In this document: one piece after another, positions 1-54,936 of the stretch
Layout: each line of letters starts with the position of its first letter
Numbering within the stretch: position 1 is the first letter of the stretch
Assembly (NCBI GenBank): GCA_016787295.1
Contig: JAEUUX010000176.1
Location: 1 to 54,936 of the forward strand
Direction: 5' to 3'
Source: Chitinophagales bacterium
GTDB taxonomy: Bacteria > Bacteroidota > Bacteroidia > Chitinophagales > UBA2359
DNA: 54,936 nt
Program-made: the position numbers and the translations under genes
Notes under the pieces: generated by a model
Database searches by the model: none
What the model was told of the DNA's origin: nothing
What the model saw: only the letters and a program-made list of their open reading frames with translations

Positions 1-190
1 TGTCTTTTATAGTAAAAGCAAAAAGGAAGTTTGTTATCTGGGAGCCGAGTTAGTCAAAAAATTTGACTCTACTATTTTGCTTTTCACAGGACAACCTAAA
101 CACCCCCAAAGGATAGTTGCAACAATATTTAATAGAAACCCATTTGACCATTTTTTAAACAAAAAAAACAAGATTCACCAACACACAAAA

Positions 191-220
191 AAGCATAGCT
201 CAAAACATCGAGCTATGCTT
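191..220 (-). terminator. Intrinsic terminator after rsgA (probably bidirectional)
   Basis: An 11-bp perfect stem (AAGCATAGCTC / GAGCTATGCTT) with an 8-9 nt loop is flanked by A-runs on one side and T-runs on the other, so it can stop transcription in both directions. It lies 27 bases beyond the rsgA stop. The first 190 bases of the window hold no gene that I can support. Confidence 0.8.
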
Positions 221-246
221 TTTGTTGTACTGCAATGCAAAAAAAA

Positions 247-1185
247 TTACAAACGTTCCCAATAATTGACATTTTCGATATCCGTCACAATTTTGACATA
301 ACTATTGTAGCGCGAAGCCGAAATTTGTTCTGCTATCACCGCTGCTTTAACCGCGCATTTAGGTTCGTCTAAGTGCATACAATCGCTAAATTTGCACTCT
401 TGTGCCAATCGTTTGATTTCGCGAAAATAAAAACCCACTTGTTGCGGTTCAATCGCCACCAATTCCAACAATTTGATTCCCGGCGTATCAATAAACGAAG
501 TATCGAAGGCAGCGGTTTCAAACAAGGTAGCAAAAGTGGTGGTGTGTTGTCCTTTACCGCTATAATCCGAGATTTCTTGCGTTTTGAGTTGTAAATCGGG
601 ATACAATTGGTTGAGCAAAGTTGATTTTCCAACACCCGAAACACCCGTCAAAAGATTAGTTTTTCCGTTCAAGAGGTTTTGCAAATCGCTCATGCCAAAA
701 CCTGTTTCAGCCGATACCAATACAGTTTGATAACCCAATTCTTCATACATCGCTTTCACGGCTTCGTAATATTCCATGTCGCTTTCGTCATACAAATCTT
801 GTTTATTAAACACCAAAATGGTATCAATATCATCATATTCGGCGGTCACTAAAAAACGGTCAATAAATCCCAAAGCGGTGCGCGGTTGCGAAAAAGTAAT
901 AATAAGCAATAATTGGTCGATGTTGGCAGCGATGGTGTGGGTGTGGTAGGCACGGCGCGGCGATTTTCGTACAATAGCGTTGCGGCGCGGCAAAATGTCG
1001 GTAATAATCCAAGCATCGGAGGCGGATTCGGGTTCGCATAACACATAGTCGCCCACAGCGATAGGATTAGTCGTTTTGTGGTCTGTAATTTTAAACTTAC
1101 CTTTGAGGCGAGCATTCACCTCTTGTTGGTCTGCCGTCCTAATGACATACCAACTTCCTGTAGATCGTGTAATTCTTCCTTTCAA
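247..1185 (-). CDS. rsgA: Small ribosomal subunit biogenesis GTPase RsgA
   Basis: RsgA is a cytoplasmic, circularly permuted GTPase that checks late 30S subunit maturation and releases RbfA. The 312-residue length is normal for the family. An OB-fold-like N-terminus (about 1-65) is followed by the permuted G domain: the G4 motif FNKQD comes first (about 126-130), then the Walker A GVSGVGKST (about 183-191), then G3 DTPG (about 233). The C-terminal zinc site is visible as CKFSDCMHLDEPKC (about 265-278; Cys-Cys-His-Cys). The order G4-G1-G3 is diagnostic. It is followed by the strong hairpin at 191-220 and is probably monocistronic, since hemH lies 127 bases upstream on the same strand. Confidence 0.97.
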   Translation of the reverse strand: MKGRITRSTGSWYVIRTADQQEVNARLKGKFKITDHKTTNPIAVGDYVLCEPESASDAWIITDILPRRNAIVRKSPRRAYHTHTIAANIDQLLLIITFSQPRTALGFIDRFLVTAEYDDIDTILVFNKQDLYDESDMEYYEAVKAMYEELGYQTVLVSAETGFGMSDLQNLLNGKTNLLTGVSGVGKSTLLNQLYPDLQLKTQEISDYSGKGQHTTTFATLFETAAFDTSFIDTPGIKLLELVAIEPQQVGFYFREIKRLAQECKFSDCMHLDEPKCAVKAAVIAEQISASRYNSYVKIVTDIENVNYWERL

Positions 1186-1225
1186 TAATAAAAAATGATT
1201 TTTTTGGGGGTGAATATATAGGTAG

Positions 1226-1245
1226 TAGTGGTACTTGTACCACTA
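1226..1245. repeat. 8-bp inverted repeat between hemH and rsgA
   Basis: TAGTGGTA-CTTG-TACCACTA is a perfect 8-bp inverted repeat 40 bases upstream of the rsgA start. No T-run follows it, so an operator or mRNA leader hairpin is as likely as a terminator. Function is unknown. Confidence 0.4.
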
Positions 1246-1312
1246 AACGCTGAAAAATATCGAACAAAAAATACGGCATTAGTCTAATAAAAACACTACA
1301 ACGCTTCTTGAA

Positions 1313-2365
1313 TTACCTCCCATCGCGCACCAAATCCCGCAAAGTCTCTATCCACAAAGGCGAAGTATTGAGACTCTCTACCAACTGCAACTTTTCGCCG
1401 CCCCAACCAATAAACAATTCTTGGTATTCGTGCGTAATCTCAAAAAGTGTTTCCAAACAATCGGCAACAAAAGCAGGACAAAACACCAAAACGCGTTTGG
1501 CTTGAGATTTTTTGGCTAAATCTTCTATCACTTGCACTGTATAGGGTTGTTTCCAAGGGTCATTGCCCAAGCGGGATTGGAACGAAACCGTATAGCGTTC
1601 GGGCGGAATACCCAATTTTTCTGCCAACAAATAAGCCGTTTGATAACATTGCGCACCATAGCAAAACCGATTCGACACACACAAGGTTTCGCAACAATTG
1701 CTCGTCTGACCACAGTATTTACCTGTATCATCGCCTTTGCGCAGTTGTCTTTCGGGCAAGCCGTGAAAGCTAAACAAAACATGGTCAAACGAATCGGGTG
1801 CATAGCGTTGTCCAACGGCTGCAAAAGCCGCAATAAATTTGGGGTGATTAAAATAACTATTGATAAACCGAATGGGTGGAACGGTCTCCCAACGACTCAC
1901 AATTTCCATCACGCATTGATGTGCCGAACCTGTTGCAGACGAAGCATATTGTGGAAACATAGGCAAAACAATATACTCTTGAGGTTGTGCTTGTCGCAAT
2001 TCTTCTAAGACCGATTCGATAGACGGATTTTGGTAGCGCATTGCCAAACGCACCATGTAGGTAGGTTCGCCCTCGTTGCGTTGTGCATTAAGATTTTGTT
2101 CGAGCAAAGCCGCTGCCTCTTGACTAATCACTTTCAATGGAGAACCTTGTTCTGTCCAAATTTCGCGATACGATTTAGCAGAATTGCCCGCACGAAAAGG
2201 ACTGATAATGCCGCGCACCAACAATTGGCGTGGCAACCACGAAAAACTATCAATCACACGAGCATCGGTCAAAAATTGATTTAAATAGCGCCGTACATCA
2301 CTTGTTTGTGAGCTATCGGGCGTGCCTAAATTGATAAGTAGTACCGCAATCGGTGCTTGTTGCAT
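1313..2365 (-). CDS. hemH: Ferrochelatase (coproporphyrin/protoporphyrin ferrochelatase)
   Basis: Ferrochelatase inserts Fe2+ into a porphyrin at the last stages of heme synthesis. The 350-residue protein carries the family landmarks in order: LLINLGTPDS at the N-terminus, FSFHGLPER around residue 198 with the metal-binding His, SFQSRLGNDPW around 260, and FCPAFVADCLETLFEI around 295 with the conserved Glu of the second metal site. Several Cys residues (around 212-230: CGQTSNCCETLC) recall the 2Fe-2S-ligating cysteines of some ferrochelatases, but their spacing alone does not prove a cluster. A TATCTTTG box lies 53 bases upstream of the start, so it probably has its own promoter. Confidence 0.97.
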   Translation of the reverse strand: MQQAPIAVLLINLGTPDSSQTSDVRRYLNQFLTDARVIDSFSWLPRQLLVRGIISPFRAGNSAKSYREIWTEQGSPLKVISQEAAALLEQNLNAQRNEGEPTYMVRLAMRYQNPSIESVLEELRQAQPQEYIVLPMFPQYASSATGSAHQCVMEIVSRWETVPPIRFINSYFNHPKFIAAFAAVGQRYAPDSFDHVLFSFHGLPERQLRKGDDTGKYCGQTSNCCETLCVSNRFCYGAQCYQTAYLLAEKLGIPPERYTVSFQSRLGNDPWKQPYTVQVIEDLAKKSQAKRVLVFCPAFVADCLETLFEITHEYQELFIGWGGEKLQLVESLNTSPLWIETLRDLVRDGR

Positions 2366-2417
2366 GAAATAAGTGTGGTTTTTTTAGAAAAAACAATAAA
2401 AAGGTGCTTAATTGGCG

Positions 2418-2425
2418 CAAAGATA
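2418..2425 (-). promoter_or_regulatory. Bacteroidota -7 box (TATCTTTG) for hemH
   Basis: On the minus strand TATCTTTG matches the TAnnTTTG consensus of the Bacteroidota housekeeping sigma factor and sits 53 bases before the hemH start. No well-spaced TTG -33 element is seen. Confidence 0.55.
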
Positions 2426-2490
2426 CGGCATTTTGCCGACAAACTATAGCCCAAACAGCGGACAACATTAAACAGTAACCTCAAAAAATA

Positions 2491-2522
2491 TCCCTATTTG
2501 CTCAAAATAGAACAAATAGGGA
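2491..2522 (-). terminator. Intrinsic terminator after cysteine desulfurase
   Basis: A perfect 10-bp stem (TCCCTATTTG / CAAATAGGGA) with a 12-nt loop is followed on the minus strand by TATTTTTTG. It lies 14 bases past the stop of the desulfurase gene. Confidence 0.85.
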
Positions 2523-2535
2523 ACAAAAAAACGTT

Positions 2536-3675
2536 TTAAAGCCGCATAATCTCCTTAATTCGCGCGATTACTACCTCGCATTCCGCCAAAGTATTGTATT
2601 TCGAAAACGAAAAACGGATATTAACACTATCATCTTGTTTTTGCAAAGCACTAATAACATGTGACCCCACATCAACACCCGAACTGCAAGCACTACCGCC
2701 CGACGCACAAACACCATGAATGTCCAACTGCAACAACAATAATTCCGTACTTGGCAATAGCGGAAAAGATAGATTTAGGATTTTGTAGTGCGAATCAACC
2801 GCATCGCCATTCACATAAACCCCTTCAAGGTCGCACAATTCGGTCATCAAATAGTGTTTAAGTGACGAAATATGCGCCCGATGTTGTGTCATTTCTTCGT
2901 GTGCCAACTGCAATGCCTTCGCTAAACCCACAATATTGGCTACATTTTCGGTTCCTGCTCGCAAATTGCGCTCCTGAGACCCACCATATAACAAAGAATG
3001 TATAGGATTTTTGGCATTCATATACAGAAAACCGATGCCTTTGGGACCATGAAACTTGTGCGCCGAACCCATTAAAAAACTAATTGGTGTTTTTTGTACA
3101 TCAATAGGATAAAAACCCAAACTTTGCACTGTATCTGTATGGAAATAAGCTCGATACGCTTGACACAAACGCGCCAAACGCTCAATATCCAACAAACTAC
3201 CAATTTCATTATTAACGTGCATCAGGCTCACCAATTTGGGAACATCTAAAGGCAAACTATCGAGGATTTGCTCTAAATGTATCCAATCAATATGACCATT
3301 GCGCAAAACATCGACATTATGTACCTCAACAGCAGGATATTGTTTATGCAAATGCTGCAAAGTATGCAAAACGCAATGATGTTCTATTGGCGAACTAATG
3401 AAATGTAACACACCCAAATCGCGCACTGCACCATGCAACAACATATTACTTGCCTCTGTGCCACAAGAAGTAAAAAAAATCTCCGCCGACGAAGCACCAA
3501 TGAGTTGAGCTACTGTTTTACGACTTTGCTCGATGGCTTTTCGTGCCACGCGCCCCAAAGCATGAATCGAAGAAGGATTGCCATAATGCGTCGTCCAATA
3601 AGGTAACATGCTTTCGATAACACGTTCGTCTATGCGCGTCGTAGCAGCATTATCAAAATAAATAGGGTCAAGCAT
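2536..3675 (-). CDS. Cysteine desulfurase (NifS/IscS class V aminotransferase family)
   Basis: PLP enzyme that removes sulfur from cysteine as a persulfide for Fe-S clusters or tRNA thiolation. The 379-residue protein opens with the family signature YFDNAATTRID; SAHKFHGPKGIGF around residue 208 holds the PLP-binding lysine; SGGSACSSGVD around 326 holds the active-site Cys in the SSG context of the group that includes IscS/NifS-like enzymes. No iscU or regulator lies next to it; an A-type carrier gene is 11 kb away at 14729-15073. The subtype (IscS, NifS or tRNA-specific) cannot be decided from the sequence, so no symbol is given. The start ATG is the first in frame and precedes the first motif by three residues. 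Confidence 0.95.
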   Translation of the reverse strand: MLDPIYFDNAATTRIDERVIESMLPYWTTHYGNPSSIHALGRVARKAIEQSRKTVAQLIGASSAEIFFTSCGTEASNMLLHGAVRDLGVLHFISSPIEHHCVLHTLQHLHKQYPAVEVHNVDVLRNGHIDWIHLEQILDSLPLDVPKLVSLMHVNNEIGSLLDIERLARLCQAYRAYFHTDTVQSLGFYPIDVQKTPISFLMGSAHKFHGPKGIGFLYMNAKNPIHSLLYGGSQERNLRAGTENVANIVGLAKALQLAHEEMTQHRAHISSLKHYLMTELCDLEGVYVNGDAVDSHYKILNLSFPLLPSTELLLLQLDIHGVCASGGSACSSGVDVGSHVISALQKQDDSVNIRFSFSKYNTLAECEVVIARIKEIMRL

Positions 3676-3857
3676 ACCAAAAATTAGCTAAATATGAGAT
3701 AAATAGGTGTTTATTGCACCATTGTTGCTTTTGTACACAAAAAAATGTGTTGTTGACCAAAAAACAATAAGAAAACCTCCTCAAATGCTTTGATACCGCC
3801 AACAAATCTAAGCAACAAAGCCGCAAAATGTGGTCAAATACAAACTCAAACCGACTA

Positions 3858-5924
3858 TTAGCCTCCCATTTGACCGTTTTCGCTCAAAATATGCACCAAG
3901 AAACTGTAAGTGAACGCCAATTCTTTATAAGTATCGTAGCGTCCCGACGCGCCTGAATGCCCTGCTGTCATTTTGGTATTGAGCAACAATAGATTTTGGT
4001 CAGTTTTGTATTCTCTCAATTTAGCGACCCATTTAGCAGGTTCCCAATACGCCACATTGGTATCGTGGAAGCCTGTTTCTACCAAGACGTGTGGATAATT
4101 TTGCCGTTGAATATTATCATAAGGAGAATAAGAGAGCATATAATCGTGGTAATGTTTCTCATTTGGGTTGCCCCATTCCTCGTATTCTGGCACTGTAAGC
4201 GGAAGTGTTTCGTCGAGCATGGTGGTCATTACGTCCACAAATGGAACTTGTGCCACTACTGCTTTAAACAGCTCGGGACGCATATTCATTACCGCCCCCA
4301 TCAGCATACCTCCTGCGCTGCCGCCCATAGCACACAACTTGTCGGCACAAGTATAGCCTTCGGAGATAAGATGTTCGGCACAAGAGATAAAATCGGTGAA
4401 GGTGTTCTTTTTATGCAACAACTTACCATTATCATACCACGAGCGTCCCAGCTCTTGTCCGCCGCGAATGTGTGCGATAGCAAAGATGAAACCACGATTA
4501 AGCAACACCAAACGAGCAGCCGAAAAGGTTGGCTCAACAGAAATACCATAAGAACCATAACCATACAGCAAACATTTGTTACTACCATCGCGCAACATAC
4601 CTTTGCGATAGACCAACGATATAGGAATGTGGGTGCCGTCTTCAGCAACCGCCCAAAGCCGTTCAGAAACATAGTCATTCACCGAAAAATCCCCCAAAAC
4701 GGCTTGTTGTTTCAACAATTCGCTCGTTTTTTGGCGCATATCCCACACAAAAACACTCAAAGGCGTGGTTAAGGAAGAATAACTGTATCTAAGCTGATGC
4801 GTATCGCTACGATAACTATCCTGAACGTTTACAGCATAAATCGGGTCGGGAAAAGGCAGATAATAATGTTCATGATTATCTTGCAAAGAATGTATATACA
4901 CTTGTACCAAACCGTTGGAATGTCGTTCTTGGGTCACTAAATAATCAGTATACAACCAAAACTCTTCAATAAAAACGTTTTCACGGGCTGCAAGGACGGT
5001 TTGCCAAGAAGATTTGTCTAAAAGAGGCGATGAAGTGGATAAAATACAAAAATTAGTGCCGTTTTCATTCGTTCGAACAAAAAACATACCTCCAACATCG
5101 TTCACATAATACTCCACACCCGTTTTTCTTGTCTGAAAAAGCACTATATCATCGCTTGTTGGTTGCAACAAATTGGCAGGAAGATAGCGAATCTCTGATG
5201 TGGTTTTGCTTATCGAATACACATACATCAAACGACGTGTCGCTGACATATAAGCACCTACCCAAAAGCGCTCATCGAGGTCTTCATACAACAAAACATC
5301 GCTCGACCGAGCGCTACATAAACAACGAGCATACAAACGATAGGGACGCAAACTATCATCATGCACCGTATAGTAAAAAACATCGCAATGGGCAGTCCAA
5401 CAATAATCTGCAATATCCTTAACGGTCTCTTCATGCAAGGTTTCGCCTGTCAAAAGGTTTTTAAAATAAAGCGTAACGACGTGAGAACCTGTTAAATCGA
5501 CGGTATATGCCAGCCTATCGCCCGATTCATTGGCACGAACGTCACTAACAATAAACTGTTTGTGGTCTTTTGCAAGTTCATTCACATCTAAAATAACTAT
5601 CTCTTCGGAATCTAAGCGCAAATGCTTCCGACAATAAATCGGATAGGATTTTCCGCTTTCCATACGATGATAATAGTAATAATCGCCACGCAAAATGGGA
5701 GTACTACTGTCATTTTCGGCAATATGAGACTTAATTTCTTCATACATCGTATCTTTAATAGGGGTTGCAGGGGACAAAACATTGTGAGCATACACGTTTT
5801 CGGCGGCTAAATGCTCCAAAACTTCGGGGTTTTCGCGCTCACGAAGCCAATAATAGTCGTCAACGCGTTGTACAAATGGACTATGTACTAAATAATCTTG
5901 CTTTTTTGCTACTGGTGGTTTCAT
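3858..5924 (-). CDS. ptrB: Oligopeptidase B, S9 prolyl-oligopeptidase family
   Basis: Serine peptidase that cleaves short peptides after basic residues. The 688-residue length is typical. An N-terminal beta-propeller (about 70-400) is followed by an alpha/beta-hydrolase domain. Catalytic Ser536 is in GGSAGG, Asp621 in FHDTNVAYWEPAKW and His656 in AGHSGASGR; the YWEPAKW and TAGHSGASG segments are characteristic of oligopeptidase B rather than of prolyl oligopeptidase. No signal peptide is visible, so the enzyme is probably cytoplasmic. The gene stands alone: 182 bases separate it from the desulfurase gene and 730 gene-free bases lie on its upstream side. Confidence 0.95.
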   Translation of the reverse strand: MKPPVAKKQDYLVHSPFVQRVDDYYWLRERENPEVLEHLAAENVYAHNVLSPATPIKDTMYEEIKSHIAENDSSTPILRGDYYYYHRMESGKSYPIYCRKHLRLDSEEIVILDVNELAKDHKQFIVSDVRANESGDRLAYTVDLTGSHVVTLYFKNLLTGETLHEETVKDIADYCWTAHCDVFYYTVHDDSLRPYRLYARCLCSARSSDVLLYEDLDERFWVGAYMSATRRLMYVYSISKTTSEIRYLPANLLQPTSDDIVLFQTRKTGVEYYVNDVGGMFFVRTNENGTNFCILSTSSPLLDKSSWQTVLAARENVFIEEFWLYTDYLVTQERHSNGLVQVYIHSLQDNHEHYYLPFPDPIYAVNVQDSYRSDTHQLRYSYSSLTTPLSVFVWDMRQKTSELLKQQAVLGDFSVNDYVSERLWAVAEDGTHIPISLVYRKGMLRDGSNKCLLYGYGSYGISVEPTFSAARLVLLNRGFIFAIAHIRGGQELGRSWYDNGKLLHKKNTFTDFISCAEHLISEGYTCADKLCAMGGSAGGMLMGAVMNMRPELFKAVVAQVPFVDVMTTMLDETLPLTVPEYEEWGNPNEKHYHDYMLSYSPYDNIQRQNYPHVLVETGFHDTNVAYWEPAKWVAKLREYKTDQNLLLLNTKMTAGHSGASGRYDTYKELAFTYSFLVHILSENGQMGG

Positions 5925-6443
5925 AAAATCAGATAATAAACAATAATTAAGGGCGAAAAATAGGAACTTTTAATGACATTTTTATAGTATGTATTAAAAA
6001 ATGACAATAATAAAACAATACTAACTATAATAGTAAGCATTTAGGGCGTTTTTAGTACAATAATATACCCACAACAAGAGTCTATTTTATCAAATACTTA
6101 GGCGTGCTAAGGGTTTTGTAGTACCAATATACCTATAAAAATGCCCAAAAAATGACTCATCTTGATGTCGACAAAAAACGGTTTGATGGGGCGCAAAAAA
6201 GACGCTTTGGTTGGAAAAAAAGAGGGGTGAAGCTTGGTTAATGGGTAGTATTTGGTCAAAAAAAAGGCTGTTTTGTTGTGAAATAGCTACATTTAAGCCC
6301 AAAAAATGCTTCATCTGCCCAAAATGAACTGTTAAAATCAGGGCTTAACACCATTTTTGCTGGGAACTATGTGTCGTTTTTCAAAAGTATTTAGTCCAAA
6401 AAAGCCAAAAAAATGACAAAAATTACAAATGAGAAGATGTCGA
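5925..6443. other. Gene-free stretch with degenerate repeats
   Basis: About 520 bases with no credible gene. The small open frames here are low-complexity and lack any family resemblance. It holds scattered A-runs and two exact copies of GATGTCGACAAAAAA (6164-6178 and 6436-6450, the second just past this stretch), a motif that also resembles the minisatellite unit at 9219-9532. It probably contains the promoter region of the oligopeptidase gene, but no clear -7/-33 pair is seen. Confidence 0.5.
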
Positions 6444-6450
6444 CAAAAAA

Positions 6451-6487
6451 GCACACAAAGTCGATGAAAAAACCAGACTTTGTGTGC
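6451..6487 (-). terminator. Intrinsic terminator after desaturase gene
   Basis: A perfect 12-bp stem (GCACACAAAGTC / GACTTTGTGTGC) with a 13-nt loop is followed on the minus strand by TTTTTTG. It lies 168 bases past the desaturase stop; nothing else recognisable lies in between. Confidence 0.85.
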
Positions 6488-6654
6488 TTAAATGTTGTAT
6501 GATAGGAATAATTTCGGTGTATAATGCAGAGAAAAAATAGGTGAAACGCTAAAAAAATGCTTTGTTTTATGGCGAAAATAAACACAAAATACCGAATCGA
6601 CGGCATGATATTGAGGGGGTGCTACATTTTTGCCAAAAGACATTGCTCAACGGT

Positions 6655-7701
6655 CTAAGATGGCAACTTTGCGCGGTATTTATTGCGGCTGTACTCACTA
6701 AACGACACCATTTTTTGCAATTTTTCGTCCCACAAATTGGCATTTATCGTCTTTAGGCTTTCAAAAAACGACAAATAACGCGCATGTTTCACGAACATTT
6801 GATTTTCGTAGTGGCATGCCTTCAAATGATAGTTGGGAATGATTGGACAAAGGTGGTGAATGTGATGATAACCAATGTTACCGGTCAACCAATGTCCGAT
6901 GGCGGGTAAATCGTAGTAGGTGCTGCCCCAAATTGCCGACAAAACGTAGTCCCATTGCTCCTTTGTGCTTTTATAGATGTACTCATATTGGTGTTGTATG
7001 TAGAAAAACCATAAAGCATACGACCCAAAGAACGCTAAATTGATGCCTTGTACCCAAAGAAATTTCCAGCCGAGCAAATAGGTGAGGGAGATGTACAATA
7101 AGACAAAGAAAATATTGCTCCAACGCACGTTGCGATAAAAACCTTTGAAGTAACCGTCACGTAAAAGGGCGAAACGGTTATAAATAGCGACGTAAACAAA
7201 ACCACCAACGGTAAATAAGTACAAAGGGTTTCGGTATATGCGATAAGATAATTTCCGATACCAAGGTAAAGTACTGTATTCGGCTGTAGTGAGGCACTCG
7301 ATGTCTCCAACATCGGAGTATTCTAACTGACCATTGTGGGCATGGTGAAAATTGTGGGAGCGCGCCCAATAATGATAGGGGATAATGGTAAAAGAACTAC
7401 AGATAGTGCCTATTAAAGCATTCATTTTGCGCGGTTTCACGAAGGAAGTGTGACCACAATCATGCTGAATGATGAAAATTCTGCCCAACAAGAAGCCATT
7501 GAGCAGGGCAATTGCCACAACAAACCAGATGGAATAGTCCAACAAAAAGAATTGTGCCACCCAGAGGGCGATGAAACTGCCAAAACTATTGGCGATTTGC
7601 ACTAATGCTTTGCGTGTGTTAGGAATTTGATACTTGCGAAGTTTTTCTTGCCAGTCTTTGAAGTCATCTAACAACTCCTGACGGCTATATTGGTACTGCA
7701 T
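6655..7701 (-). CDS. Membrane fatty-acid desaturase (omega-6/acyl-lipid type)
   Basis: Di-iron membrane enzyme that introduces a double bond into acyl chains, presumably for membrane fluidity. The protein has 348 residues from the chosen ATG. Three histidine boxes are present: HDCGHTSF (about 79), HNFHHAHNG (about 118) and HHIHHLCP (about 278). Hydrophobic blocks lie before the first box and around 185-230. The frame stays open 30 codons further upstream, but that extension is low-complexity; the ATG giving MQYQYSRQELLDDF begins the conserved sequence and is preferred. The HDCGH box resembles plant/cyanobacterial omega-6 desaturases; regiospecificity cannot be assigned. It ends at the hairpin at 6451-6487. 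Confidence 0.92.
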   Translation of the reverse strand: MQYQYSRQELLDDFKDWQEKLRKYQIPNTRKALVQIANSFGSFIALWVAQFFLLDYSIWFVVAIALLNGFLLGRIFIIQHDCGHTSFVKPRKMNALIGTICSSFTIIPYHYWARSHNFHHAHNGQLEYSDVGDIECLTTAEYSTLPWYRKLSYRIYRNPLYLFTVGGFVYVAIYNRFALLRDGYFKGFYRNVRWSNIFFVLLYISLTYLLGWKFLWVQGINLAFFGSYALWFFYIQHQYEYIYKSTKEQWDYVLSAIWGSTYYDLPAIGHWLTGNIGYHHIHHLCPIIPNYHLKACHYENQMFVKHARYLSFFESLKTINANLWDEKLQKMVSFSEYSRNKYRAKLPS

Positions 7702-7794
7702 ATTCAAAAAAAAAGAGTTTATAAAACGAAAATAATACACTATTTTCCCACAAAAAGCCTCTCTATCTGCATTTTTTTTCTCCAAAATCATTTT

Positions 7795-8715
7795 TTAAGG
7801 CATTATGTCCGACGATGGAGCCTCGCCCACTTTTTTCCCTTGCTTATTGATAAAAAAACGTTTCCCTTTTTGCTCAACTAATGCCTTTCCGTTCTCAAAA
7901 CCATAAGCAATAGTATAAGATGGGGGGATAATCCATTGGTTTTGTTTGTCTACAAAGCCATATAAATTGTCTTTGCGGACACACGCCAAGTCTTCTTTAA
8001 AATGTTCGACAGATTCGTATTCCAAAGGCAATATAATGTTGTTTTGATGGTCAATAATGCCCACTTTTTGCTGCTGCATCACGCGAGTTTGCCCGTTGCG
8101 GAACGTATCTATCGCCTCATATTGTATGGGAATGACCAACTTATTGTTTTTGTCAATGGCGCCAAACAAATTTTGCTGCTGTACCACCGCAATGCCAGAG
8201 TCGTTGTAGTTTTCTATCCAGTCGTAGGCAAAAGGAATGACCACCGTGCCTTTTTTGTCAATGAAGCCATACAAATCTTGTTCGTTTGCCACCTTAGCCC
8301 AGCCCTCGTTAAACGGATATGCCGCCTTATATTGCAAAGGAATGACGAATTTGCCGCTATGGTCGATGAAGCCATACAAATCGCCAATGATAACCTTTGC
8401 AAAACCTTCGTGAAAGTCGTCGGCATAATCAAATTTTATGGGAATGACGATGTTTTTGTTGGCATCAACAAAGCCAAACTTCTCAATAGGTGTCACGATG
8501 GGCTTAGGGTCGATGGTGTCCCAACGAACCCAAAAGGCAACCTTGCGAATGCCTTCCACCAAGTCTCCTTCACGGTCGTAGCGGTGTATAGTGTCGGGAA
8601 TGTTGGACAAAATGTTATTGCTTTTTGCTAAATTATCCGTATCTTTGCCCACTTTTCCACACCCAATCCACATAAAAAACAAGACGAGTATTAAAAAAAG
8701 CCAATTTTTTTGCAT
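7795..8715 (-). CDS. WG-repeat lipoprotein
   Basis: 306 residues from the chosen start. A short N-terminal hydrophobic stretch ends in a Cys (FFMWIGCGKV), a plausible lipobox, so the protein is probably exported and lipid-anchored. The rest is about seven tandem WG/KWG beta repeats of roughly 35 residues with the pattern YGFIDKxGxxVIPxxYD and xxFxEGxAxV. Such repeats occur in surface or periplasmic proteins of many Bacteroidota; their ligand is unknown. An in-frame ATG 21 bases upstream is rejected because it lies inside the -7 box of a well-formed promoter (8734-8762). It is read toward the desaturase, 93 bases away. Confidence 0.88.
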   Translation of the reverse strand: MQKNWLFLILVLFFMWIGCGKVGKDTDNLAKSNNILSNIPDTIHRYDREGDLVEGIRKVAFWVRWDTIDPKPIVTPIEKFGFVDANKNIVIPIKFDYADDFHEGFAKVIIGDLYGFIDHSGKFVIPLQYKAAYPFNEGWAKVANEQDLYGFIDKKGTVVIPFAYDWIENYNDSGIAVVQQQNLFGAIDKNNKLVIPIQYEAIDTFRNGQTRVMQQQKVGIIDHQNNIILPLEYESVEHFKEDLACVRKDNLYGFVDKQNQWIIPPSYTIAYGFENGKALVEQKGKRFFINKQGKKVGEAPSSDIMP

Positions 8716-8733
8716 AAATGACAAATTGTGCCG

Positions 8734-8762
8734 CAAAAATACATACTTTTTGACAAAAACAA
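8734..8762 (-). promoter_or_regulatory. Promoter of WG-repeat lipoprotein (TTG-N18-TATTTTTG)
   Basis: On the minus strand TTG (8760-8762) and TATTTTTG (8734-8741) are separated by 18 bases, matching the Bacteroidota TTG/TAnnTTTG promoter. It decides the gene's start codon, since the earlier ATG overlaps the -7 box. Confidence 0.7.
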
Positions 8763-8815
8763 GCTATAGGAGCATTTTTTTTTGAAAGTTTTTTTTGAAA
8801 AAAAGGGAGAGGTAA

Positions 8816-8886
8816 TTGTTAATTATTAATTGTTAATGGCGTTTTTGTAATTGTTAATTGTTAATTATTAATTGTTAATTGTTAAT
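8816..8886. repeat. AT-rich TTAATTGTTAAT repeats
   Basis: Two runs of alternating TAATTGTTAAT and TTAATTATTAAT units open the repeat nest. Similar tracts recur at 9047-9075, 9545-9580 and 9860-9895, and in inverted orientation at 9706-9740 and 10021-10055. These mark the ends of the larger repeat units listed next. Confidence 0.85.
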
Positions 8887-9046
8887 AGAATGCAATGCAG
8901 TTTGTTTTGCTATTTCAAAAACGAAAATAAAAATGACAGTTTTCTCAAAAACCCAAACGACATAACAAAATGATTGCTGTTAATTCCAAAAAGGTCAAAC
9001 ATATTTTACAAATCCTAACACATCGCTAAAAAAAGCCGTTTGACAA
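8858..9046. repeat. 189-bp tandem repeat, copy 1
   Basis: Begins with TTGTTAATTATTAATTG, then a unique core containing GCAGTTTGTTTTGCTATTTC and AAATGACAGTTTTCTC, and ends in AAAAAAAGCC plus a 9-base tail. Copy 2 follows directly at 9047 with about ten differences. No open reading frame or RNA signature explains the core. Confidence 0.85.
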
Positions 9047-9226
9047 TTGTTAATTATTAATTGTTAATTGTTAATGGAATGCAGTGCAGTTTGTTTTGCT
9101 ATTTCAAAAACGGAAATAAAAATGACAGTTTTCTCAAAATCCCCAACAACATAACAAAATGATTGCTGCTAATTCCAAAAAGGTCAAACATATTTTACAA
9201 ATCCTAACACATCGCTAAAAAAAGCC
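9047..9226. repeat. 189-bp tandem repeat, copy 2 (lacks last 9 bases)
   Basis: Near-identical to 8858-9037. Its terminal AAAAAAAGCC merges without a break into the first unit of the 21-bp minisatellite, so the minisatellite seems to have grown from the end of this repeat. Confidence 0.85.
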
Positions 9227-9532
9227 TTGTCAACGATAGAAAAAGCAATGTCAACGACAGAAAATGGCGTGCAAAAGACAAAAAAAGCCTTGTCAACGAT
9301 AGAAAAAGCAATGTCAACGACAAAAATAGGTGTGTCAACGACAGAAAATGGCGTGCAAAAGACAAAAAAAGCCTTGTCAACGATAGAAAAAGCAATGTCA
9401 ACAACAAAGATAGGTGTGTCAACGACAGAAAATGATTTGTAAAAGACAAAAAAGCCTTGTCAACGATAGAAAAAGCAATGTCAACAACAAAAACAGACAT
9501 GTCGACAACAGAAAATGGTTTGCAAAAGACAA
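9219..9532. repeat. 21-bp minisatellite, 15 units in a 4-unit higher-order array
   Basis: Fifteen contiguous units of 21 bases (one of 20). Unit types alternate in order: AAAAAGCCTTGTCAACGATAG, then AAAAAGCAATGTCAACGACA, then AAATAGGTGTGTCAACGACA, then AAAATGGCGTGCAAAAGACA, giving an 84-bp superunit; the first superunit lacks the third type. Because 21 is a multiple of three, both strands show open frames of 7-residue repeats, but the 20-base unit and internal stops break them and no start or promoter is seen. It is more likely non-coding. Confidence 0.85.
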
Positions 9533-9540
9533 AAATAGAT

Positions 9541-9740
9541 GTTTGATAATTGTTAATTATTAATTGTTAATGGTTAATGGAATGCAGTTTTGTCACCCTT
9601 TCAGGCTTAATTGTTTTGTTGTGTTTGTCAATGGCAAAAAAATGCTTCACGATTTTGCGGTGTTATTTCATTTTTTTTCGAAAAACATAAACAACGTGAC
9701 CAAAAATTAATTAACAATTGATAATTAACCAGTAATAATT
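9541..9740. repeat. 200-bp MITE-like repeat, copy 1
   Basis: Copy 1 of a 200-bp element with AT-rich ends that are imperfect inverted repeats (AATTATTAATTGTTAAT at the left; its near-complement at the right). The core contains TTTTGTCACCCTTTCAGGC. Copy 2 lies exactly 315 bases further on. The copies differ mainly in a short block near 9655-9670. No coding potential. Confidence 0.8.
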
Positions 9741-9855
9741 ACCCCAAACCCCAACAGGGTGACAAGTTTATAGCAAGACGAAAACAAAAGATTTCACAAA
9801 AACCCCGAAGGGGTGATATGTTTTTTGTTTTGTTGTGTCAGTGGCGGAAATAAAC
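9741..9855. repeat. Spacer with REP-like CCCCGAAGGGG hairpin
   Basis: The 115 bases between the two 200-bp copies carry AACCCCGAAGGGGTGATATG (a short GAA-loop palindrome) and a related CCCCAACAGGGTGAC. Such GC-rich palindromes stand out against the AT-rich surroundings and look like remnants of another dispersed repeat. Confidence 0.55.
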
Positions 9856-10055
9856 GTTTGATAATTGTTAATTATTAATTGTTAATGGTTAATGGAATGC
9901 AGTTTTGTCACCCTTTCAGGCTTAATTGTTTTGTTGTGTTTGTCAATGGCAAAAAAATGCTTCACGATTTTGTTGCATTGGTTCATTTTTTTTCGAAAAA
10001 CATAAACAACGTGACCAAAAATTAATTAACAATTGATAATTAACCATTAATAATT
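9856..10055. repeat. 200-bp MITE-like repeat, copy 2
   Basis: Second copy of the element at 9541-9740, more than 90 percent identical by eye, with the same inverted AT-rich ends. It ends 37 bases before the MFS gene start, so the right-hand end may contribute to that gene's promoter region. Confidence 0.8.
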
Positions 10056-10092
10056 CAAATTTGTTGTCTGAATTTCAAAAAACGATTAGACT

Positions 10093-11322
10093 ATGTTGTA
10101 TATCATTTACCTTTTCAAAGATCTTTCTCGCCCGCTGTGGTTACTTACATTGGTGAATTTAATAAATCGGTGCGGTGCCATGATAATGTGCTTCTTGTCT
10201 CTGTACATTACCGAGTCGTTGCATTATAGTTTGACGAAAGCGGGCTTGGCGATGTCCATTTATGGCATAGGAGCTATCATAGGGCAACAAATTGGTGGTC
10301 GTTTGACCGATAAGATAGGCTACTATAAAGTACAACTGTTGTCACTTATTTTAACGGGTTGTATGATTTTAGTATTGATGGAGGTGCGCAATTTTTATGT
10401 ATTGTGTGTGGTTCTTTTTTTTCTCAATTTAGTGTCAGAAGCCTTCCGTCCTGCCAATTCTGCGGCGATAACGGACTATAGTGTTACCGAAAACCGTACA
10501 CGTTCTTTCGCTTTGATGCGAATTTCTTTCAATTTAGCCATAACTTTTGCTTTGACAATAGGAGGTTTTTTGATTAAGTTGAGTTGGAGCTACATTTTTT
10601 GGGCAGATGCTATTACGTGTTTCATGGCAGCCGCCTTGTTGATGTTTCTTATGAACCCCAAGAGCAATATGTATATACATAGAAGTCCAATAGAGAAGCA
10701 GACGGTTGCAAATAGCCACTTCGAGCCGTATAAAAACCCTTTGTTTCGCAATTTTGTATTGGCAACTTTCATTAATGCTTTGGTGTTTATGCAGTTGGTT
10801 TGGACGCTGCCGCAATTTTTTAAGCAAGTATATCATTGGGACGAGTCGACAATTGGAATTATTGCGGCTATTAACGGTTTTGTTGTCATGCTGACCGAAA
10901 TGCCTATCGTGCATAGTATAGAAAAACTCCGTTTGCCCACTATTCGTATCGTGCAGCGCGGGGTGCTTATCTATGCGTTTTCTTTTGCTTTGTTGGCGTT
11001 GCCACCTGCATATAGCTACGTTATAGCAGTTGTCTATATGATTACTATTTCGTTCGGAGAGACTTTTGTTATGCCGTTTAGTATGACATGGGCAAGCATG
11101 AAGACACCAAAAGGGCAGGAAGGGCAATATTTGTCTGCCTACGGTGTTGCATATGCTGCGGCAAATGTTATAGCTCCTATCATCGGAACACAATTGCTCT
11201 ACCATTTTGGTTATCAAGCCTTGTGGCTTACGATAGCAGCCCTCGCAATTGTTTCATATATCTACCTGAAAGAAATAGAAAGGCAGGATAATGCCGCAAA
11301 TGTTGCGAATGAGTTGCAATAA
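10093..11322 (+). CDS. Major facilitator superfamily transporter
   Basis: A 409-residue membrane protein with about 12 hydrophobic segments. The MFS loop 2-3 signature is clear (GGRLTDKIGYYKV, about residues 75-87), and the central cytoplasmic loop lies around 190-210. It resembles the sugar/drug:H+ antiporter-like (YdeE/MdtH) branch, but no substrate can be assigned. It is the only gene between the repeat nest and the T9SS remnant, and reads away from the repeats. The first ATG in frame is used; the sequence becomes hydrophobic within 15 residues, as expected. Confidence 0.9.
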   Translation: MLYIIYLFKDLSRPLWLLTLVNLINRCGAMIMCFLSLYITESLHYSLTKAGLAMSIYGIGAIIGQQIGGRLTDKIGYYKVQLLSLILTGCMILVLMEVRNFYVLCVVLFFLNLVSEAFRPANSAAITDYSVTENRTRSFALMRISFNLAITFALTIGGFLIKLSWSYIFWADAITCFMAAALLMFLMNPKSNMYIHRSPIEKQTVANSHFEPYKNPLFRNFVLATFINALVFMQLVWTLPQFFKQVYHWDESTIGIIAAINGFVVMLTEMPIVHSIEKLRLPTIRIVQRGVLIYAFSFALLALPPAYSYVIAVVYMITISFGETFVMPFSMTWASMKTPKGQEGQYLSAYGVAYAAANVIAPIIGTQLLYHFGYQALWLTIAALAIVSYIYLKEIERQDNAANVANELQ

Positions 11323-11422
11323 TGCTGTATGGTTTGACAAAAATGAAAGTTGTTGTATCGAAATAATGCGTGGTATTGCACACAAAACAGCTTAATGTTT
11401 TGAATACTTATCCCAAAAATAA

Positions 11423-11456
11423 CAGCCCTTGCCTGTTCAAGAACAAGCAAGGGCTG
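11423..11456 (-). terminator. Strong hairpin terminator
   Basis: A 10-bp stem CAGCCCTTGC / GCAAGGGCTG is extended inward by TGTTC/GAACA. On the minus strand it is followed by TTATTTTTGG, so it fits the end of the T9SS gene remnant at 11550-11912; it may also end the MFS transcript from the other side. Confidence 0.75.
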
Positions 11457-11549
11457 CTGTTGTGTACTGCATTTGAGGGAGGACAAATATTGTAAGTAAA
11501 CTTACAAAAAATAGGGTCTAATGCCCATGCTGCACGGCTGTTGGTTTGT

Positions 11550-11912
11550 TTATCGCATCAAAACAATTTTTTGTTGTACCATCATGCCATTTTCGGTCGT
11601 CATGCGGACAATATATAAGCCGTTGGGCAGTTCGTTGGCATTGAGTTGGCAATTTTGTGGGGTGTTTGGGTTGGTTTTTCCTTTGAAAACGTTTTGTAAT
11701 AATCTGCCATCGACATCAAATACGGAGACGGTAACGTTTTCGCTTTGCAAAGTATTAAAATACAAGTTCAGTGTGCCACCAAATGGGTTTGGACTTGCCA
11801 ATAATTGTAAGTCGTTGGCGGTTTTGTCTCTGCCTCTTCTGTCGATGGGTATCCAAAACCAACCTTCTGTGACCTCGCCCGCGCAATCGGTGATGGTAAC
11901 GCTTAAAAATGA
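11550..11912 (-). pseudogene. 3' remnant of a T9SS-secreted protein gene
   Basis: An open frame of 120 codons that begins right after an in-frame stop (11913-11915) and has no start codon in a sensible place. It encodes the end of an Ig-like domain (SVTITDCAGEVTEGWFWIPI) followed by a typical type IX secretion C-terminal domain: SPNPFGGTLNLYF, then VSVFDVDGRLLQN, then LPNGLYIVRM and a basic end. That domain is recognised by the T9SS and cleaved on export. A complete gene would need a signal peptide and passenger domain upstream; neither exists, so the gene has lost its 5' part. The tail is followed by the hairpin at 11423-11456. Confidence 0.75.
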
Positions 11913-12309
11913 CTACAAAAAAGAGACTAATGAACTTATTGGCGTTTATTTTGTTTGTCATAAATTCGTAATTATTTGGACACTTTTGGTACTTTGTTAC
12001 AAAAAATAACGAAAAAAAAGCGTGTACAATAGATAATTCGATAATTTTTTTTGATTTATGGAGTAGCATACACAATAGTTTTTTAAAAAAGAACGAAACG
12101 AAAGGCATTTGAAAAAAAATGCTATTTGAAAGAAAATAGTTTTTATGAGGTAGAAAAAAACAGCCTATTCAATAATTGGATATGGTTTGTTGGAAAAAAT
12201 GATGCTTGTTTTTATTGAGAAACACATCAGGTTGTAGGAATAAAACCGTAGCTAAATAATTATTTATTTTGCCTGTTTTTTCTATCGTGGTCAAACGCCA
12301 AAAAAAGTG
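11913..12309. other. Gene-free AT-rich stretch
   Basis: Roughly 400 bases between the T9SS remnant and the GSCFA promoter. I see A/T-rich sequence with no conserved coding frame, hairpin or repeat. It may contain decayed upstream parts of the T9SS gene. Confidence 0.5.
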
Positions 12310-12317
12310 TATCTTTG
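12310..12317 (+). promoter_or_regulatory. -7 box TATCTTTG for GSCFA gene
   Basis: TATCTTTG matches TAnnTTTG and lies 69 bases upstream of the chosen ATG. No good TTG partner is seen at the usual distance. Confidence 0.5.
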
Positions 12318-12386
12318 CCTGCTTTTTTAGCTTTTCTTTGTGAGATAATTGCTGTAGATTTTTTGCTCAAAATCTTTTTTAAAATT

Positions 12387-13349
12387 ATGAACAATAATCC
12401 AACTTTTCGAACTACTTTTCCTATTGCCGTTTGTCAGCGTTCTATCACCTATCAAACGCCAGTATTGTGGATAGGGTCGTGTTTCACTGAAAACATAGGA
12501 CAACATTTCGAGTCTTTAGCGTTTCCTGTCCGTATCAATCCTTTTGGTATTATCTATAATCCTATGAGTCTGGCTACTGTATTGGAGCGTATTGTCCATA
12601 AACAATGGTATGTCGACACCGAAATACAGGAATACAAGGGAATATGGTTTAGCTGGGATCACCATCATCAACGCTTTGCCAATAATAGCTTAACGGCTTG
12701 CTTGGAAAAGGTAAATACTTCTTTGGAAATGGCTGTTGATTTTTGGAAAAATACGGCATTTGTCTGTATAACCTTTGGCACTGCTTTCGTTTATCATGAA
12801 TCAACAAGCGGGCAATTAGTAGCCAATTGCCACAAATTGCCCGCTCGGTATTTTCAGAAATCGTTGTTAACTGTTGCAGATGTAGTAGAAAGGTATAGTC
12901 GCCTTATTGCCCAAATAGTGGAAGTGCGTCCTGATATACAGTTTGTTTTTACCTTGAGTCCTATTCGGCACTGGGCAGATGGAGCAGTGGGAAACCAGCG
13001 CAGCAAAGCCGTTTTGTTGGCAGCTATCCACGAAATTTGTGAACGATTTGCGGCTAATTGCTATTATTTTCCTGCTTATGAGTTGTTGTTGGACGATTTG
13101 CGCGACTATCGTTTCTATGCCAATGATATGCTTCACCCCAGCGAAATGGCGCAACAATACATTTTAGAACGCTTCATGTCGGCTTGTGTTGCCACGAATC
13201 AAGGAGAATGGATAAAGGAAATTGAACAAATTAATGCCATTTTGCAGCATCGTCCCAACAATCCACATTCAATAGAACACCAAACGCTATTAGAAAAAAC
13301 TATGGAGCGTTTAGCACGCTGGAAAGTGGCTACAAAAACACAGTTATAG
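12387..13349 (+). CDS. GSCFA domain protein (SGNH-hydrolase-like)
   Basis: 320 residues from the ATG giving MNNNPTFRTTFPI. The family-naming motif is present as WIGSCFTENIG around residue 30, followed by PFGIIYNP, FGTAFVY and DDLRDYRFYANDMLHPSE, which aligns with the SGNH catalytic Asp-x-x-His block (DMLHPS). GSCFA proteins are thought to be esterase/acyltransferase-like enzymes; their substrate is not established. No signal peptide follows the chosen start, suggesting a cytoplasmic location. The frame is open upstream but that part overlaps the -7 box at 12310, so the internal ATG is preferred. The TPR gene converges on it with only 8 bases between stops. Confidence 0.88.
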   Translation: MNNNPTFRTTFPIAVCQRSITYQTPVLWIGSCFTENIGQHFESLAFPVRINPFGIIYNPMSLATVLERIVHKQWYVDTEIQEYKGIWFSWDHHHQRFANNSLTACLEKVNTSLEMAVDFWKNTAFVCITFGTAFVYHESTSGQLVANCHKLPARYFQKSLLTVADVVERYSRLIAQIVEVRPDIQFVFTLSPIRHWADGAVGNQRSKAVLLAAIHEICERFAANCYYFPAYELLLDDLRDYRFYANDMLHPSEMAQQYILERFMSACVATNQGEWIKEIEQINAILQHRPNNPHSIEHQTLLEKTMERLARWKVATKTQL

Positions 13350-13357
13350 TCTCGAAA

Positions 13358-14608
13358 TTAAGCAACTTGTTTTTTGAGCCACATATAGCCAATCCAAGGA
13401 AACAAGATGACCAATACAACATATATTGTACCAAGCAAAATGGCGGCTTCGTCACCTATCCATGCCAAGACCAAAGCAAAAGTTCCCAGCATACCAATGC
13501 CAACAGCAATTTGTCTATAGGTATTGGTGTGGAGTTCCAAAGGAGATTTGTAGAAATTGTTGGCTAAAATAGCCCAAGACAAGCAAAAGAAACCCAAGGC
13601 GGTGTATAAGCTACTGTCGGTGAGCCAAGCTATGGTAAAGTTAAGGAAACATAGCCCAAATCCAGTTAGAACAGCATAGGTGCCCAGTAGTTGGTGTTCT
13701 TGCAAGAGGTGTTTTCCTTTTGGGTGAAAAGACATTCTTAGGTTGGAAAGCGGTTCGGCAAGGGCGATGAAAAAAAGGAAAGGCACAATCACCAAAGTAA
13801 TGGCAATGGCTATCCAATTGTCTTCGCTGCGCAACCAACGGAAACAGGCGTATAGAACATAGAAAAAGATTAAGAAACGCCAGCGTTTGAATGAGCCGTC
13901 TTCTGCCCTAAACTGTTTATAATACCATCGGTAGAAAGGGTTTTGGCATTTGAGTGCCAATAATAATTGCTCCTGTGCGACTGTTAAGTTGGGCTGTATT
14001 CGGAGGGTTTCGCTAAAGTGCTTTTCTGCGCCTTTGAAATCGCCCTGTTCGAGGAGCGTAATACCTGCATTGAGGTGTATATATTCGCTATTTGGGTGGG
14101 TGGCGAGGGATTCTTTGAGGTTATCTTGGCTGGCTTCGTGCTGTCCGAGGCGACTTAGGCTACGGGTTCGGCAGTTGAGGCAGTTTGCGTTTTCGGGGTC
14201 TATCTGTAGTCCTTGTTCGGCATATTGGAGTGCTTTTTCGAAATCGCCATGCTCCATATAAACAAAACTAAGGCTACCATAATAGTTGGCATCTTCGGGG
14301 TCGAGGCGAAGTGCTTCTTGGTAATGCTGAATGGCGATGTTGTTGTTGTCTAACCTATAGTGTACATATCCCAATAAGTAGTGGGCATGTGGCAAGTCGG
14401 GTGCCAATTGCACCAATTTTTCGGCATACGGTAAGGCATTAGTATATTGGTCGAGGTCATCATAACAATGTATGATGAGCATAGTGGCTTCGAGGTGGTT
14501 GGGTTCGAGGGCTAAGATATGGAACAATTCTCCAAGGGCTTGTTGTGTCCGTTTGGCTTGTCGGAGGTGGTAAGCTCGTTCCATGGCTTGGTCTATGAAA
14601 TGTGACAT
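13358..14608 (-). CDS. TPR-repeat protein with C-terminal membrane domain
   Basis: A 416-residue protein. Residues 1-220 form about six tetratricopeptide repeats (recurrent A..YxxAL..xPxNxxA pattern, for example LGYVHYRLDNNNIAIQHYQ). Residues 235-415 contain about five hydrophobic segments separated by short loops. The architecture suggests an inner-membrane protein with a cytoplasmic TPR scaffold. Similar TPR-plus-membrane proteins are common in Bacteroidota but none has a function I can name. It is 120 bases from the Fe-S carrier gene, on the same strand, and could be co-transcribed with it. Confidence 0.85.
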   Translation of the reverse strand: MSHFIDQAMERAYHLRQAKRTQQALGELFHILALEPNHLEATMLIIHCYDDLDQYTNALPYAEKLVQLAPDLPHAHYLLGYVHYRLDNNNIAIQHYQEALRLDPEDANYYGSLSFVYMEHGDFEKALQYAEQGLQIDPENANCLNCRTRSLSRLGQHEASQDNLKESLATHPNSEYIHLNAGITLLEQGDFKGAEKHFSETLRIQPNLTVAQEQLLLALKCQNPFYRWYYKQFRAEDGSFKRWRFLIFFYVLYACFRWLRSEDNWIAIAITLVIVPFLFFIALAEPLSNLRMSFHPKGKHLLQEHQLLGTYAVLTGFGLCFLNFTIAWLTDSSLYTALGFFCLSWAILANNFYKSPLELHTNTYRQIAVGIGMLGTFALVLAWIGDEAAILLGTIYVVLVILFPWIGYMWLKKQVA

Positions 14609-14728
14609 GGTGGTGTGGGTTTGTTGGGTGGGAGGTTGGGGAATGGAGGGAATAGCAAATAACCCTGCCCCAAATATAGGAGCAGGGCTATTGAATGATG
14701 ATAGGTTGAGCGGGTTATGCCATAAATA

Positions 14729-15073
14729 TTATACAGCAAACGAACTGCCGCAACCGCAAGAGGAAGAGGCATTGGGGTTGCTGAAGGTGAATCCGCGATT
14801 GTTTAGACCGTTGAGATAGTCTACTTCCATACCCATGAGGTATAGTGCATGGCTGGGCTGTAGGAAAAAACGCAAACCGTCTATTTCAAACATCTCGTCG
14901 CCTTCTTGTGGGTGGTCGAAGCCCAAAACATAGGATAATCCCGAACAGCCGCCACCTTTAACGCCCACTCTAACGCCCATTTCTGCTCCGATTTGTTGTT
15001 CGTATTGCAATTGTTTGAGTTCTTGCAAAGCACTTGACGTAAAAAGAACGGGTGTTGTCATTACTGTTGCCAT
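14729..15073 (-). CDS. A-type iron-sulfur carrier protein (HesB/IscA/ErpA family)
   Basis: Carries Fe-S clusters from scaffold to target proteins. The 114-residue length fits. The three conserved cysteines are visible: Cys in GGGCSGLSYVLGFD (about 43) and two in the C-terminal SSCGCGSSF. The ALYLMGMEVDYLNGLNNRGFTFSNPNA block is nearly invariant in the family. IscA, SufA and ErpA cannot be separated on sequence alone, so no symbol is given. A good promoter (15119-15149) lies directly upstream. Confidence 0.95.
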   Translation of the reverse strand: MATVMTTPVLFTSSALQELKQLQYEQQIGAEMGVRVGVKGGGCSGLSYVLGFDHPQEGDEMFEIDGLRFFLQPSHALYLMGMEVDYLNGLNNRGFTFSNPNASSSCGCGSSFAV

Positions 15074-15118
15074 AATGAATAGTATTTGGTTTGTAAAAGC
15101 ACAAATGTTTTAGAGCGG

Positions 15119-15149
15119 CAAAGGTACAACTTATTTTTAAGATTCCCAA
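15119..15149 (-). promoter_or_regulatory. Promoter of Fe-S carrier gene (TTG-N20-TACCTTTG)
   Basis: On the minus strand TTG (15147-15149) and TACCTTTG (15119-15126) are 20 bases apart, matching the Bacteroidota consensus, 46 bases before the start codon. Confidence 0.7.
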
Positions 15150-15241
15150 AAAAAACACCCACTTAAGTAAATTTGGGAACAATTGTGTCTTTTTTGTGGT
15201 TATAGTGTTATCTTTTGTTAAAAGGTATGAAAGATTTTTGC

Positions 15242-15249
15242 TATCTTTG
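15242..15249 (+). promoter_or_regulatory. -7 box TATCTTTG for the IS-disrupted gene
   Basis: TATCTTTG lies 90 bases before the ATG at 15340; a TTG at 15215-15217 is 24 bases upstream, slightly long. It is divergent from the Fe-S carrier promoter. Confidence 0.55.
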
Positions 15250-15339
15250 CAAGTCAAAAGTAGGCTATCCCATAAAATAGGCTGAAACTTTCTTATCCGA
15301 TGCACCGCGATAAAACCACTTTAATCTATAGATAATAAT

Positions 15340-16704
15340 ATGGCTTCATTAAGAGATTACCTTCTTCTTTTAAGAACTGATGACGTAGAGAAATTTCGTC
15401 AGTATTTGCAAAGTCCTTTTTTTGCTATAGAAGGTCGGGACAGGCTGTTCGAATTATTCGAGTATATTTGGCAAAATGCTAGACCTGATTTTGAGGAAAC
15501 TAAGCTTGCTAATGCTTATTTAAGCCAACAATTGAAGTTTGTGGTGAACAACCATAAAACCACACTCATTAGGTCGTTGGAAGAATACTTTAAACTGACC
15601 AATATGTTGGGCGAATATCAAAATGCCAAATATTTTTTGGTCTATGAACTTGCCAAGAGAGACTATTACAACGACTCAAAGAAGAAAATGACAGACGTTA
15701 TTAAGCACGAAGAAGCAAAAGAGGTTTATAGCGTTGAGCATTATAGAAGTTTGGCAGAGCTATATAACTGTTACAATCGTCACGTAAGTTTTGAGAATTT
15801 TGTTCCTGATGCTATTGCAACTAGTAAAAGTTCCTACTATTTAGGTGTGTATTATTTGTGCCGTCATCTTTCTATTATTATTATACCACAAATAAGCCGA
15901 CTACATACTGTTAAAGGGTCTTTAGATGCAGCCAATATAGAGGCATTACTGCAATATATCCAAAAATCGTCTTTCTGTAATAATTTGCTCATTGATTTGT
16001 ATGTAAGAGCTATTGAAGTATTGCTATCTAAGGAGTTACATAGAGCATTTTTTAATGACTTTAAGAATACGGTCATTGAAAACTTTAATAAATTTGGAGA
16101 ATTAGAGAAGAAAACCTTAGATTTTTTGCTAAATACATTTGGTTATATGTTGTTTATAAAACATGGCTTAGATTTTAGCAAAGATTTGTTTGAGTGGTAT
16201 GTATTTGTTCATGAAGCGAAATTTTTAAAGACTCCCCATGATGTAACAGACGGTTGGTTGATTAATGTTGTTCAGGTGTCGCTAAAACTGCGCAAATATG
16301 ACTTTGCCATGACTGTCATACATTCGTATACTCCCTTACTGTCCAATGACATGCAGGAAAATGTAAAAAACTTGTTACTGGCTATTTTGCATTGCGAAAA
16401 AGGGAACTATGAACAATGTTTAGAACACCTTCTTGTGGTTAAACCAGAAAATCTAATATATTTTTGTATGGTCAAGTACCTTCGTATTCGTTGTTGTTAC
16501 AAACTTGGTGCAATGCGAGTAGGAGACTACGATTTAGATAATCTTAGAAGGCAGATGGATAGAATAGACAGTGCGGCTGAAGAATATAAACAAAGATTTT
16601 CTTTGTTTATAAAAGCGGCACGAAAGTTGGAAGACGCGTCTCGGGAATATAGAGTTTGGCTCATAATGCGTTTCAAGTTGCTAGAAAAGTTCGTACCTTT
16701 GTAG
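15340..16704 (+). pseudogene. Hypothetical gene truncated at its 3' end by an IS1595 element
   Basis: Open frame of 454 codons. The first 439 residues are host sequence and the last 15 (from the Trp at 440) are read out of the left end of the IS. Removing the IS and one 8-bp target copy restores one frame from 15340 to 17775, exactly 471 codons (470 residues), whose true C-terminus is encoded at 17673-17775. The protein is helical throughout (SLRDYLLLLRTDDVEKF at the start), without signal peptide or membrane segments; I do not recognise the family. Loss of 31 C-terminal residues may or may not abolish function. It has its own -7 box at 15242. Confidence 0.9.
16658..16683 (+). repeat. Left terminal inverted repeat of the IS
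   Basis: 26 bases beginning GGCTCATAATGCG; pairs with 17647-17672 at 24 of 26 positions. It doubles as the codons for the new C-terminus of the disrupted gene. Confidence 0.92.
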
Positions 16705-16725
16705 CTCTTTTAAACGTTAATTTCT

Positions 16726-17657
16726 ATGTTATTTAATATTACAAATTTAGTAGATGACCGTAATTGTTACGAAGTAATACGGGAGTTACGTTGGTCTGAC
16801 GGCGTAAAATGCCCTCATTGCGGTGGCACACACTATAAACGTCATGGTTACCACAATACGTGCGAGCATCGTCATCGTTATCAATGCAAAGGCTGTCAAA
16901 AATACTTTGATGATTTAACAAATACCGTTTTTGAAGGTCATCATCAACCGCTCAAAGTATGGATACTGTGCCTCTATTTGATGGGGTTAAACCTTTCAAA
17001 TGCCCAAATTGCACAAGAATTGGGACTAAATGAGAGCGTGTGCCAGAATATGACCACTATTTTGCGAACAGGCTTCTATAATAAGCGTCCCGAAGAGGTT
17101 TTAGAGGGCGAAGTCGAATTAGACGAACTATATGTGGTTGCGGGGCATAAGGGCAATAGTGATAAAGTTAAAAAAAAAAGCGTAAGCCTCGACGGCGACG
17201 GCTGAAAGGTAAGCGTGGTCGTGGTACGGCGGCAGAGGATAAGCCACCGATATTGGGTATGATACAACGGAATGGTTGTGTTCGTATTTGGATGCTTGAC
17301 AACGTCCAACGCAAAACGATTGAACCACTTATTCGTAAGCATATTAAGCAGGGTAGTACAACTTATACCGATGAATATTGCATTTACAACTGGTTATCCA
17401 GCCATTACGAGCACAAAACCGTCAATCATGGCGGAGGAGAGTATGCTCGTGATGAAGATGGCGATGGCAAATGTGAAGTACACGTTAATACAATGGAGGG
17501 ATTTTGGTCGCTCCTCCGCCCATGGTTGCGCCCACATAGAGGCATTTCTCAAGAAAAACTACCCTATTACCTCGCTTTTTTTGAATTTTTACATAATATT
17601 CGCAAACGCGGACAACTTGCTTTAGCCTCCCTCCTTACCCTGCTTGTAGCAACTTGA
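16726..17657 (+). CDS. IS1595-family transposase, needs -1 frameshift on an A10 run
   Basis: ORF A (16726-17205) holds an N-terminal zinc ribbon (CPHCGG and CKGCQKYF, about 26-60), a helix-turn-helix-like block (NLSNAQIAQELGLNES) and the first catalytic Asp in VELDELYV. ORF B overlaps it and runs to 17657, with a basic linker, the second catalytic Asp in TYTDEYCIYNW and the family Asn block HVNTMEGFWSLLRPW. The frames meet at ten A residues (17170-17179); re-reading one A (-1) joins them into one 310-residue protein of normal family length. The slip could be programmed (ribosomal or transcriptional slippage) or a recent mutation. The stop TGA lies within the right inverted repeat. Confidence 0.88.
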
Positions 17658-17672
17658 AACACAATATGAGCC
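17647..17672 (+). repeat. Right terminal inverted repeat of the IS
   Basis: 26 bases beginning TAGCAACTTGAAAC and ending TATGAGCC, the inverse of 16658-16683. It contains the stop codon of the transposase and is followed by the target copy TAGAGTTT. Confidence 0.92.
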
Positions 17673-17775
17673 TAGAGTTTTTGTTGAATTAGAAACCCTA
17701 ATTAACAAAAATCCTCAAATGGCTTACAGAACTTGGATAATGGAGGAATTTAAAAATTTGCAAAAGCTTTGGTAG
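17673..17775 (+). pseudogene. Displaced 3' end of the IS-disrupted gene
   Basis: After the target duplication, the host frame continues as FVELETLINKNPQ then MAYRTWIMEEFKNLQKLW and a TAG stop at 17773-17775. This is the original last 31 residues of the gene that starts at 15340. The frame match after excision is exact. The tail has no start of its own. Confidence 0.9.
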
Positions 17776-17846
17776 CAAAATTTTCCAGCTACCCATTACC
17801 TTAAGTAAAGATAGCTGGAAAAGAAGCTACATTGCCAGACATGCTA

Positions 17847-18242
17847 CTATTGAGTAATTAACATTTTTAATTGGTAGCTTTGTGTAGGAGTAGTGAGGTG
17901 AATTAGGTAGACCCCTGCTTGCCAATTGTCGAAAGTTAAAGTAGTAGTGGAAGAGACGACCTCTTCATACATTAAATTTCCTGTAGTGTTGAAGATTTGT
18001 AGCTTGCCATGGTCAATAGCATCGGGTAGTTGCAATACTGCCAAATGTTGTGTAGGATTGGGAGAAAGTTTTAGCGTTGTTGAGGGAGGTGTAGTCATTC
18101 GTAGAGGTGTAACTGGTACATGGGCATTACCCGACCCTGTGTTACTGCTGTTATTGCTTGTTTGTGCAAAACTACTTGTAGCACATACTACGAAGAAACA
18201 AAACGCTAAAAAGCGACCGAAATTGAGGAAATTGTGTGACAT
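17847..18242 (-). CDS. Small secreted protein that is essentially a T9SS sorting domain
   Basis: 131 residues. A clear signal peptide ends in SSFAQ (about 26), a low-complexity Ser/Asn/Pro/Thr linker follows (27-55), and the rest (58-131) is a type A T9SS C-terminal domain: LKLSPNPTQHLAVLQL, then LQIFNTTGNLMYEE, then WQAGVYLIHL and a short tail. No passenger domain is present. It could be a natural minimal cargo or the result of an internal deletion. It reads away from the IS and is separated from it by a gene-free 70 bases. Confidence 0.85.
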   Translation of the reverse strand: MSHNFLNFGRFLAFCFFVVCATSSFAQTSNNSSNTGSGNAHVPVTPLRMTTPPSTTLKLSPNPTQHLAVLQLPDAIDHGKLQIFNTTGNLMYEEVVSSTTTLTFDNWQAGVYLIHLTTPTQSYQLKMLITQ

Positions 18243-18279
18243 AAATTGCGAATTTTTAAGGAGGTGAAAAAATGTACTG

Positions 18280-18287
18280 CAAAACTA
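18280..18287 (-). promoter_or_regulatory. -7 box TAGTTTTG for small T9SS protein
   Basis: On the minus strand TAGTTTTG fits TAnnTTTG, 38 bases before the ATG. A TTG lies 27 bases upstream, which is too far for a confident -33. The rest of 18288-18622 shows AT-rich sequence with no gene or hairpin. Confidence 0.45.
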
Positions 18288-18622
18288 CGGCAGCACCCTA
18301 CCCCCAGAAAAGGACAAATTATGTTCAAATTCACGATTAAAATCGGTCTGGAATAAAATTTTATATATCGTTTTTTTATGTTTTGGAGTTAATTCATGCT
18401 TGCATATCAGCACTGTTTCCTCCAAAATGAGTATTTTTGTATTTTTTTATATACACTTTTATTGTCAAGTAGCATAGACTAAATATTGATACATTCACAA
18501 AAATAAACATTTAATAATGTCCAAAAACAGCCAGAAAGTGTCATTTTTTTTATCATCAAGGCAAAAAAAAATAAGCCAATTATTTTTTGGGTAAAGAGTA
18601 TCGTTTTCTAAAAAGAAAGAAT

Positions 18623-18630
18623 TATCTTTG
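18623..18630 (+). promoter_or_regulatory. -7 box TATCTTTG for DUF4349 gene
   Basis: TATCTTTG lies 17 bases upstream of the chosen ATG at 18647. It rules out the in-frame start at 18587, which would lie upstream of transcription. Confidence 0.55.
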
Positions 18631-18646
18631 TCCAAAAATTAAGGCT

Positions 18647-19513
18647 ATGCAAAAACAAGTGATTTTATTAGTACTCTGTTGGTTTGTTTTGGCTTGTAGT
18701 AGTCGTAGCAGCGATTCCGTAGTTTTAGAAGAAATGGCAACATCTCCCATGAACAATACTATGGTGCAAGAAGGTGGTGCTGCGGCTGTCGATGCCTCAA
18801 TGAAAGAATATACTACTACTCCTACTACAATCAACGAGATGAACCCCGGCTCTCAACTTATCAAGAATATAAAATATTATTTTCAGGTTGAGGACGTGGA
18901 CAAAACCGCTGCTGCGATACAATTGGCTGTTACTAATAACAAAGGATATATTTCTGGCTCCAATTTTTCGACCGAGTCGGGCGTGAAGCGCTACACAATG
19001 ACCGTTCGTGTACCCAGCGCTGCATTGCCATTGCTCGAACAAGCAATAGGGGATCAAACCGTATATTTGAACTATCGAACAGCGACAACCGAAGATGTAA
19101 CACAAGAATATATAGACATAGAAACACGCCTGAAAACAAAAAAAGAAGTGATGGCTCGTTATGTTAACGTGTTGCGAAACCAAGCCAAAAATGTGAAAGA
19201 TGTATTGGAAGCGGAAAACCAAATTAGGGTGTTGCAAGAAGAAATAGAAGTGCAAGAAGGTAGGTTGCGCTACCTCAAAAACCAAGTATCATATAGTACC
19301 ATACAATTGGAGTTTTATCAAGAATCGACTATCAAATCCGACCCGAATGTCATTAAACGCAGCTTTTTTAGCGATATTATCGATGCTTTTGTCAATGGTT
19401 GGAACGGTATTTTGCATCTTATTGTTGGTTTGGTAGCGCTTTGGCCCCTGCTTATCATCTTTACTGTTATTGTTTTGTTGTTACGTCGTTTTTATAAACG
19501 TTGGAAAAAATAA
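18647..19513 (+). CDS. DUF4349 lipoprotein
   Basis: 288 residues. A lipobox VLACSS ends the hydrophobic N-terminus, so it is probably a lipid-anchored envelope protein. The DUF4349 core runs from about 70 to 285: a beta-rich half (YYFQVEDVDKTAAAIQ, GSNFSTESGVKRYTMTVRVP), a predicted coiled coil around 170-215 (VLEAENQIRVLQEEIEVQEGR is its centre) and a C-terminal transmembrane helix (about 260-280) followed by RRFYKRWKK. A protein anchored at both ends by lipid and membrane helix is typical of this family; its role is unknown. The Nudix gene follows after 37 bases and may be co-transcribed. Confidence 0.88.
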   Translation: MQKQVILLVLCWFVLACSSRSSDSVVLEEMATSPMNNTMVQEGGAAAVDASMKEYTTTPTTINEMNPGSQLIKNIKYYFQVEDVDKTAAAIQLAVTNNKGYISGSNFSTESGVKRYTMTVRVPSAALPLLEQAIGDQTVYLNYRTATTEDVTQEYIDIETRLKTKKEVMARYVNVLRNQAKNVKDVLEAENQIRVLQEEIEVQEGRLRYLKNQVSYSTIQLEFYQESTIKSDPNVIKRSFFSDIIDAFVNGWNGILHLIVGLVALWPLLIIFTVIVLLLRRFYKRWKK

Positions 19514-19550
19514 GGCTAACTAAAATTTTTCATTAATAAGTTTTTGTTTT

Positions 19551-20237
19551 GTGAATACCATCTATATCAACCAAGTTCCCGTCATACTTTGTGTTGGAAC
19601 TACTGATTCGCTGAATCTGCCAACGCGCGAACGCGTACAACTGACCTATCACGACAAAACCGAAATTTTGCCACTTATACAATATATCGAAAACACACCC
19701 GAACTGAAAGAAGTGCGGTTGGTGGGTGAGGATATGGAGCAACTGCGCGCCGATTTTTTTTCTCATTATACCTTTATTCATGCGGCGGGAGGCGTAGTGC
19801 GCAATGTGGACAACGAATTGTTGCTTATCTATCGCAACGATAAATGGGACTTGCCCAAAGGCAAAGTAGAAGCCAATGAATCATACGAACAAGCCGCATT
19901 GCGCGAAATTGCCGAAGAAACAGGCATTGGCAATACCCATATCATCGCCCCGATAAATATTGCTCAAAACAACCATCAAAACGCCACCTACCATACCTAT
20001 TATGACACTAATCAGCGCGTTTTAAAAATTACGCATTGGTATGATATTTATTGTAGCCATGCACATCCCAACGATTTACAGCCCCAAACAGCGGAGGGAA
20101 TTAGTGAGGTGGTATGGGTAAAAAGCGAAAATTTGCTCGATAATGCCTATTTTGAAAACATGTATAGCTCCATTCGAGACGTATTGCGCAATTTTTTAGA
20201 AAAAAATGCAAAAAATGAGACAAAAAATTTGCAGTAA
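19551..20237 (+). CDS. Nudix hydrolase
   Basis: 228 residues from a GTG start. The Nudix box is complete: G-K-V-E-A-N-E then ALREIAEETGI (about 104-126), with the REIAEE metal-binding core. It hydrolyses a nucleoside diphosphate linked to some other group; the substrate cannot be read from sequence. An N-terminal extension of about 75 residues precedes the Nudix fold, as in several Bacteroidota homologues. The 3' end overlaps the -33 element of the tRNA-Leu promoter. Confidence 0.9.
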   Translation: MNTIYINQVPVILCVGTTDSLNLPTRERVQLTYHDKTEILPLIQYIENTPELKEVRLVGEDMEQLRADFFSHYTFIHAAGGVVRNVDNELLLIYRNDKWDLPKGKVEANESYEQAALREIAEETGIGNTHIIAPINIAQNNHQNATYHTYYDTNQRVLKITHWYDIYCSHAHPNDLQPQTAEGISEVVWVKSENLLDNAYFENMYSSIRDVLRNFLEKNAKNETKNLQ

Positions 20238-20258
20238 CTAAAAAAAGTCGTACCTTTG
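20229..20258 (+). promoter_or_regulatory. Promoter of tRNA-Leu (TTG-N19-TACCTTTG)
   Basis: TTG at 20229-20231 and TACCTTTG at 20251-20258, 19 bases apart, 16 bases ahead of the tRNA 5' end. A textbook Bacteroidota promoter, overlapping the end of the Nudix gene. Confidence 0.8.
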
Positions 20259-20274
20259 CAACCGCAAAATCGAG

Positions 20275-20354
20275 GCGGGTGTGGCGAAATTGGTAGACGC
20301 ACTAGACTTAGGATCTAGCGGGCAACCATGGGGGTTCGAGTCCCTCCACCCGCA
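20275..20354 (+). tRNA. tRNA-Leu (anticodon UAG)
   Basis: Acceptor GCGGGTG pairs with CACCCGC (20347-20353); the D-arm contains TTGGTAGACGC, the anticodon loop CTTAGGA gives UAG, a variable arm (class II) follows and the T-arm carries GGTTCGAGTCC. Length 80 without CCA; CCA is not encoded. Confidence 0.96.
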
Positions 20355-20406
20355 CACTCTTTTTTTCGGCATTTTTGATAATGCAGAATTATGGCAAAAC
20401 AAGATA

Positions 20407-20444
20407 AAACCTTATAAGTAAGCTGCTGTTTGCTTATAAGGTTT
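20407..20444 (+). terminator. Terminator after tRNA-Leu
   Basis: A 12-bp perfect stem (AAACCTTATAAG / CTTATAAGGTTT) with a 14-nt loop, followed by ATCTTTTGG. It lies 52 bases after the tRNA. The next 208 bases up to the tig start hold no other feature that I can identify. Confidence 0.75.
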
Positions 20445-20652
20445 ATCTTTTGGCAATAATGGCTATCTAAAATAAATCGTATTGTTAGTTTTGGGGTCTA
20501 TGAATTTGTAGAAATTTTTAGATAAAGTTTGAGTATTGTCAGTTGATTTCATTGCAATATTCCAACAACAACTAAGCAGACAATACATCAATGTCCTTTT
20601 TATACAAAAAAAACTATTTACCTTTCATAGTTAATTTTACTAAACATAGTAT

Positions 20653-22035
20653 ATGCATTTATTAACTGACCAAACAGGTTTAGATATCGTTTTGCAAATC
20701 CATGTAGATACCAACGATTATCTGCCTCGATTTATGACAGAACTAAAAAACCAACGTAAAACCTTGCAAATGCGTGGTTTTCGCAAAGGAGAAGCACCAT
20801 TATCCTTGTTGCGCAAAATTATTGGTGCAGAAAAATTGGTAAGGATTTTAGACGAGACCCTAAATACAACTATAGCTAACTATATGAAAGAACACCAACG
20901 AAACTATGTGGGAAATCCTATTAGTTTGTCTATCAATCCTCCGATAGACCCACGAGTTGACCAAGACTATGTGTTTGAGGTGTTGTTGGGCGAACATGGT
21001 AAAATCGTCAATAGGTTGGATTATAACAATAAAATTTTTACACGTTACAATATTGAGGTAGAAGAAGATGATGTGGAGGATACCATTAAAAACTTGCGTT
21101 TGCGCTATGCCAAAGACCCCATTGAACCTACCTCCGATGAAACACTTGAAGCAGATGATGTATTGGCGGTTACTTTGCTCGAGCTTGATGCTAATGGCGA
21201 AATAGTGTCTAATGGCATTCAGTCAGATGTAGGCAGATTCACGCTTTCTCAAATTACAGACCCTGCGTGGAACGAAAAATTGAGTAGTCTACATATTGGA
21301 GATACTATAATCGTACCTATTTTTGACCTATTTAAAGCCGGTCGAAAAGAAGTTGCATATTCGCTGTTGAACATCAAAGACGAGACTAATTTAGATACTT
21401 TGCCTACACACTACCAGATGACAATTGACCGAGCTACGCGTTATGTACAACCTGAATTAGATGAAGATTTTTTTGCTCAGGTTTATCCATATGCAGAGGA
21501 AGTGCTTGATGAGCAAGGTTTTCGCGATAAGGTGCGTGAAGAATTAGAGATATTTTGGGCTGAACGCTCCGAAACTGCTAACGAAAGCGATTTAATTGAT
21601 GCTATGTTGGCAGAGACAACTTTTGAGGTGCCCGAAAAATACTTGTACGAATTGTGGCGCAGAGACGAAAAAAATGAAATTGTCAAAGAAGAACCAGCAT
21701 ATACAGCTTATTTTGAACAAGCAAAAAAGCAATACGAATGGCAATTGATCGTCAGCGATTTGCTGAAAGATTCCGACTTTGATCCTACACAAGCCGAGAT
21801 AGAGCAAGAAGCTATTCTTATGATGAGCGAACAATTGCGCCAGATGGGCTACAATTCTTTCAATGCACAATGGGTAAATTATGCCAAAGGACTCTTGAAA
21901 GACCCTAAACAAGTGCAACAGATACAAATGCGTTTGGCACAACGCAAAGCCATTGAAATACTGCGCAGCGACGTTTCGATTCAAACTGCCAATATTTCAG
22001 TAGAAGAGTTCGAAAAATTAGACAAAAAGGCTTAG
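20653..22035 (+). CDS. tig: Trigger factor
   Basis: Ribosome-associated chaperone that meets nascent chains at the exit tunnel. The 460-residue protein has the N-terminal ribosome-binding domain; the GFRKGEAPLSLLRKIIG block (about 37-54) is the equivalent of the GFRxGKxP signature. The central PPIase-like domain is divergent, as in most Bacteroidota, and the C-terminal helical chaperone arms run from about 260. The gene leads a tig-clpP-clpX cluster, a common arrangement in bacteria. Confidence 0.95.
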   Translation: MHLLTDQTGLDIVLQIHVDTNDYLPRFMTELKNQRKTLQMRGFRKGEAPLSLLRKIIGAEKLVRILDETLNTTIANYMKEHQRNYVGNPISLSINPPIDPRVDQDYVFEVLLGEHGKIVNRLDYNNKIFTRYNIEVEEDDVEDTIKNLRLRYAKDPIEPTSDETLEADDVLAVTLLELDANGEIVSNGIQSDVGRFTLSQITDPAWNEKLSSLHIGDTIIVPIFDLFKAGRKEVAYSLLNIKDETNLDTLPTHYQMTIDRATRYVQPELDEDFFAQVYPYAEEVLDEQGFRDKVREELEIFWAERSETANESDLIDAMLAETTFEVPEKYLYELWRRDEKNEIVKEEPAYTAYFEQAKKQYEWQLIVSDLLKDSDFDPTQAEIEQEAILMMSEQLRQMGYNSFNAQWVNYAKGLLKDPKQVQQIQMRLAQRKAIEILRSDVSIQTANISVEEFEKLDKKA

Positions 22036-22130
22036 TCCCGACAAAATGGCATAATTATTGGGCTTGGCGAGGTATTTGCTATACATACCCAACTATTATA
22101 GCGTTTTTAACACACTAAAATTTTTTCTTT

Positions 22131-22829
22131 ATGCAATTTAGTAAAGAATTTAGGGATTTTGCCGTTAAACACGAAGGCATCAACAGTTTGCATGTAGATA
22201 AATACATTCAAAATGTTTCTAATGGTACGCGTTTTAGTAGCCCCAGCTCCCTCTATACACCCAACGTTATTGAGGAACGCCCTATGAATGCTACTGCCAT
22301 TGACGTATTTTCGCGTTTGATGATGGACAGAATTATCTTTTTGGGTAGCCCCATTGAGGCTGCTGTCGGAGATATTATCGTTGCCCAATTGCTGTTTTTG
22401 GAATCTACTGACCCACAACGTGACATACAAGTCTATATCAATAGCCCTGGTGGTTCAGTAATATCTGGTTTGGCGATTTATGACACCATGCAGTATGTTC
22501 GTCCCGATATTGCTATTCTTTGTACAGGCTTTTCTGCCTCTATGGCAGCCGTATTATTGTCGGCAGGTACCAAAGGTAAACGTGCTTGTTTGCAACATAG
22601 CCGTGTGATGATTCACCAACCTATGGGCGGAGCACAAGGACAAGTAAGCGATATCGAAATTTCATATCGCCTTATCAAGGATATGCAATCAGAATTGTAT
22701 GAAATATTGTCTAAACATACAGGACAAGACTACGACAAGGTAGCCCATGACTGTGACCGCGATTACTGGATGCGCGCCCAAGAAGCCAAAGAATATGGCA
22801 TAGTTGACGAAGTCTTATCTCGTTCCTAA
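22131..22829 (+). CDS. clpP: ATP-dependent Clp protease proteolytic subunit
   Basis: Serine peptidase that forms the double-heptameric chamber fed by ClpX. The 232 residues contain the triad: Ser137 in FSASMAAVLL, His162 in VMIHQPMGG and Asp209 in CDRDYWM. YINSPGGSV and the GTKGKR segment are also conserved. The N-terminal 45 residues before the core are slightly long and may be a propeptide. It lies 95 bases after tig and 127 bases before clpX, with a hairpin in the second gap. Confidence 0.97.
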   Translation: MQFSKEFRDFAVKHEGINSLHVDKYIQNVSNGTRFSSPSSLYTPNVIEERPMNATAIDVFSRLMMDRIIFLGSPIEAAVGDIIVAQLLFLESTDPQRDIQVYINSPGGSVISGLAIYDTMQYVRPDIAILCTGFSASMAAVLLSAGTKGKRACLQHSRVMIHQPMGGAQGQVSDIEISYRLIKDMQSELYEILSKHTGQDYDKVAHDCDRDYWMRAQEAKEYGIVDEVLSRS

Positions 22830-22881
22830 GCCATAGTCTTTCATACTGCTGTTGTGTATTACCCTAACGACAATATTGCCC

Positions 22882-22933
22882 AAATTGTTAGGCGGTGCAA
22901 TAATGTTTGCATTGCCTAACAATTTTCTTTTTT
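22882..22933 (+). terminator. Hairpin with T-tract between clpP and clpX
   Basis: An approximately 18-bp stem with two mismatches (left arm 22882-22900, right arm 22909-22926, centre TAATG) is followed by TTTTCTTTTTT. It has the form of an intrinsic terminator or attenuator, which would set clpP above clpX. Confidence 0.65.
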
Positions 22934-22956
22934 ACAAGAACATCTATTTTTATTAT

Positions 22957-24207
22957 ATGTCAAGAAGGAAAGAAGACCATCTTACTTGCTCTTTTTGTGG
23001 ACGTGGCAAATCGGAAGTTGTCATGCTCATTTCGGGTTTAAGTGGACACATTTGTGAACAATGTGTTGAACAAGCCCAACTTATTATAGAGCAAGAAACC
23101 CGAGAACGGCATGATAAGAAAAACCATCATCGCTTTTCTTTTAACAAAGCTACTAAACCTGCTGCCATCAAAGATTTTTTAGACCAATACATTGTAGGAC
23201 AAGATGATGCTAAAAAAGTTTTGTCTGTAGCGGTATATAATCATTATAAACGCCTCAATCAACCCAAACACGAAGATGTTGAAATAGAAAAATCCAATAT
23301 TTTACTGGTTGGCCCCACAGGAACAGGCAAAACACTTTTGGCACGCTCCATTGCTAAATATCTCAACGTGCCATTTACTATTGTCGATGCAACCGTATTT
23401 ACAGAAGCGGGCTATGTTGGCGAAGATGTTGAGAGTATTTTAAGCCGTTTGTTGCAAGTGTGCGACTATGATGTACAATCTGCCGAAAGAGGTATTGTAT
23501 ATATTGATGAAATAGATAAAATTGCACGCAAAAGTGATAATCCATCTATTACGCGCGATGTTTCGGGCGAAGGCGTGCAACAATCTTTGCTCAAATTGCT
23601 CGAAGGCTCCGAAGTGATGGTGCCACCCCAAGGTGGTCGTAAACATCCTGAACAAAAATTGATTACGGTCAATACCAACAATATTTTGTTCATTTGTGGA
23701 GGGGCGTTTCCCGGCATTGAGCAAATCATCGGTAGACGTGTTCAAACACAAATGGTCGGTTTTCGCCAAGAGGAAGTCGTGTCCGTTACTGAAAAAGAAA
23801 ATCTGTATCGCTATGTTAGTCCTCAAGACCTCAAATCTTTTGGGCTAATACCCGAATTGATTGGACGTGTGCCTGCCTTAACTTATTTAGAACCGCTTGA
23901 CCGTCCTACTTTGCGTATGATTCTTACCAAACCCAAAAACGCTTTGGTAAAACAGTTTACCAAATTGTTTGAGATGGAAGGAATAAAATTGCATTTTAGT
24001 GAAGATGTGTTAGATTTTATTGTCGAAAAAGCGTTCGAATTTAAGTTGGGTGCGCGCGGCTTACGGTCTATTTGCGAAAGTATTATGACTGATGCTATGT
24101 TCGAATTACCGTCACAAACAGGACTCTCTGAATTTACGATTACTTTGGATTATGCTTTGTCAAAATTGACAAAAGATAAGCTAAAAACGCTAAAGGCGGC
24201 GAGTTAA
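22957..24207 (+). CDS. clpX: ATP-dependent Clp protease ATP-binding subunit ClpX
   Basis: AAA+ unfoldase that delivers substrates to ClpP. From the ATG giving [18 protein letters not shown] it has 416 residues, the usual length. The N-terminal C4 zinc domain (CSFC, then CEQC) is followed by Walker A GPTGTGKT, Walker [12 protein letters not shown], the IGF-type ClpP-docking region near [13 protein letters not shown], and sensor 2 GARGLRS. Upstream in-frame ATGs are rejected because they sit in the hairpin region at 22882-22933 and the extension is not conserved. Confidence 0.97.
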
Positions 24208-24247
24208 TAGCAAAATAGTGTTGAATTTTTGTAGATACGACATAACA

Positions 24248-24284
24248 AAAAGGGCAGACTTTTTCACTAAAAGTCTGCCCTTTT
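24248..24284 (+). terminator. Intrinsic terminator after clpX
   Basis: A perfect 13-bp stem (AAAAGGGCAGACT / AGTCTGCCCTTTT) with an 11-nt loop, 40 bases after the clpX stop. The following 270 bases (to 24554) are AT-rich with nothing recognisable. Confidence 0.88.
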
Positions 24285-24554
24285 GAATGTTTGAGAAGTG
24301 CGATTTTCTCGTAAAAAATATTTTTTGGTACTTTTTTATGAAAAAATTATTTTGAAAAGAAGCTGTTTTTTTCTGTTTGACCTAATTTTTAAGAAGAAAA
24401 AATAATTTCGGTTTTCTACTTTATGGTTTTTTTTAGGTGTAATTACTTGTAAATCAGATGATTATAGATTTTTATTTTATTAACGTAAAAAGATTTCATA
24501 AGGTAATCTTGTTTGATTTCTAATTAGATTACTAATTTTGCTAAAAATTAAGTT

Positions 24555-24584
24555 TTGCAGACCTTGCACTATGCCGTATCTTTG
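24555..24584 (+). promoter_or_regulatory. Promoter of candidate small RNA (TTG-N19-TATCTTTG)
   Basis: TTG at 24555-24557 and TATCTTTG at 24577-24584 with 19 bases between. It is isolated: no protein gene starts downstream on this strand within 2 kb that I can support. Confidence 0.75.
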
Positions 24585-24590
24585 CATCGT

Positions 24591-24785
24591 CTTTCAGAAA
24601 GAAAGATAAGGGTAAAAAGAGTTAGTGTAGTGTATTAAACAAGAGAACAATGACAAGGTATTACTTTTTAGAACAACAGGAAAGTTTAGTGTAACTTATA
24701 GGGGTATTAGTTATCTAAATGTTGTAAAAAAAGTATATTAATGTCATTAAATCCGCAAACCTTTTCGGCTTGCGGATTTCTTTTT
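24591..24785 (+). ncRNA. Candidate small RNA, about 195 nt
   Basis: The promoter at 24555-24584 and a terminator at 24749-24785 (AAATCCGCAA / TTGCGGATTT, then CTTTTT) frame about 195 bases. The interval contains a small 5' hairpin (TCTTTC / GAAAGA), no conserved-looking long frame, and only a 14-codon frame (MTRYYFLEQQESLV, 24650-24694) that might be a chance occurrence or a tiny peptide. It does not match the tmRNA, RNase P or SRP RNA signatures I can check by eye. A 6S-like RNA or a Bacteroidota-specific sRNA is possible. Confidence 0.55.
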
Positions 24786-24849
24786 GGGTTTTTGCATGTA
24801 AAAATTTAATATATTATTAAGCCCGTTGTTTGTGATGCTAAACAACGGA

Positions 24850-25671
24850 TTATTTTCGGACGATATGAACTTTCTTTGTAATTAGTTCGCGTGTAGGAAT
24901 AACGACTTGGTCGCTATTGGTTTGTATCATGATAAAGGTACTTTCCATACGAATAATAGTTCCCTCGATATCATCTACTCGAATAGTTTGCCCAATACTA
25001 AAGGCTTTTCGGCTGAAAAAAGAGGCTAACATGTTGGACAAGATGTCGCGCGAGGCAATACCATATGAGATACTGGCTGCTAACATAACAGCTCCAATGA
25101 TAACCACCAAATTGGAACGGATAATGGTAGTATCTATGCCAATTTGGTCTAATGCGGTGAGGGTGGTGATGACCAATATGAAGTAGAAAACGAAACTACT
25201 CAATGCCCTACCTGCTCCGATTCCTAATGACAGAGTAGTGGCTTTGATAATATCGCTCACGAAAGTTGCCAGATAGTAGCCAATCACAAACAAAATGATA
25301 CCACTAAATAGGGTAGGCAAAAAGTTGATGAGCATATTGATTTGGTCAGAAATTATCTGCCATTCTAAAACAGTGCTGGCTGTTACGACAAAGAAAAGCA
25401 AAGTGACATAATAGACCAAGTTGCCAACAATGTCGGAAAAAGAGATTTGTATATTGGCGCGGGTTAGCATTTCGGGTGCGGGCATGTGTTTGGTGAGAGA
25501 TTTGATTTTTACCAAACGCAATAGGCGGACGACCAGAGCAGAAAGGAGGCGTGCCACTATCCAACCTACTAATAGTAGGGTGATGGCAATTAGAAATTTG
25601 GGAAGGGCTTCGATAAAAGTGTACCAATAGGCTACAAAAACATCGCGTATATTTTCTATTTGTGGGTTCAT
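24850..25671 (-). CDS. MscS-family mechanosensitive ion channel
   Basis: A 273-residue small-conductance channel protein that would release solutes on hypo-osmotic shock. Three N-terminal transmembrane helices (about 17-40, 80-105, 115-140) are followed by the pore helix region with alternating Gly/Ala (IIGAVMLAASISYGIASRDILSN is its core, about 190) and the beta domain with RVDDIEGTIIRMESTFIMI. It is the last gene of a run of minus-strand genes and starts 12 bases after the small gene at 25684-25914. That spacing suggests co-transcription with the sigma factor. Confidence 0.92.
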   Translation of the reverse strand: MNPQIENIRDVFVAYWYTFIEALPKFLIAITLLLVGWIVARLLSALVVRLLRLVKIKSLTKHMPAPEMLTRANIQISFSDIVGNLVYYVTLLFFVVTASTVLEWQIISDQINMLINFLPTLFSGIILFVIGYYLATFVSDIIKATTLSLGIGAGRALSSFVFYFILVITTLTALDQIGIDTTIIRSNLVVIIGAVMLAASISYGIASRDILSNMLASFFSRKAFSIGQTIRVDDIEGTIIRMESTFIMIQTNSDQVVIPTRELITKKVHIVRK

Positions 25672-25683
25672 AATTGTGGAAAA

Positions 25684-25914
25684 TTATAGTTTAGGTGTAG
25701 AGTTAAACAATGTTGGATTGTCGGTGTCTACAATGGCTTCGTAGATGGTGGATAAAGCGTTTTGGGTGATTTCAAACTGCGTGACAGTGAATAAATCCCA
25801 AAATTCTAACCAGAATTTGGTGGTATTAACTGCATTCAGGACTTCTTCTTGATGCTTTGAAGGCAGATCATTGGCTTGTTGCAATTGTTTGAAAGGATTA
25901 TTTTCGAAAGACAT
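25684..25914 (-). CDS. Small conserved protein between sigma factor and MscS genes
   Basis: 76 residues with the pattern SFENNPFKQLQQANDLPSKH, then EEVLNAVNTTKFWLEFWDLFT. No membrane segment or signal peptide. The N-terminal NPFK and the later LFT motif recall small Bacteroidota proteins that I have seen beside ECF sigma factor genes, but this is memory, not a search. It is 71 bases after the sigma gene and 12 before mscS, so it is likely part of that operon. A role as regulator of the sigma factor is only a guess. Confidence 0.7.
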   Translation of the reverse strand: MSFENNPFKQLQQANDLPSKHQEEVLNAVNTTKFWLEFWDLFTVTQFEITQNALSTIYEAIVDTDNPTLFNSTPKL

Positions 25915-25985
25915 AAATTGTTGGATATAGTTTGGGGGGCATAAATGAGATAAAACGCATAGAAATAAAATAATAGGTACAAATT

Positions 25986-26606
25986 TTAGTCGTCCGTGCC
26001 ATAGATATTTTTGTATAGATTGCGCAAACGGTCGCGGGCTCGCTTGACACGCATTTTGGTGGCGCTAATTCCACTCATACCCAAAATAATACGCAATTCG
26101 TCAATTGACATGTCATCGCGATATTTCATGAGTAGAATACTACGGTCTTCGGGGTCTAATTGTTCCATTAATACCTCTAATCGGTCGACACGGATTTCGA
26201 ACAATTTTTTGCGTTCTATATCATCATTGTCTTCTACTTCTAATAATTCGGAACTTGGTTCATCGTCAACACTTGGTACTCTACGAGCGTTGTCGTAGCT
26301 GTGGGTGATTAGTTTGTGTTTGTCACGCAAAAAGTCAATGCAATGGTTGTGTGCAATTCGGTATACCCAAGTTCTGAAACTTGAGTTGCCTTCGAAGCTA
26401 CTTAGTTTAAGGAAGACTTTTTTTGCTAAGATGTCGTGCAATAAATCTTCTGCATCATTTTTGTTTTTTACCATATCTAAGCATTTGCCATACACTTTTT
26501 GTGCATATCGTTCATACAAAACCCTAAACAAATCGGTGTTACCGGTTTGTAGGATTTGTTGAACGATTTGTTCGTCACTTAGTTGGTTGTGTTTTTTCCA
26601 CCACAT
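25986..26606 (-). CDS. RNA polymerase sigma-70 factor, ECF type
   Basis: 206 residues from ATG at 26606. Region 2 is clear (LFRVLYERYAQKVYGKCLDM, then AEDLLHDILAKVF-like sequence and SSFRTWVYRIAHNHCIDFLR, about 30-105). An acidic linker (about 120-145, with EDNDDIERK) is followed by region 4 with helix-turn-helix (LLMKYRDDMSIDELRIILGM then ATKMRVKRARDRLR). No classic anti-sigma gene is adjacent; the next genes are a 76-residue protein and mscS. The frame is open 14 codons further upstream; the internal ATG leading into WWKKHNQLSDEQIV is chosen because the region 2 sequence begins there. Confidence 0.93.
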   Translation of the reverse strand: MWWKKHNQLSDEQIVQQILQTGNTDLFRVLYERYAQKVYGKCLDMVKNKNDAEDLLHDILAKKVFLKLSSFEGNSSFRTWVYRIAHNHCIDFLRDKHKLITHSYDNARRVPSVDDEPSSELLEVEDNDDIERKKLFEIRVDRLEVLMEQLDPEDRSILLMKYRDDMSIDELRIILGMSGISATKMRVKRARDRLRNLYKNIYGTDD

Positions 26607-26687
26607 ATTTTTTTGAGGAGATATGGTAAATAGAGTTGAGGCAAACATAGCATTAGAGGTTATTGGTAGCAGAGTAGGAGAGGGGGG

Positions 26688-27665
26688 TTATGCAAATCCT
26701 TCTCGTGCTAAGTTATGGATATGGATAATGCCTTCGTATTGTTGGTGTTCGTTGATAATAATGACTTGCGTAATTTTTCGGTTTCTCATGAGTTGCCACG
26801 CTTCGATAGCTAATGTTCCTTTGGGTAAGGTGTGTGGGTTTGGGGTCATAAGAGCAGTAGCGTCTAACTCGCGAATATTTTTTGAGGAGTGCAACAAAGC
26901 TCGTCGCAGGTCGCCATCAGTGATAATACCCAAAACTTGTTGGTGGTTATCAACAACAACTGTTGCTCCCAAGAGATGTTGAGTAATGTTCAATACTACT
27001 TCGTTAAAATCGGCATTGGGTAGGATTTGTGGTTTATCGTTTAGGCGATAAATTTCGTCTACGGTAAGATACAGTTGTTTGCCAAGTGCGCCGCCGGGGT
27101 GAAAACGTGCGAAATCGTCAGAACTAAATCCGCGTTGTTCTAACAAAGCAACAGCCAGCATGTCACCAACTACCATCTGTAGGGTGGTGCTGGTGGTGGG
27201 GGCTAAGTTGTGGGGGCAGGCTTCTTGTTTTATAGGGGTGTGTAGGACAAAGTCGGCATGAAACGCTAAGTAGGAGTTATTATTGGCAGTAAGGGCAATG
27301 ATGGGAATAGTTCTGTTTTTGAGTAAGGGGAGGAGGGTTTTGATTTCGGGAGTTTCACCGCTTTTGGAAATACACAATACGCTATCTTGATCAGTAATCA
27401 TGCCTAAGTCACCATGAATGGCATCGGCGGCGTGCATAAATAAAGCAGGTGTGCCTGTGGAATTGAAAGTAGCCACCATTTTTTGTGCGATAATGGCGCT
27501 TTTACCAATACCTGTGACAACAATTCTCCCTTTGTTGTACCATAAATGGTTGACTACTAGTGTAAAGTCGTCGGAAATGGTTTGTTGTAATTGATACAAG
27601 GCATCAATGGCGATTTGAAGCGTGTTGCGTGCTGACTGGATAATAGCAGGTGTCTCTATATTCAT
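26688..27665 (-). CDS. kdsD: D-arabinose 5-phosphate isomerase (KdsD/KpsF/GutQ family)
   Basis: Interconverts ribulose 5-phosphate and arabinose 5-phosphate, the first step toward Kdo for lipopolysaccharide. The 325 residues comprise an N-terminal SIS domain (GIGKSAIIAQKMVATFNSTG about 52-71; SKSGETPE about 105) and two CBS domains (about 205-325). The start codon overlaps the rpiB stop by 4 bases (ATGA), so the two sugar-phosphate isomerases are translationally coupled. Confidence 0.94.
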   Translation of the reverse strand: MNIETPAIIQSARNTLQIAIDALYQLQQTISDDFTLVVNHLWYNKGRIVVTGIGKSAIIAQKMVATFNSTGTPALFMHAADAIHGDLGMITDQDSVLCISKSGETPEIKTLLPLLKNRTIPIIALTANNNSYLAFHADFVLHTPIKQEACPHNLAPTTSTTLQMVVGDMLAVALLEQRGFSSDDFARFHPGGALGKQLYLTVDEIYRLNDKPQILPNADFNEVVLNITQHLLGATVVVDNHQQVLGIITDGDLRRALLHSSKNIRELDATALMTPNPHTLPKGTLAIEAWQLMRNRKITQVIIINEHQQYEGIIHIHNLAREGFA

Positions 27666-28102
27666 TTTGTATAACAGCTAATTTTAGCTACTCTTTGAGC
27701 ATGTCGTCCACCCTCGAAAGGGGTATTTAGGAATATATCTACCATTTTGAAGGCAGTTTCTGTGGTGACAAATCGGGCGGGGATACAAAGTATATTGGCA
27801 TCATTGTGTTGTCGGGCTAAGGTGGCTATTTCTTCTTGCCAACACAAAGCGGCTCTAATGGTAGCATGTTTATTGGCAGTAATAGCCACACCATTGGCGC
27901 TACCACACAATAAAATTCCTTTGTCGTATTGTCCTGTGGCAACAGCATCGGCAACCAAATGGGCAAAATCGGGATAGTCTACCGATTCGGGGCTATATGT
28001 ACCAAAGTCTTGGCAAATATATGTGGAATTGTTTTGTAGATAATTGACAAGAATTGTTTTTAGATCAAACCCAGCATGGTCAGACCCTATTGCGATGTTC
28101 AT
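27662..28102 (-). CDS. rpiB: Ribose 5-phosphate isomerase B
   Basis: Converts ribose 5-phosphate to ribulose 5-phosphate, the substrate of the coupled KdsD downstream. The 146 residues show IGSDHAGFDLK at the N-terminus, the active-site Cys in LLCGSANGVAITANK (about 66-80) and the phosphate-binding RH region (GGRHAQRVAKI) near the end. The length and motifs fit the RpiB/LacA/LacB family. Coupling by ATGA overlap with kdsD supports a joint role in supplying arabinose 5-phosphate. Confidence 0.95.
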   Translation of the reverse strand: MNIAIGSDHAGFDLKTILVNYLQNNSTYICQDFGTYSPESVDYPDFAHLVADAVATGQYDKGILLCGSANGVAITANKHATIRAALCWQEEIATLARQHNDANILCIPARFVTTETAFKMVDIFLNTPFEGGRHAQRVAKISCYTK

Positions 28103-28135
28103 AATTTGGATAAAATGGATATAGATGAGATAATT

Positions 28136-29191
28136 TTAGGCTTTTATAATGCTATTTTCAACCAAAACTTGGCGCACTTTTTCAGGTGTGATGTTTTGTA
28201 CTGCTGCAATATCCTCTATGGATAGACGGATTTTTTGATAGAGGTTAATTATAGTAAAACATTCTTGCTCTACCTTAGCTTCGGCTTCTGCTTTTGCTGT
28301 TTTTGCTTCGGCTTCTGCTTTTGCTGCTTTTGCTTCGGCTGCTGCTTTTGCTGCTTTTGCTTCGGCTGCTTCTTTCTTTGCCTTTTGAGTTTCGGCTTCT
28401 ATGGTTGTACCAAAAATTACTTGTGTTTGCCAATTCACAAAGTCTATGGTATCTTGGCTGAATTTGTGTTTTTCAAACATACCTGATTGCAATTTAGGTT
28501 GTAAAAGATAGTTGTTAAATAGTTTTTTTAAAGAATCGGAAAGGGTCATCAAATCGTAGATAAACAACAACAAATTTGATGTTTTTTGGTGTGAATAACC
28601 GCGTTGTTGTGCCAACTCAAACAGTTTTTCTTTGAAAGACAAACGTTCTGTTTGTTCTGCTTTGGTGTGCAAAACATAATAGTTAGCCAATACAAAAAGA
28701 GCAAAAGGATTTGGATTATCCAATAATTCTTGCTCAATTTGTTTAATAACCCTATAGGTATTGAACCTATAAACCAAACTTGTGCCATAATCTTCTTCTA
28801 TATAATGGTTGTATAGACGCGGTTTTTGTTTGCCGGTATAAATAGCAATGGCTGTTACGCTTTCTTTAAATTTAGAACGAATAAGATGATAGTATTGATA
28901 CATTCGTTCCGAAAAATTACTTTCAGAACTAGTTTGAAATTCAATATGCACCAAAACTAACTTCTTTTTGCCATTTTTGAGATGTACGCGCACCAATTTA
29001 TCCACTATACGTTCTTTATCAGCTTCTTGTATTTGGTTGTATAGTTCTTCTTCGATACACAAAATAGGCTGTGATAAATCGATATCTTGATATAAGTCGG
29101 GAAGAAAAAATGCCAAAAAATCTTCTGCCATTTCTGACACCATTCCTTTCCAATTGTTGTCAAAATCTACTTGATACTTGGATGTTTTCAA
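28136..29191 (-). CDS. Rpn-family PD-(D/E)XK nuclease (transposase_31-like), copy 1
   Basis: 351 residues from a TTG start. Family landmarks: DNNWKGMVSEMAEDFLAFF at the N-terminus, the nuclease core with conserved Asp in DKLVRVHLKNG and the E-x-Q motif in LVHIEFQTSSE, then ERMYQYYHLI. Rpn proteins are cytoplasmic endonucleases that promote recombination and, in E. coli, phage defence. Residues 285-325 are an Ala/Lys/Glu coiled coil encoded by near-repeats of a 36-base-scale unit, and a 30-residue C-terminal helix-turn-helix-like block (IRLSIEDIAAVQNITPEKV) ends the protein. The longer in-frame start at 29242 lies in a 16-bp inverted repeat and is rejected. Paralogue: 49028-50170. Confidence 0.85.
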   Translation of the reverse strand: MKTSKYQVDFDNNWKGMVSEMAEDFLAFFLPDLYQDIDLSQPILCIEEELYNQIQEADKERIVDKLVRVHLKNGKKKLVLVHIEFQTSSESNFSERMYQYYHLIRSKFKESVTAIAIYTGKQKPRLYNHYIEEDYGTSLVYRFNTYRVIKQIEQELLDNPNPFALFVLANYYVLHTKAEQTERLSFKEKLFELAQQRGYSHQKTSNLLLFIYDLMTLSDSLKKLFNNYLLQPKLQSGMFEKHKFSQDTIDFVNWQTQVIFGTTIEAETQKAKKEAAEAKAAKAAAEAKAAKAEAEAKTAKAEAEAKVEQECFTIINLYQKIRLSIEDIAAVQNITPEKVRQVLVENSIIKA

Positions 29192-29221
29192 TAGAGCGAA
29201 AGTTTTTAGATATACGGAGAG

Positions 29222-29277
29222 ATAACAACACCAAACAAGCACATTTCTTTGGTTTTACATCTGTTTGGTGTTGTTAT
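29222..29277 (-). repeat. 16-bp perfect inverted repeat between sucB and Rpn gene
   Basis: Arms at 29222-29237 and 29262-29277 (ATAACAACACCAAACA and its complement) with a 24-nt loop, 13 bases after the E2 stop. There is no T-run on the minus strand, so it may stabilise the mRNA 3' end, act as a weak terminator, or block the upstream start of the Rpn frame. Confidence 0.7.
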
Positions 29278-29290
29278 GGATAAGAAAACA

Positions 29291-30544
29291 TTATATACCT
29301 AAAAACAATTTCATTGGTTCTTCCAACAACTGTTTGATGCGCACCAAAAATGATACCGCTTCTTTACCATCGATGATCCTGTGGTCATAGCTAAGGGCAA
29401 GATACATCATCGGACGAATTTTGACCTCACCTGCGATTGCCATAGGACGCTCCTGAATACTGTGCATACCCAAAATAGCTGTTTGTGGTGGATTAATGAT
29501 AGGTGTTGACAAAAGAGACCCAAAAACACCTCCATTTGTAATGGTGAACGTGCCACCAGTGATGTCTTGCAAACTCAACTGATTGTTACGAGCTTTGGTT
29601 GCTACTTCTTTAATAGCCAACTCTATGTCATGAAGTTGCATAGTTTGCACATCACGGATAATGGGAACAACCAAACCTTTGTCAGTAGAAACGGCTACCG
29701 AAATATCTACATAGTCATGATATTCAATAAAATCTTCATCAGCAATAAAAGCATTAACTGATGGGAATTCTAACAAAGCAGTAGTAGCTGCCTTACAGAA
29801 AAATGACATAAAGCCCAAACCAATACCATGTTTTTTCTCAAAACTTTCTTTATATGTTTTGCGCAACTGCATGATTTCGGTCAAATCCACTTCGTTGAAA
29901 GTGGTGAGCATAGCTGTATGGTTTTTGGCTTCGACGAGGCGTTTGGCGATGGTTTTGCGCAAACGTGTCATCTTTTCGCGTGAATCGGCGCGCTTGTTAC
30001 CCGCATTTTTTTCGACCGATGCAGTAGTTTGAGTAGATGCGGCGGGAGCAGTAGTAGCGGGTGGTGGTGGTGTTTGTTTTTTGCTCTCCAAAAAAGCCAA
30101 AACGTCTTCTTTTGTGATTCTGCCATCAACACCTGTACCTTTAATATCGGCGGCACTCACATTGTTTTCTGCCATAAGTTTAACAGCGGCAGGAGATGGG
30201 TGCCCTTCGGCATACGAAGCGTCTGTGTTTGTTCCTTGTTGATTAACGACAGTTGTTTTTTGCTCAGTGCTGGCAGCAGGTGGTGGGGCGGTTGTAGTGG
30301 TGGCGGCATCGGTGTTGATAGTACAAATGACGCTACCAACTTTAACATCATCGCCCGGATTTGCCAAGAATTGAACAGTACCAGCTACTTCGGAACGTAG
30401 CTCAAAATTCACCTTGTCTGATTCAAATTCGCACAAAAGGTCGTCCATCTTTACGGCAGTTCCATTGCTAACCGCCAAGCTCGATAGCGTCACATCGGTA
30501 ATTGATTCACCAACGCTGGGTACTTTTATTTCTACAATAGCCAT
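29291..30544 (-). CDS. sucB: Dihydrolipoamide succinyltransferase, E2 of 2-oxoglutarate dehydrogenase
   Basis: E2 core enzyme of a 2-oxoacid dehydrogenase complex; transfers the acyl group from lipoamide to CoA. The 417 residues hold one lipoyl domain (Lys44 in [10 protein letters not shown]), an Ala/Pro/Thr linker, a peripheral subunit-binding domain ([14 protein letters not shown], then [17 protein letters not shown], about 118-153), a second linker and the catalytic domain with His388 and Asp392 in SYDHRIIDG. The single lipoyl domain and [14 protein letters not shown] block indicate the succinyl rather than acetyl type. No sucA is within the window. Confidence 0.95.
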
Positions 30545-30632
30545 GTTTTTTTATTATGAATGATGTTGTAAAATATTTGGTGTAAAAAAGATGATAAAGT
30601 AGTTTATTGTTGATAAAAACTAATTGTTATTA

Positions 30633-31237
30633 CTAAATTGTAAAACAATATGATTTAGAACGCCCAAAAGTTGCGATAAATTGGCTATATAATACAATGT
30701 TTCGTCTATATAAACTGTATTTTCTTGCAGCCATAGGAAAATTCCATTCTGTTCCTGTTGTCACAGCTCCATAGAGAACAGCAGGTGAGAAATTTTCTGA
30801 TTTTTCGTTATACAACCGCGCTCCATATAGTTGAGCAATACATTGTGGAATCCCCAACTCTATGTCGTTATCTTTAGCCTCGACTATACAAAAAACAGGG
30901 CGTTCTAACTCAATGCTTTGTTGTGCCTTGGTCAATACAAAATCGCATTCGCCATTCAATCCCAAATGTTTATCACCTTCAATAATCGCCCCTGAATATA
31001 GCGAAAAACTGAAATTATTCTGGTGCAAAAGGTCGGTCAAAATGGGGAAAACAATACCTTCGGAGCGCGATTTTTCGTTGTAATAAGCCAATCGGCGTTT
31101 GGTATTGCGGTGCAACGTTTCCTGTAGCCACTCGCTTGGAGACAAGGCGGCAATGTTTGCAAATAAGTTAGTAAGTATTATTTGCGGATTAAATTGCTGG
31201 CAATGCTTTGTAAATTAGTATACTGACTATAAGGCAT
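30633..31237 (-). pseudogene. PD-(D/E)XK-like nuclease domain gene, probably frameshifted
   Basis: A 170-codon frame with no ATG (first possible start is a TTG at 31145). It includes LNGECDFVLTKAQ and PVFCIVEAKDND (about 62-100), which fit the D...E-x-K core of PD-(D/E)XK nucleases, then GIPQCIAQLYGARLYNE. The same frame continues upstream as QQFNPQIILTNLFANIAALS, while an ATG at 31237 opens another frame (MPYSQYTNLQSIA) that runs into it around 31195-31205. One inserted or lost base would join them into a single protein of about 200 residues. Either the gene is broken or translation starts at the TTG. No partner modification or restriction gene is adjacent. Confidence 0.6.
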
Positions 31238-31267
31238 AATAAGACGATTTTAAATAAACAGTATTAA

Positions 31268-31771
31268 TTATTTTCGTTTATTACGAACTTTATCGCGGCG
31301 TTTGGCAACATGTTCTTTGACAAATGCTACAAATTCGGAATCGTTCATGCTTTCGAAATTAAAGGGCGATTTGCCTTGTTTTTGACGACGTTTGTTGACG
31401 CGTTTAGCCATTTTGGTGCGCAAAAACTCGAGAAAATCGGCATTGCTCATATTGGCAAGATTAGCTTTCAAGGGTGCTTTGCCACGTTTTTGGCGACGTT
31501 TGTTAATGATTTTGGGCAAACGTTCTTTAAGAACAGCCAAAAATTCATCGTCGCTCATTTCGGCTAATTTATTTTTATGTTCCGCCTCCTTGTCATCATC
31601 GTCGTCGTCATCATCGTCATTGTCAGATGTGTTGTCGGCAGATTCATCGTCATCATCGTCATCGAAGTCGAATAAATCATCATCATCTTCTTCTTCGGTG
31701 GGTTTTGCGATGCGTTTTTCGTTTTCCTCGCCAAGTGAGGAATGTAATTGGTCTAATTCATTGATAGACAT
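31268..31771 (-). CDS. Acidic/basic protein with three tandem 30-35 residue repeats
   Basis: 167 residues from ATG at 31771. Residues about 25-60 are almost pure Asp/Glu. Residues 70-167 are strongly basic and consist of three repeats, each starting MS/MN-x-x-EF or DF and ending in a Lys/Arg cluster (MSDDEFLAVLKERLPK, MSNADFLEFLRTKMAK, MNDSEFVAFVKEHVAK, with NKRRQKRGK-like linkers). I do not recognise the repeat; it could be a small helical nucleic-acid-binding unit (the charge pattern is the only ground). The longer in-frame start at 31816 overlaps the -7 box of the promoter at 31814-31846, so it is rejected. It reads as a single gene between two terminator/promoter units. Confidence 0.8.
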   Translation of the reverse strand: MSINELDQLHSSLGEENEKRIAKPTEEEDDDDLFDFDDDDDDESADNTSDNDDDDDDDDDKEAEHKNKLAEMSDDEFLAVLKERLPKIINKRRQKRGKAPLKANLANMSNADFLEFLRTKMAKRVNKRRQKQGKSPFNFESMNDSEFVAFVKEHVAKRRDKVRNKRK

Positions 31772-31813
31772 GACTAATGGATTTTGTTGTTTAGAAAATA
31801 AAAAATATGGGGA

Positions 31814-31846
31814 CAAAGGTACTGAAAAAAATGGAATTTAGGACAA
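31814..31846 (-). promoter_or_regulatory. Promoter of repeat-protein gene (TTG-N22-TACCTTTG)
   Basis: Minus-strand TTG (31844-31846) and TACCTTTG (31814-31821) are 22 bases apart, 43 bases before the ATG at 31771. It separates this gene from the upstream ATPase-DUF4276 transcript. Confidence 0.65.
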
Positions 31847-31917
31847 TATTCGTTGTTTTCTTGCTAAATTTTCCTTACCTTTCATCAGCCGTATCATAAA
31901 AGATAAGTATACAAAAA

Positions 31918-31955
31918 CAGCAAACGACCTAACAGGGCAGTTAGGTCGTTTGCTG
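31918..31955 (-). terminator. Terminator overlapping the end of the DUF4276 gene
   Basis: A perfect 16-bp stem (arms 31918-31933 and 31940-31955) with a 6-nt loop, followed on the minus strand by TTTTTG. The upstream arm includes the last codons and TAA stop of the DUF4276 gene. Confidence 0.9.
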
Positions 31956-32630
31956 TTGGATTAATTGTGTTATGCCTTCGAGCCATTCTCTAAAATGTTT
32001 GCAATGTTCGATAGGGCTTACCAAGTCATCTATACCTGCCAAAGTAACGCCTACACTCACTTTGTTGCTTTCATATTCAGGTATTACTTGGATAATTCGT
32101 TTGGAAGGAGATGTGTGTTTGCCTGTATTAACTAATTCGGGCTTGTTCGAATGTTTTTTAACTATTTCTTGCAACTGTTTGACCGCTTTTGTTTTGTCAG
32201 GATATTCGAGCAACAAATTAGCAGGATTTGCTAAAAGTAATGCTTCAAATTCATGCAATTGGATATACGGAATAAATTTGGGATAGGCAATGTCGTCGAA
32301 CAAGGCTTTTTCTAAGAATACAACTCTTTGATATGCGTCTGTTATTTTCAATGATTCTTCAAATTTAGGAAAATCATTGGGCAAGGCATACAAATCTATC
32401 ATACTAGAAAAATAAGGTTGCCTTTGTTGCTCTTCTTTTATCCACTTTAGCAAATCGTTTTTGAATTTTGCATAATTTATCAAGCCACCACGAGATTTTC
32501 GAGAAGTTGCTACACACCGACTATCTACCGTAATGTTTTTGGTCTTAAAATAATGTTCAGTCAAGACATTTTTGGCAAATTCTCTTTCAGCCTTTCCTTC
32601 AGCAAGAATGTTTAGATGTGTATATGTCAT
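31941..32630 (-). CDS. DUF4276 family protein (TOPRIM-like), partner of the adjacent ATPase
   Basis: 229 residues from the ATG that overlaps the ATPase stop (ATGA). DUF4276 features are visible: HLNILAEGKAEREFAKNVL with the conserved acidic residue at the N-terminus, DLYALPNDFP (D-x-D/N-like site) around 95, IQLHEFEALLLANP around 135 and PSKRI then AGIDDL near the end. The family is predicted to have a TOPRIM-like nuclease fold and is regularly encoded beside RecF/OLD-like ATPases, as here. Cytoplasmic, no membrane segment. Translational coupling fixes the start. A nuclease effector role is inferred from family and context, not shown. Confidence 0.85.
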   Translation of the reverse strand: MTYTHLNILAEGKAEREFAKNVLTEHYFKTKNITVDSRCVATSRKSRGGLINYAKFKNDLLKWIKEEQQRQPYFSSMIDLYALPNDFPKFEESLKITDAYQRVVFLEKALFDDIAYPKFIPYIQLHEFEALLLANPANLLLEYPDKTKAVKQLQEIVKKHSNKPELVNTGKHTSPSKRIIQVIPEYESNKVSVGVTLAGIDDLVSPIEHCKHFREWLEGITQLIQQQTT

Positions 32631-33772
32631 GGTTGCCCTCCTATTACATTTTTCTCCCAAAGTTCACTAAGGCTATAATCTTCTAACCATTGCGCCAAAT
32701 CATTGGCGTTTTTTCGGCTAAAAGTGGTAGCATTAGTGGAAAGTTGGCGTTCAACAACCACAATATTTTCTAACTCAAATTCATCAACTAAACTTGGTGA
32801 TTGAGTAGCGACAATTATTTGCGCGTGCTTGCTTGCTGCCTTTATCATACCGCTAAGATAGGTAATGGCAGAAGGATGTAACCCCAATTCGGGTTCGTCT
32901 AATATGATTACTTTGGGTAACATTTGGGGAGGTTGTAACAATAAAGTAGCCAGACACATAAACCGCAAAGAACCATCAGAAATTTGGTGTGGTCCCAACA
33001 AATAGGTATAATTGGTTTTGTCGTGCCAATTCAGTGAAATATAATTTCTATTCAATTCATCAGGAGACAAATCAAAATCTCCGAATTGTGGCATTGCTTT
33101 TTGAATATAACGCAGTATTTTTTGGTAATAAACATGAGTTTCATTGGCTTCTTTGAGACGATATAAAAAAGCTGCTAAATTGCCCGCATCGTTGTTTAAA
33201 TATCTATTGTCTTCAATATAACATTTGTTCCTAATTCTTGCTTGTAATGAGGTGTCATGAAAATGAAAAACCTTGCAATTTTTGAGCAAATTTAGGATAA
33301 CATTAGCTGTTGTTTTTACTGTTTTTGATTGATTACTCCATTTAATTTGCAACAAATCAGACTCTCTAACGCCTGGATTTAATGTAACAATAAATGGTCT
33401 GTCCGTATCAAGTGTTTTACTTTTATAAGATATTGTTTCTTCGGTGAAAATAAGTTGGTCTCCTGCTGCATAATTTAGTCTAAATTCATAAATATCTTCA
33501 GCACTGTCGTCTGAAAAATTTAAAGTTGCCATTATTTCGCGGGTTTGTTTGGCTCCAAAAAACAAAAAAGTATCTGCAAACCCTCTTTCTGCCACATATT
33601 TTTGCAATGCACCTGTCATAATGTAGTTCAGCATCTCGAAAAAAGATACCAAATTGCTTTTGCCAACACCATTAGCGCCGAGCATAATGGTAATATCGCC
33701 AAATTCTATAGACGTTCCTATGCGGTTGTCAATAGATTTATAGCCTGTAAGATGAATTGATGTTAGTTTCAT
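32627..33772 (-). CDS. AAA (AAA_21/SMC-like) ATPase of a predicted defence pair
   Basis: 381 residues. Walker A is GANGVGKSNLVS (about 33), the ABC-type signature is ISDGSLRF (about 268), Walker B is VIILDEPELGLHP (about 293) with a following ATQSPSLVDEF (about 325) His/Ser switch region. There is a helical insertion between (about 60-260). This is the single-domain overcoming-lysogenization/RecF-like class that lacks a C-terminal TOPRIM; here the TOPRIM-like function would be supplied by the coupled DUF4276 protein. The pair is arranged like PARIS (ATPase + TOPRIM protein) and other two-gene defence systems. It lies between tRNA-Val and the repeat-protein gene. Confidence 0.88.
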   Translation of the reverse strand: MKLTSIHLTGYKSIDNRIGTSIEFGDITIMLGANGVGKSNLVSFFEMLNYIMTGALQKYVAERGFADTFLFFGAKQTREIMATLNFSDDSAEDIYEFRLNYAAGDQLIFTEETISYKSKTLDTDRPFIVTLNPGVRESDLLQIKWSNQSKTVKTTANVILNLLKNCKVFHFHDTSLQARIRNKCYIEDNRYLNNDAGNLAAFLYRLKEANETHVYYQKILRYIQKAMPQFGDFDLSPDELNRNYISLNWHDKTNYTYLLGPHQISDGSLRFMCLATLLLQPPQMLPKVIILDEPELGLHPSAITYLSGMIKAASKHAQIIVATQSPSLVDEFELENIVVVERQLSTNATTFSRKNANDLAQWLEDYSLSELWEKNVIGGQP

Positions 33773-33829
33773 GCTTATTGTTTTATTAGTGACAAATGCC
33801 TTGTCTATCTATAATTTATTAAAAAACAA

Positions 33830-33870
33830 AAAATACATAACGAACTGATAGACAGAAAGTTATGTATTTT
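33830..33870 (-). terminator. Terminator after tRNA-Val
   Basis: A 12-bp stem (AAATACATAAC / GTTATGTATTT) with a 17-nt loop and T-runs on both outer sides; downstream of the tRNA on the minus strand it is followed by TTTTTTGTTTTTT. Confidence 0.85.
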
Positions 33871-33934
33871 TTTGAGATGGTTGTATTTTGTAATTCAAAA
33901 ATAATTACTGCCCAAAACGCTGTGGCAAGCAACA

Positions 33935-34012
33935 TGGTGAGTTGTACGGGGTTCGAACCTGTGACCTCTACCCTGTCAAGGTAGCGCTCTAAACCAGCTG
34001 AGCTAACAACTC
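33935..34012 (-). tRNA. tRNA-Val (anticodon GAC), CCA encoded
   Basis: Minus-strand acceptor GAGTTGT pairs with ACAACTC; the anticodon stem is CTACC/GGTAG around the loop TTGACAG, giving GAC; the T-arm carries AGGTTCGAACC. The 3' ACCA follows directly, so CCA is genomically encoded, unlike the tRNA-Leu at 20275. It sits between an rRNA methyltransferase gene and the accessory patch. Confidence 0.95.
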
Positions 34013-34055
34013 TTTTTAGCAAAGCTACGATAGGATAGCTTTGGCTAATGCGGTG

Positions 34056-34063
34056 CAAAGATA
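34056..34063 (-). promoter_or_regulatory. -7 box TATCTTTG for tRNA-Val
   Basis: TATCTTTG on the minus strand, 43 bases before the tRNA 5' end, just past the methyltransferase stop. No clear TTG at the expected distance. Confidence 0.5.
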
Positions 34064-34088
34064 CGGCTTTTTTTCCGAAATTTGCGCC

Positions 34089-35237
34089 TTATTCTTCATT
34101 TTTTTTCTTGCTACCCGAATACATTTCGTATTGATAATACTTACACTCCAATGCACCATTGTGAAGCGTGAGGCGGCGCGAGGCTTTTAAGCCGATGTGT
34201 TTCATGGCATCTTTGTTGGCACTCAAAATCCAGACGGTATAACCCGAATAATGTTGTTTGAGGGCATCGCCAAGAGTACGATAGAAGGCATTCACGTCGT
34301 CAACAGACAAGCGATGGTCATAAGGCGGATTGGTTATCATCATGCCTCCGTGTGGCAACGGTGTATGTTCGATGGCTTTAACTGCCGATTTGATAGAATC
34401 ATCAACACCGGCTTTTTCGATATTTTTTCGGGCTGTTTCGATGGCGCGTTGGTCTATATCATGAGCAAAAATCCAGTGGTCGGCTTCTTTTTCTTGGTCG
34501 ATGGCTTCTTGTCGAACACTTTCCCAAAGGGCTTCATCGTAGTTTTTCCAGCGCTGAAAACCGAAACTTGATCGGTTGATATTGGGTGCCATATTTTTGG
34601 CAATCATAGCCGCTTCGATGGCAATGGTGCCAGAGCCACACATAGGGTCAACAAAAATAGTTTCGCCTTTCCATCCCGATAAAAGCACCAAACCTGCTGC
34701 TAAAATTTCATTGATTGGGGCTTCGGTAGTAGCGATGCGGTAGCTGCGTTTGTGCAAAGAGTCGCCCGAACTATCCAGTAGCAAAGACGCAACCGAACCG
34801 CTAATGTGGATATGAATGCGCACATCAGGATTTTGGGTATTGACGTTGGGACGGTCGTTGATTTTGTTCTTGAATTTATCGACAATAGCATCTTTGACTT
34901 TGAGCGCTACGTATTGCGAATGGTTGAAATGGGGCGAATTAATCGCACTTTGTACCGCAATAGTTTGGGATACATCGAGATGTTCTAGCCAATTAATATT
35001 GTATACTTCGTTGTATAATTGGTGTTCGCTAATGGCTTCGAAGCGAGCAAGAGGCAATAAAATCCTGATAGCGGTGCGCAAATGAAGATTAGCTTTGTAT
35101 AGAAAACGTTTGTCTCCCGTAAAGCCAACTGCGCGCGTATAAATTTGCGTCACACTTCCGCCCAAATCGGCAATTTCTTTTGCCAAAACTTCTTCTAAAC
35201 CTTGAAAGGTAGTGGCTATGTATTCTATGTTGTTCAC
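34089..35237 (-). CDS. THUMP-domain class I rRNA/tRNA guanine-N2 methyltransferase (RlmL-like)
   Basis: SAM-dependent methyltransferase acting on RNA. The 382 residues have an N-terminal ferredoxin-like/THUMP region (about 1-155; GLEEVLAKEIADLG, TRAVGF) and a Rossmann methyltransferase with motif I DPMCGSGTIAIEAA (about 192) and motif IV TNPPYDHRL (about 305). The Asn-Pro-Pro-Tyr motif marks an amino-group (N2 of guanine) enzyme. It corresponds to the N-terminal half of E. coli RlmL; it lacks the RlmK half, which is usual in Bacteroidota. A tRNA target cannot be excluded. tRNA-Val lies 76 bases downstream. Confidence 0.9.
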   Translation of the reverse strand: MNNIEYIATTFQGLEEVLAKEIADLGGSVTQIYTRAVGFTGDKRFLYKANLHLRTAIRILLPLARFEAISEHQLYNEVYNINWLEHLDVSQTIAVQSAINSPHFNHSQYVALKVKDAIVDKFKNKINDRPNVNTQNPDVRIHIHISGSVASLLLDSSGDSLHKRSYRIATTEAPINEILAAGLVLLSGWKGETIFVDPMCGSGTIAIEAAMIAKNMAPNINRSSFGFQRWKNYDEALWESVRQEAIDQEKEADHWIFAHDIDQRAIETARKNIEKAGVDDSIKSAVKAIEHTPLPHGGMMITNPPYDHRLSVDDVNAFYRTLGDALKQHYSGYTVWILSANKDAMKHIGLKASRRLTLHNGALECKYYQYEMYSGSKKKNEE

Positions 35238-35295
35238 TGATAATTTTTTTTGATGATGAAAAAAGTAGCGTGTTTAGTGATGAAAGCAAGGTGGG

Positions 35296-36069
35296 TTATT
35301 TCCCTTCGAAGCGTGGCGCGCGTTTTTCGACAAAAGCCGTCATGCCTTCTTTTTGGTCGTTGGAAGCAAAGGTCAGGTAGAAGTTTTTACGCTCAAACGC
35401 CAAGCCTTCGTCCAAATGGCTGTTAAAGGCTTGCAAAACAGATTCTTTGGCTAATTTAACGGCAATAGGTGACATCTGTGCGATTTGTTGCGCCAATTTT
35501 AGCGCTTCTTGCAAATAAAGTTCCACAGGCACCACCCGATTGACCAAGCCTGCTTGATAGGCTTTTTCGGCAGACATAAATTGTCCCGTTAAAACCATCT
35601 CCATTGCCCACTGTTTGCCAACTGCGCGGGTGAGGCGTTGCGTCCCTCCTGCACCGGGCATTGTTCCGATTTTGATTTCGGGTTGCCCAAACTGTGCCGA
35701 CTCCGAGGCAATAATCATGTCGCACAACATTGCCAACTCACAACCGCCGCCCAAAGCAAAACCTGATACGGCTGCGATGATAGGCTTTTTTGTTTTTTTG
35801 ATAGTATCCCAAGTGGTAAATTGGTCGACATTGAACATATCAATAGCAGTGCGTCCTGCCATTTCTTTGATGTCGGCACCCGCTGCAAAGGCGCGTTCGT
35901 TGCCTGTGAGAACAATAACACGCACATCGGTATCAGCATCGAGGCTTCGCAAAGCGTCGCGCAACTCGCCCATCAATTGCAAGTTGAGGGCATTCAGTTC
36001 TTTGGGACGGTTGAGTTGTATCAGCGCAATATGCGGTAGGTGATTTGGGGTGACTTTTAGGTAATCCAT
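35296..36069 (-). CDS. Enoyl-CoA hydratase/isomerase family protein
   Basis: Crotonase-fold enzyme that probably hydrates a trans-2-enoyl-CoA. The 257 residues show AFAAGADIKEMAG (oxyanion hole region, about 60), GFALGGGCELAMLCD with the first catalytic Glu (about 103-115) and QPEIKIGTMPGAGGTQRL with the second (about 128-145). Both glutamates are present, so hydratase activity is likely rather than an isomerase or decarboxylase. No other beta-oxidation gene is adjacent; the AlbA_2 gene lies 19 bases upstream and may be co-transcribed. Confidence 0.94.
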   Translation of the reverse strand: MDYLKVTPNHLPHIALIQLNRPKELNALNLQLMGELRDALRSLDADTDVRVIVLTGNERAFAAGADIKEMAGRTAIDMFNVDQFTTWDTIKKTKKPIIAAVSGFALGGGCELAMLCDMIIASESAQFGQPEIKIGTMPGAGGTQRLTRAVGKQWAMEMVLTGQFMSAEKAYQAGLVNRVVPVELYLQEALKLAQQIAQMSPIAVKLAKESVLQAFNSHLDEGLAFERKNFYLTFASNDQKEGMTAFVEKRAPRFEGK

Positions 36070-36088
36070 AGTGGGAATTTGGGATAGT

Positions 36089-37996
36089 TTAGTTGAACAG
36101 TGTGTTTGAGGCAGCGGTGGTGTTTAGCCTAAAATTGGGTGTGCTACCTTTATCGATTCGTTGCGTGCCATCTTTTCGGACAATAAAATTTTTGTCTTCC
36201 AATTGGTTAAAAACATTGCGAATTTTGCGTTGGTGATTGTTGAATTGCTTGATATCGACAATTTTTTTGTGGTCTTTTAGATACAAAAAAGTACCTATGG
36301 CGCTGGCGCTAATCGTGCTATTTTTTTTGCCAAAATGTTCGTGCCAATAGATAGCATTCAGTACCGCTTTGGCATCGGAACTAAGAGAGGTAATAACATT
36401 TTCGCCAAATTGTTGTTGTAATTCTTGCCTAAAATCTTTTTGCAACAAAATAGGATTTACCTGATAGACAGGATACAAATCGTTGCGCGGATTTTCGAGG
36501 TTTTTAAACACCAACTTTGCCTGTTCTAAGCTTGCTATAGCGTTATTATGGTTATTGTCAGCAGTAATCAAAATGGTATAGCGGTTCAAACGATTCTGCT
36601 CTTGTGATTTTTTGAAAAATGCCAAAAGAACTCTCTCCTCCTCACTAAGGTCGCGCCCCATTTGGGTATCAATATAACCCGAAAAACTGTTTAACCAATA
36701 TTCCATCTCCGAATCATATATCTTACCTGTTGGGATATAAAGTTGTATTTCGTTTTCGTGCAACACATAGTAGGGCAAATCAATTTCGTTGTCCAAACAA
36801 GCATCAGTTAAAGCACTCAAACCGCGTCCTTTGCCTTCCCAATAGGCAAAACTTTTGAGCAAATGGGTCAATTTGGGATTTCGAGCCACTTGTATTGGAA
36901 TGATACGCCTAATTTCGCCTATTGATGTGGAGACATTAATGCGTTGTCGTTGTTCAAATCTGCCCGGATTGCGCACCAACAAATGCTGCCCCGGTTTGAG
37001 TTCTATTATGACAAAACGGTCGTCTTGATAATCGCGGTGAGCAAAGGCGTTGTTGAGGCTTTCGCGCAAAAGCGATTCGGGATATTCAGGAACTATTGTG
37101 CCTGCATTGCTCGCTACAATAGCTTTGTGGATATTGCGCCACACAAAATTAAAGCTGCGCTGTATGAGCGGAACAATGGTATCTTGTATCGATTCTTGGT
37201 CGTTCGCAATTTGTTGACTTTTGGGATACTGCACATAACAATCGGCTTGACAACGTCCTTGCAAAAAATGATAAGGGTCATCACCACACACCAATATGCC
37301 AAGTAGTGTAGGTTGTTCATCACGCACAAAACCTTCTCGTTCCAAAAAAGACAAAGCACTTTCGAGGTTGGCTTTTAAGGTCTCGCCACGCTTTTTGCCT
37401 GCATTATATTGAGCAATATATTTGTTCAGCACATCAACATTTAAATCTGTAATTTGAGCAAATGGTATTTTTTCAATTTCTTGGTAGCGAATAAGTTCCA
37501 GCTTCAGTTCCTCATGCGTTTTAATTTCTGAAGAAGTAAGTTTGTGGTCTCCTGTTAGCCGACGCACATAAGCTATGTTGTTATAATAGCAGTATTTTTG
37601 CGTATCATCTAAAGCCTCTACGTATACTATAGCAACAATACCTCCATGAAAATCGCGAAGTTCCCAATCAATTTTTTGTTGCAAATTAGGGATTGGCTGT
37701 CCTTTGACATCAGTAAATTTTCTGTGTAGTTCTTCGGTTAAATGTGTTTCATTGTTTTTGCTATTCGTATAACCTGTGAATTTGTAAGTAGGTGGTTTTT
37801 GCCTATCGTTATCACTAACCCCAATGATGACTGCCCCGCCATTAGTATTCAAAAAAGCACATACTGACTTATACCAATCATCTCCCCAACCACCTGCCAA
37901 GTTTTTCAACTCTATGCGTTCGGTTTCGATGCTTTGGTAGGTATTGGTTTGTAGGCAATTTTCAATGATTTGCAGTTTATGGTCAATAAAATCCAT
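36089..37996 (-). CDS. AlbA_2 (Schlafen-type) domain transcriptional-regulator-like protein with HATPase_c_4
   Basis: 635 residues. An N-terminal AlbA_2/Schlafen domain (about 20-150) has the signature ETERIELKN, then GGAVIIGVSDN; a central ATP-binding-like segment includes SLNNAFAHRDYQ and GKGRGLSALTDACLD (about 330-430), as in the COG2865 regulator family; the C-terminal 150 residues look like winged-helix DNA-binding units (VLNAIYWHEHFGKK, RKIRNVFNQLEDKNFIV). The family is often accessory and is found in mobile or defence regions, but its cellular role is not established. It has its own promoter (38068-38095) and stands 19 bases before the enoyl-CoA hydratase gene. Confidence 0.87.
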   Translation of the reverse strand: MDFIDHKLQIIENCLQTNTYQSIETERIELKNLAGGWGDDWYKSVCAFLNTNGGAVIIGVSDNDRQKPPTYKFTGYTNSKNNETHLTEELHRKFTDVKGQPIPNLQQKIDWELRDFHGGIVAIVYVEALDDTQKYCYYNNIAYVRRLTGDHKLTSSEIKTHEELKLELIRYQEIEKIPFAQITDLNVDVLNKYIAQYNAGKKRGETLKANLESALSFLEREGFVRDEQPTLLGILVCGDDPYHFLQGRCQADCYVQYPKSQQIANDQESIQDTIVPLIQRSFNFVWRNIHKAIVASNAGTIVPEYPESLLRESLNNAFAHRDYQDDRFVIIELKPGQHLLVRNPGRFEQRQRINVSTSIGEIRRIIPIQVARNPKLTHLLKSFAYWEGKGRGLSALTDACLDNEIDLPYYVLHENEIQLYIPTGKIYDSEMEYWLNSFSGYIDTQMGRDLSEEERVLLAFFKKSQEQNRLNRYTILITADNNHNNAIASLEQAKLVFKNLENPRNDLYPVYQVNPILLQKDFRQELQQQFGENVITSLSSDAKAVLNAIYWHEHFGKKNSTISASAIGTFLYLKDHKKIVDIKQFNNHQRKIRNVFNQLEDKNFIVRKDGTQRIDKGSTPNFRLNTTAASNTLFN

Positions 37997-38067
37997 GTTG
38001 AATAAAAAAACAACAGTAAGTTATACAAATTCAACACCAAAAAGCCACATCTGCGGAGAAAAAGGCG

Positions 38068-38095
38068 CAAATGTAGCTTTGGGGCATACAGACAA
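38068..38095 (-). promoter_or_regulatory. Promoter of AlbA_2 gene (TTG-N17-TACATTTG)
   Basis: Minus-strand TTG (38093-38095) and TACATTTG (38068-38075) with 17 bases between, 71 bases before the start codon. Confidence 0.65.
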
Positions 38096-38115
38096 AGGGC
38101 TGTAGAAAAACGCAA

Positions 38116-38490
38116 TTAGTGGGCTACACGCATACGTTTTTCTTTGATACGCGCACTCTTTCCGCTCAATTTGCGGAGATAGAACAAGCGGGCGCGACGC
38201 ACTTTACCACGTTTATTCACTTCGATTTTGTCGATATTGGGTGATAAGATAGGGAAAACACGCTCTACACCAATACCTCCCGACACTTTACGAACGGTAA
38301 TGGTACGATTAGGGTTGTCTGGTCCGCCTTTCACTTGAATTACGTCACCACGAAATGCTTGGATACGTTCTTTGTTACCCTCTTCTACAATTTTGTAGTG
38401 TACGGTAATATTGTCTCCCGATTTAAACGAAGGTACTTCTTTTTGTGGAGCTAATTGATCTTGTACGTACTGTATTAATGGATTTATCAT
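38116..38490 (-). CDS. rplS: 50S ribosomal protein L19
   Basis: 124 residues, normal for L19, at the 30S-50S interface. The conserved core is readable: [51 protein letters not shown] and the basic end [21 protein letters not shown]. In many bacteria rplS sits with rimM and trmD; here it stands alone, with a strong promoter (38522-38552) of its own. Confidence 0.98.
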
Positions 38491-38521
38491 TAGAGATAGC
38501 TTTTTTTTTATTTTCGGCGTG

Positions 38522-38552
38522 CAAAGGTAGAACTTTTTTGTGGGTTTTCCAA
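38522..38552 (-). promoter_or_regulatory. Promoter of rplS (TTG-N20-TACCTTTG)
   Basis: Minus-strand TTG (38550-38552) and TACCTTTG (38522-38529), 20 bases apart, 32 bases before the rplS start codon. The remaining upstream sequence to 38722 holds no gene. Confidence 0.8.
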
Positions 38553-38722
38553 TTACTTATACAATTATTGTGATTTTTTTTTTGAAAAAAGAAATAAAGT
38601 CCGTCCATTAGGGGCAAATTTAGCTACCCAAACTTTTATGGATACCTAAATACGAATTGTAGAGGTGTCGGGTGTTTTTTTCGAAAATAGCCACAACTTT
38701 CTTATCTTTCACCAATTTTCCT

Positions 38723-38730
38723 TATTTTTG
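38723..38730 (+). promoter_or_regulatory. -7 box TATTTTTG for speD
   Basis: TATTTTTG fits TAnnTTTG, 92 bases before the speD start. No TTG at a suitable distance. Confidence 0.45.
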
Positions 38731-38822
38731 CCACCATAATAAACACTTTCTGCCACACTCCGCAAAATAGCAAATTCCGCGCTGCAAGCAAGTAAATTGA
38801 CCATCATTACTTTTTTATTTAG

Positions 38823-39194
38823 ATGTACCCAAATATCGCCCCTACCTACGAAGCAGGACTACACATTTTATTACAACTACAAACCAGCTCGAATGCATGC
38901 CTAACGGACTGTAAAGCATGGCGCGTTTTTTCTGCCAAATTGCTCCAACACCACCAATTATTATTAGTAGGTTGTACCTATCATATTTTCGATTCAGGTG
39001 GGTTCACGGCAGCTATTTGCCTAAAAGAATCACACATAACTATCCATACATGGCCAGAATTTGAACTCCTTACCCTCGATATTTATCTATGTAACTACCA
39101 AAAAAATAATGCTCCCAAATGTCAGCTATTGGCGCAAGCTAATATCGATTATTTCGAAGCTACTGTTTTGCAAAAACACGAAATTTATAGATAA
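38823..39194 (+). CDS. speD: S-adenosylmethionine decarboxylase proenzyme, prokaryotic SpeD type
   Basis: Makes decarboxylated SAM, the aminopropyl donor for spermidine. The 123-residue proenzyme is the usual short form. The self-cleavage site is KESHITIHTWPE (about 76-86): cleavage before the Ser yields the pyruvoyl group; His of the HTWPE block and the Cys in IYLCNY are the other expected active-site residues, although the Cys is not followed by Gly as in most homologues. FDSGGFTAAICL also fits. No spermidine synthase gene is adjacent. 39195-39562, downstream, is gene-free AT-rich sequence with nothing recognisable except possible promoter elements for the next gene. Confidence 0.85.
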   Translation: MYPNIAPTYEAGLHILLQLQTSSNACLTDCKAWRVFSAKLLQHHQLLLVGCTYHIFDSGGFTAAICLKESHITIHTWPEFELLTLDIYLCNYQKNNAPKCQLLAQANIDYFEATVLQKHEIYR

Positions 39195-39562
39195 AATCGT
39201 AAAAAAATAGGTGTAAATTAGTAATTTAATTAAGGTTTACATAGTTTGGCTTACCTCACAACACAGACGAAATCCCCAGATTTCAAAAAAAAGTAACTTG
39301 CAAAGGGCTTTATAAAATACCATCTTAAGCCGAATGATTGACAAAAATAAGAAGATCTTGCTAAATACAAAAAAACAAAAATTTTTCTACAGCTATTTTT
39401 TGTTAAATTTGTGCCAACATTACTATTTTTTGGATAAAAAGCCTTAGATTTGCACACACAAAAGCCTACAAAACAAATTGGATAAAATTTCTTAGAAAAA
39501 ACCAATTTTTGGGAACTTTTTATCCATCTTTGTAATTGTATACAAAAACAAAAACCAAAGCT

Positions 39563-40339
39563 ATGAGCCAGATGGAACCCATTATTTTAATTGACCAACA
39601 AAAAAACTGTAGTGTCAATGTACTTGCTTCTCCTGATTATATGTTCGATGATGTTTTGCGTTCGGCGCGTCGATTAGAACCGAATGCTTTTGTTGGACAA
39701 TGGGATTTGATTTATTTAGACCCCGATACCCAAAAACCGCAAGTTTTGCAGGCTACAGACGAGTTGGCAGATTGTTTGTTCCAAAACATCACCACTTTTT
39801 ATTGGAATTATAAAGCTGATGCTGTTAAAGTCACTATTAACAACCAACGAAAAGTATTTGCTCCGCGTGCCGAGTCTTTTTCAACTATGCCATCGGTGCA
39901 ATCTTTTATTGTTCCGCAAAGCGCACCACCTCAATATGCCAATTTAGGCAAACGTATTGTTGCCAATATGATAGACATTGCTGTTATTGTGGCAATTGTT
40001 AACTTTTTTAGTCTTGGTGTTGGTACAACTATGTTGCTTGCATGGCTTTACTTTGCATTGGGCGAAAGTTCCAAAAAGCACCAAGCTACTTTCGGAAAAC
40101 GCGCCATGGGTTTGCGAGTAGCCGATGAAAATGGCAACCCATTGACATTTGAACGCACATCAGGACGATTTTTTTGCAAAGTCTTGACCGTTATTACAGG
40201 ATTGTGGGGTTTGGCGATGGTGTTTTTCAACAACCGCCGACAGTCTATGCACGACCGATTGGCTAATACATTGGTGTTGGATACCTACCAAATTGGCAAT
40301 ACAATGACTAAACAAGCCCGAAATATCTCTGTTCGCTAA
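39563..40339 (+). CDS. RDD-family membrane protein with an N-terminal beta-grasp-like domain, copy 1
   Basis: 258 residues from ATG at 39563. Residues 1-95 form a soluble domain (MEPIILIDQQKN, then FDDVLRSARRLEPNAF, WDLIYLDPDTQ, NITTFYWNYK). After a short linker, residues 128-250 are an RDD membrane domain: LGKRIVANMIDIAVIVAIV with the Arg-Asp pair, and FGKRAMGLRVADENG with the second conserved block, then a membrane helix and SMHDRLANTLVL. RDD proteins are small polytopic membrane proteins with no settled function. The upstream start in frame is a TTG and is not used. Copy 2 starts 52 bases downstream. Confidence 0.85.
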   Translation: MSQMEPIILIDQQKNCSVNVLASPDYMFDDVLRSARRLEPNAFVGQWDLIYLDPDTQKPQVLQATDELADCLFQNITTFYWNYKADAVKVTINNQRKVFAPRAESFSTMPSVQSFIVPQSAPPQYANLGKRIVANMIDIAVIVAIVNFFSLGVGTTMLLAWLYFALGESSKKHQATFGKRAMGLRVADENGNPLTFERTSGRFFCKVLTVITGLWGLAMVFFNNRRQSMHDRLANTLVLDTYQIGNTMTKQARNISVR

Positions 40340-40391
40340 AAAAAACATCTCTACACGCTCGACAATTTTTCTACAATTAGTATAAAACAAT

Positions 40392-41240
40392 ATGGCAGAA
40401 ATTTTGCAGATGGAACCAGTAGTGCTTATCGATAAATCAAAAAATAAGGAAGCACATATTATCGTTAGTCACCATCATTCTTTTCGCGATTTGCTCGATA
40501 GTGCGCGTCGCATCAACAAAAATGTTTTTGAGGGCAATTGGGATTTGACATATCTTAATCCCAACACCAAACAAAACGAACCCATCGAAGAAGATTGTTT
40601 CTTGGGCGATTATTTGGCACAAGATATCAATACCTTTTATTGGAATCATAAACAAAACTCGTTTAGAGTGCCGCTCAAAAATGACCAAAAACAAACTATC
40701 CAAATCAACTATAACTATAATTCACCGCCCAATACCGCCACTTATGCAAATCCCTATCAAAGCACTTTGACAGGTACGATGATGCACGTACCACAAAATC
40801 AACCAACGCCACCTCCCACAAGCTATCGTATGATTCAGTATGCGGGTTTTTGGAAACGCTTTGCTGCTTTTATGATAGACTCTGCCATTTTAGGTTTTAT
40901 GATGAACTTGGTGGGTGTCGAAAATGGTAGCTGGTTATTTTTTGGTTGGTTATACGCTGCCGTTTTAGAAAGTTCTAAATACCAAGCCACTTTCGGAAAA
41001 ATGGCAATGGGCTTGAAAGTGACCGATATGAATGGTGAAAAGTTAACTTTTGGCAGAGCAACAGGTCGTTATTTCTCCAAACTGTTAAGCTATGTTACCA
41101 TCATGATAGGTTTTGTGTTGGCGGGTTTAACCGAGAAAAAACAGGCTTTGCATGATATTGTTGCAAAAACTTTGGTGGTCGAATCATCAGCAGTTACAGT
41201 ACAACAAATACAACAAAATACGCAACGACAATTGCGATAA
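40392..41240 (+). CDS. RDD-family membrane protein with an N-terminal beta-grasp-like domain, copy 2
   Basis: 282 residues; paralogue of 39563-40339 in the same order. The soluble N-terminal domain (MEPVVLIDKSKN, FRDLLDSARRINKNVF, WDLTYLNPNTK, DINTFYWNHK) aligns with copy 1 across about 95 residues at roughly 40 percent identity by eye. A Pro/Asn/Thr-rich linker (about 105-145) is longer than in copy 1. The RDD domain shows FWKRFAAFMIDSAILGFM and FGKMAMGLKVTDMNG and ends in ALHDIVAKTLVV. The tandem pair probably arose by duplication and is likely one operon. A MITE follows 32 bases after the stop. Confidence 0.85.
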   Translation: MAEILQMEPVVLIDKSKNKEAHIIVSHHHSFRDLLDSARRINKNVFEGNWDLTYLNPNTKQNEPIEEDCFLGDYLAQDINTFYWNHKQNSFRVPLKNDQKQTIQINYNYNSPPNTATYANPYQSTLTGTMMHVPQNQPTPPPTSYRMIQYAGFWKRFAAFMIDSAILGFMMNLVGVENGSWLFFGWLYAAVLESSKYQATFGKMAMGLKVTDMNGEKLTFGRATGRYFSKLLSYVTIMIGFVLAGLTEKKQALHDIVAKTLVVESSAVTVQQIQQNTQRQLR

Positions 41241-41272
41241 TAGTAGTTTCAGTAAAACGAAACTATATTAAT

Positions 41273-41407
41273 ATTGTGGCTGTCTCAAAAGTCGTAGAAA
41301 TATCTTATTGTAAATCTGTTTTATTTATAAAATGCTGATTTTTCGGTAATTATAAATAAAATTTTATTTAAAATAAAGATAGAATCGACTTTTGAGGCAG
41401 CCACAAT
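41273..41407. mobile_element. MITE-like element, 135 bp, with 22-bp terminal inverted repeats
   Basis: Left arm 41273-41294 (ATTGTGGCTGTCTCAAAAGT...) and right arm 41386-41407 are inverse copies with one mismatch. The GGCTGTCTCAAAAG end is of the kind found on several Bacteroidota insertion sequences (IS5/IS1182-like groups), so this is probably a non-autonomous derivative with no coding capacity. The interior is AT-rich and nearly palindromic itself. It lies between convergent genes (RDD copy 2 and the sensor kinase) and may also act as a two-way terminator. Confidence 0.75.
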
Positions 41408-41432
41408 TTTTGGTTAGCTACATACACATTAG

Positions 41433-44400
41433 TTAATCAATTTGTGATAAAGGCAACTGGACAAAGAAAGTTGTGCCTTCGTCTAATACAGTCTGAAACC
41501 AGATTTTTCCTTTTGCAGTTTCGATGATATTTTGCGACATGGCTAATCCCAAGCCCATACCAGAGTTTTTGGTAGTGAAGTTGGGCGAAAACACTTTTTC
41601 GCGCATTTCTTCGGGAATACCCGTGCCATTATCTGCAATGCCAATAACTACTTGTTGTTCGTTGAGTTTCATATTAACCACAATAATTCCTTCGCGTTCA
41701 TCGGGAATAGCCTGAATAGCATTTTTGACGATATTGGTAAACACGCGCAATAATTGGTTTTTGTCGGCAAAGACCCAAGCGGTTTGAGCGGGCAAAACAC
41801 TGTGAATCGTTACACCTTGGGTATCTTGGTGCAGGTCAACAATGCTTTGTAAAATGGTATTGAGATTCAAAATTTCATTGATAGGTGCAGGCATTTTGGC
41901 AAAATTGGAAAATTCGGTAGCGATTTCCGATAAAATATCTATTTGTTCAATAAGGCGTGTCAGCACTTTATCGGTCATCATTCGAGCATTAGGGTGGTTG
42001 TCTTTGTAGGCACGTTGCAGGTGTTCGATGCTCAATTTCATGGGTGTGAGCGGATTTTTTATCTCGTGTGCCACCTGTCTTGCCATCGACTGCCAAGCGC
42101 TTTGCCGCTCCGATTGTGCCAACAACTTAGCACTTTGTTCCAACTGCAATACAGTTTGGTTATATTGCTGTACCAATTTACCAATTTCGTCATCATCGGG
42201 CCAAGTCAACAGTTCGTTCTTTTTGCCCAACTCAATACCACGCAAACGGTCGCTAATCATCAGCAGAGGGTTGGTAATGTTGTTTGATAGCCAAACGGTC
42301 AACAAACTACCTATTGCCAACAACAAAATAAATACATTGACAAGTTGCACTAAGAATGCAGAAATTTCGCGCCTAAATTCTTTTTCACGCGCAAAATAAG
42401 GGATATTGACAAAACCAATAAGGCGATTTTGTTGGTTATTGATGGGCATATAAGCAGCTAAATAGCGCAAACTGCCAATGTGTTCGTTTTGTAGAAAATC
42501 TTGTTGGTGTTGGTATTTAATATATTGATAGGCAGCGGGGTGAATTTGTAGACCGATCAATTGTTCGGTAAAAATACGCGGTTGCGAACTTCCCGTAATT
42601 TGCCCATGATGATTAAAAACATTAATGTCTATGCCATGAATATCAGCTAAGGATTTGGTTAAGGCATGAAGATAGGGATTCGAAACCGATAAGAAGTTTT
42701 CGAAATCTGTAAAATCTTTTTTGTCAATATCATTGCGAAAAGCTGTTTGTAGGGCTTGCAAAACTTCCTGTTGTTTTTTGATAAGCAAACTACGGTTAGA
42801 GTCATCAGATTTGGTATAAAAATAAAAAGCACTGACCGCACCTGTCACCAAGAAAGCGGTTATCATAATGCTTATCACAAAAAAATTGATGCGTTGCCGC
42901 AAAGACGGATAAAAAACCGATTTGATGAAATTGGGTATGGTTTTACCGTCTATCAAAAATGTTAGGAGTAATGCTGCAAAAGAGGTGAGTAGAAAAAACA
43001 AACCTACATAAGCAAACAAGGCAATAAGGGAGATGATATTGACAGCGCGCGACGTAACTACTACCGTTTTGGAAGGTTGTAGTTGATAAATGAGGTGGGT
43101 ATAGTTGTTTTTGTGCAAAGTACTATAGGTTACTCGCAAAGTATCACGAATTTCTTGGACGATGCTCCCTACTTTGAGGGTATCTGTTCGTGAGCCAATA
43201 AATCTTTTGCTTGCCAAACCATTGCCAATAGTATCTTCAGCAGTGATTTTTCGATAATAGGTTGTCAAAACTGTATCTGAAATGGCATAACTAATACTTG
43301 CCAAAAGGGTGCTATCCAAAATGGTGGGATATTGGTAGTTGCCTTTTTCGCTTTCCAAAATTTTGTTGTTGTAAACAGCATAGTCAAAATCAGAGAAAAT
43401 GTCGGGTTGTCTATAGCGGTCTTCAATGGTCAATTCGGGATATACATTTACTTTGTCTAATTTAGGAATCATTTCGATATAGATATATCCCAGACTATTT
43501 TCGGTAAAAATAGGAAGTTTTGCCAAATAGTTATAGCTGCCCGGCTCGCCTTTGGTCAAGAAAACATAGTTGTTGTTGGTGCGCAAAGTGTTGGTCATTT
43601 TATATTCATATTCTTTGGAACTAACAACAGTGGGACCGTCTTGTTCGACCAGCTCGCCATATTGTCCTTCTGCTACAATATTAATATTGTATTGTTCGAG
43701 ATGTGGATCATTGAGGTAGTTTTTGTGCAGGTAACGCGCCAAACTTTCCGAATTATCGCTCGCAGTAGGCGTTTCGGCAAAATAATTAGAGACGACAGGA
43801 TCAAAAATGGCTTTTTCCAATTGTCTACCCAAAACATCTTCAGTAACAGGGTCTTCTTGAATGGCGATGCGGGCAGCAAAAAGTTTGCTATTTTCAAGGT
43901 CATTTTGGCGGTTGAAGGCAAAAATAAGGAACGACAAAAGGAACGAGAAAAAGCCTACCCAAGCCATAAACCGAAACGAACTGATAGAATTTCTGAACTC
44001 TAACCTGTAGCGATTTACCGAATAGAGCCAAACCAATAACCAGATGAATACAAAAAGATGTATCCATGAAAAATCGTAGCGAATAATGACTAACTCATAT
44101 AACAAACCAAGCATTATAAAACCCGATATGCGTTGTCCGACACTTAGGTTTAAGGTGTTGATAAGGCGCGAAGAGTTTTGCATCAACAACATAAATACTA
44201 CCCAAAACATACCAAAAGTAAACAAAGCAAACCAGCTATCGGAGGATAACCAAATGAAATTGGCAACCCCAAATGATATGTCAAAGTATAATACAATAGT
44301 TTTGGCAAAAAGAAATACCATAAAGGCAAACAAAAACAGAACAATGCAAGTAATGTAGTACAACACCAATCGCAAATACAGTGGATATGTTTTGAAATCA

Positions 44401-45377
44401 GGGAGCTGTGGAATCATCTGCCGCACCGCAGCAATCAGCCAAGTAATGCCCAAGGCGTGTTGTAATAAATGGGCTACATTTGCAAAATATACTTCCCTTT
44501 TGCTCAATGCTTCCCAATGCCAAGTATTGCTGTCTACATCGTAGCAAAACATCATCAAACGTAAACCGACTAATAAGGAGCTAAATATAATGACTAATAG
44601 CCACCAATAAGTTGGATAACGGTTCGCAAGGCTAATAAACGATAGGCTTAACCATAATATAAAACAAATTGTTGTGATGATTTGTAACGCAATAAAGAGG
44701 TAGTTGATTTTTGTTGGAATATTTGTTGGAGTGATGTAGGAAAGATATAGTCTGTCTTTTTTAGCTCGATTATACAATAAGTATACTTCTGGTTCGTGGT
44801 GTTTTTTTACCGAATCGGTCAAAATTTGGTCGGTTAGGCTAACATAGTCAGGCATAGACAAGTTAGTAGCAAAACCATTGTGAAGATATTTGTTTTGTAT
44901 GCCAAATTGTGCCTGAATAAGCTGTAATGCAAATACTTTTAGGGTATCAGAAGGCGTGGTGAGAGCTGTGGGAGAGAGGGTTTTTCGACAAACTTGATAA
45001 AAACCATTACCAAGCCGCACCAAACGTGTGTCATCTCTTTGCTCTTTAAGCAAATCAAAGGGCAACAAGACGTGATTATTATTCCAATACACTAAAGAAT
45101 CATTGCGGTATAGCAACAGACTATAAGGTAACTTTTCTAAAGGAGCAACATTGGGATCGTTCAGTTGTTCTTTACCCAACTTTTGAAGCAAAGCCGTATT
45201 GTCAGTAATTTGTTCAAAATCTTCTTCCCATTTTCCTAATTCTACTTGCAACAAAGACCCTAAGCGTGACAGTGATTCGCGCTGATGTAAGTATCGCCAC
45301 ATAAAAATCCCGGCAATTAAACCAATAATTGCCAATAAAAGAAAAATTGTTTGATATTTAGCTATTTTGGAAAACAC
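41433..45377 (-). CDS. Very large orphan sensor histidine kinase (HAMP, NtrY-like)
   Basis: About 1314 residues from the GTG at 45377; an in-frame TTG 22 codons upstream is also possible. Architecture: an N-terminal membrane helix, a periplasmic segment (about 35-215), a run of about seven to eight membrane helices (225-500), a second long periplasmic part (510-770), more helices (780-830), a third extracytoplasmic part (850-1000), a helix with HAMP (1005-1075), then HisKA with the phosphoacceptor in RQVAHEIKNPLTP (about 1100) and HATPase_c with IVKNAIQAIPD, DNGTGIPEEM and GLGLAMSQNI. No response regulator is adjacent. The multi-span sensory half resembles kinases known in Bacteroidota. Its signal is unknown. 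Confidence 0.9.
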   Translation of the reverse strand: MFSKIAKYQTIFLLLAIIGLIAGIFMWRYLHQRESLSRLGSLLQVELGKWEEDFEQITDNTALLQKLGKEQLNDPNVAPLEKLPYSLLLYRNDSLVYWNNNHVLLPFDLLKEQRDDTRLVRLGNGFYQVCRKTLSPTALTTPSDTLKVFALQLIQAQFGIQNKYLHNGFATNLSMPDYVSLTDQILTDSVKKHHEPEVYLLYNRAKKDRLYLSYITPTNIPTKINYLFIALQIITTICFILWLSLSFISLANRYPTYWWLLVIIFSSLLVGLRLMMFCYDVDSNTWHWEALSKREVYFANVAHLLQHALGITWLIAAVRQMIPQLPDFKTYPLYLRLVLYYITCIVLFLFAFMVFLFAKTIVLYFDISFGVANFIWLSSDSWFALFTFGMFWVVFMLLMQNSSRLINTLNLSVGQRISGFIMLGLLYELVIIRYDFSWIHLFVFIWLLVWLYSVNRYRLEFRNSISSFRFMAWVGFFSFLLSFLIFAFNRQNDLENSKLFAARIAIQEDPVTEDVLGRQLEKAIFDPVVSNYFAETPTASDNSESLARYLHKNYLNDPHLEQYNINIVAEGQYGELVEQDGPTVVSSKEYEYKMTNTLRTNNNYVFLTKGEPGSYNYLAKLPIFTENSLGYIYIEMIPKLDKVNVYPELTIEDRYRQPDIFSDFDYAVYNNKILESEKGNYQYPTILDSTLLASISYAISDTVLTTYYRKITAEDTIGNGLASKRFIGSRTDTLKVGSIVQEIRDTLRVTYSTLHKNNYTHLIYQLQPSKTVVVTSRAVNIISLIALFAYVGLFFLLTSFAALLLTFLIDGKTIPNFIKSVFYPSLRQRINFFVISIMITAFLVTGAVSAFYFYTKSDDSNRSLLIKKQQEVLQALQTAFRNDIDKKDFTDFENFLSVSNPYLHALTKSLADIHGIDINVFNHHGQITGSSQPRIFTEQLIGLQIHPAAYQYIKYQHQQDFLQNEHIGSLRYLAAYMPINNQQNRLIGFVNIPYFAREKEFRREISAFLVQLVNVFILLLAIGSLLTVWLSNNITNPLLMISDRLRGIELGKKNELLTWPDDDEIGKLVQQYNQTVLQLEQSAKLLAQSERQSAWQSMARQVAHEIKNPLTPMKLSIEHLQRAYKDNHPNARMMTDKVLTRLIEQIDILSEIATEFSNFAKMPAPINEILNLNTILQSIVDLHQDTQGVTIHSVLPAQTAWVFADKNQLLRVFTNIVKNAIQAIPDEREGIIVVNMKLNEQQVVIGIADNGTGIPEEMREKVFSPNFTTKNSGMGLGLAMSQNIIETAKGKIWFQTVLDEGTTFFVQLPLSQID

Positions 45378-45466
45378 TATATAAACATGGGGGAAAAGGT
45401 GAATAAGGACGTTGAGCAAAAAAAGATTTGCATAGTTACCCAAGCACTGTTTTGTGTTTGTTTGCG

Positions 45467-45474
45467 CAAAGGTA
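45467..45474 (-). promoter_or_regulatory. -7 box TACCTTTG for the sensor kinase gene
   Basis: On the minus strand TACCTTTG lies in the gap after mfd and upstream of the kinase start. It supports a start at or downstream of 45443. No clear TTG partner is seen. Confidence 0.5.
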
Positions 45475-45519
45475 CTAAGAATTTAGAAAAGTTGGGTTGT
45501 TTGGTGATGGAATTTGGTT

Positions 45520-48500
45520 TTATTGGGTTTTTGTTCCAACATATCCCTCCATTTCGCCCAAATAAATCTGCGCTTGCTCGATGGTTTCGATATTTTCGAA
45601 GGTCAAAATGAGATGTTTGTTGGTTTCTTTGAGGTGGACTTTACGCGGGTGTTGCTGCACATATTGGAGTAGGTTTACGAAAATATCGGATTCGAAATAG
45701 CTCGATTGGGAGTTTTCCAAAAAATAGCAACGCATTTTTTTGCCTTTCAGACTAACACGCTCAAATCCCAAACGCTTCGCCACCCAACGCAAACGAATGG
45801 CATTGAACAAAGTGAGAACTTGGCGCGGCAAACGTCCAAAACGGTCTTGCAATTCGGCAGCAAAAGCCCGCAATTTGCTTTCCTCTTCGATGGCATCTAA
45901 TTGTGTATAGATGAGCAAACGTTCGTTGGTATTGGAAATATAGGTGGGTGGAATGAGCATTTCGAGGTCAGTATCAATTTGACAATCGCCCACAAAATTA
46001 GCTTCTTTTTCTATTTGGTCAGCAAAAACATCTTTGAAATCGGTTTGCTTGAGTTCGCGCACGGCTTCGTTCAGTATTTTTTGATACATATCAAAACCAA
46101 TATCAGAGATAAAACCGCTTTGTTCGGCACCCAAAATATTGCCCGCTCCACGAATATCCAAATCTTTCATAGCTATTTGGAAACCACTTCCCAAATCAGA
46201 CAGTTCTTCCAAGGCTTTGAGACGGCGGCGCGAGTCTTCGGGGAGGGTGAAAACGGGCGGACAAATAAGGTAGCAAAAGGCTTTTTTGCTGCCACGTCCC
46301 ACACGCCCACGCAATTGGTGCAGGTCGCTCAAACCAAAATGGTGCGCGTTACTAATAATAATCGTATTGGCATTGGGAATATCCAAACCTGCTTCGACGA
46401 TGGTTGTCGATACCAATACGTCATATTTGCCGCTCCTAAATTTGGCAATATGGTCTTCGAGTTCGTCGCCTTTCATTTGTCCATACGCCACACCCACAGA
46501 CACATCGGGGCATAGCCGCAAAATCATATTGGCAATTTCGTACAAATCTTTGATGCGGTTGTGGACATAATACACCTGACCACCGCGATAAATTTCGTAG
46601 TTAATAATATCGCGCAGTTGTTTGTCTTCCATCATCACAATTTCGGTGGTGATAGGTTGGCGATTAGGCGGTGGTGTGGTCATCACCGAAAGATCGCGCG
46701 CACTCATCAACGAAAATTGCAATGTTCGCGGAATGGGTGTGGCGGTGAGTGTGAGGGTGTCGATGTTGCTTTTGAGGTGGCGCAATGTTTCTTTTGTCCC
46801 AACACCAAATTTTTGTTCTTCGTCAACAATAAGCAAACCCAAATCTTTGAACTTAACAGATTTGCTCACTATGGCGTGCGTGCCAATAACTATATCGATT
46901 TTACCTTCCTCCAAACCTTTGAGCGTCACATTGCGTTCTTTGGTGCTTTTGTGACGATTGAGGTAGTCCACTTGACAGGGAAAGTCCTTGAGGCGGAGTT
47001 GAAAAGTTTCGTAATGTTGCTCCGCCAAAATGGTGGTAGGCACCAACACTGCTACTTGTTTGCCGTCGGCAACAGCTTTGGCAGCCGCGCGAACAGCAAT
47101 TTCGGTTTTGCCAAATCCCACATCACCACACACTAACCTATCCATTGGCACTAAAGACTCCATGTCGTTTTTGATGTCTTGCGTAATGCGCAGTTGGTCG
47201 GGTGTGTCTTCGTACTCAAAAGAGGCTTCTACTTCAGTTTGCAGATAAGTGTCGGGCGAAAAAGCAAAACCTTTGGTGGCTTTTCGTTTGGCATACACCT
47301 TGATTAAATCAAATGCCAATACCTTGATTTGCGTTTTGATTTTGCGTTTGGTGTTTTCCCAAGCATCGCTGCCCAATTTGTGAATTTTGGGAACTTTGCT
47401 TTCGCTGCCTGCATATTTCGATATTTTGTGTAACGATTGAACACTCACATACAACACGTCATTGTCCTTGTATACCAAACGAACTGCTTCTTGTGGTTTG
47501 CCCATGACATCGATGCGCTCCAAACCTGCAAAAATTCCTACGCCATGGTCAATGTGAGTCACATAGTCGCCGGGTTGTAGTTCGCGCAGCAATTTGATGG
47601 TCAACGCTTTGTCTTTCGAATAACCTTGCTTAATATGGTATTTATAATATCGGTCAAAAATTTGGTGATCAGTATAACACGCAATTTTTAAATCATAATC
47701 AACAAAACCCCGATACACCGAAATTAACAAAGGCAAATACACTACATCAGCTTTCAAATCCTCAAAAATTGCATGAAGCCGTTCTATTTGTTTGGGGTTG
47801 CTAATCAACAAAAAAGTATCGAAACGGTCATGTTCTTTGTCCTTCAAATCTTTGATAAGTATTTGAAAATTTTTATGAAAAGCAGGTTGGTTTGTTGCCG
47901 AAAAATGATAAGTTTGCGAAGTAGGAAAATAATTTTCGCTCGACAATTCGAGAATATTAAAACGCTGCAAATCGCTGAACAATTGTTCCGATGAAATAAA
48001 AGAATCTAAGGCATTTTCATCTAAAAACAGACTTTCTGAGTCGGGAAAATTAGCCACTTCTTGTGCGCGATTTTGAGCAAATGCTACTGCTTTTTCATAA
48101 CAAAATTGGTTGATTTGATACATCGTTTTAGGATTGCTCACCCAAATAGCTGTGTTTTTAGGCAATAGTTGCAACAAAGATGTTTTTTCTGTCACACTAA
48201 ACTGTGTCTGAATATTGGGGACAATATTAATTTGCTGGACTTTTCGGACAGATAACTGCGTCAAAGGGTCAAAAATACGGATACTTTCGACCTCTTCGCC
48301 AAACAATTCGATGCGATAGGGTAAATCGTTCCCAAAAGAATAGATGTCCACAATACCACCACGCCACGAAAATTGTCCGGGTTCATAGACAAAATCGCTG
48401 CGTTCAAAACCATATTCGACCAATAGTTCGATAATGAATTGCAGATTTACTCGTTCATTCACCGCTATGTGAATGGTATTTTTTTGTAAAATGCGCGTAT

Positions 48501-48912
48501 TAACCACTTTTTCAAACAAAGCTTCGGGATATGTAACCAATAATTCGCCTGTCGTATTGCTTGCCACCAAACGGCTTAAAGTTTCGGTTCGCATCAATAC
48601 ATTGGTTTTATTGGTTTCGCGAAAATCACCAGGCTTTTTAAAGGAGTCGGGAAAAAACAACACATCTTTTTTTTGTTCAAACAAAGATTTTAGGTCGTTC
48701 ATAAAATAAGCCGCCTCTTCTTTGTTCTCCAAAATATATAGGTTGGACATAGGATGATTAAAATATGTTGCTGCTGCTACAAAGCTATTTTGTGAGCCAA
48801 CTAATCCTTCCAAATGTATCCTAACCTCGCTTTCCTGAGCTATTTGCGAGCTAATTTGTTGAACGCGTTTGTCTGTGATATAGCGTTTTAAAAGTTTAGA
48901 TAAGTCCGACAT
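45520..48912 (-). CDS. mfd: Transcription-repair coupling factor
   Basis: DNA translocase that removes stalled RNA polymerase from lesions and recruits UvrA. The 1130 residues contain in order: the UvrB-like N-terminal domains (about 20-330; FYEPGQFSWRGGIVD-type sequence is VYEPGQFSWRGGIVDIY), the RNA polymerase interaction domain (about 430-500; DYVTHIDHGVGIFAGL), RecG-like helicase motifs CGDVGFGKTEIA (Walker A, about 606), VDEEQKFGV (DEEQ box), LTATPIPRTL and QLRGRVGRG (motif VI), and the C-terminal autoinhibitory domain 7. All helicase motifs are intact. The 3' end is 143 bases from the kinase start. Confidence 0.97.
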   Translation of the reverse strand: MSDLSKLLKRYITDKRVQQISSQIAQESEVRIHLEGLVGSQNSFVAAATYFNHPMSNLYILENKEEAAYFMNDLKSLFEQKKDVLFFPDSFKKPGDFRETNKTNVLMRTETLSRLVASNTTGELLVTYPEALFEKVVNTRILQKNTIHIAVNERVNLQFIIELLVEYGFERSDFVYEPGQFSWRGGIVDIYSFGNDLPYRIELFGEEVESIRIFDPLTQLSVRKVQQINIVPNIQTQFSVTEKTSLLQLLPKNTAIWVSNPKTMYQINQFCYEKAVAFAQNRAQEVANFPDSESLFLDENALDSFISSEQLFSDLQRFNILELSSENYFPTSQTYHFSATNQPAFHKNFQILIKDLKDKEHDRFDTFLLISNPKQIERLHAIFEDLKADVVYLPLLISVYRGFVDYDLKIACYTDHQIFDRYYKYHIKQGYSKDKALTIKLLRELQPGDYVTHIDHGVGIFAGLERIDVMGKPQEAVRLVYKDNDVLYVSVQSLHKISKYAGSESKVPKIHKLGSDAWENTKRKIKTQIKVLAFDLIKVYAKRKATKGFAFSPDTYLQTEVEASFEYEDTPDQLRITQDIKNDMESLVPMDRLVCGDVGFGKTEIAVRAAAKAVADGKQVAVLVPTTILAEQHYETFQLRLKDFPCQVDYLNRHKSTKERNVTLKGLEEGKIDIVIGTHAIVSKSVKFKDLGLLIVDEEQKFGVGTKETLRHLKSNIDTLTLTATPIPRTLQFSLMSARDLSVMTTPPPNRQPITTEIVMMEDKQLRDIINYEIYRGGQVYYVHNRIKDLYEIANMILRLCPDVSVGVAYGQMKGDELEDHIAKFRSGKYDVLVSTTIVEAGLDIPNANTIIISNAHHFGLSDLHQLRGRVGRGSKKAFCYLICPPVFTLPEDSRRRLKALEELSDLGSGFQIAMKDLDIRGAGNILGAEQSGFISDIGFDMYQKILNEAVRELKQTDFKDVFADQIEKEANFVGDCQIDTDLEMLIPPTYISNTNERLLIYTQLDAIEEESKLRAFAAELQDRFGRLPRQVLTLFNAIRLRWVAKRLGFERVSLKGKKMRCYFLENSQSSYFESDIFVNLLQYVQQHPRKVHLKETNKHLILTFENIETIEQAQIYLGEMEGYVGTKTQ

Positions 48913-49027
48913 ATTGGCTTAATGGTGAATTAGGTAAACAGCAAAATGCCCTCATCTATTTTTAGAGAGGGTTTTGCTATGAAGCGAAAAAATGCGAATA
49001 AATAGTGTGTGAGTTAATTGGTGATAA

Positions 49028-50170
49028 TTACTTTTCAATTAATTTAGCGCTCACCAAGACCGACTCTACCTTATCAATTGTCTGTTCTGTTAACTCAACA
49101 ATTTGAGGAATAGACAAGCCCAGTTTTTGGTAGCTGCGGATAATGGTATTTTTCAATGTCTCATCCGCCTGCTCTTTTGCTTTTTGATCCGCTTCTTTGG
49201 CACGTTTTTCGGCTAATTCAGCTTTTTCACGAGCTATTTCCGCTTCTTTGGCGCGTTTTTCGGCTGCTAATACTTCTTGTCGTGCTTTTTTTTCTGCCAA
49301 TTCAACTTTTCGGTGAGCTGCTTCAGCTTCTTTTTGAGCAGTGCGTGCTTCTTTTTGAGCAGTGCGTGTTTCTTTCATTGCTTGGAACATACTCACGCCA
49401 AATTCGTGTTGTATCACTCGGTCAAGTATACGATGGCTGTTTTTGGTGTGTTTCATTGGATTGATATTAAGGTGATGACTATTTTGTTTTCGTATCTCAT
49501 CCTCCAAATCTTCGGGCAGTATCATTAGTTCCAACACAAAGAAATGGAGAAACATAGCCTGTTCGCGCGTGTAGTTCGCGCGTTCTGCCAATTCGAGCAA
49601 GTGTTTTTTGTACTCAAAACGTCGCTGTGCATCGCCTTTGGTGTTGATAACACACAAATTTGCCAATACCACCAAAGCAAAAGGATTATCTGAGGCTAAC
49701 AAGGTGGCTTCGGACTGCTTGCGGACTTGATAGGTATTGAATTTATACCGTATGCCCGACCCAAAGTATTCGCATACATATTCGTTGTGTTGTTTCGGAA
49801 CAGTATGGGCGGTGTATATCACCAAAGCTGTAATGGCGTTACCATGTTTTTCTTCTATTCGGCGGTAATAGCGGTACATTCGTTCGGCAATATTTTGCCC
49901 TTTTTCGCCCTGAAACTCGATGTGTATGAACAAATAGTGTGTGGTATCGTCAAGCAGTTTAACTTTAATTAGCTTGTCGGTTGTTTTTTTGCGTTGATGT
50001 TGTTGATCGTTTTGTTCCAGAACAGAAAAAAAGTCTTGTTCCAAATGTTCAAACTCAACACTAAAATCGATAATCCGATACAAGTCGGGGATAAAAAATG
50101 CAATGAAATCGCTGGCTAAGTAAGTAACAATTTCTTTCCAATTTTTATCAAAAGGAATGGCATGACGCAT
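49028..50170 (-). CDS. Rpn-family PD-(D/E)XK nuclease (transposase_31-like), copy 2
   Basis: 380 residues, starting MRHAIPFDKNWKEIV. The nuclease core shows DKLIKVKLLDDTTHYLFIHI with E-x-Q in IEFQGEKGQN and ERMYRYYRRIEE. Residues 255-345 form a long, charged coiled coil of near-repeats (AQKEARTAQKEAEAAHRK, EKKARQEVLAAEKRAKEAE), followed by a C-terminal block (LGLSIPQIVELTEQTIDKV) that matches the end of copy 1 (28136-29191). Rpn proteins act as toxic anti-phage nucleases in E. coli. The two copies here are clearly diverged paralogues, about 30-35 percent identical in the core by eye. mfd lies 115 bases upstream on the same strand. Confidence 0.87.
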   Translation of the reverse strand: MRHAIPFDKNWKEIVTYLASDFIAFFIPDLYRIIDFSVEFEHLEQDFFSVLEQNDQQHQRKKTTDKLIKVKLLDDTTHYLFIHIEFQGEKGQNIAERMYRYYRRIEEKHGNAITALVIYTAHTVPKQHNEYVCEYFGSGIRYKFNTYQVRKQSEATLLASDNPFALVVLANLCVINTKGDAQRRFEYKKHLLELAERANYTREQAMFLHFFVLELMILPEDLEDEIRKQNSHHLNINPMKHTKNSHRILDRVIQHEFGVSMFQAMKETRTAQKEARTAQKEAEAAHRKVELAEKKARQEVLAAEKRAKEAEIAREKAELAEKRAKEADQKAKEQADETLKNTIIRSYQKLGLSIPQIVELTEQTIDKVESVLVSAKLIEK

Positions 50171-50232
50171 AAGGGAAAAATTAGGACAAAGTTAAGGCAT
50201 TTTTGTGAATTGAACAAAAAATAAAACACAAA

Positions 50233-50697
50233 TTATTGTTTTTTGACATCATCAATAGACAAACCAATGTCGACCAACATGGGAATAATATCCTCCTCCA
50301 TCGTATGGCTAATCTCAAAACTATATTGCCCTTTTTGCATACCAACATTTTTAGCAATAGGAAAACTAACATCCCACATATCGCCCATACCGCTTCCCAA
50401 GTTTTTGCCTGCTGCATCGCGCAAGGGTATACTATAGTTAGCTTTTTGTACTTTTTTGTTGGGAGCAGTACTGACAACCTGAACCGTTAAGGCATCAAAA
50501 GGATAGGCAGTTCCGTATCGCACCAAAAGATTGACATTAGCGGCTGTTATATCGTTTTCTAAATCGGCATTTATAACAACGGTGTTGGTTTTGCTCCAAA
50601 CATAGTTGGGCAAATTGACGTATTGCTCAAAAGCATGCTTGTTGCCACAACCTACCCAAAAAACACAGCTCACCAACAGAATTACAACATATTTCAT
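50233..50697 (-). CDS. gldH: Gliding motility lipoprotein GldH
   Basis: 154 residues. The lipobox FWVGCG follows a hydrophobic stretch, giving a lipoprotein of the cell envelope. The body matches the GldH pattern: YVNLPNYVWSKTNTVV, the paired YPFDALTVQV and YSIPLRDAAGKNLGSGMGDM, then GQYSFEISHTMEEDIIPM and VDIGLSIDDVKK at the end. In Flavobacterium GldH is needed for gliding, though its exact role is unclear. A candidate structured RNA with a terminator ends 30-40 bases upstream of the start, so expression may depend on read-through or on that leader. Confidence 0.9.
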   Translation of the reverse strand: MKYVVILLVSCVFWVGCGNKHAFEQYVNLPNYVWSKTNTVVINADLENDITAANVNLLVRYGTAYPFDALTVQVVSTAPNKKVQKANYSIPLRDAAGKNLGSGMGDMWDVSFPIAKNVGMQKGQYSFEISHTMEEDIIPMLVDIGLSIDDVKKQ

Positions 50698-50734
50698 AGC
50701 CTTTTATTTAGTTGTACAAAAAAATAGACAAAGA

Positions 50735-50953
50735 AAAACCTCTGGAGAAACACCACGAAGGGGGTTAGTCTACAGAGGCCAAAACTAATTATGAAAATAA
50801 GAAAAGCGCCCTAGCCAGAGCCGTTGGCAAACTTCAGACATGCCACCGATGCCAAGTTTGCAAGGGGAAAAGTAACACCTACCCACAAATTCCTACTCTT
50901 TCCGTTTGACGGAAAATACGCTACAGTTCCCAAAAATGAATGGTGGCGGAAAT
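50735..50953 (-). ncRNA. Candidate structured RNA or leader upstream of gldH, about 218 nt
   Basis: A textbook promoter (50960-50990) starts transcription near 50953 on the minus strand and a terminator hairpin ends it near 50735 (CCTCTG at 50773-50778 with CAGAGG at 50739-50744, followed by TTTTTC). Between are further helices: TTTCCGT/ACGGAAA (50897-50916 region) and a long hairpin with arms AAGTTTGC / GCAAACTT (50827-50861). There is no protein frame of note. It could be an independent RNA (a 6S-like regulatory RNA is possible) or a gldH leader with attenuator. I find no tmRNA, RNase P or SRP signature. Confidence 0.6.
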
Positions 50954-50959
50954 TTCAGA

Positions 50960-50990
50960 CAAAGTTAATGCTTGTATTTCGAAAATCCAA
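50960..50990 (-). promoter_or_regulatory. Promoter of candidate RNA (TTG-N20-TAACTTTG)
   Basis: Minus-strand TTG (50988-50990) and TAACTTTG (50960-50967) are 20 bases apart, a full match to the Bacteroidota promoter. The remaining stretch to 51094 has no other feature. Confidence 0.78.
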
Positions 50991-51094
50991 AAAAATGTGC
51001 ATATTTTTTGATAATTTTTTTTACACTTGCCTATTAAGTAGTTTTACATGCCAAATAATGGGCTTTGGTGACATAAAAAAGGCTAAAAAACGCT

Positions 51095-52528
51095 TTATTC
51101 TAAACACCGATGTTGGATATTGATTTGGTTGCCAATAGTATTAACCAATTCGTAGTTTGAATCGACAAATGCCTGTAGTTGTCCGTTCGGGAAGCGTTTG
51201 TTCTGAATAATATAGGCAGGTTTTTGTTGGATAAGACTTGCGACCACTGCGGTTGTATCTATTTGTAGGGTATAGATGTGTTTGGGGTCAAACAGCAAAG
51301 ACCGATGCACGTATGGAATAGGGCAATTGCGTTGGGTCAAAAAATACAAAATTTGTTGTTCGTTGCCAGTATAAATTTGTTCGTTGGATTGTAGCCGTGC
51401 ATTGAGATAATCGGCAGTTTGTTGCACAATATCAGGTTTTTGTATACAAACTATATACTGCGAAACCCAAGCACCACTAACCAATAATGTCATTATAGCA
51501 TAGCCAACAATAGAAGCTCCGCGAAAACGAAACGCTTGTGGAACAGAAGTAACAAAATAACTACCTGCTAACCAAGCCGTAGGGAGCATCAATTGTATGG
51601 TATAGTGTCCAAAACGATTGCCGGGCAACAATACTGCCACTGCCGAAAGTAATAACCACGAACCTGTCTGCCAACGAAACAAAGTAGAAGGCGTTCGCCA
51701 GAGGGTATAGAGAGCTAAAAAGGTGAATGGCAAAAAACGTAACAAAAAGTCACCCAACATTTGCGCACGTTTCAACATAGCACCCGAACTCACGTAGCGT
51801 TTGGGCGCTGTATAGATGATATAATAAAATTCGTTCCATAAACCTACCTTATAAAAATAGTAATGACAAAGCACAAAAGGTATTATCATAATAATGGCTG
51901 CCAGAATCATTCGTACCAATAAACGACGCAAGGCAACATAATTATTATGCGGTGTTGTCCAATACCACGCCAACAGAAACCACCACATAAATGCCACAAA
52001 ATCAAACAAAACCATGTATTTGATAATAAAACCAAAGCCCATCAAAGCTGCTCCAATGAACCATTTTTGATTTGTAAAACACCAAAAACTCAAAATGGTA
52101 AAAAAGTTAAAATACAATTCGGTGTTGACCGATAGACCATACCAGACAAATGTAGAAATCATCACGATATAACTACCTCCTGCCCAAAGTGCCGCACGAC
52201 TATCCTTATAATAGTGTCGATGCAACAAATAGAGCAAAAAAGCGCTTATGCCCACAACAACAGCGGCAAATAAACGTGTAAAAACGACGCTCGAACAAAT
52301 ACTTAACAACAAACGGTAGATAATAAAAATGCCGGGAGGCTTGATATCAATAAGGTCTTTGTACAATTGTTCGCCCGACAACCATTCATTGGCAATAACA
52401 ATATAGGTAGATTCGTCGTGGTCGAGAACTGTTGGAAAACAACTGAATATTCGCAAAAAGAGCGCGGCTGCCACAAATAGCAATGCCACAACAACGGGAC
52501 GTTTTTCTAACAAAGATAGGTTTATCAT
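51095..52528 (-). CDS. Glycosyltransferase family 39 / ArnT-like membrane mannosyltransferase
   Basis: 477 residues with about ten to eleven hydrophobic segments. The first extracytoplasmic loop carries LDHDESTYIVIANEWL with the acidic pair expected at the active site of GT-C enzymes, followed by LYKDLIDIKPPGIFIIY, a hallmark of the dolichyl/polyprenyl-phosphate sugar transferases (PMT/ArnT superfamily). It would transfer a sugar from a polyprenyl-phosphate donor on the periplasmic side. Acceptor and sugar cannot be determined. The C-terminal 110 residues are a soluble part. Downstream (minus strand) is the RNA unit at 50735-50990. Confidence 0.87.
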   Translation of the reverse strand: MINLSLLEKRPVVVALLFVAAALFLRIFSCFPTVLDHDESTYIVIANEWLSGEQLYKDLIDIKPPGIFIIYRLLLSICSSVVFTRLFAAVVVGISAFLLYLLHRHYYKDSRAALWAGGSYIVMISTFVWYGLSVNTELYFNFFTILSFWCFTNQKWFIGAALMGFGFIIKYMVLFDFVAFMWWFLLAWYWTTPHNNYVALRRLLVRMILAAIIMIIPFVLCHYYFYKVGLWNEFYYIIYTAPKRYVSSGAMLKRAQMLGDFLLRFLPFTFLALYTLWRTPSTLFRWQTGSWLLLSAVAVLLPGNRFGHYTIQLMLPTAWLAGSYFVTSVPQAFRFRGASIVGYAIMTLLVSGAWVSQYIVCIQKPDIVQQTADYLNARLQSNEQIYTGNEQQILYFLTQRNCPIPYVHRSLLFDPKHIYTLQIDTTAVVASLIQQKPAYIIQNKRFPNGQLQAFVDSNYELVNTIGNQINIQHRCLE

Positions 52529-52613
52529 ACAATAAAATGGAACAAAAACGCCGTAAAGGTAGTTATTTTTTTGCTATATTTTGTACCAATGACAACAATA
52601 AACAGTATTTATG

Positions 52614-52652
52614 TCAATTGCCGTTGCAAGAGTGTCCTGCAACGGCAATTGA
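52614..52652 (-). terminator. 15-bp perfect hairpin between the T9SS gene and the glycosyltransferase
   Basis: Arms 52614-52628 and 52638-52652 (TCAATTGCCGTTGCA and inverse), loop of 9. It lies 22 bases after the T9SS gene stop. No run of T follows, so it may be a stem-type transcript end or a boundary element. Confidence 0.65.
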
Positions 52653-52673
52653 TGTGTTTGTTATATAAAGAAC

Positions 52674-54800
52674 TTATTCTTTCACCCATTTCAAACTATG
52701 CCAATGTGTGCCTTCTTGTAGGTGTAACCAATAAACACCAGTGGGTAAGTGAGCAATAGTTATTTTGATTTGCTGTAATTGGTTGATGGTTGTTGTATAG
52801 CTTTGTTGTTCTACCTTTTTACCGGTCATATCAAAAAGTGTGATAACGGCTTGTTGGTGTTGTGCCACAAAATTCACCCACAAATCGTTGGTGGCAGGAA
52901 TAGGTAGCACACTAACAGCTCCTACATTTTTGCGTGTCACCACAACCGTTTTAAGTATTTGCGTTGTTTGGTCTATATCCGTTTGAGATAGCCGATAATA
53001 GGCAGTACCCGTAGGAGCATTGGTGTCAAGATAGCTATAATTCTGTTCCGAAAAGCTATTACCTGCTGCATTGATTTGAGCAATTTTCACAAAACGCACA
53101 CCATCTACAGAACGCTCCAAAATGAAGTATTGATTATTGGTTTCGGAGGCAGTTGCCCACGCCAATAAGTTGCCATTGTCTTGAACTTTACCTTCAAAAC
53201 GCAATAATTCGATAGGTGTTTTTAGACAAATAGGAAAACTATTGGCAACAGAACCCGTACAACCCAAAGCGTCGATAGCTGTAAAATCATAACTATTGGG
53301 TGTTTCGGAAGAGGTGAAAAGAATAGTTTCGCTTTGTCCATATAGCACAATACTACTTAGCGAAGAACCACTAATATTATAGGTAGCAGTAGCATCAAAC
53401 TCTGGTAAGCCGCCTTGTGGAAACACCGTCACGGTATATTCGCCCACTGACCAATCGCAATCTTCGTTCACCAGAAAACTTACAGGCTTAAGGAACACCA
53501 CAGGCATACCAACATTCATAACCGTACAAGGATGTTCAAAATCGGGAACGTTGGCGGTTGTACCTTCGGGACCCACAATGGCAGAAATGTAATAAACAGT
53601 ATTGTTTTGCAAAGCGGGATTATCACTCAAGGCAAAACTTCCTGTATTGGCATTAATTGCCAAAACTGTTCCCATGACATCTGTAGGATTAGTGTGAAGA
53701 ATATATGCCAACACATCATCACCTTCCAATTGTGCGCCAATAGTAGCGGCATTGCTCGATTCGCCCGAACAAAGGTATTGCAATACAGAGGGCATTGTAC
53801 CGGGATTAGAATTATTACCAACAATAACTGCTACTTGGTCGGTGGCAGTACAAGTACCTGTTGGGTCAGTGACGACAAGAGTGTAGGTTGTTGGTTCTGT
53901 GGGCGAGGCAATAGGAGTGGAGCTGTTGGCATTATCCAACGAAGCCGAAGGACTCCATTCAAAACTACCTGCATTGCTACTACCCGTGCCATCGAGTTGT
54001 GCATTGCCACCTGCACAAGATACTACGTCCTCTCCTGCTGATACGAGTGGCATTTGTCCTACTGTTACGGTCACTTGGTCGCTGCCCGAACAGGTGCCAG
54101 TCGCATCTGTGGCGATAACAGTGTAGGTCGTTGTCTGCGTGGGATTGGCAACAGGATTAGGAACGGTAGGGTTGTTTAGTCCGGCAGTAGGAGACCACTG
54201 ATAAGAAAAGTTGGCATTACCCGTTGGGTTCAACTGAACGAAACCGCCAACACAGAAACTAGCATCATCTCCCACATTTAACTCGATAGGTTGCACAACA
54301 GTCACCTGAATCGTATCTGTATCGGAGCAACCTGTAGCAGGATTAGTCACCGACAAAACATAATTGGTCGTTTGCGTGGGTGTGGCAATGGGATTCAGCG
54401 TATTTGCGTTGCTCAAACCCGTTGTCGGTGTCCAACTAAAATCTGTTCCGCCAAAAATTTCTCCTTGTAACTGAACACTTTCACCCAAACAGATAGTACC
54501 ACCACCTTCAGCAGCCGCTTGTGCCAAAACAACGTCACAATCGGCAACATTGAATTGGAAGTCCCTAATTTTTGTTCCCAACAATTCGCCGTTTCGGTAT
54601 TCGCTCACACAAATACCCACTACAAATTGACCAATTGTAGTCGGAAAAGCGGTTAATAAACCTGTTTGTGGGTCAATGTTCATTGGGGGCGAGCCTCCCA
54701 ATTGATTAGTCGCACTATAAGGTGGATTCCATATCACATTGTCGTATGGATAAGGAAATGCAGGAGCAGGATCCGAAGAAGAAGCCCCTTCATAACAATG
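52674..54800 (-). pseudogene. 5'-truncated T9SS-secreted protein with PKD/Ig-like repeats
   Basis: Open frame of 708 codons that begins directly after a TGA (54801-54803); there is no suitable start (a GTG at 54737 is the first, mid-domain). The N-terminal part (NPPYSATNQLGG, then DPQTGLLTAFPTTIGQFVVG) belongs to a gliding-type adhesin domain that should be preceded by several hundred residues. Three near-repeats of about 90 residues follow (WTPTTGLSNANTLNPIATP, WSPTAGLNNPTVPNPVANP, WSPSASLDNANSSTPIASP with TQTTxYxLxVTDPTGTCxxxD), then a long linker domain and a T9SS C-terminal domain (LPIPATNDLWVNF, LPTGVYWLHLQ). Likely a surface adhesin fragment; expression and export are doubtful. Confidence 0.82.
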
Positions 54801-54853
54801 TCATTAAGTTAGAGTTTTCTTATGGACTATTATGAAAATAGGCAAAAAAGCCT

Positions 54854-54861
54854 TACTTTTG
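54854..54861 (+). promoter_or_regulatory. -7 box TACTTTTG for the gene starting at 54901
   Basis: TACTTTTG fits TAnnTTTG, 39 bases before the ATG at 54901. No clear TTG at the expected distance. It lies on the opposite strand to, and right beside, the lost 5' end of the T9SS gene. Confidence 0.5.
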
Positions 54862-54900
54862 CGGTAAAAACCGCATATACCACAAAAATATCCTTTTATT

Positions 54901-54936
54901 ATGTTGCCAATCATCGAACAAAGCCAATTATTAGCC
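54901..54936 (+). CDS. Start of an unidentified gene, cut by the window end
   Basis: ATG followed by 11 more codons (MLPIIEQSQLLA) runs off the window. A -7 box precedes it. Too short to identify; a chance ORF is possible but the promoter match supports a gene. Confidence 0.45.
   Translation, partial: MLPIIEQSQLLA

Follow-up and report, generated by a model that had tools for sequence, protein, structure and literature searches.

The window that we analysed is a 54,936-nucleotide stretch of DNA from a Chitinophagales bacterium. Its minus strand carries gldH (50233..50697; PF14109, E 4.9e-24), and upstream of gldH lies what appears from its sequence to be a free-standing transcription unit with a promoter and a terminator of its own. 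The promoter (50960..50990, minus strand) is of the Bacteroidota primary-sigma type, TTG-N20-TAACTTTG; its sequence, TTGGATTTTCGAAATACAAGCATTAACTTTG, runs from TTG at 50990 to TTTG at 50960. A strict form of this promoter, TTG-N17-23-TAnn(n)TTTG, is present upstream of 7 of 9 homologues, as compared to 0.56 expected from dinucleotide shuffles. We placed the 5' end of the RNA about 7 nt past the TTTG box, and from the positions of the promoter and the terminator, we predict a small RNA of about 220 nt (50734..50953, minus strand).

In the direction of transcription, the minus-strand unit has four parts: a 5' part that differs among genera and folds into hairpins at 50899-50915 and 50827-50861 (50818..50953); a conserved core, TGGCTAGGGCGCTTTTCTTATTTTCATAATTAGTTTTG, which is nearly invariant across nine genomes (50780..50817); a terminator hairpin with a conserved 2-nt bulge (50739..50778); and the terminator's T-run (T5, 50734..50738). 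Within the core is a module, TTTCATAATTAGTTTT (50796-50781, minus strand), which we call the anti-start module and propose as a pairing seed. The gldH gene lies outside of the RNA unit and starts 36 nt beyond the T-run. (Between gldH and mfd, the minus strand of the window also encodes a 380-amino-acid protein, at 49028-50170; its match to PF04754 (YhgA-like; E 3.7e-4) is weak, falling just under the cut-off.)

The original prediction, which was made by reading the sequence, had described a minus-strand promoter, a T-tract terminator, the lack of a protein frame, and an end 30-40 bases before gldH. The promoter, the terminator, and the spacing are as described, and we did not find a convincing open reading frame in the unit: the longest internal minus-strand frame has 40 amino acids and a TTG start. 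The original prediction also pointed to several long helices. The helix arms do exist (50739-50748/50769-50778, 50827-50834/50854-50861, and 50899-50905/50909-50915), but the folding stability of the whole unit is no better than that of dinucleotide-shuffled sequence (z = 0.26), so the presence of several long helices is not by itself evidence for an RNA. When we looked for covarying base pairs, as had been proposed, the terminator helix was supported and no other helix was. Instead, the functional signal is the largely single-stranded core at 50817-50780, which had not been remarked upon.

A search of the unit against Rfam (tmRNA, RNase P, SRP RNA, Flavo-1, and others) gave nothing at the gathering score, and allowing E values up to 10 added chance-level matches only. 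This agrees with the earlier impression that the unit does not resemble tmRNA, RNase P, or SRP RNA. Three identities had been offered for it: a 6S-type RNA, a leader controlling gldH, or a new Bacteroidota RNA. The last of these is the right one. That the unit upstream of gldH is a real and previously undescribed small RNA gene, absent from Rfam, is well supported by sequence comparison.

Conservation within one family of Bacteroidia

The 38-nt core, which lies just 5' of the terminator, is nearly invariant in nine genomes from eight genera, all of which belong to one uncharacterised family of Bacteroidia. We will refer to these homologues as type A. Searching 99 relatives with blastn gave strong matches to the 3' third of the unit only, and these were confined to the same family. 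When 396 genomes of the order were searched with a covariance model, strong matches came from the same nine genomes. Scanning 84,980 species genomes for the exact pattern picked out eight of the nine, along with two chance-like matches (in a gamma-proteobacterial MAG and in a clostridial MAG). The core is nearly unchanged among genera except for a variant in two genomes (G016 and G018) that is one T shorter and has altered bases at its end. In contrast, the 5' part varies in sequence and in length (45 to 160 nt), so that the predicted type A RNAs range from 111 to 226 nt. The original prediction had staked itself on conservation in related genomes, and this was found for the 38-nt core and the terminator but not for the 5' part.

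The mean unpaired probability of the core is 0.52-0.74, and it is partly paired in several of the predicted folds. In the alignment of homologues, 93.9% of the cells of the terminator stem are paired, and four of its pairs are substituted on both sides. The covariation score of the terminator was not reached by any of 500 shuffles, and all slid versions were far worse.

We also considered three other identities for the core and rejected them. It does not seem to be a phage-borne element, as the searches that we used found no match in phage records or viral contigs. It does not fit a sigma-54 promoter, as its GG and GC do not have the 10-nt spacing and the TGGC is lost in G004 and G006. Finally, a tracrRNA anti-repeat should have repeated complementary copies, and we found none in the genomes.

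Related small RNAs and their promoters

From weak matches to the covariance model, we traced six further types of small RNAs in the family (types B to G), some of them in tandem. They share a plan with type A, namely UUUUUCAUA(A/G)UUAGUUU followed by a terminator, and their flanks differ. (As DNA, the common module is TTTCATA(A/G)TTAGTTT, directly before the terminator.) As the module was what we searched for, it cannot serve as independent evidence for types B to G, but their terminators, tandem copies, and promoters can.

Type B (GAAGTTGTTTTTCATAATTAGTTTT) is found in G002, G012, and G017, and type C (GAGTAGTTGTTTTTTCCATAGTTAGTTT) is found in G002, G008, G009, G012, G014, and G017; in three genomes, the two types are in tandem. 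Copies of type D (ACTGTAAATGTTTTTCATAATTAGTTTTGGTTAGGTAATTGCCCC) in G012, G017 (two of them), and G019 (L097, L098, and L108) are almost identical, and G002 also has this type. The hairpin that follows type D often lacks a T-run, and this RNA may be processed rather than terminated. Type E is found in G006; type F (GTGGTGCTTTTCATAATAGTTTG and similar) in G001 (in tandem), G015 (three-fold), G011, and G018; and type G in G003 and G013, with a similar one in G018. Overall, 19 of the 20 genomes of the family contain at least one member (the exception is G005). There is one convincing copy in the source genome and two to five copies in each of G001, G002, G012, G015, G017, and G018.

A model search across the Bacteroidota found no clear member outside of the family. 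Weak matches elsewhere in the source genome (L268-L272) look like chance, and those in other Bacteroidota are mostly antisense to the starts of signal-peptide genes or are unrelated terminators. Judging from sequence, type A appears to belong to a set of small RNAs that is peculiar to one family of Bacteroidia; we do not claim that all of the types share a single ancestry.

Upstream of all 9 of the type B and C units, we found TGGCA(C/T)-N5-TTG, which has the form of a sigma-54 (-24/-12) promoter, as compared to 0.005 expected. The sigma-54-like promoter keeps within a narrow range of distances, 21-29 nt upstream of the CATA region, which implies that the RNA would start just 5' of the seed and that type B and C RNAs would be about 65 nt long. 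Type A has no such promoter. A sigma-54 factor is encoded in 19 of the 20 genomes of the family, and a sample of 395 genomes from the class did not contain the combination of a sigma-54 promoter with the module.

Three loci in these genomes contain small repeated units or known RNAs. In G015 (L285, C371:21350-22050), there are three near-identical small units in tandem, each with GAGTTGGTGCTTTTCATAATTACATG and a terminator, which are candidate multi-copy small RNAs. In G002 (L085, C602:2300-3500), AGTTGTTTTTT(C)CATAGTTAGTTTTT is repeated in tandem at least three times, with the copies separated by repeats that have inverted AATAAAC elements, in a region that is partly N-masked. Also in G002, a Flavo-1 RNA (RF01705, 51.5 bits; L041:1855-1939, plus strand, C305) lies about 400 nt from the tandem pair of small RNAs with sigma-54-like promoters.

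The seed and the starts of exported-protein genes

Bacteroidota generally lack Shine-Dalgarno sites, and A-rich surroundings of the start codon are typical of the phylum. The complement of the module, AAAACUAA(U/C)UAUGAAAA (as DNA, AAAACTAA(C/T)TATGAAAA), reads as a start-codon region. We compared the seeds to 459 gene starts from 765 kb, or about 14% of the source genome. The complementarity of the core to these starts peaks when its CAU is set on the AUG, even though the AUG itself was not counted. Furthermore, for all seven seeds, which are not independent of each other, the fit is better to the starts of 129 signal-peptide-like genes (as labelled by a simple hydropathy rule) than to the remaining 330, with p values from 1.5e-5 to 1e-11 (1.4e-5 for type A); for types B to G, these are starts from the source genome and not from the seeds' own genomes. 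Relative to composition-matched shuffles, types B, C, E, and G fit better at p = 0.01 or better, and type A reached only p = 0.06 against shuffled flanks. Also, those matches in other Bacteroidota with no terminator after them mostly fall at the starts of signal-peptide genes.

In contrast to the peak in register and the preference for signal-peptide genes, the comparison of duplex energies was negative: across the 459 starts, the core did not reach a better mean energy than shuffled cores did. We found no near-perfect or conserved target in the family, and 16-mer matches, once copies of the small RNAs were set aside, did not exceed the reversed control. A target search with types A, B, and C gave isolated candidates only, among them one signal-peptide gene each at L261 (G011) and L260 (G015). 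Given the negative energy test and the lack of a perfect or conserved target, we infer the mechanism and do not consider it to be demonstrated.

These negative results would also be expected if the core were a protein-binding or structural element, such as a decoy for an RNA-binding protein (perhaps a ribosomal factor or one of the RRM proteins), with its likeness to start regions being a by-product of its U-rich sequence. The GGCTAGGGCGC part of the core is extremely conserved and has no counterpart in the other types. An AU-rich antisense seed should not need 38 nt to stay nearly identical across eight genera, which could instead reflect binding to a protein or to one conserved partner. However, the CAU(A/G)/UUAG arrangement recurs in seven types of small RNAs with differing flanks, and their antisense fits gene starts in register. 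We consider a protein-binding or structural role to be possible but unlikely.

It is far less plausible that the RNA is a leader or attenuator that controls gldH via its terminator. The distance of 36 nt from the terminator to gldH would fit such a role. The source genome is the only one in which gldH adjoins the type A RNA; we found no conserved position upstream of gldH among the homologues. The flanking genes are unrelated and differ among genera (except among the related G007, G010, and G015), and in four genomes (G001, G004, G006, and G018), the next downstream gene is convergent to the RNA. Thus, type A is a free-standing gene and is independent of gldH.

We give even less credence to a 6S-type RNA, which would bind RNA polymerase by mimicking an open promoter. 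The length of about 220 nt would fit, and no 6S RNA is annotated in these genomes, but the unit has no match to the 6S families of Rfam (RF00013 and RF01685) even at E values up to 10, it lacks a long bulged hairpin closing the 5' and 3' ends, and its homologues can be only 111 nt long, the conserved part being close to the 3' end. Canonical 6S RNA (RF00013) was found in none of the 20 genomes of the family, and the control search works in other phyla. Similarly, a tiny gene on the plus strand (ATG AAA ATA AGA AAA GCG CCC TAG, encoding MKIRKAP) is scarcely credible: five genomes keep the antisense frame open for seven codons, but 1-nt indels break or change it in G004, G006, G016, and G018, and both the terminator and the promoters are oriented for the minus strand.

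The near-invariant core, the variable 5' part, the covarying terminator helix, and the differing neighbours together argue for a trans-encoded small RNA, rather than a gldH leader or 6S RNA. With moderate confidence, we propose that type A is one of a family-specific set of such RNAs, whose seed would pair over the start codons of mRNAs for exported proteins and block their translation. Because the seed mirrors the start of exported-protein messages, it probably switches off their translation. Each of these small RNAs would be transcribed from a promoter of its own and would have a mostly single-stranded seed with the complement of a start-codon region, followed immediately by an intrinsic terminator. 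The seed, UUUUCAUAAUUAGUUUU, together with the U-rich stretch that precedes it, would pair with the translation start of the mRNA (AAAACUAA(U/C)UAUGAAAA and similar), and this pairing would keep the ribosome off. An RRM-type RNA-binding protein may help or oppose the pairing; RRM_1 proteins, which have the fold of RbpB, are encoded in 17 of the 20 genomes and in all 13 genera of the family.

The proposed mechanism resembles that of GibS and FopS from Bacteroides thetaiotaomicron, which bind over the start codons of mRNAs and block translation (PMC7366714, PMC11697453). FopS has experimentally proven targets, mainly surface transporters (susC mRNAs), and is opposed by the RRM protein RbpB (PMC11697453). 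Like GibS and FopS, the RNAs described here are intergenic Bacteroidota small RNAs with a terminator at the end and RRM_1 proteins in the host. They also have related copies in some of the genomes and a single-stranded seed that may be complementary to start-codon regions. The seed of FopS is at its 5' end, whereas in this family the seed is directly before the terminator. Also unlike FopS, type A has a long and variable 5' part and its targets are putative, and some of its relatives have sigma-54-like promoters. The hosts of GibS and FopS belong to a different lineage than this family, and the likeness is one of description.

In function, types B and C may be analogous to RybB and MicA, the sigma-E-dependent small RNAs of enteric bacteria (PMC1804206), as they are short, appear to be under an alternative sigma factor, and have predicted targets among mRNAs for envelope proteins. 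However, they are not homologous to RybB and MicA, the sigma factor is a different one, and a role for Hfq is not established. It is only a guess that types B and C are induced by envelope stress and spare the envelope, as the sigma-E-driven RNAs do. The sigma-54 regulon of Flavobacterium psychrophilum covers envelope quality control and exported proteins, and one of its members, Rfp36, is a putative regulatory RNA (PMC9723704). Types B and C are similar to Rfp36 in having a sigma-54-like promoter upstream of a Bacteroidota small RNA (again by description), but the combination of this promoter with the module is absent from the 395 sampled genomes of the class.

Our results add a small RNA family that Rfam does not contain. 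Its borders are clear, its seed is nearly invariant, and some of its relatives have sigma-54-like promoters. To our knowledge, very few small RNAs are known in Bacteroidota outside of Bacteroides and Flavobacterium. The results also offer a testable rule, namely that the seed mirrors the starts of genes for exported proteins. If this is right, then it would show that control by small RNAs can be aimed at the start codon itself in bacteria that do not use Shine-Dalgarno pairing. More tentatively, small RNAs under both primary-sigma and sigma-54 promoters might carry a near-generic complement to the starts of signal-peptide genes and so turn down the synthesis of exported proteins as a class. 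We think such a family-wide system is rather doubtful, but if it exists, it would be a counterpart of the enteric sigma-E/RybB/MicA arm in a phylum without Shine-Dalgarno initiation.
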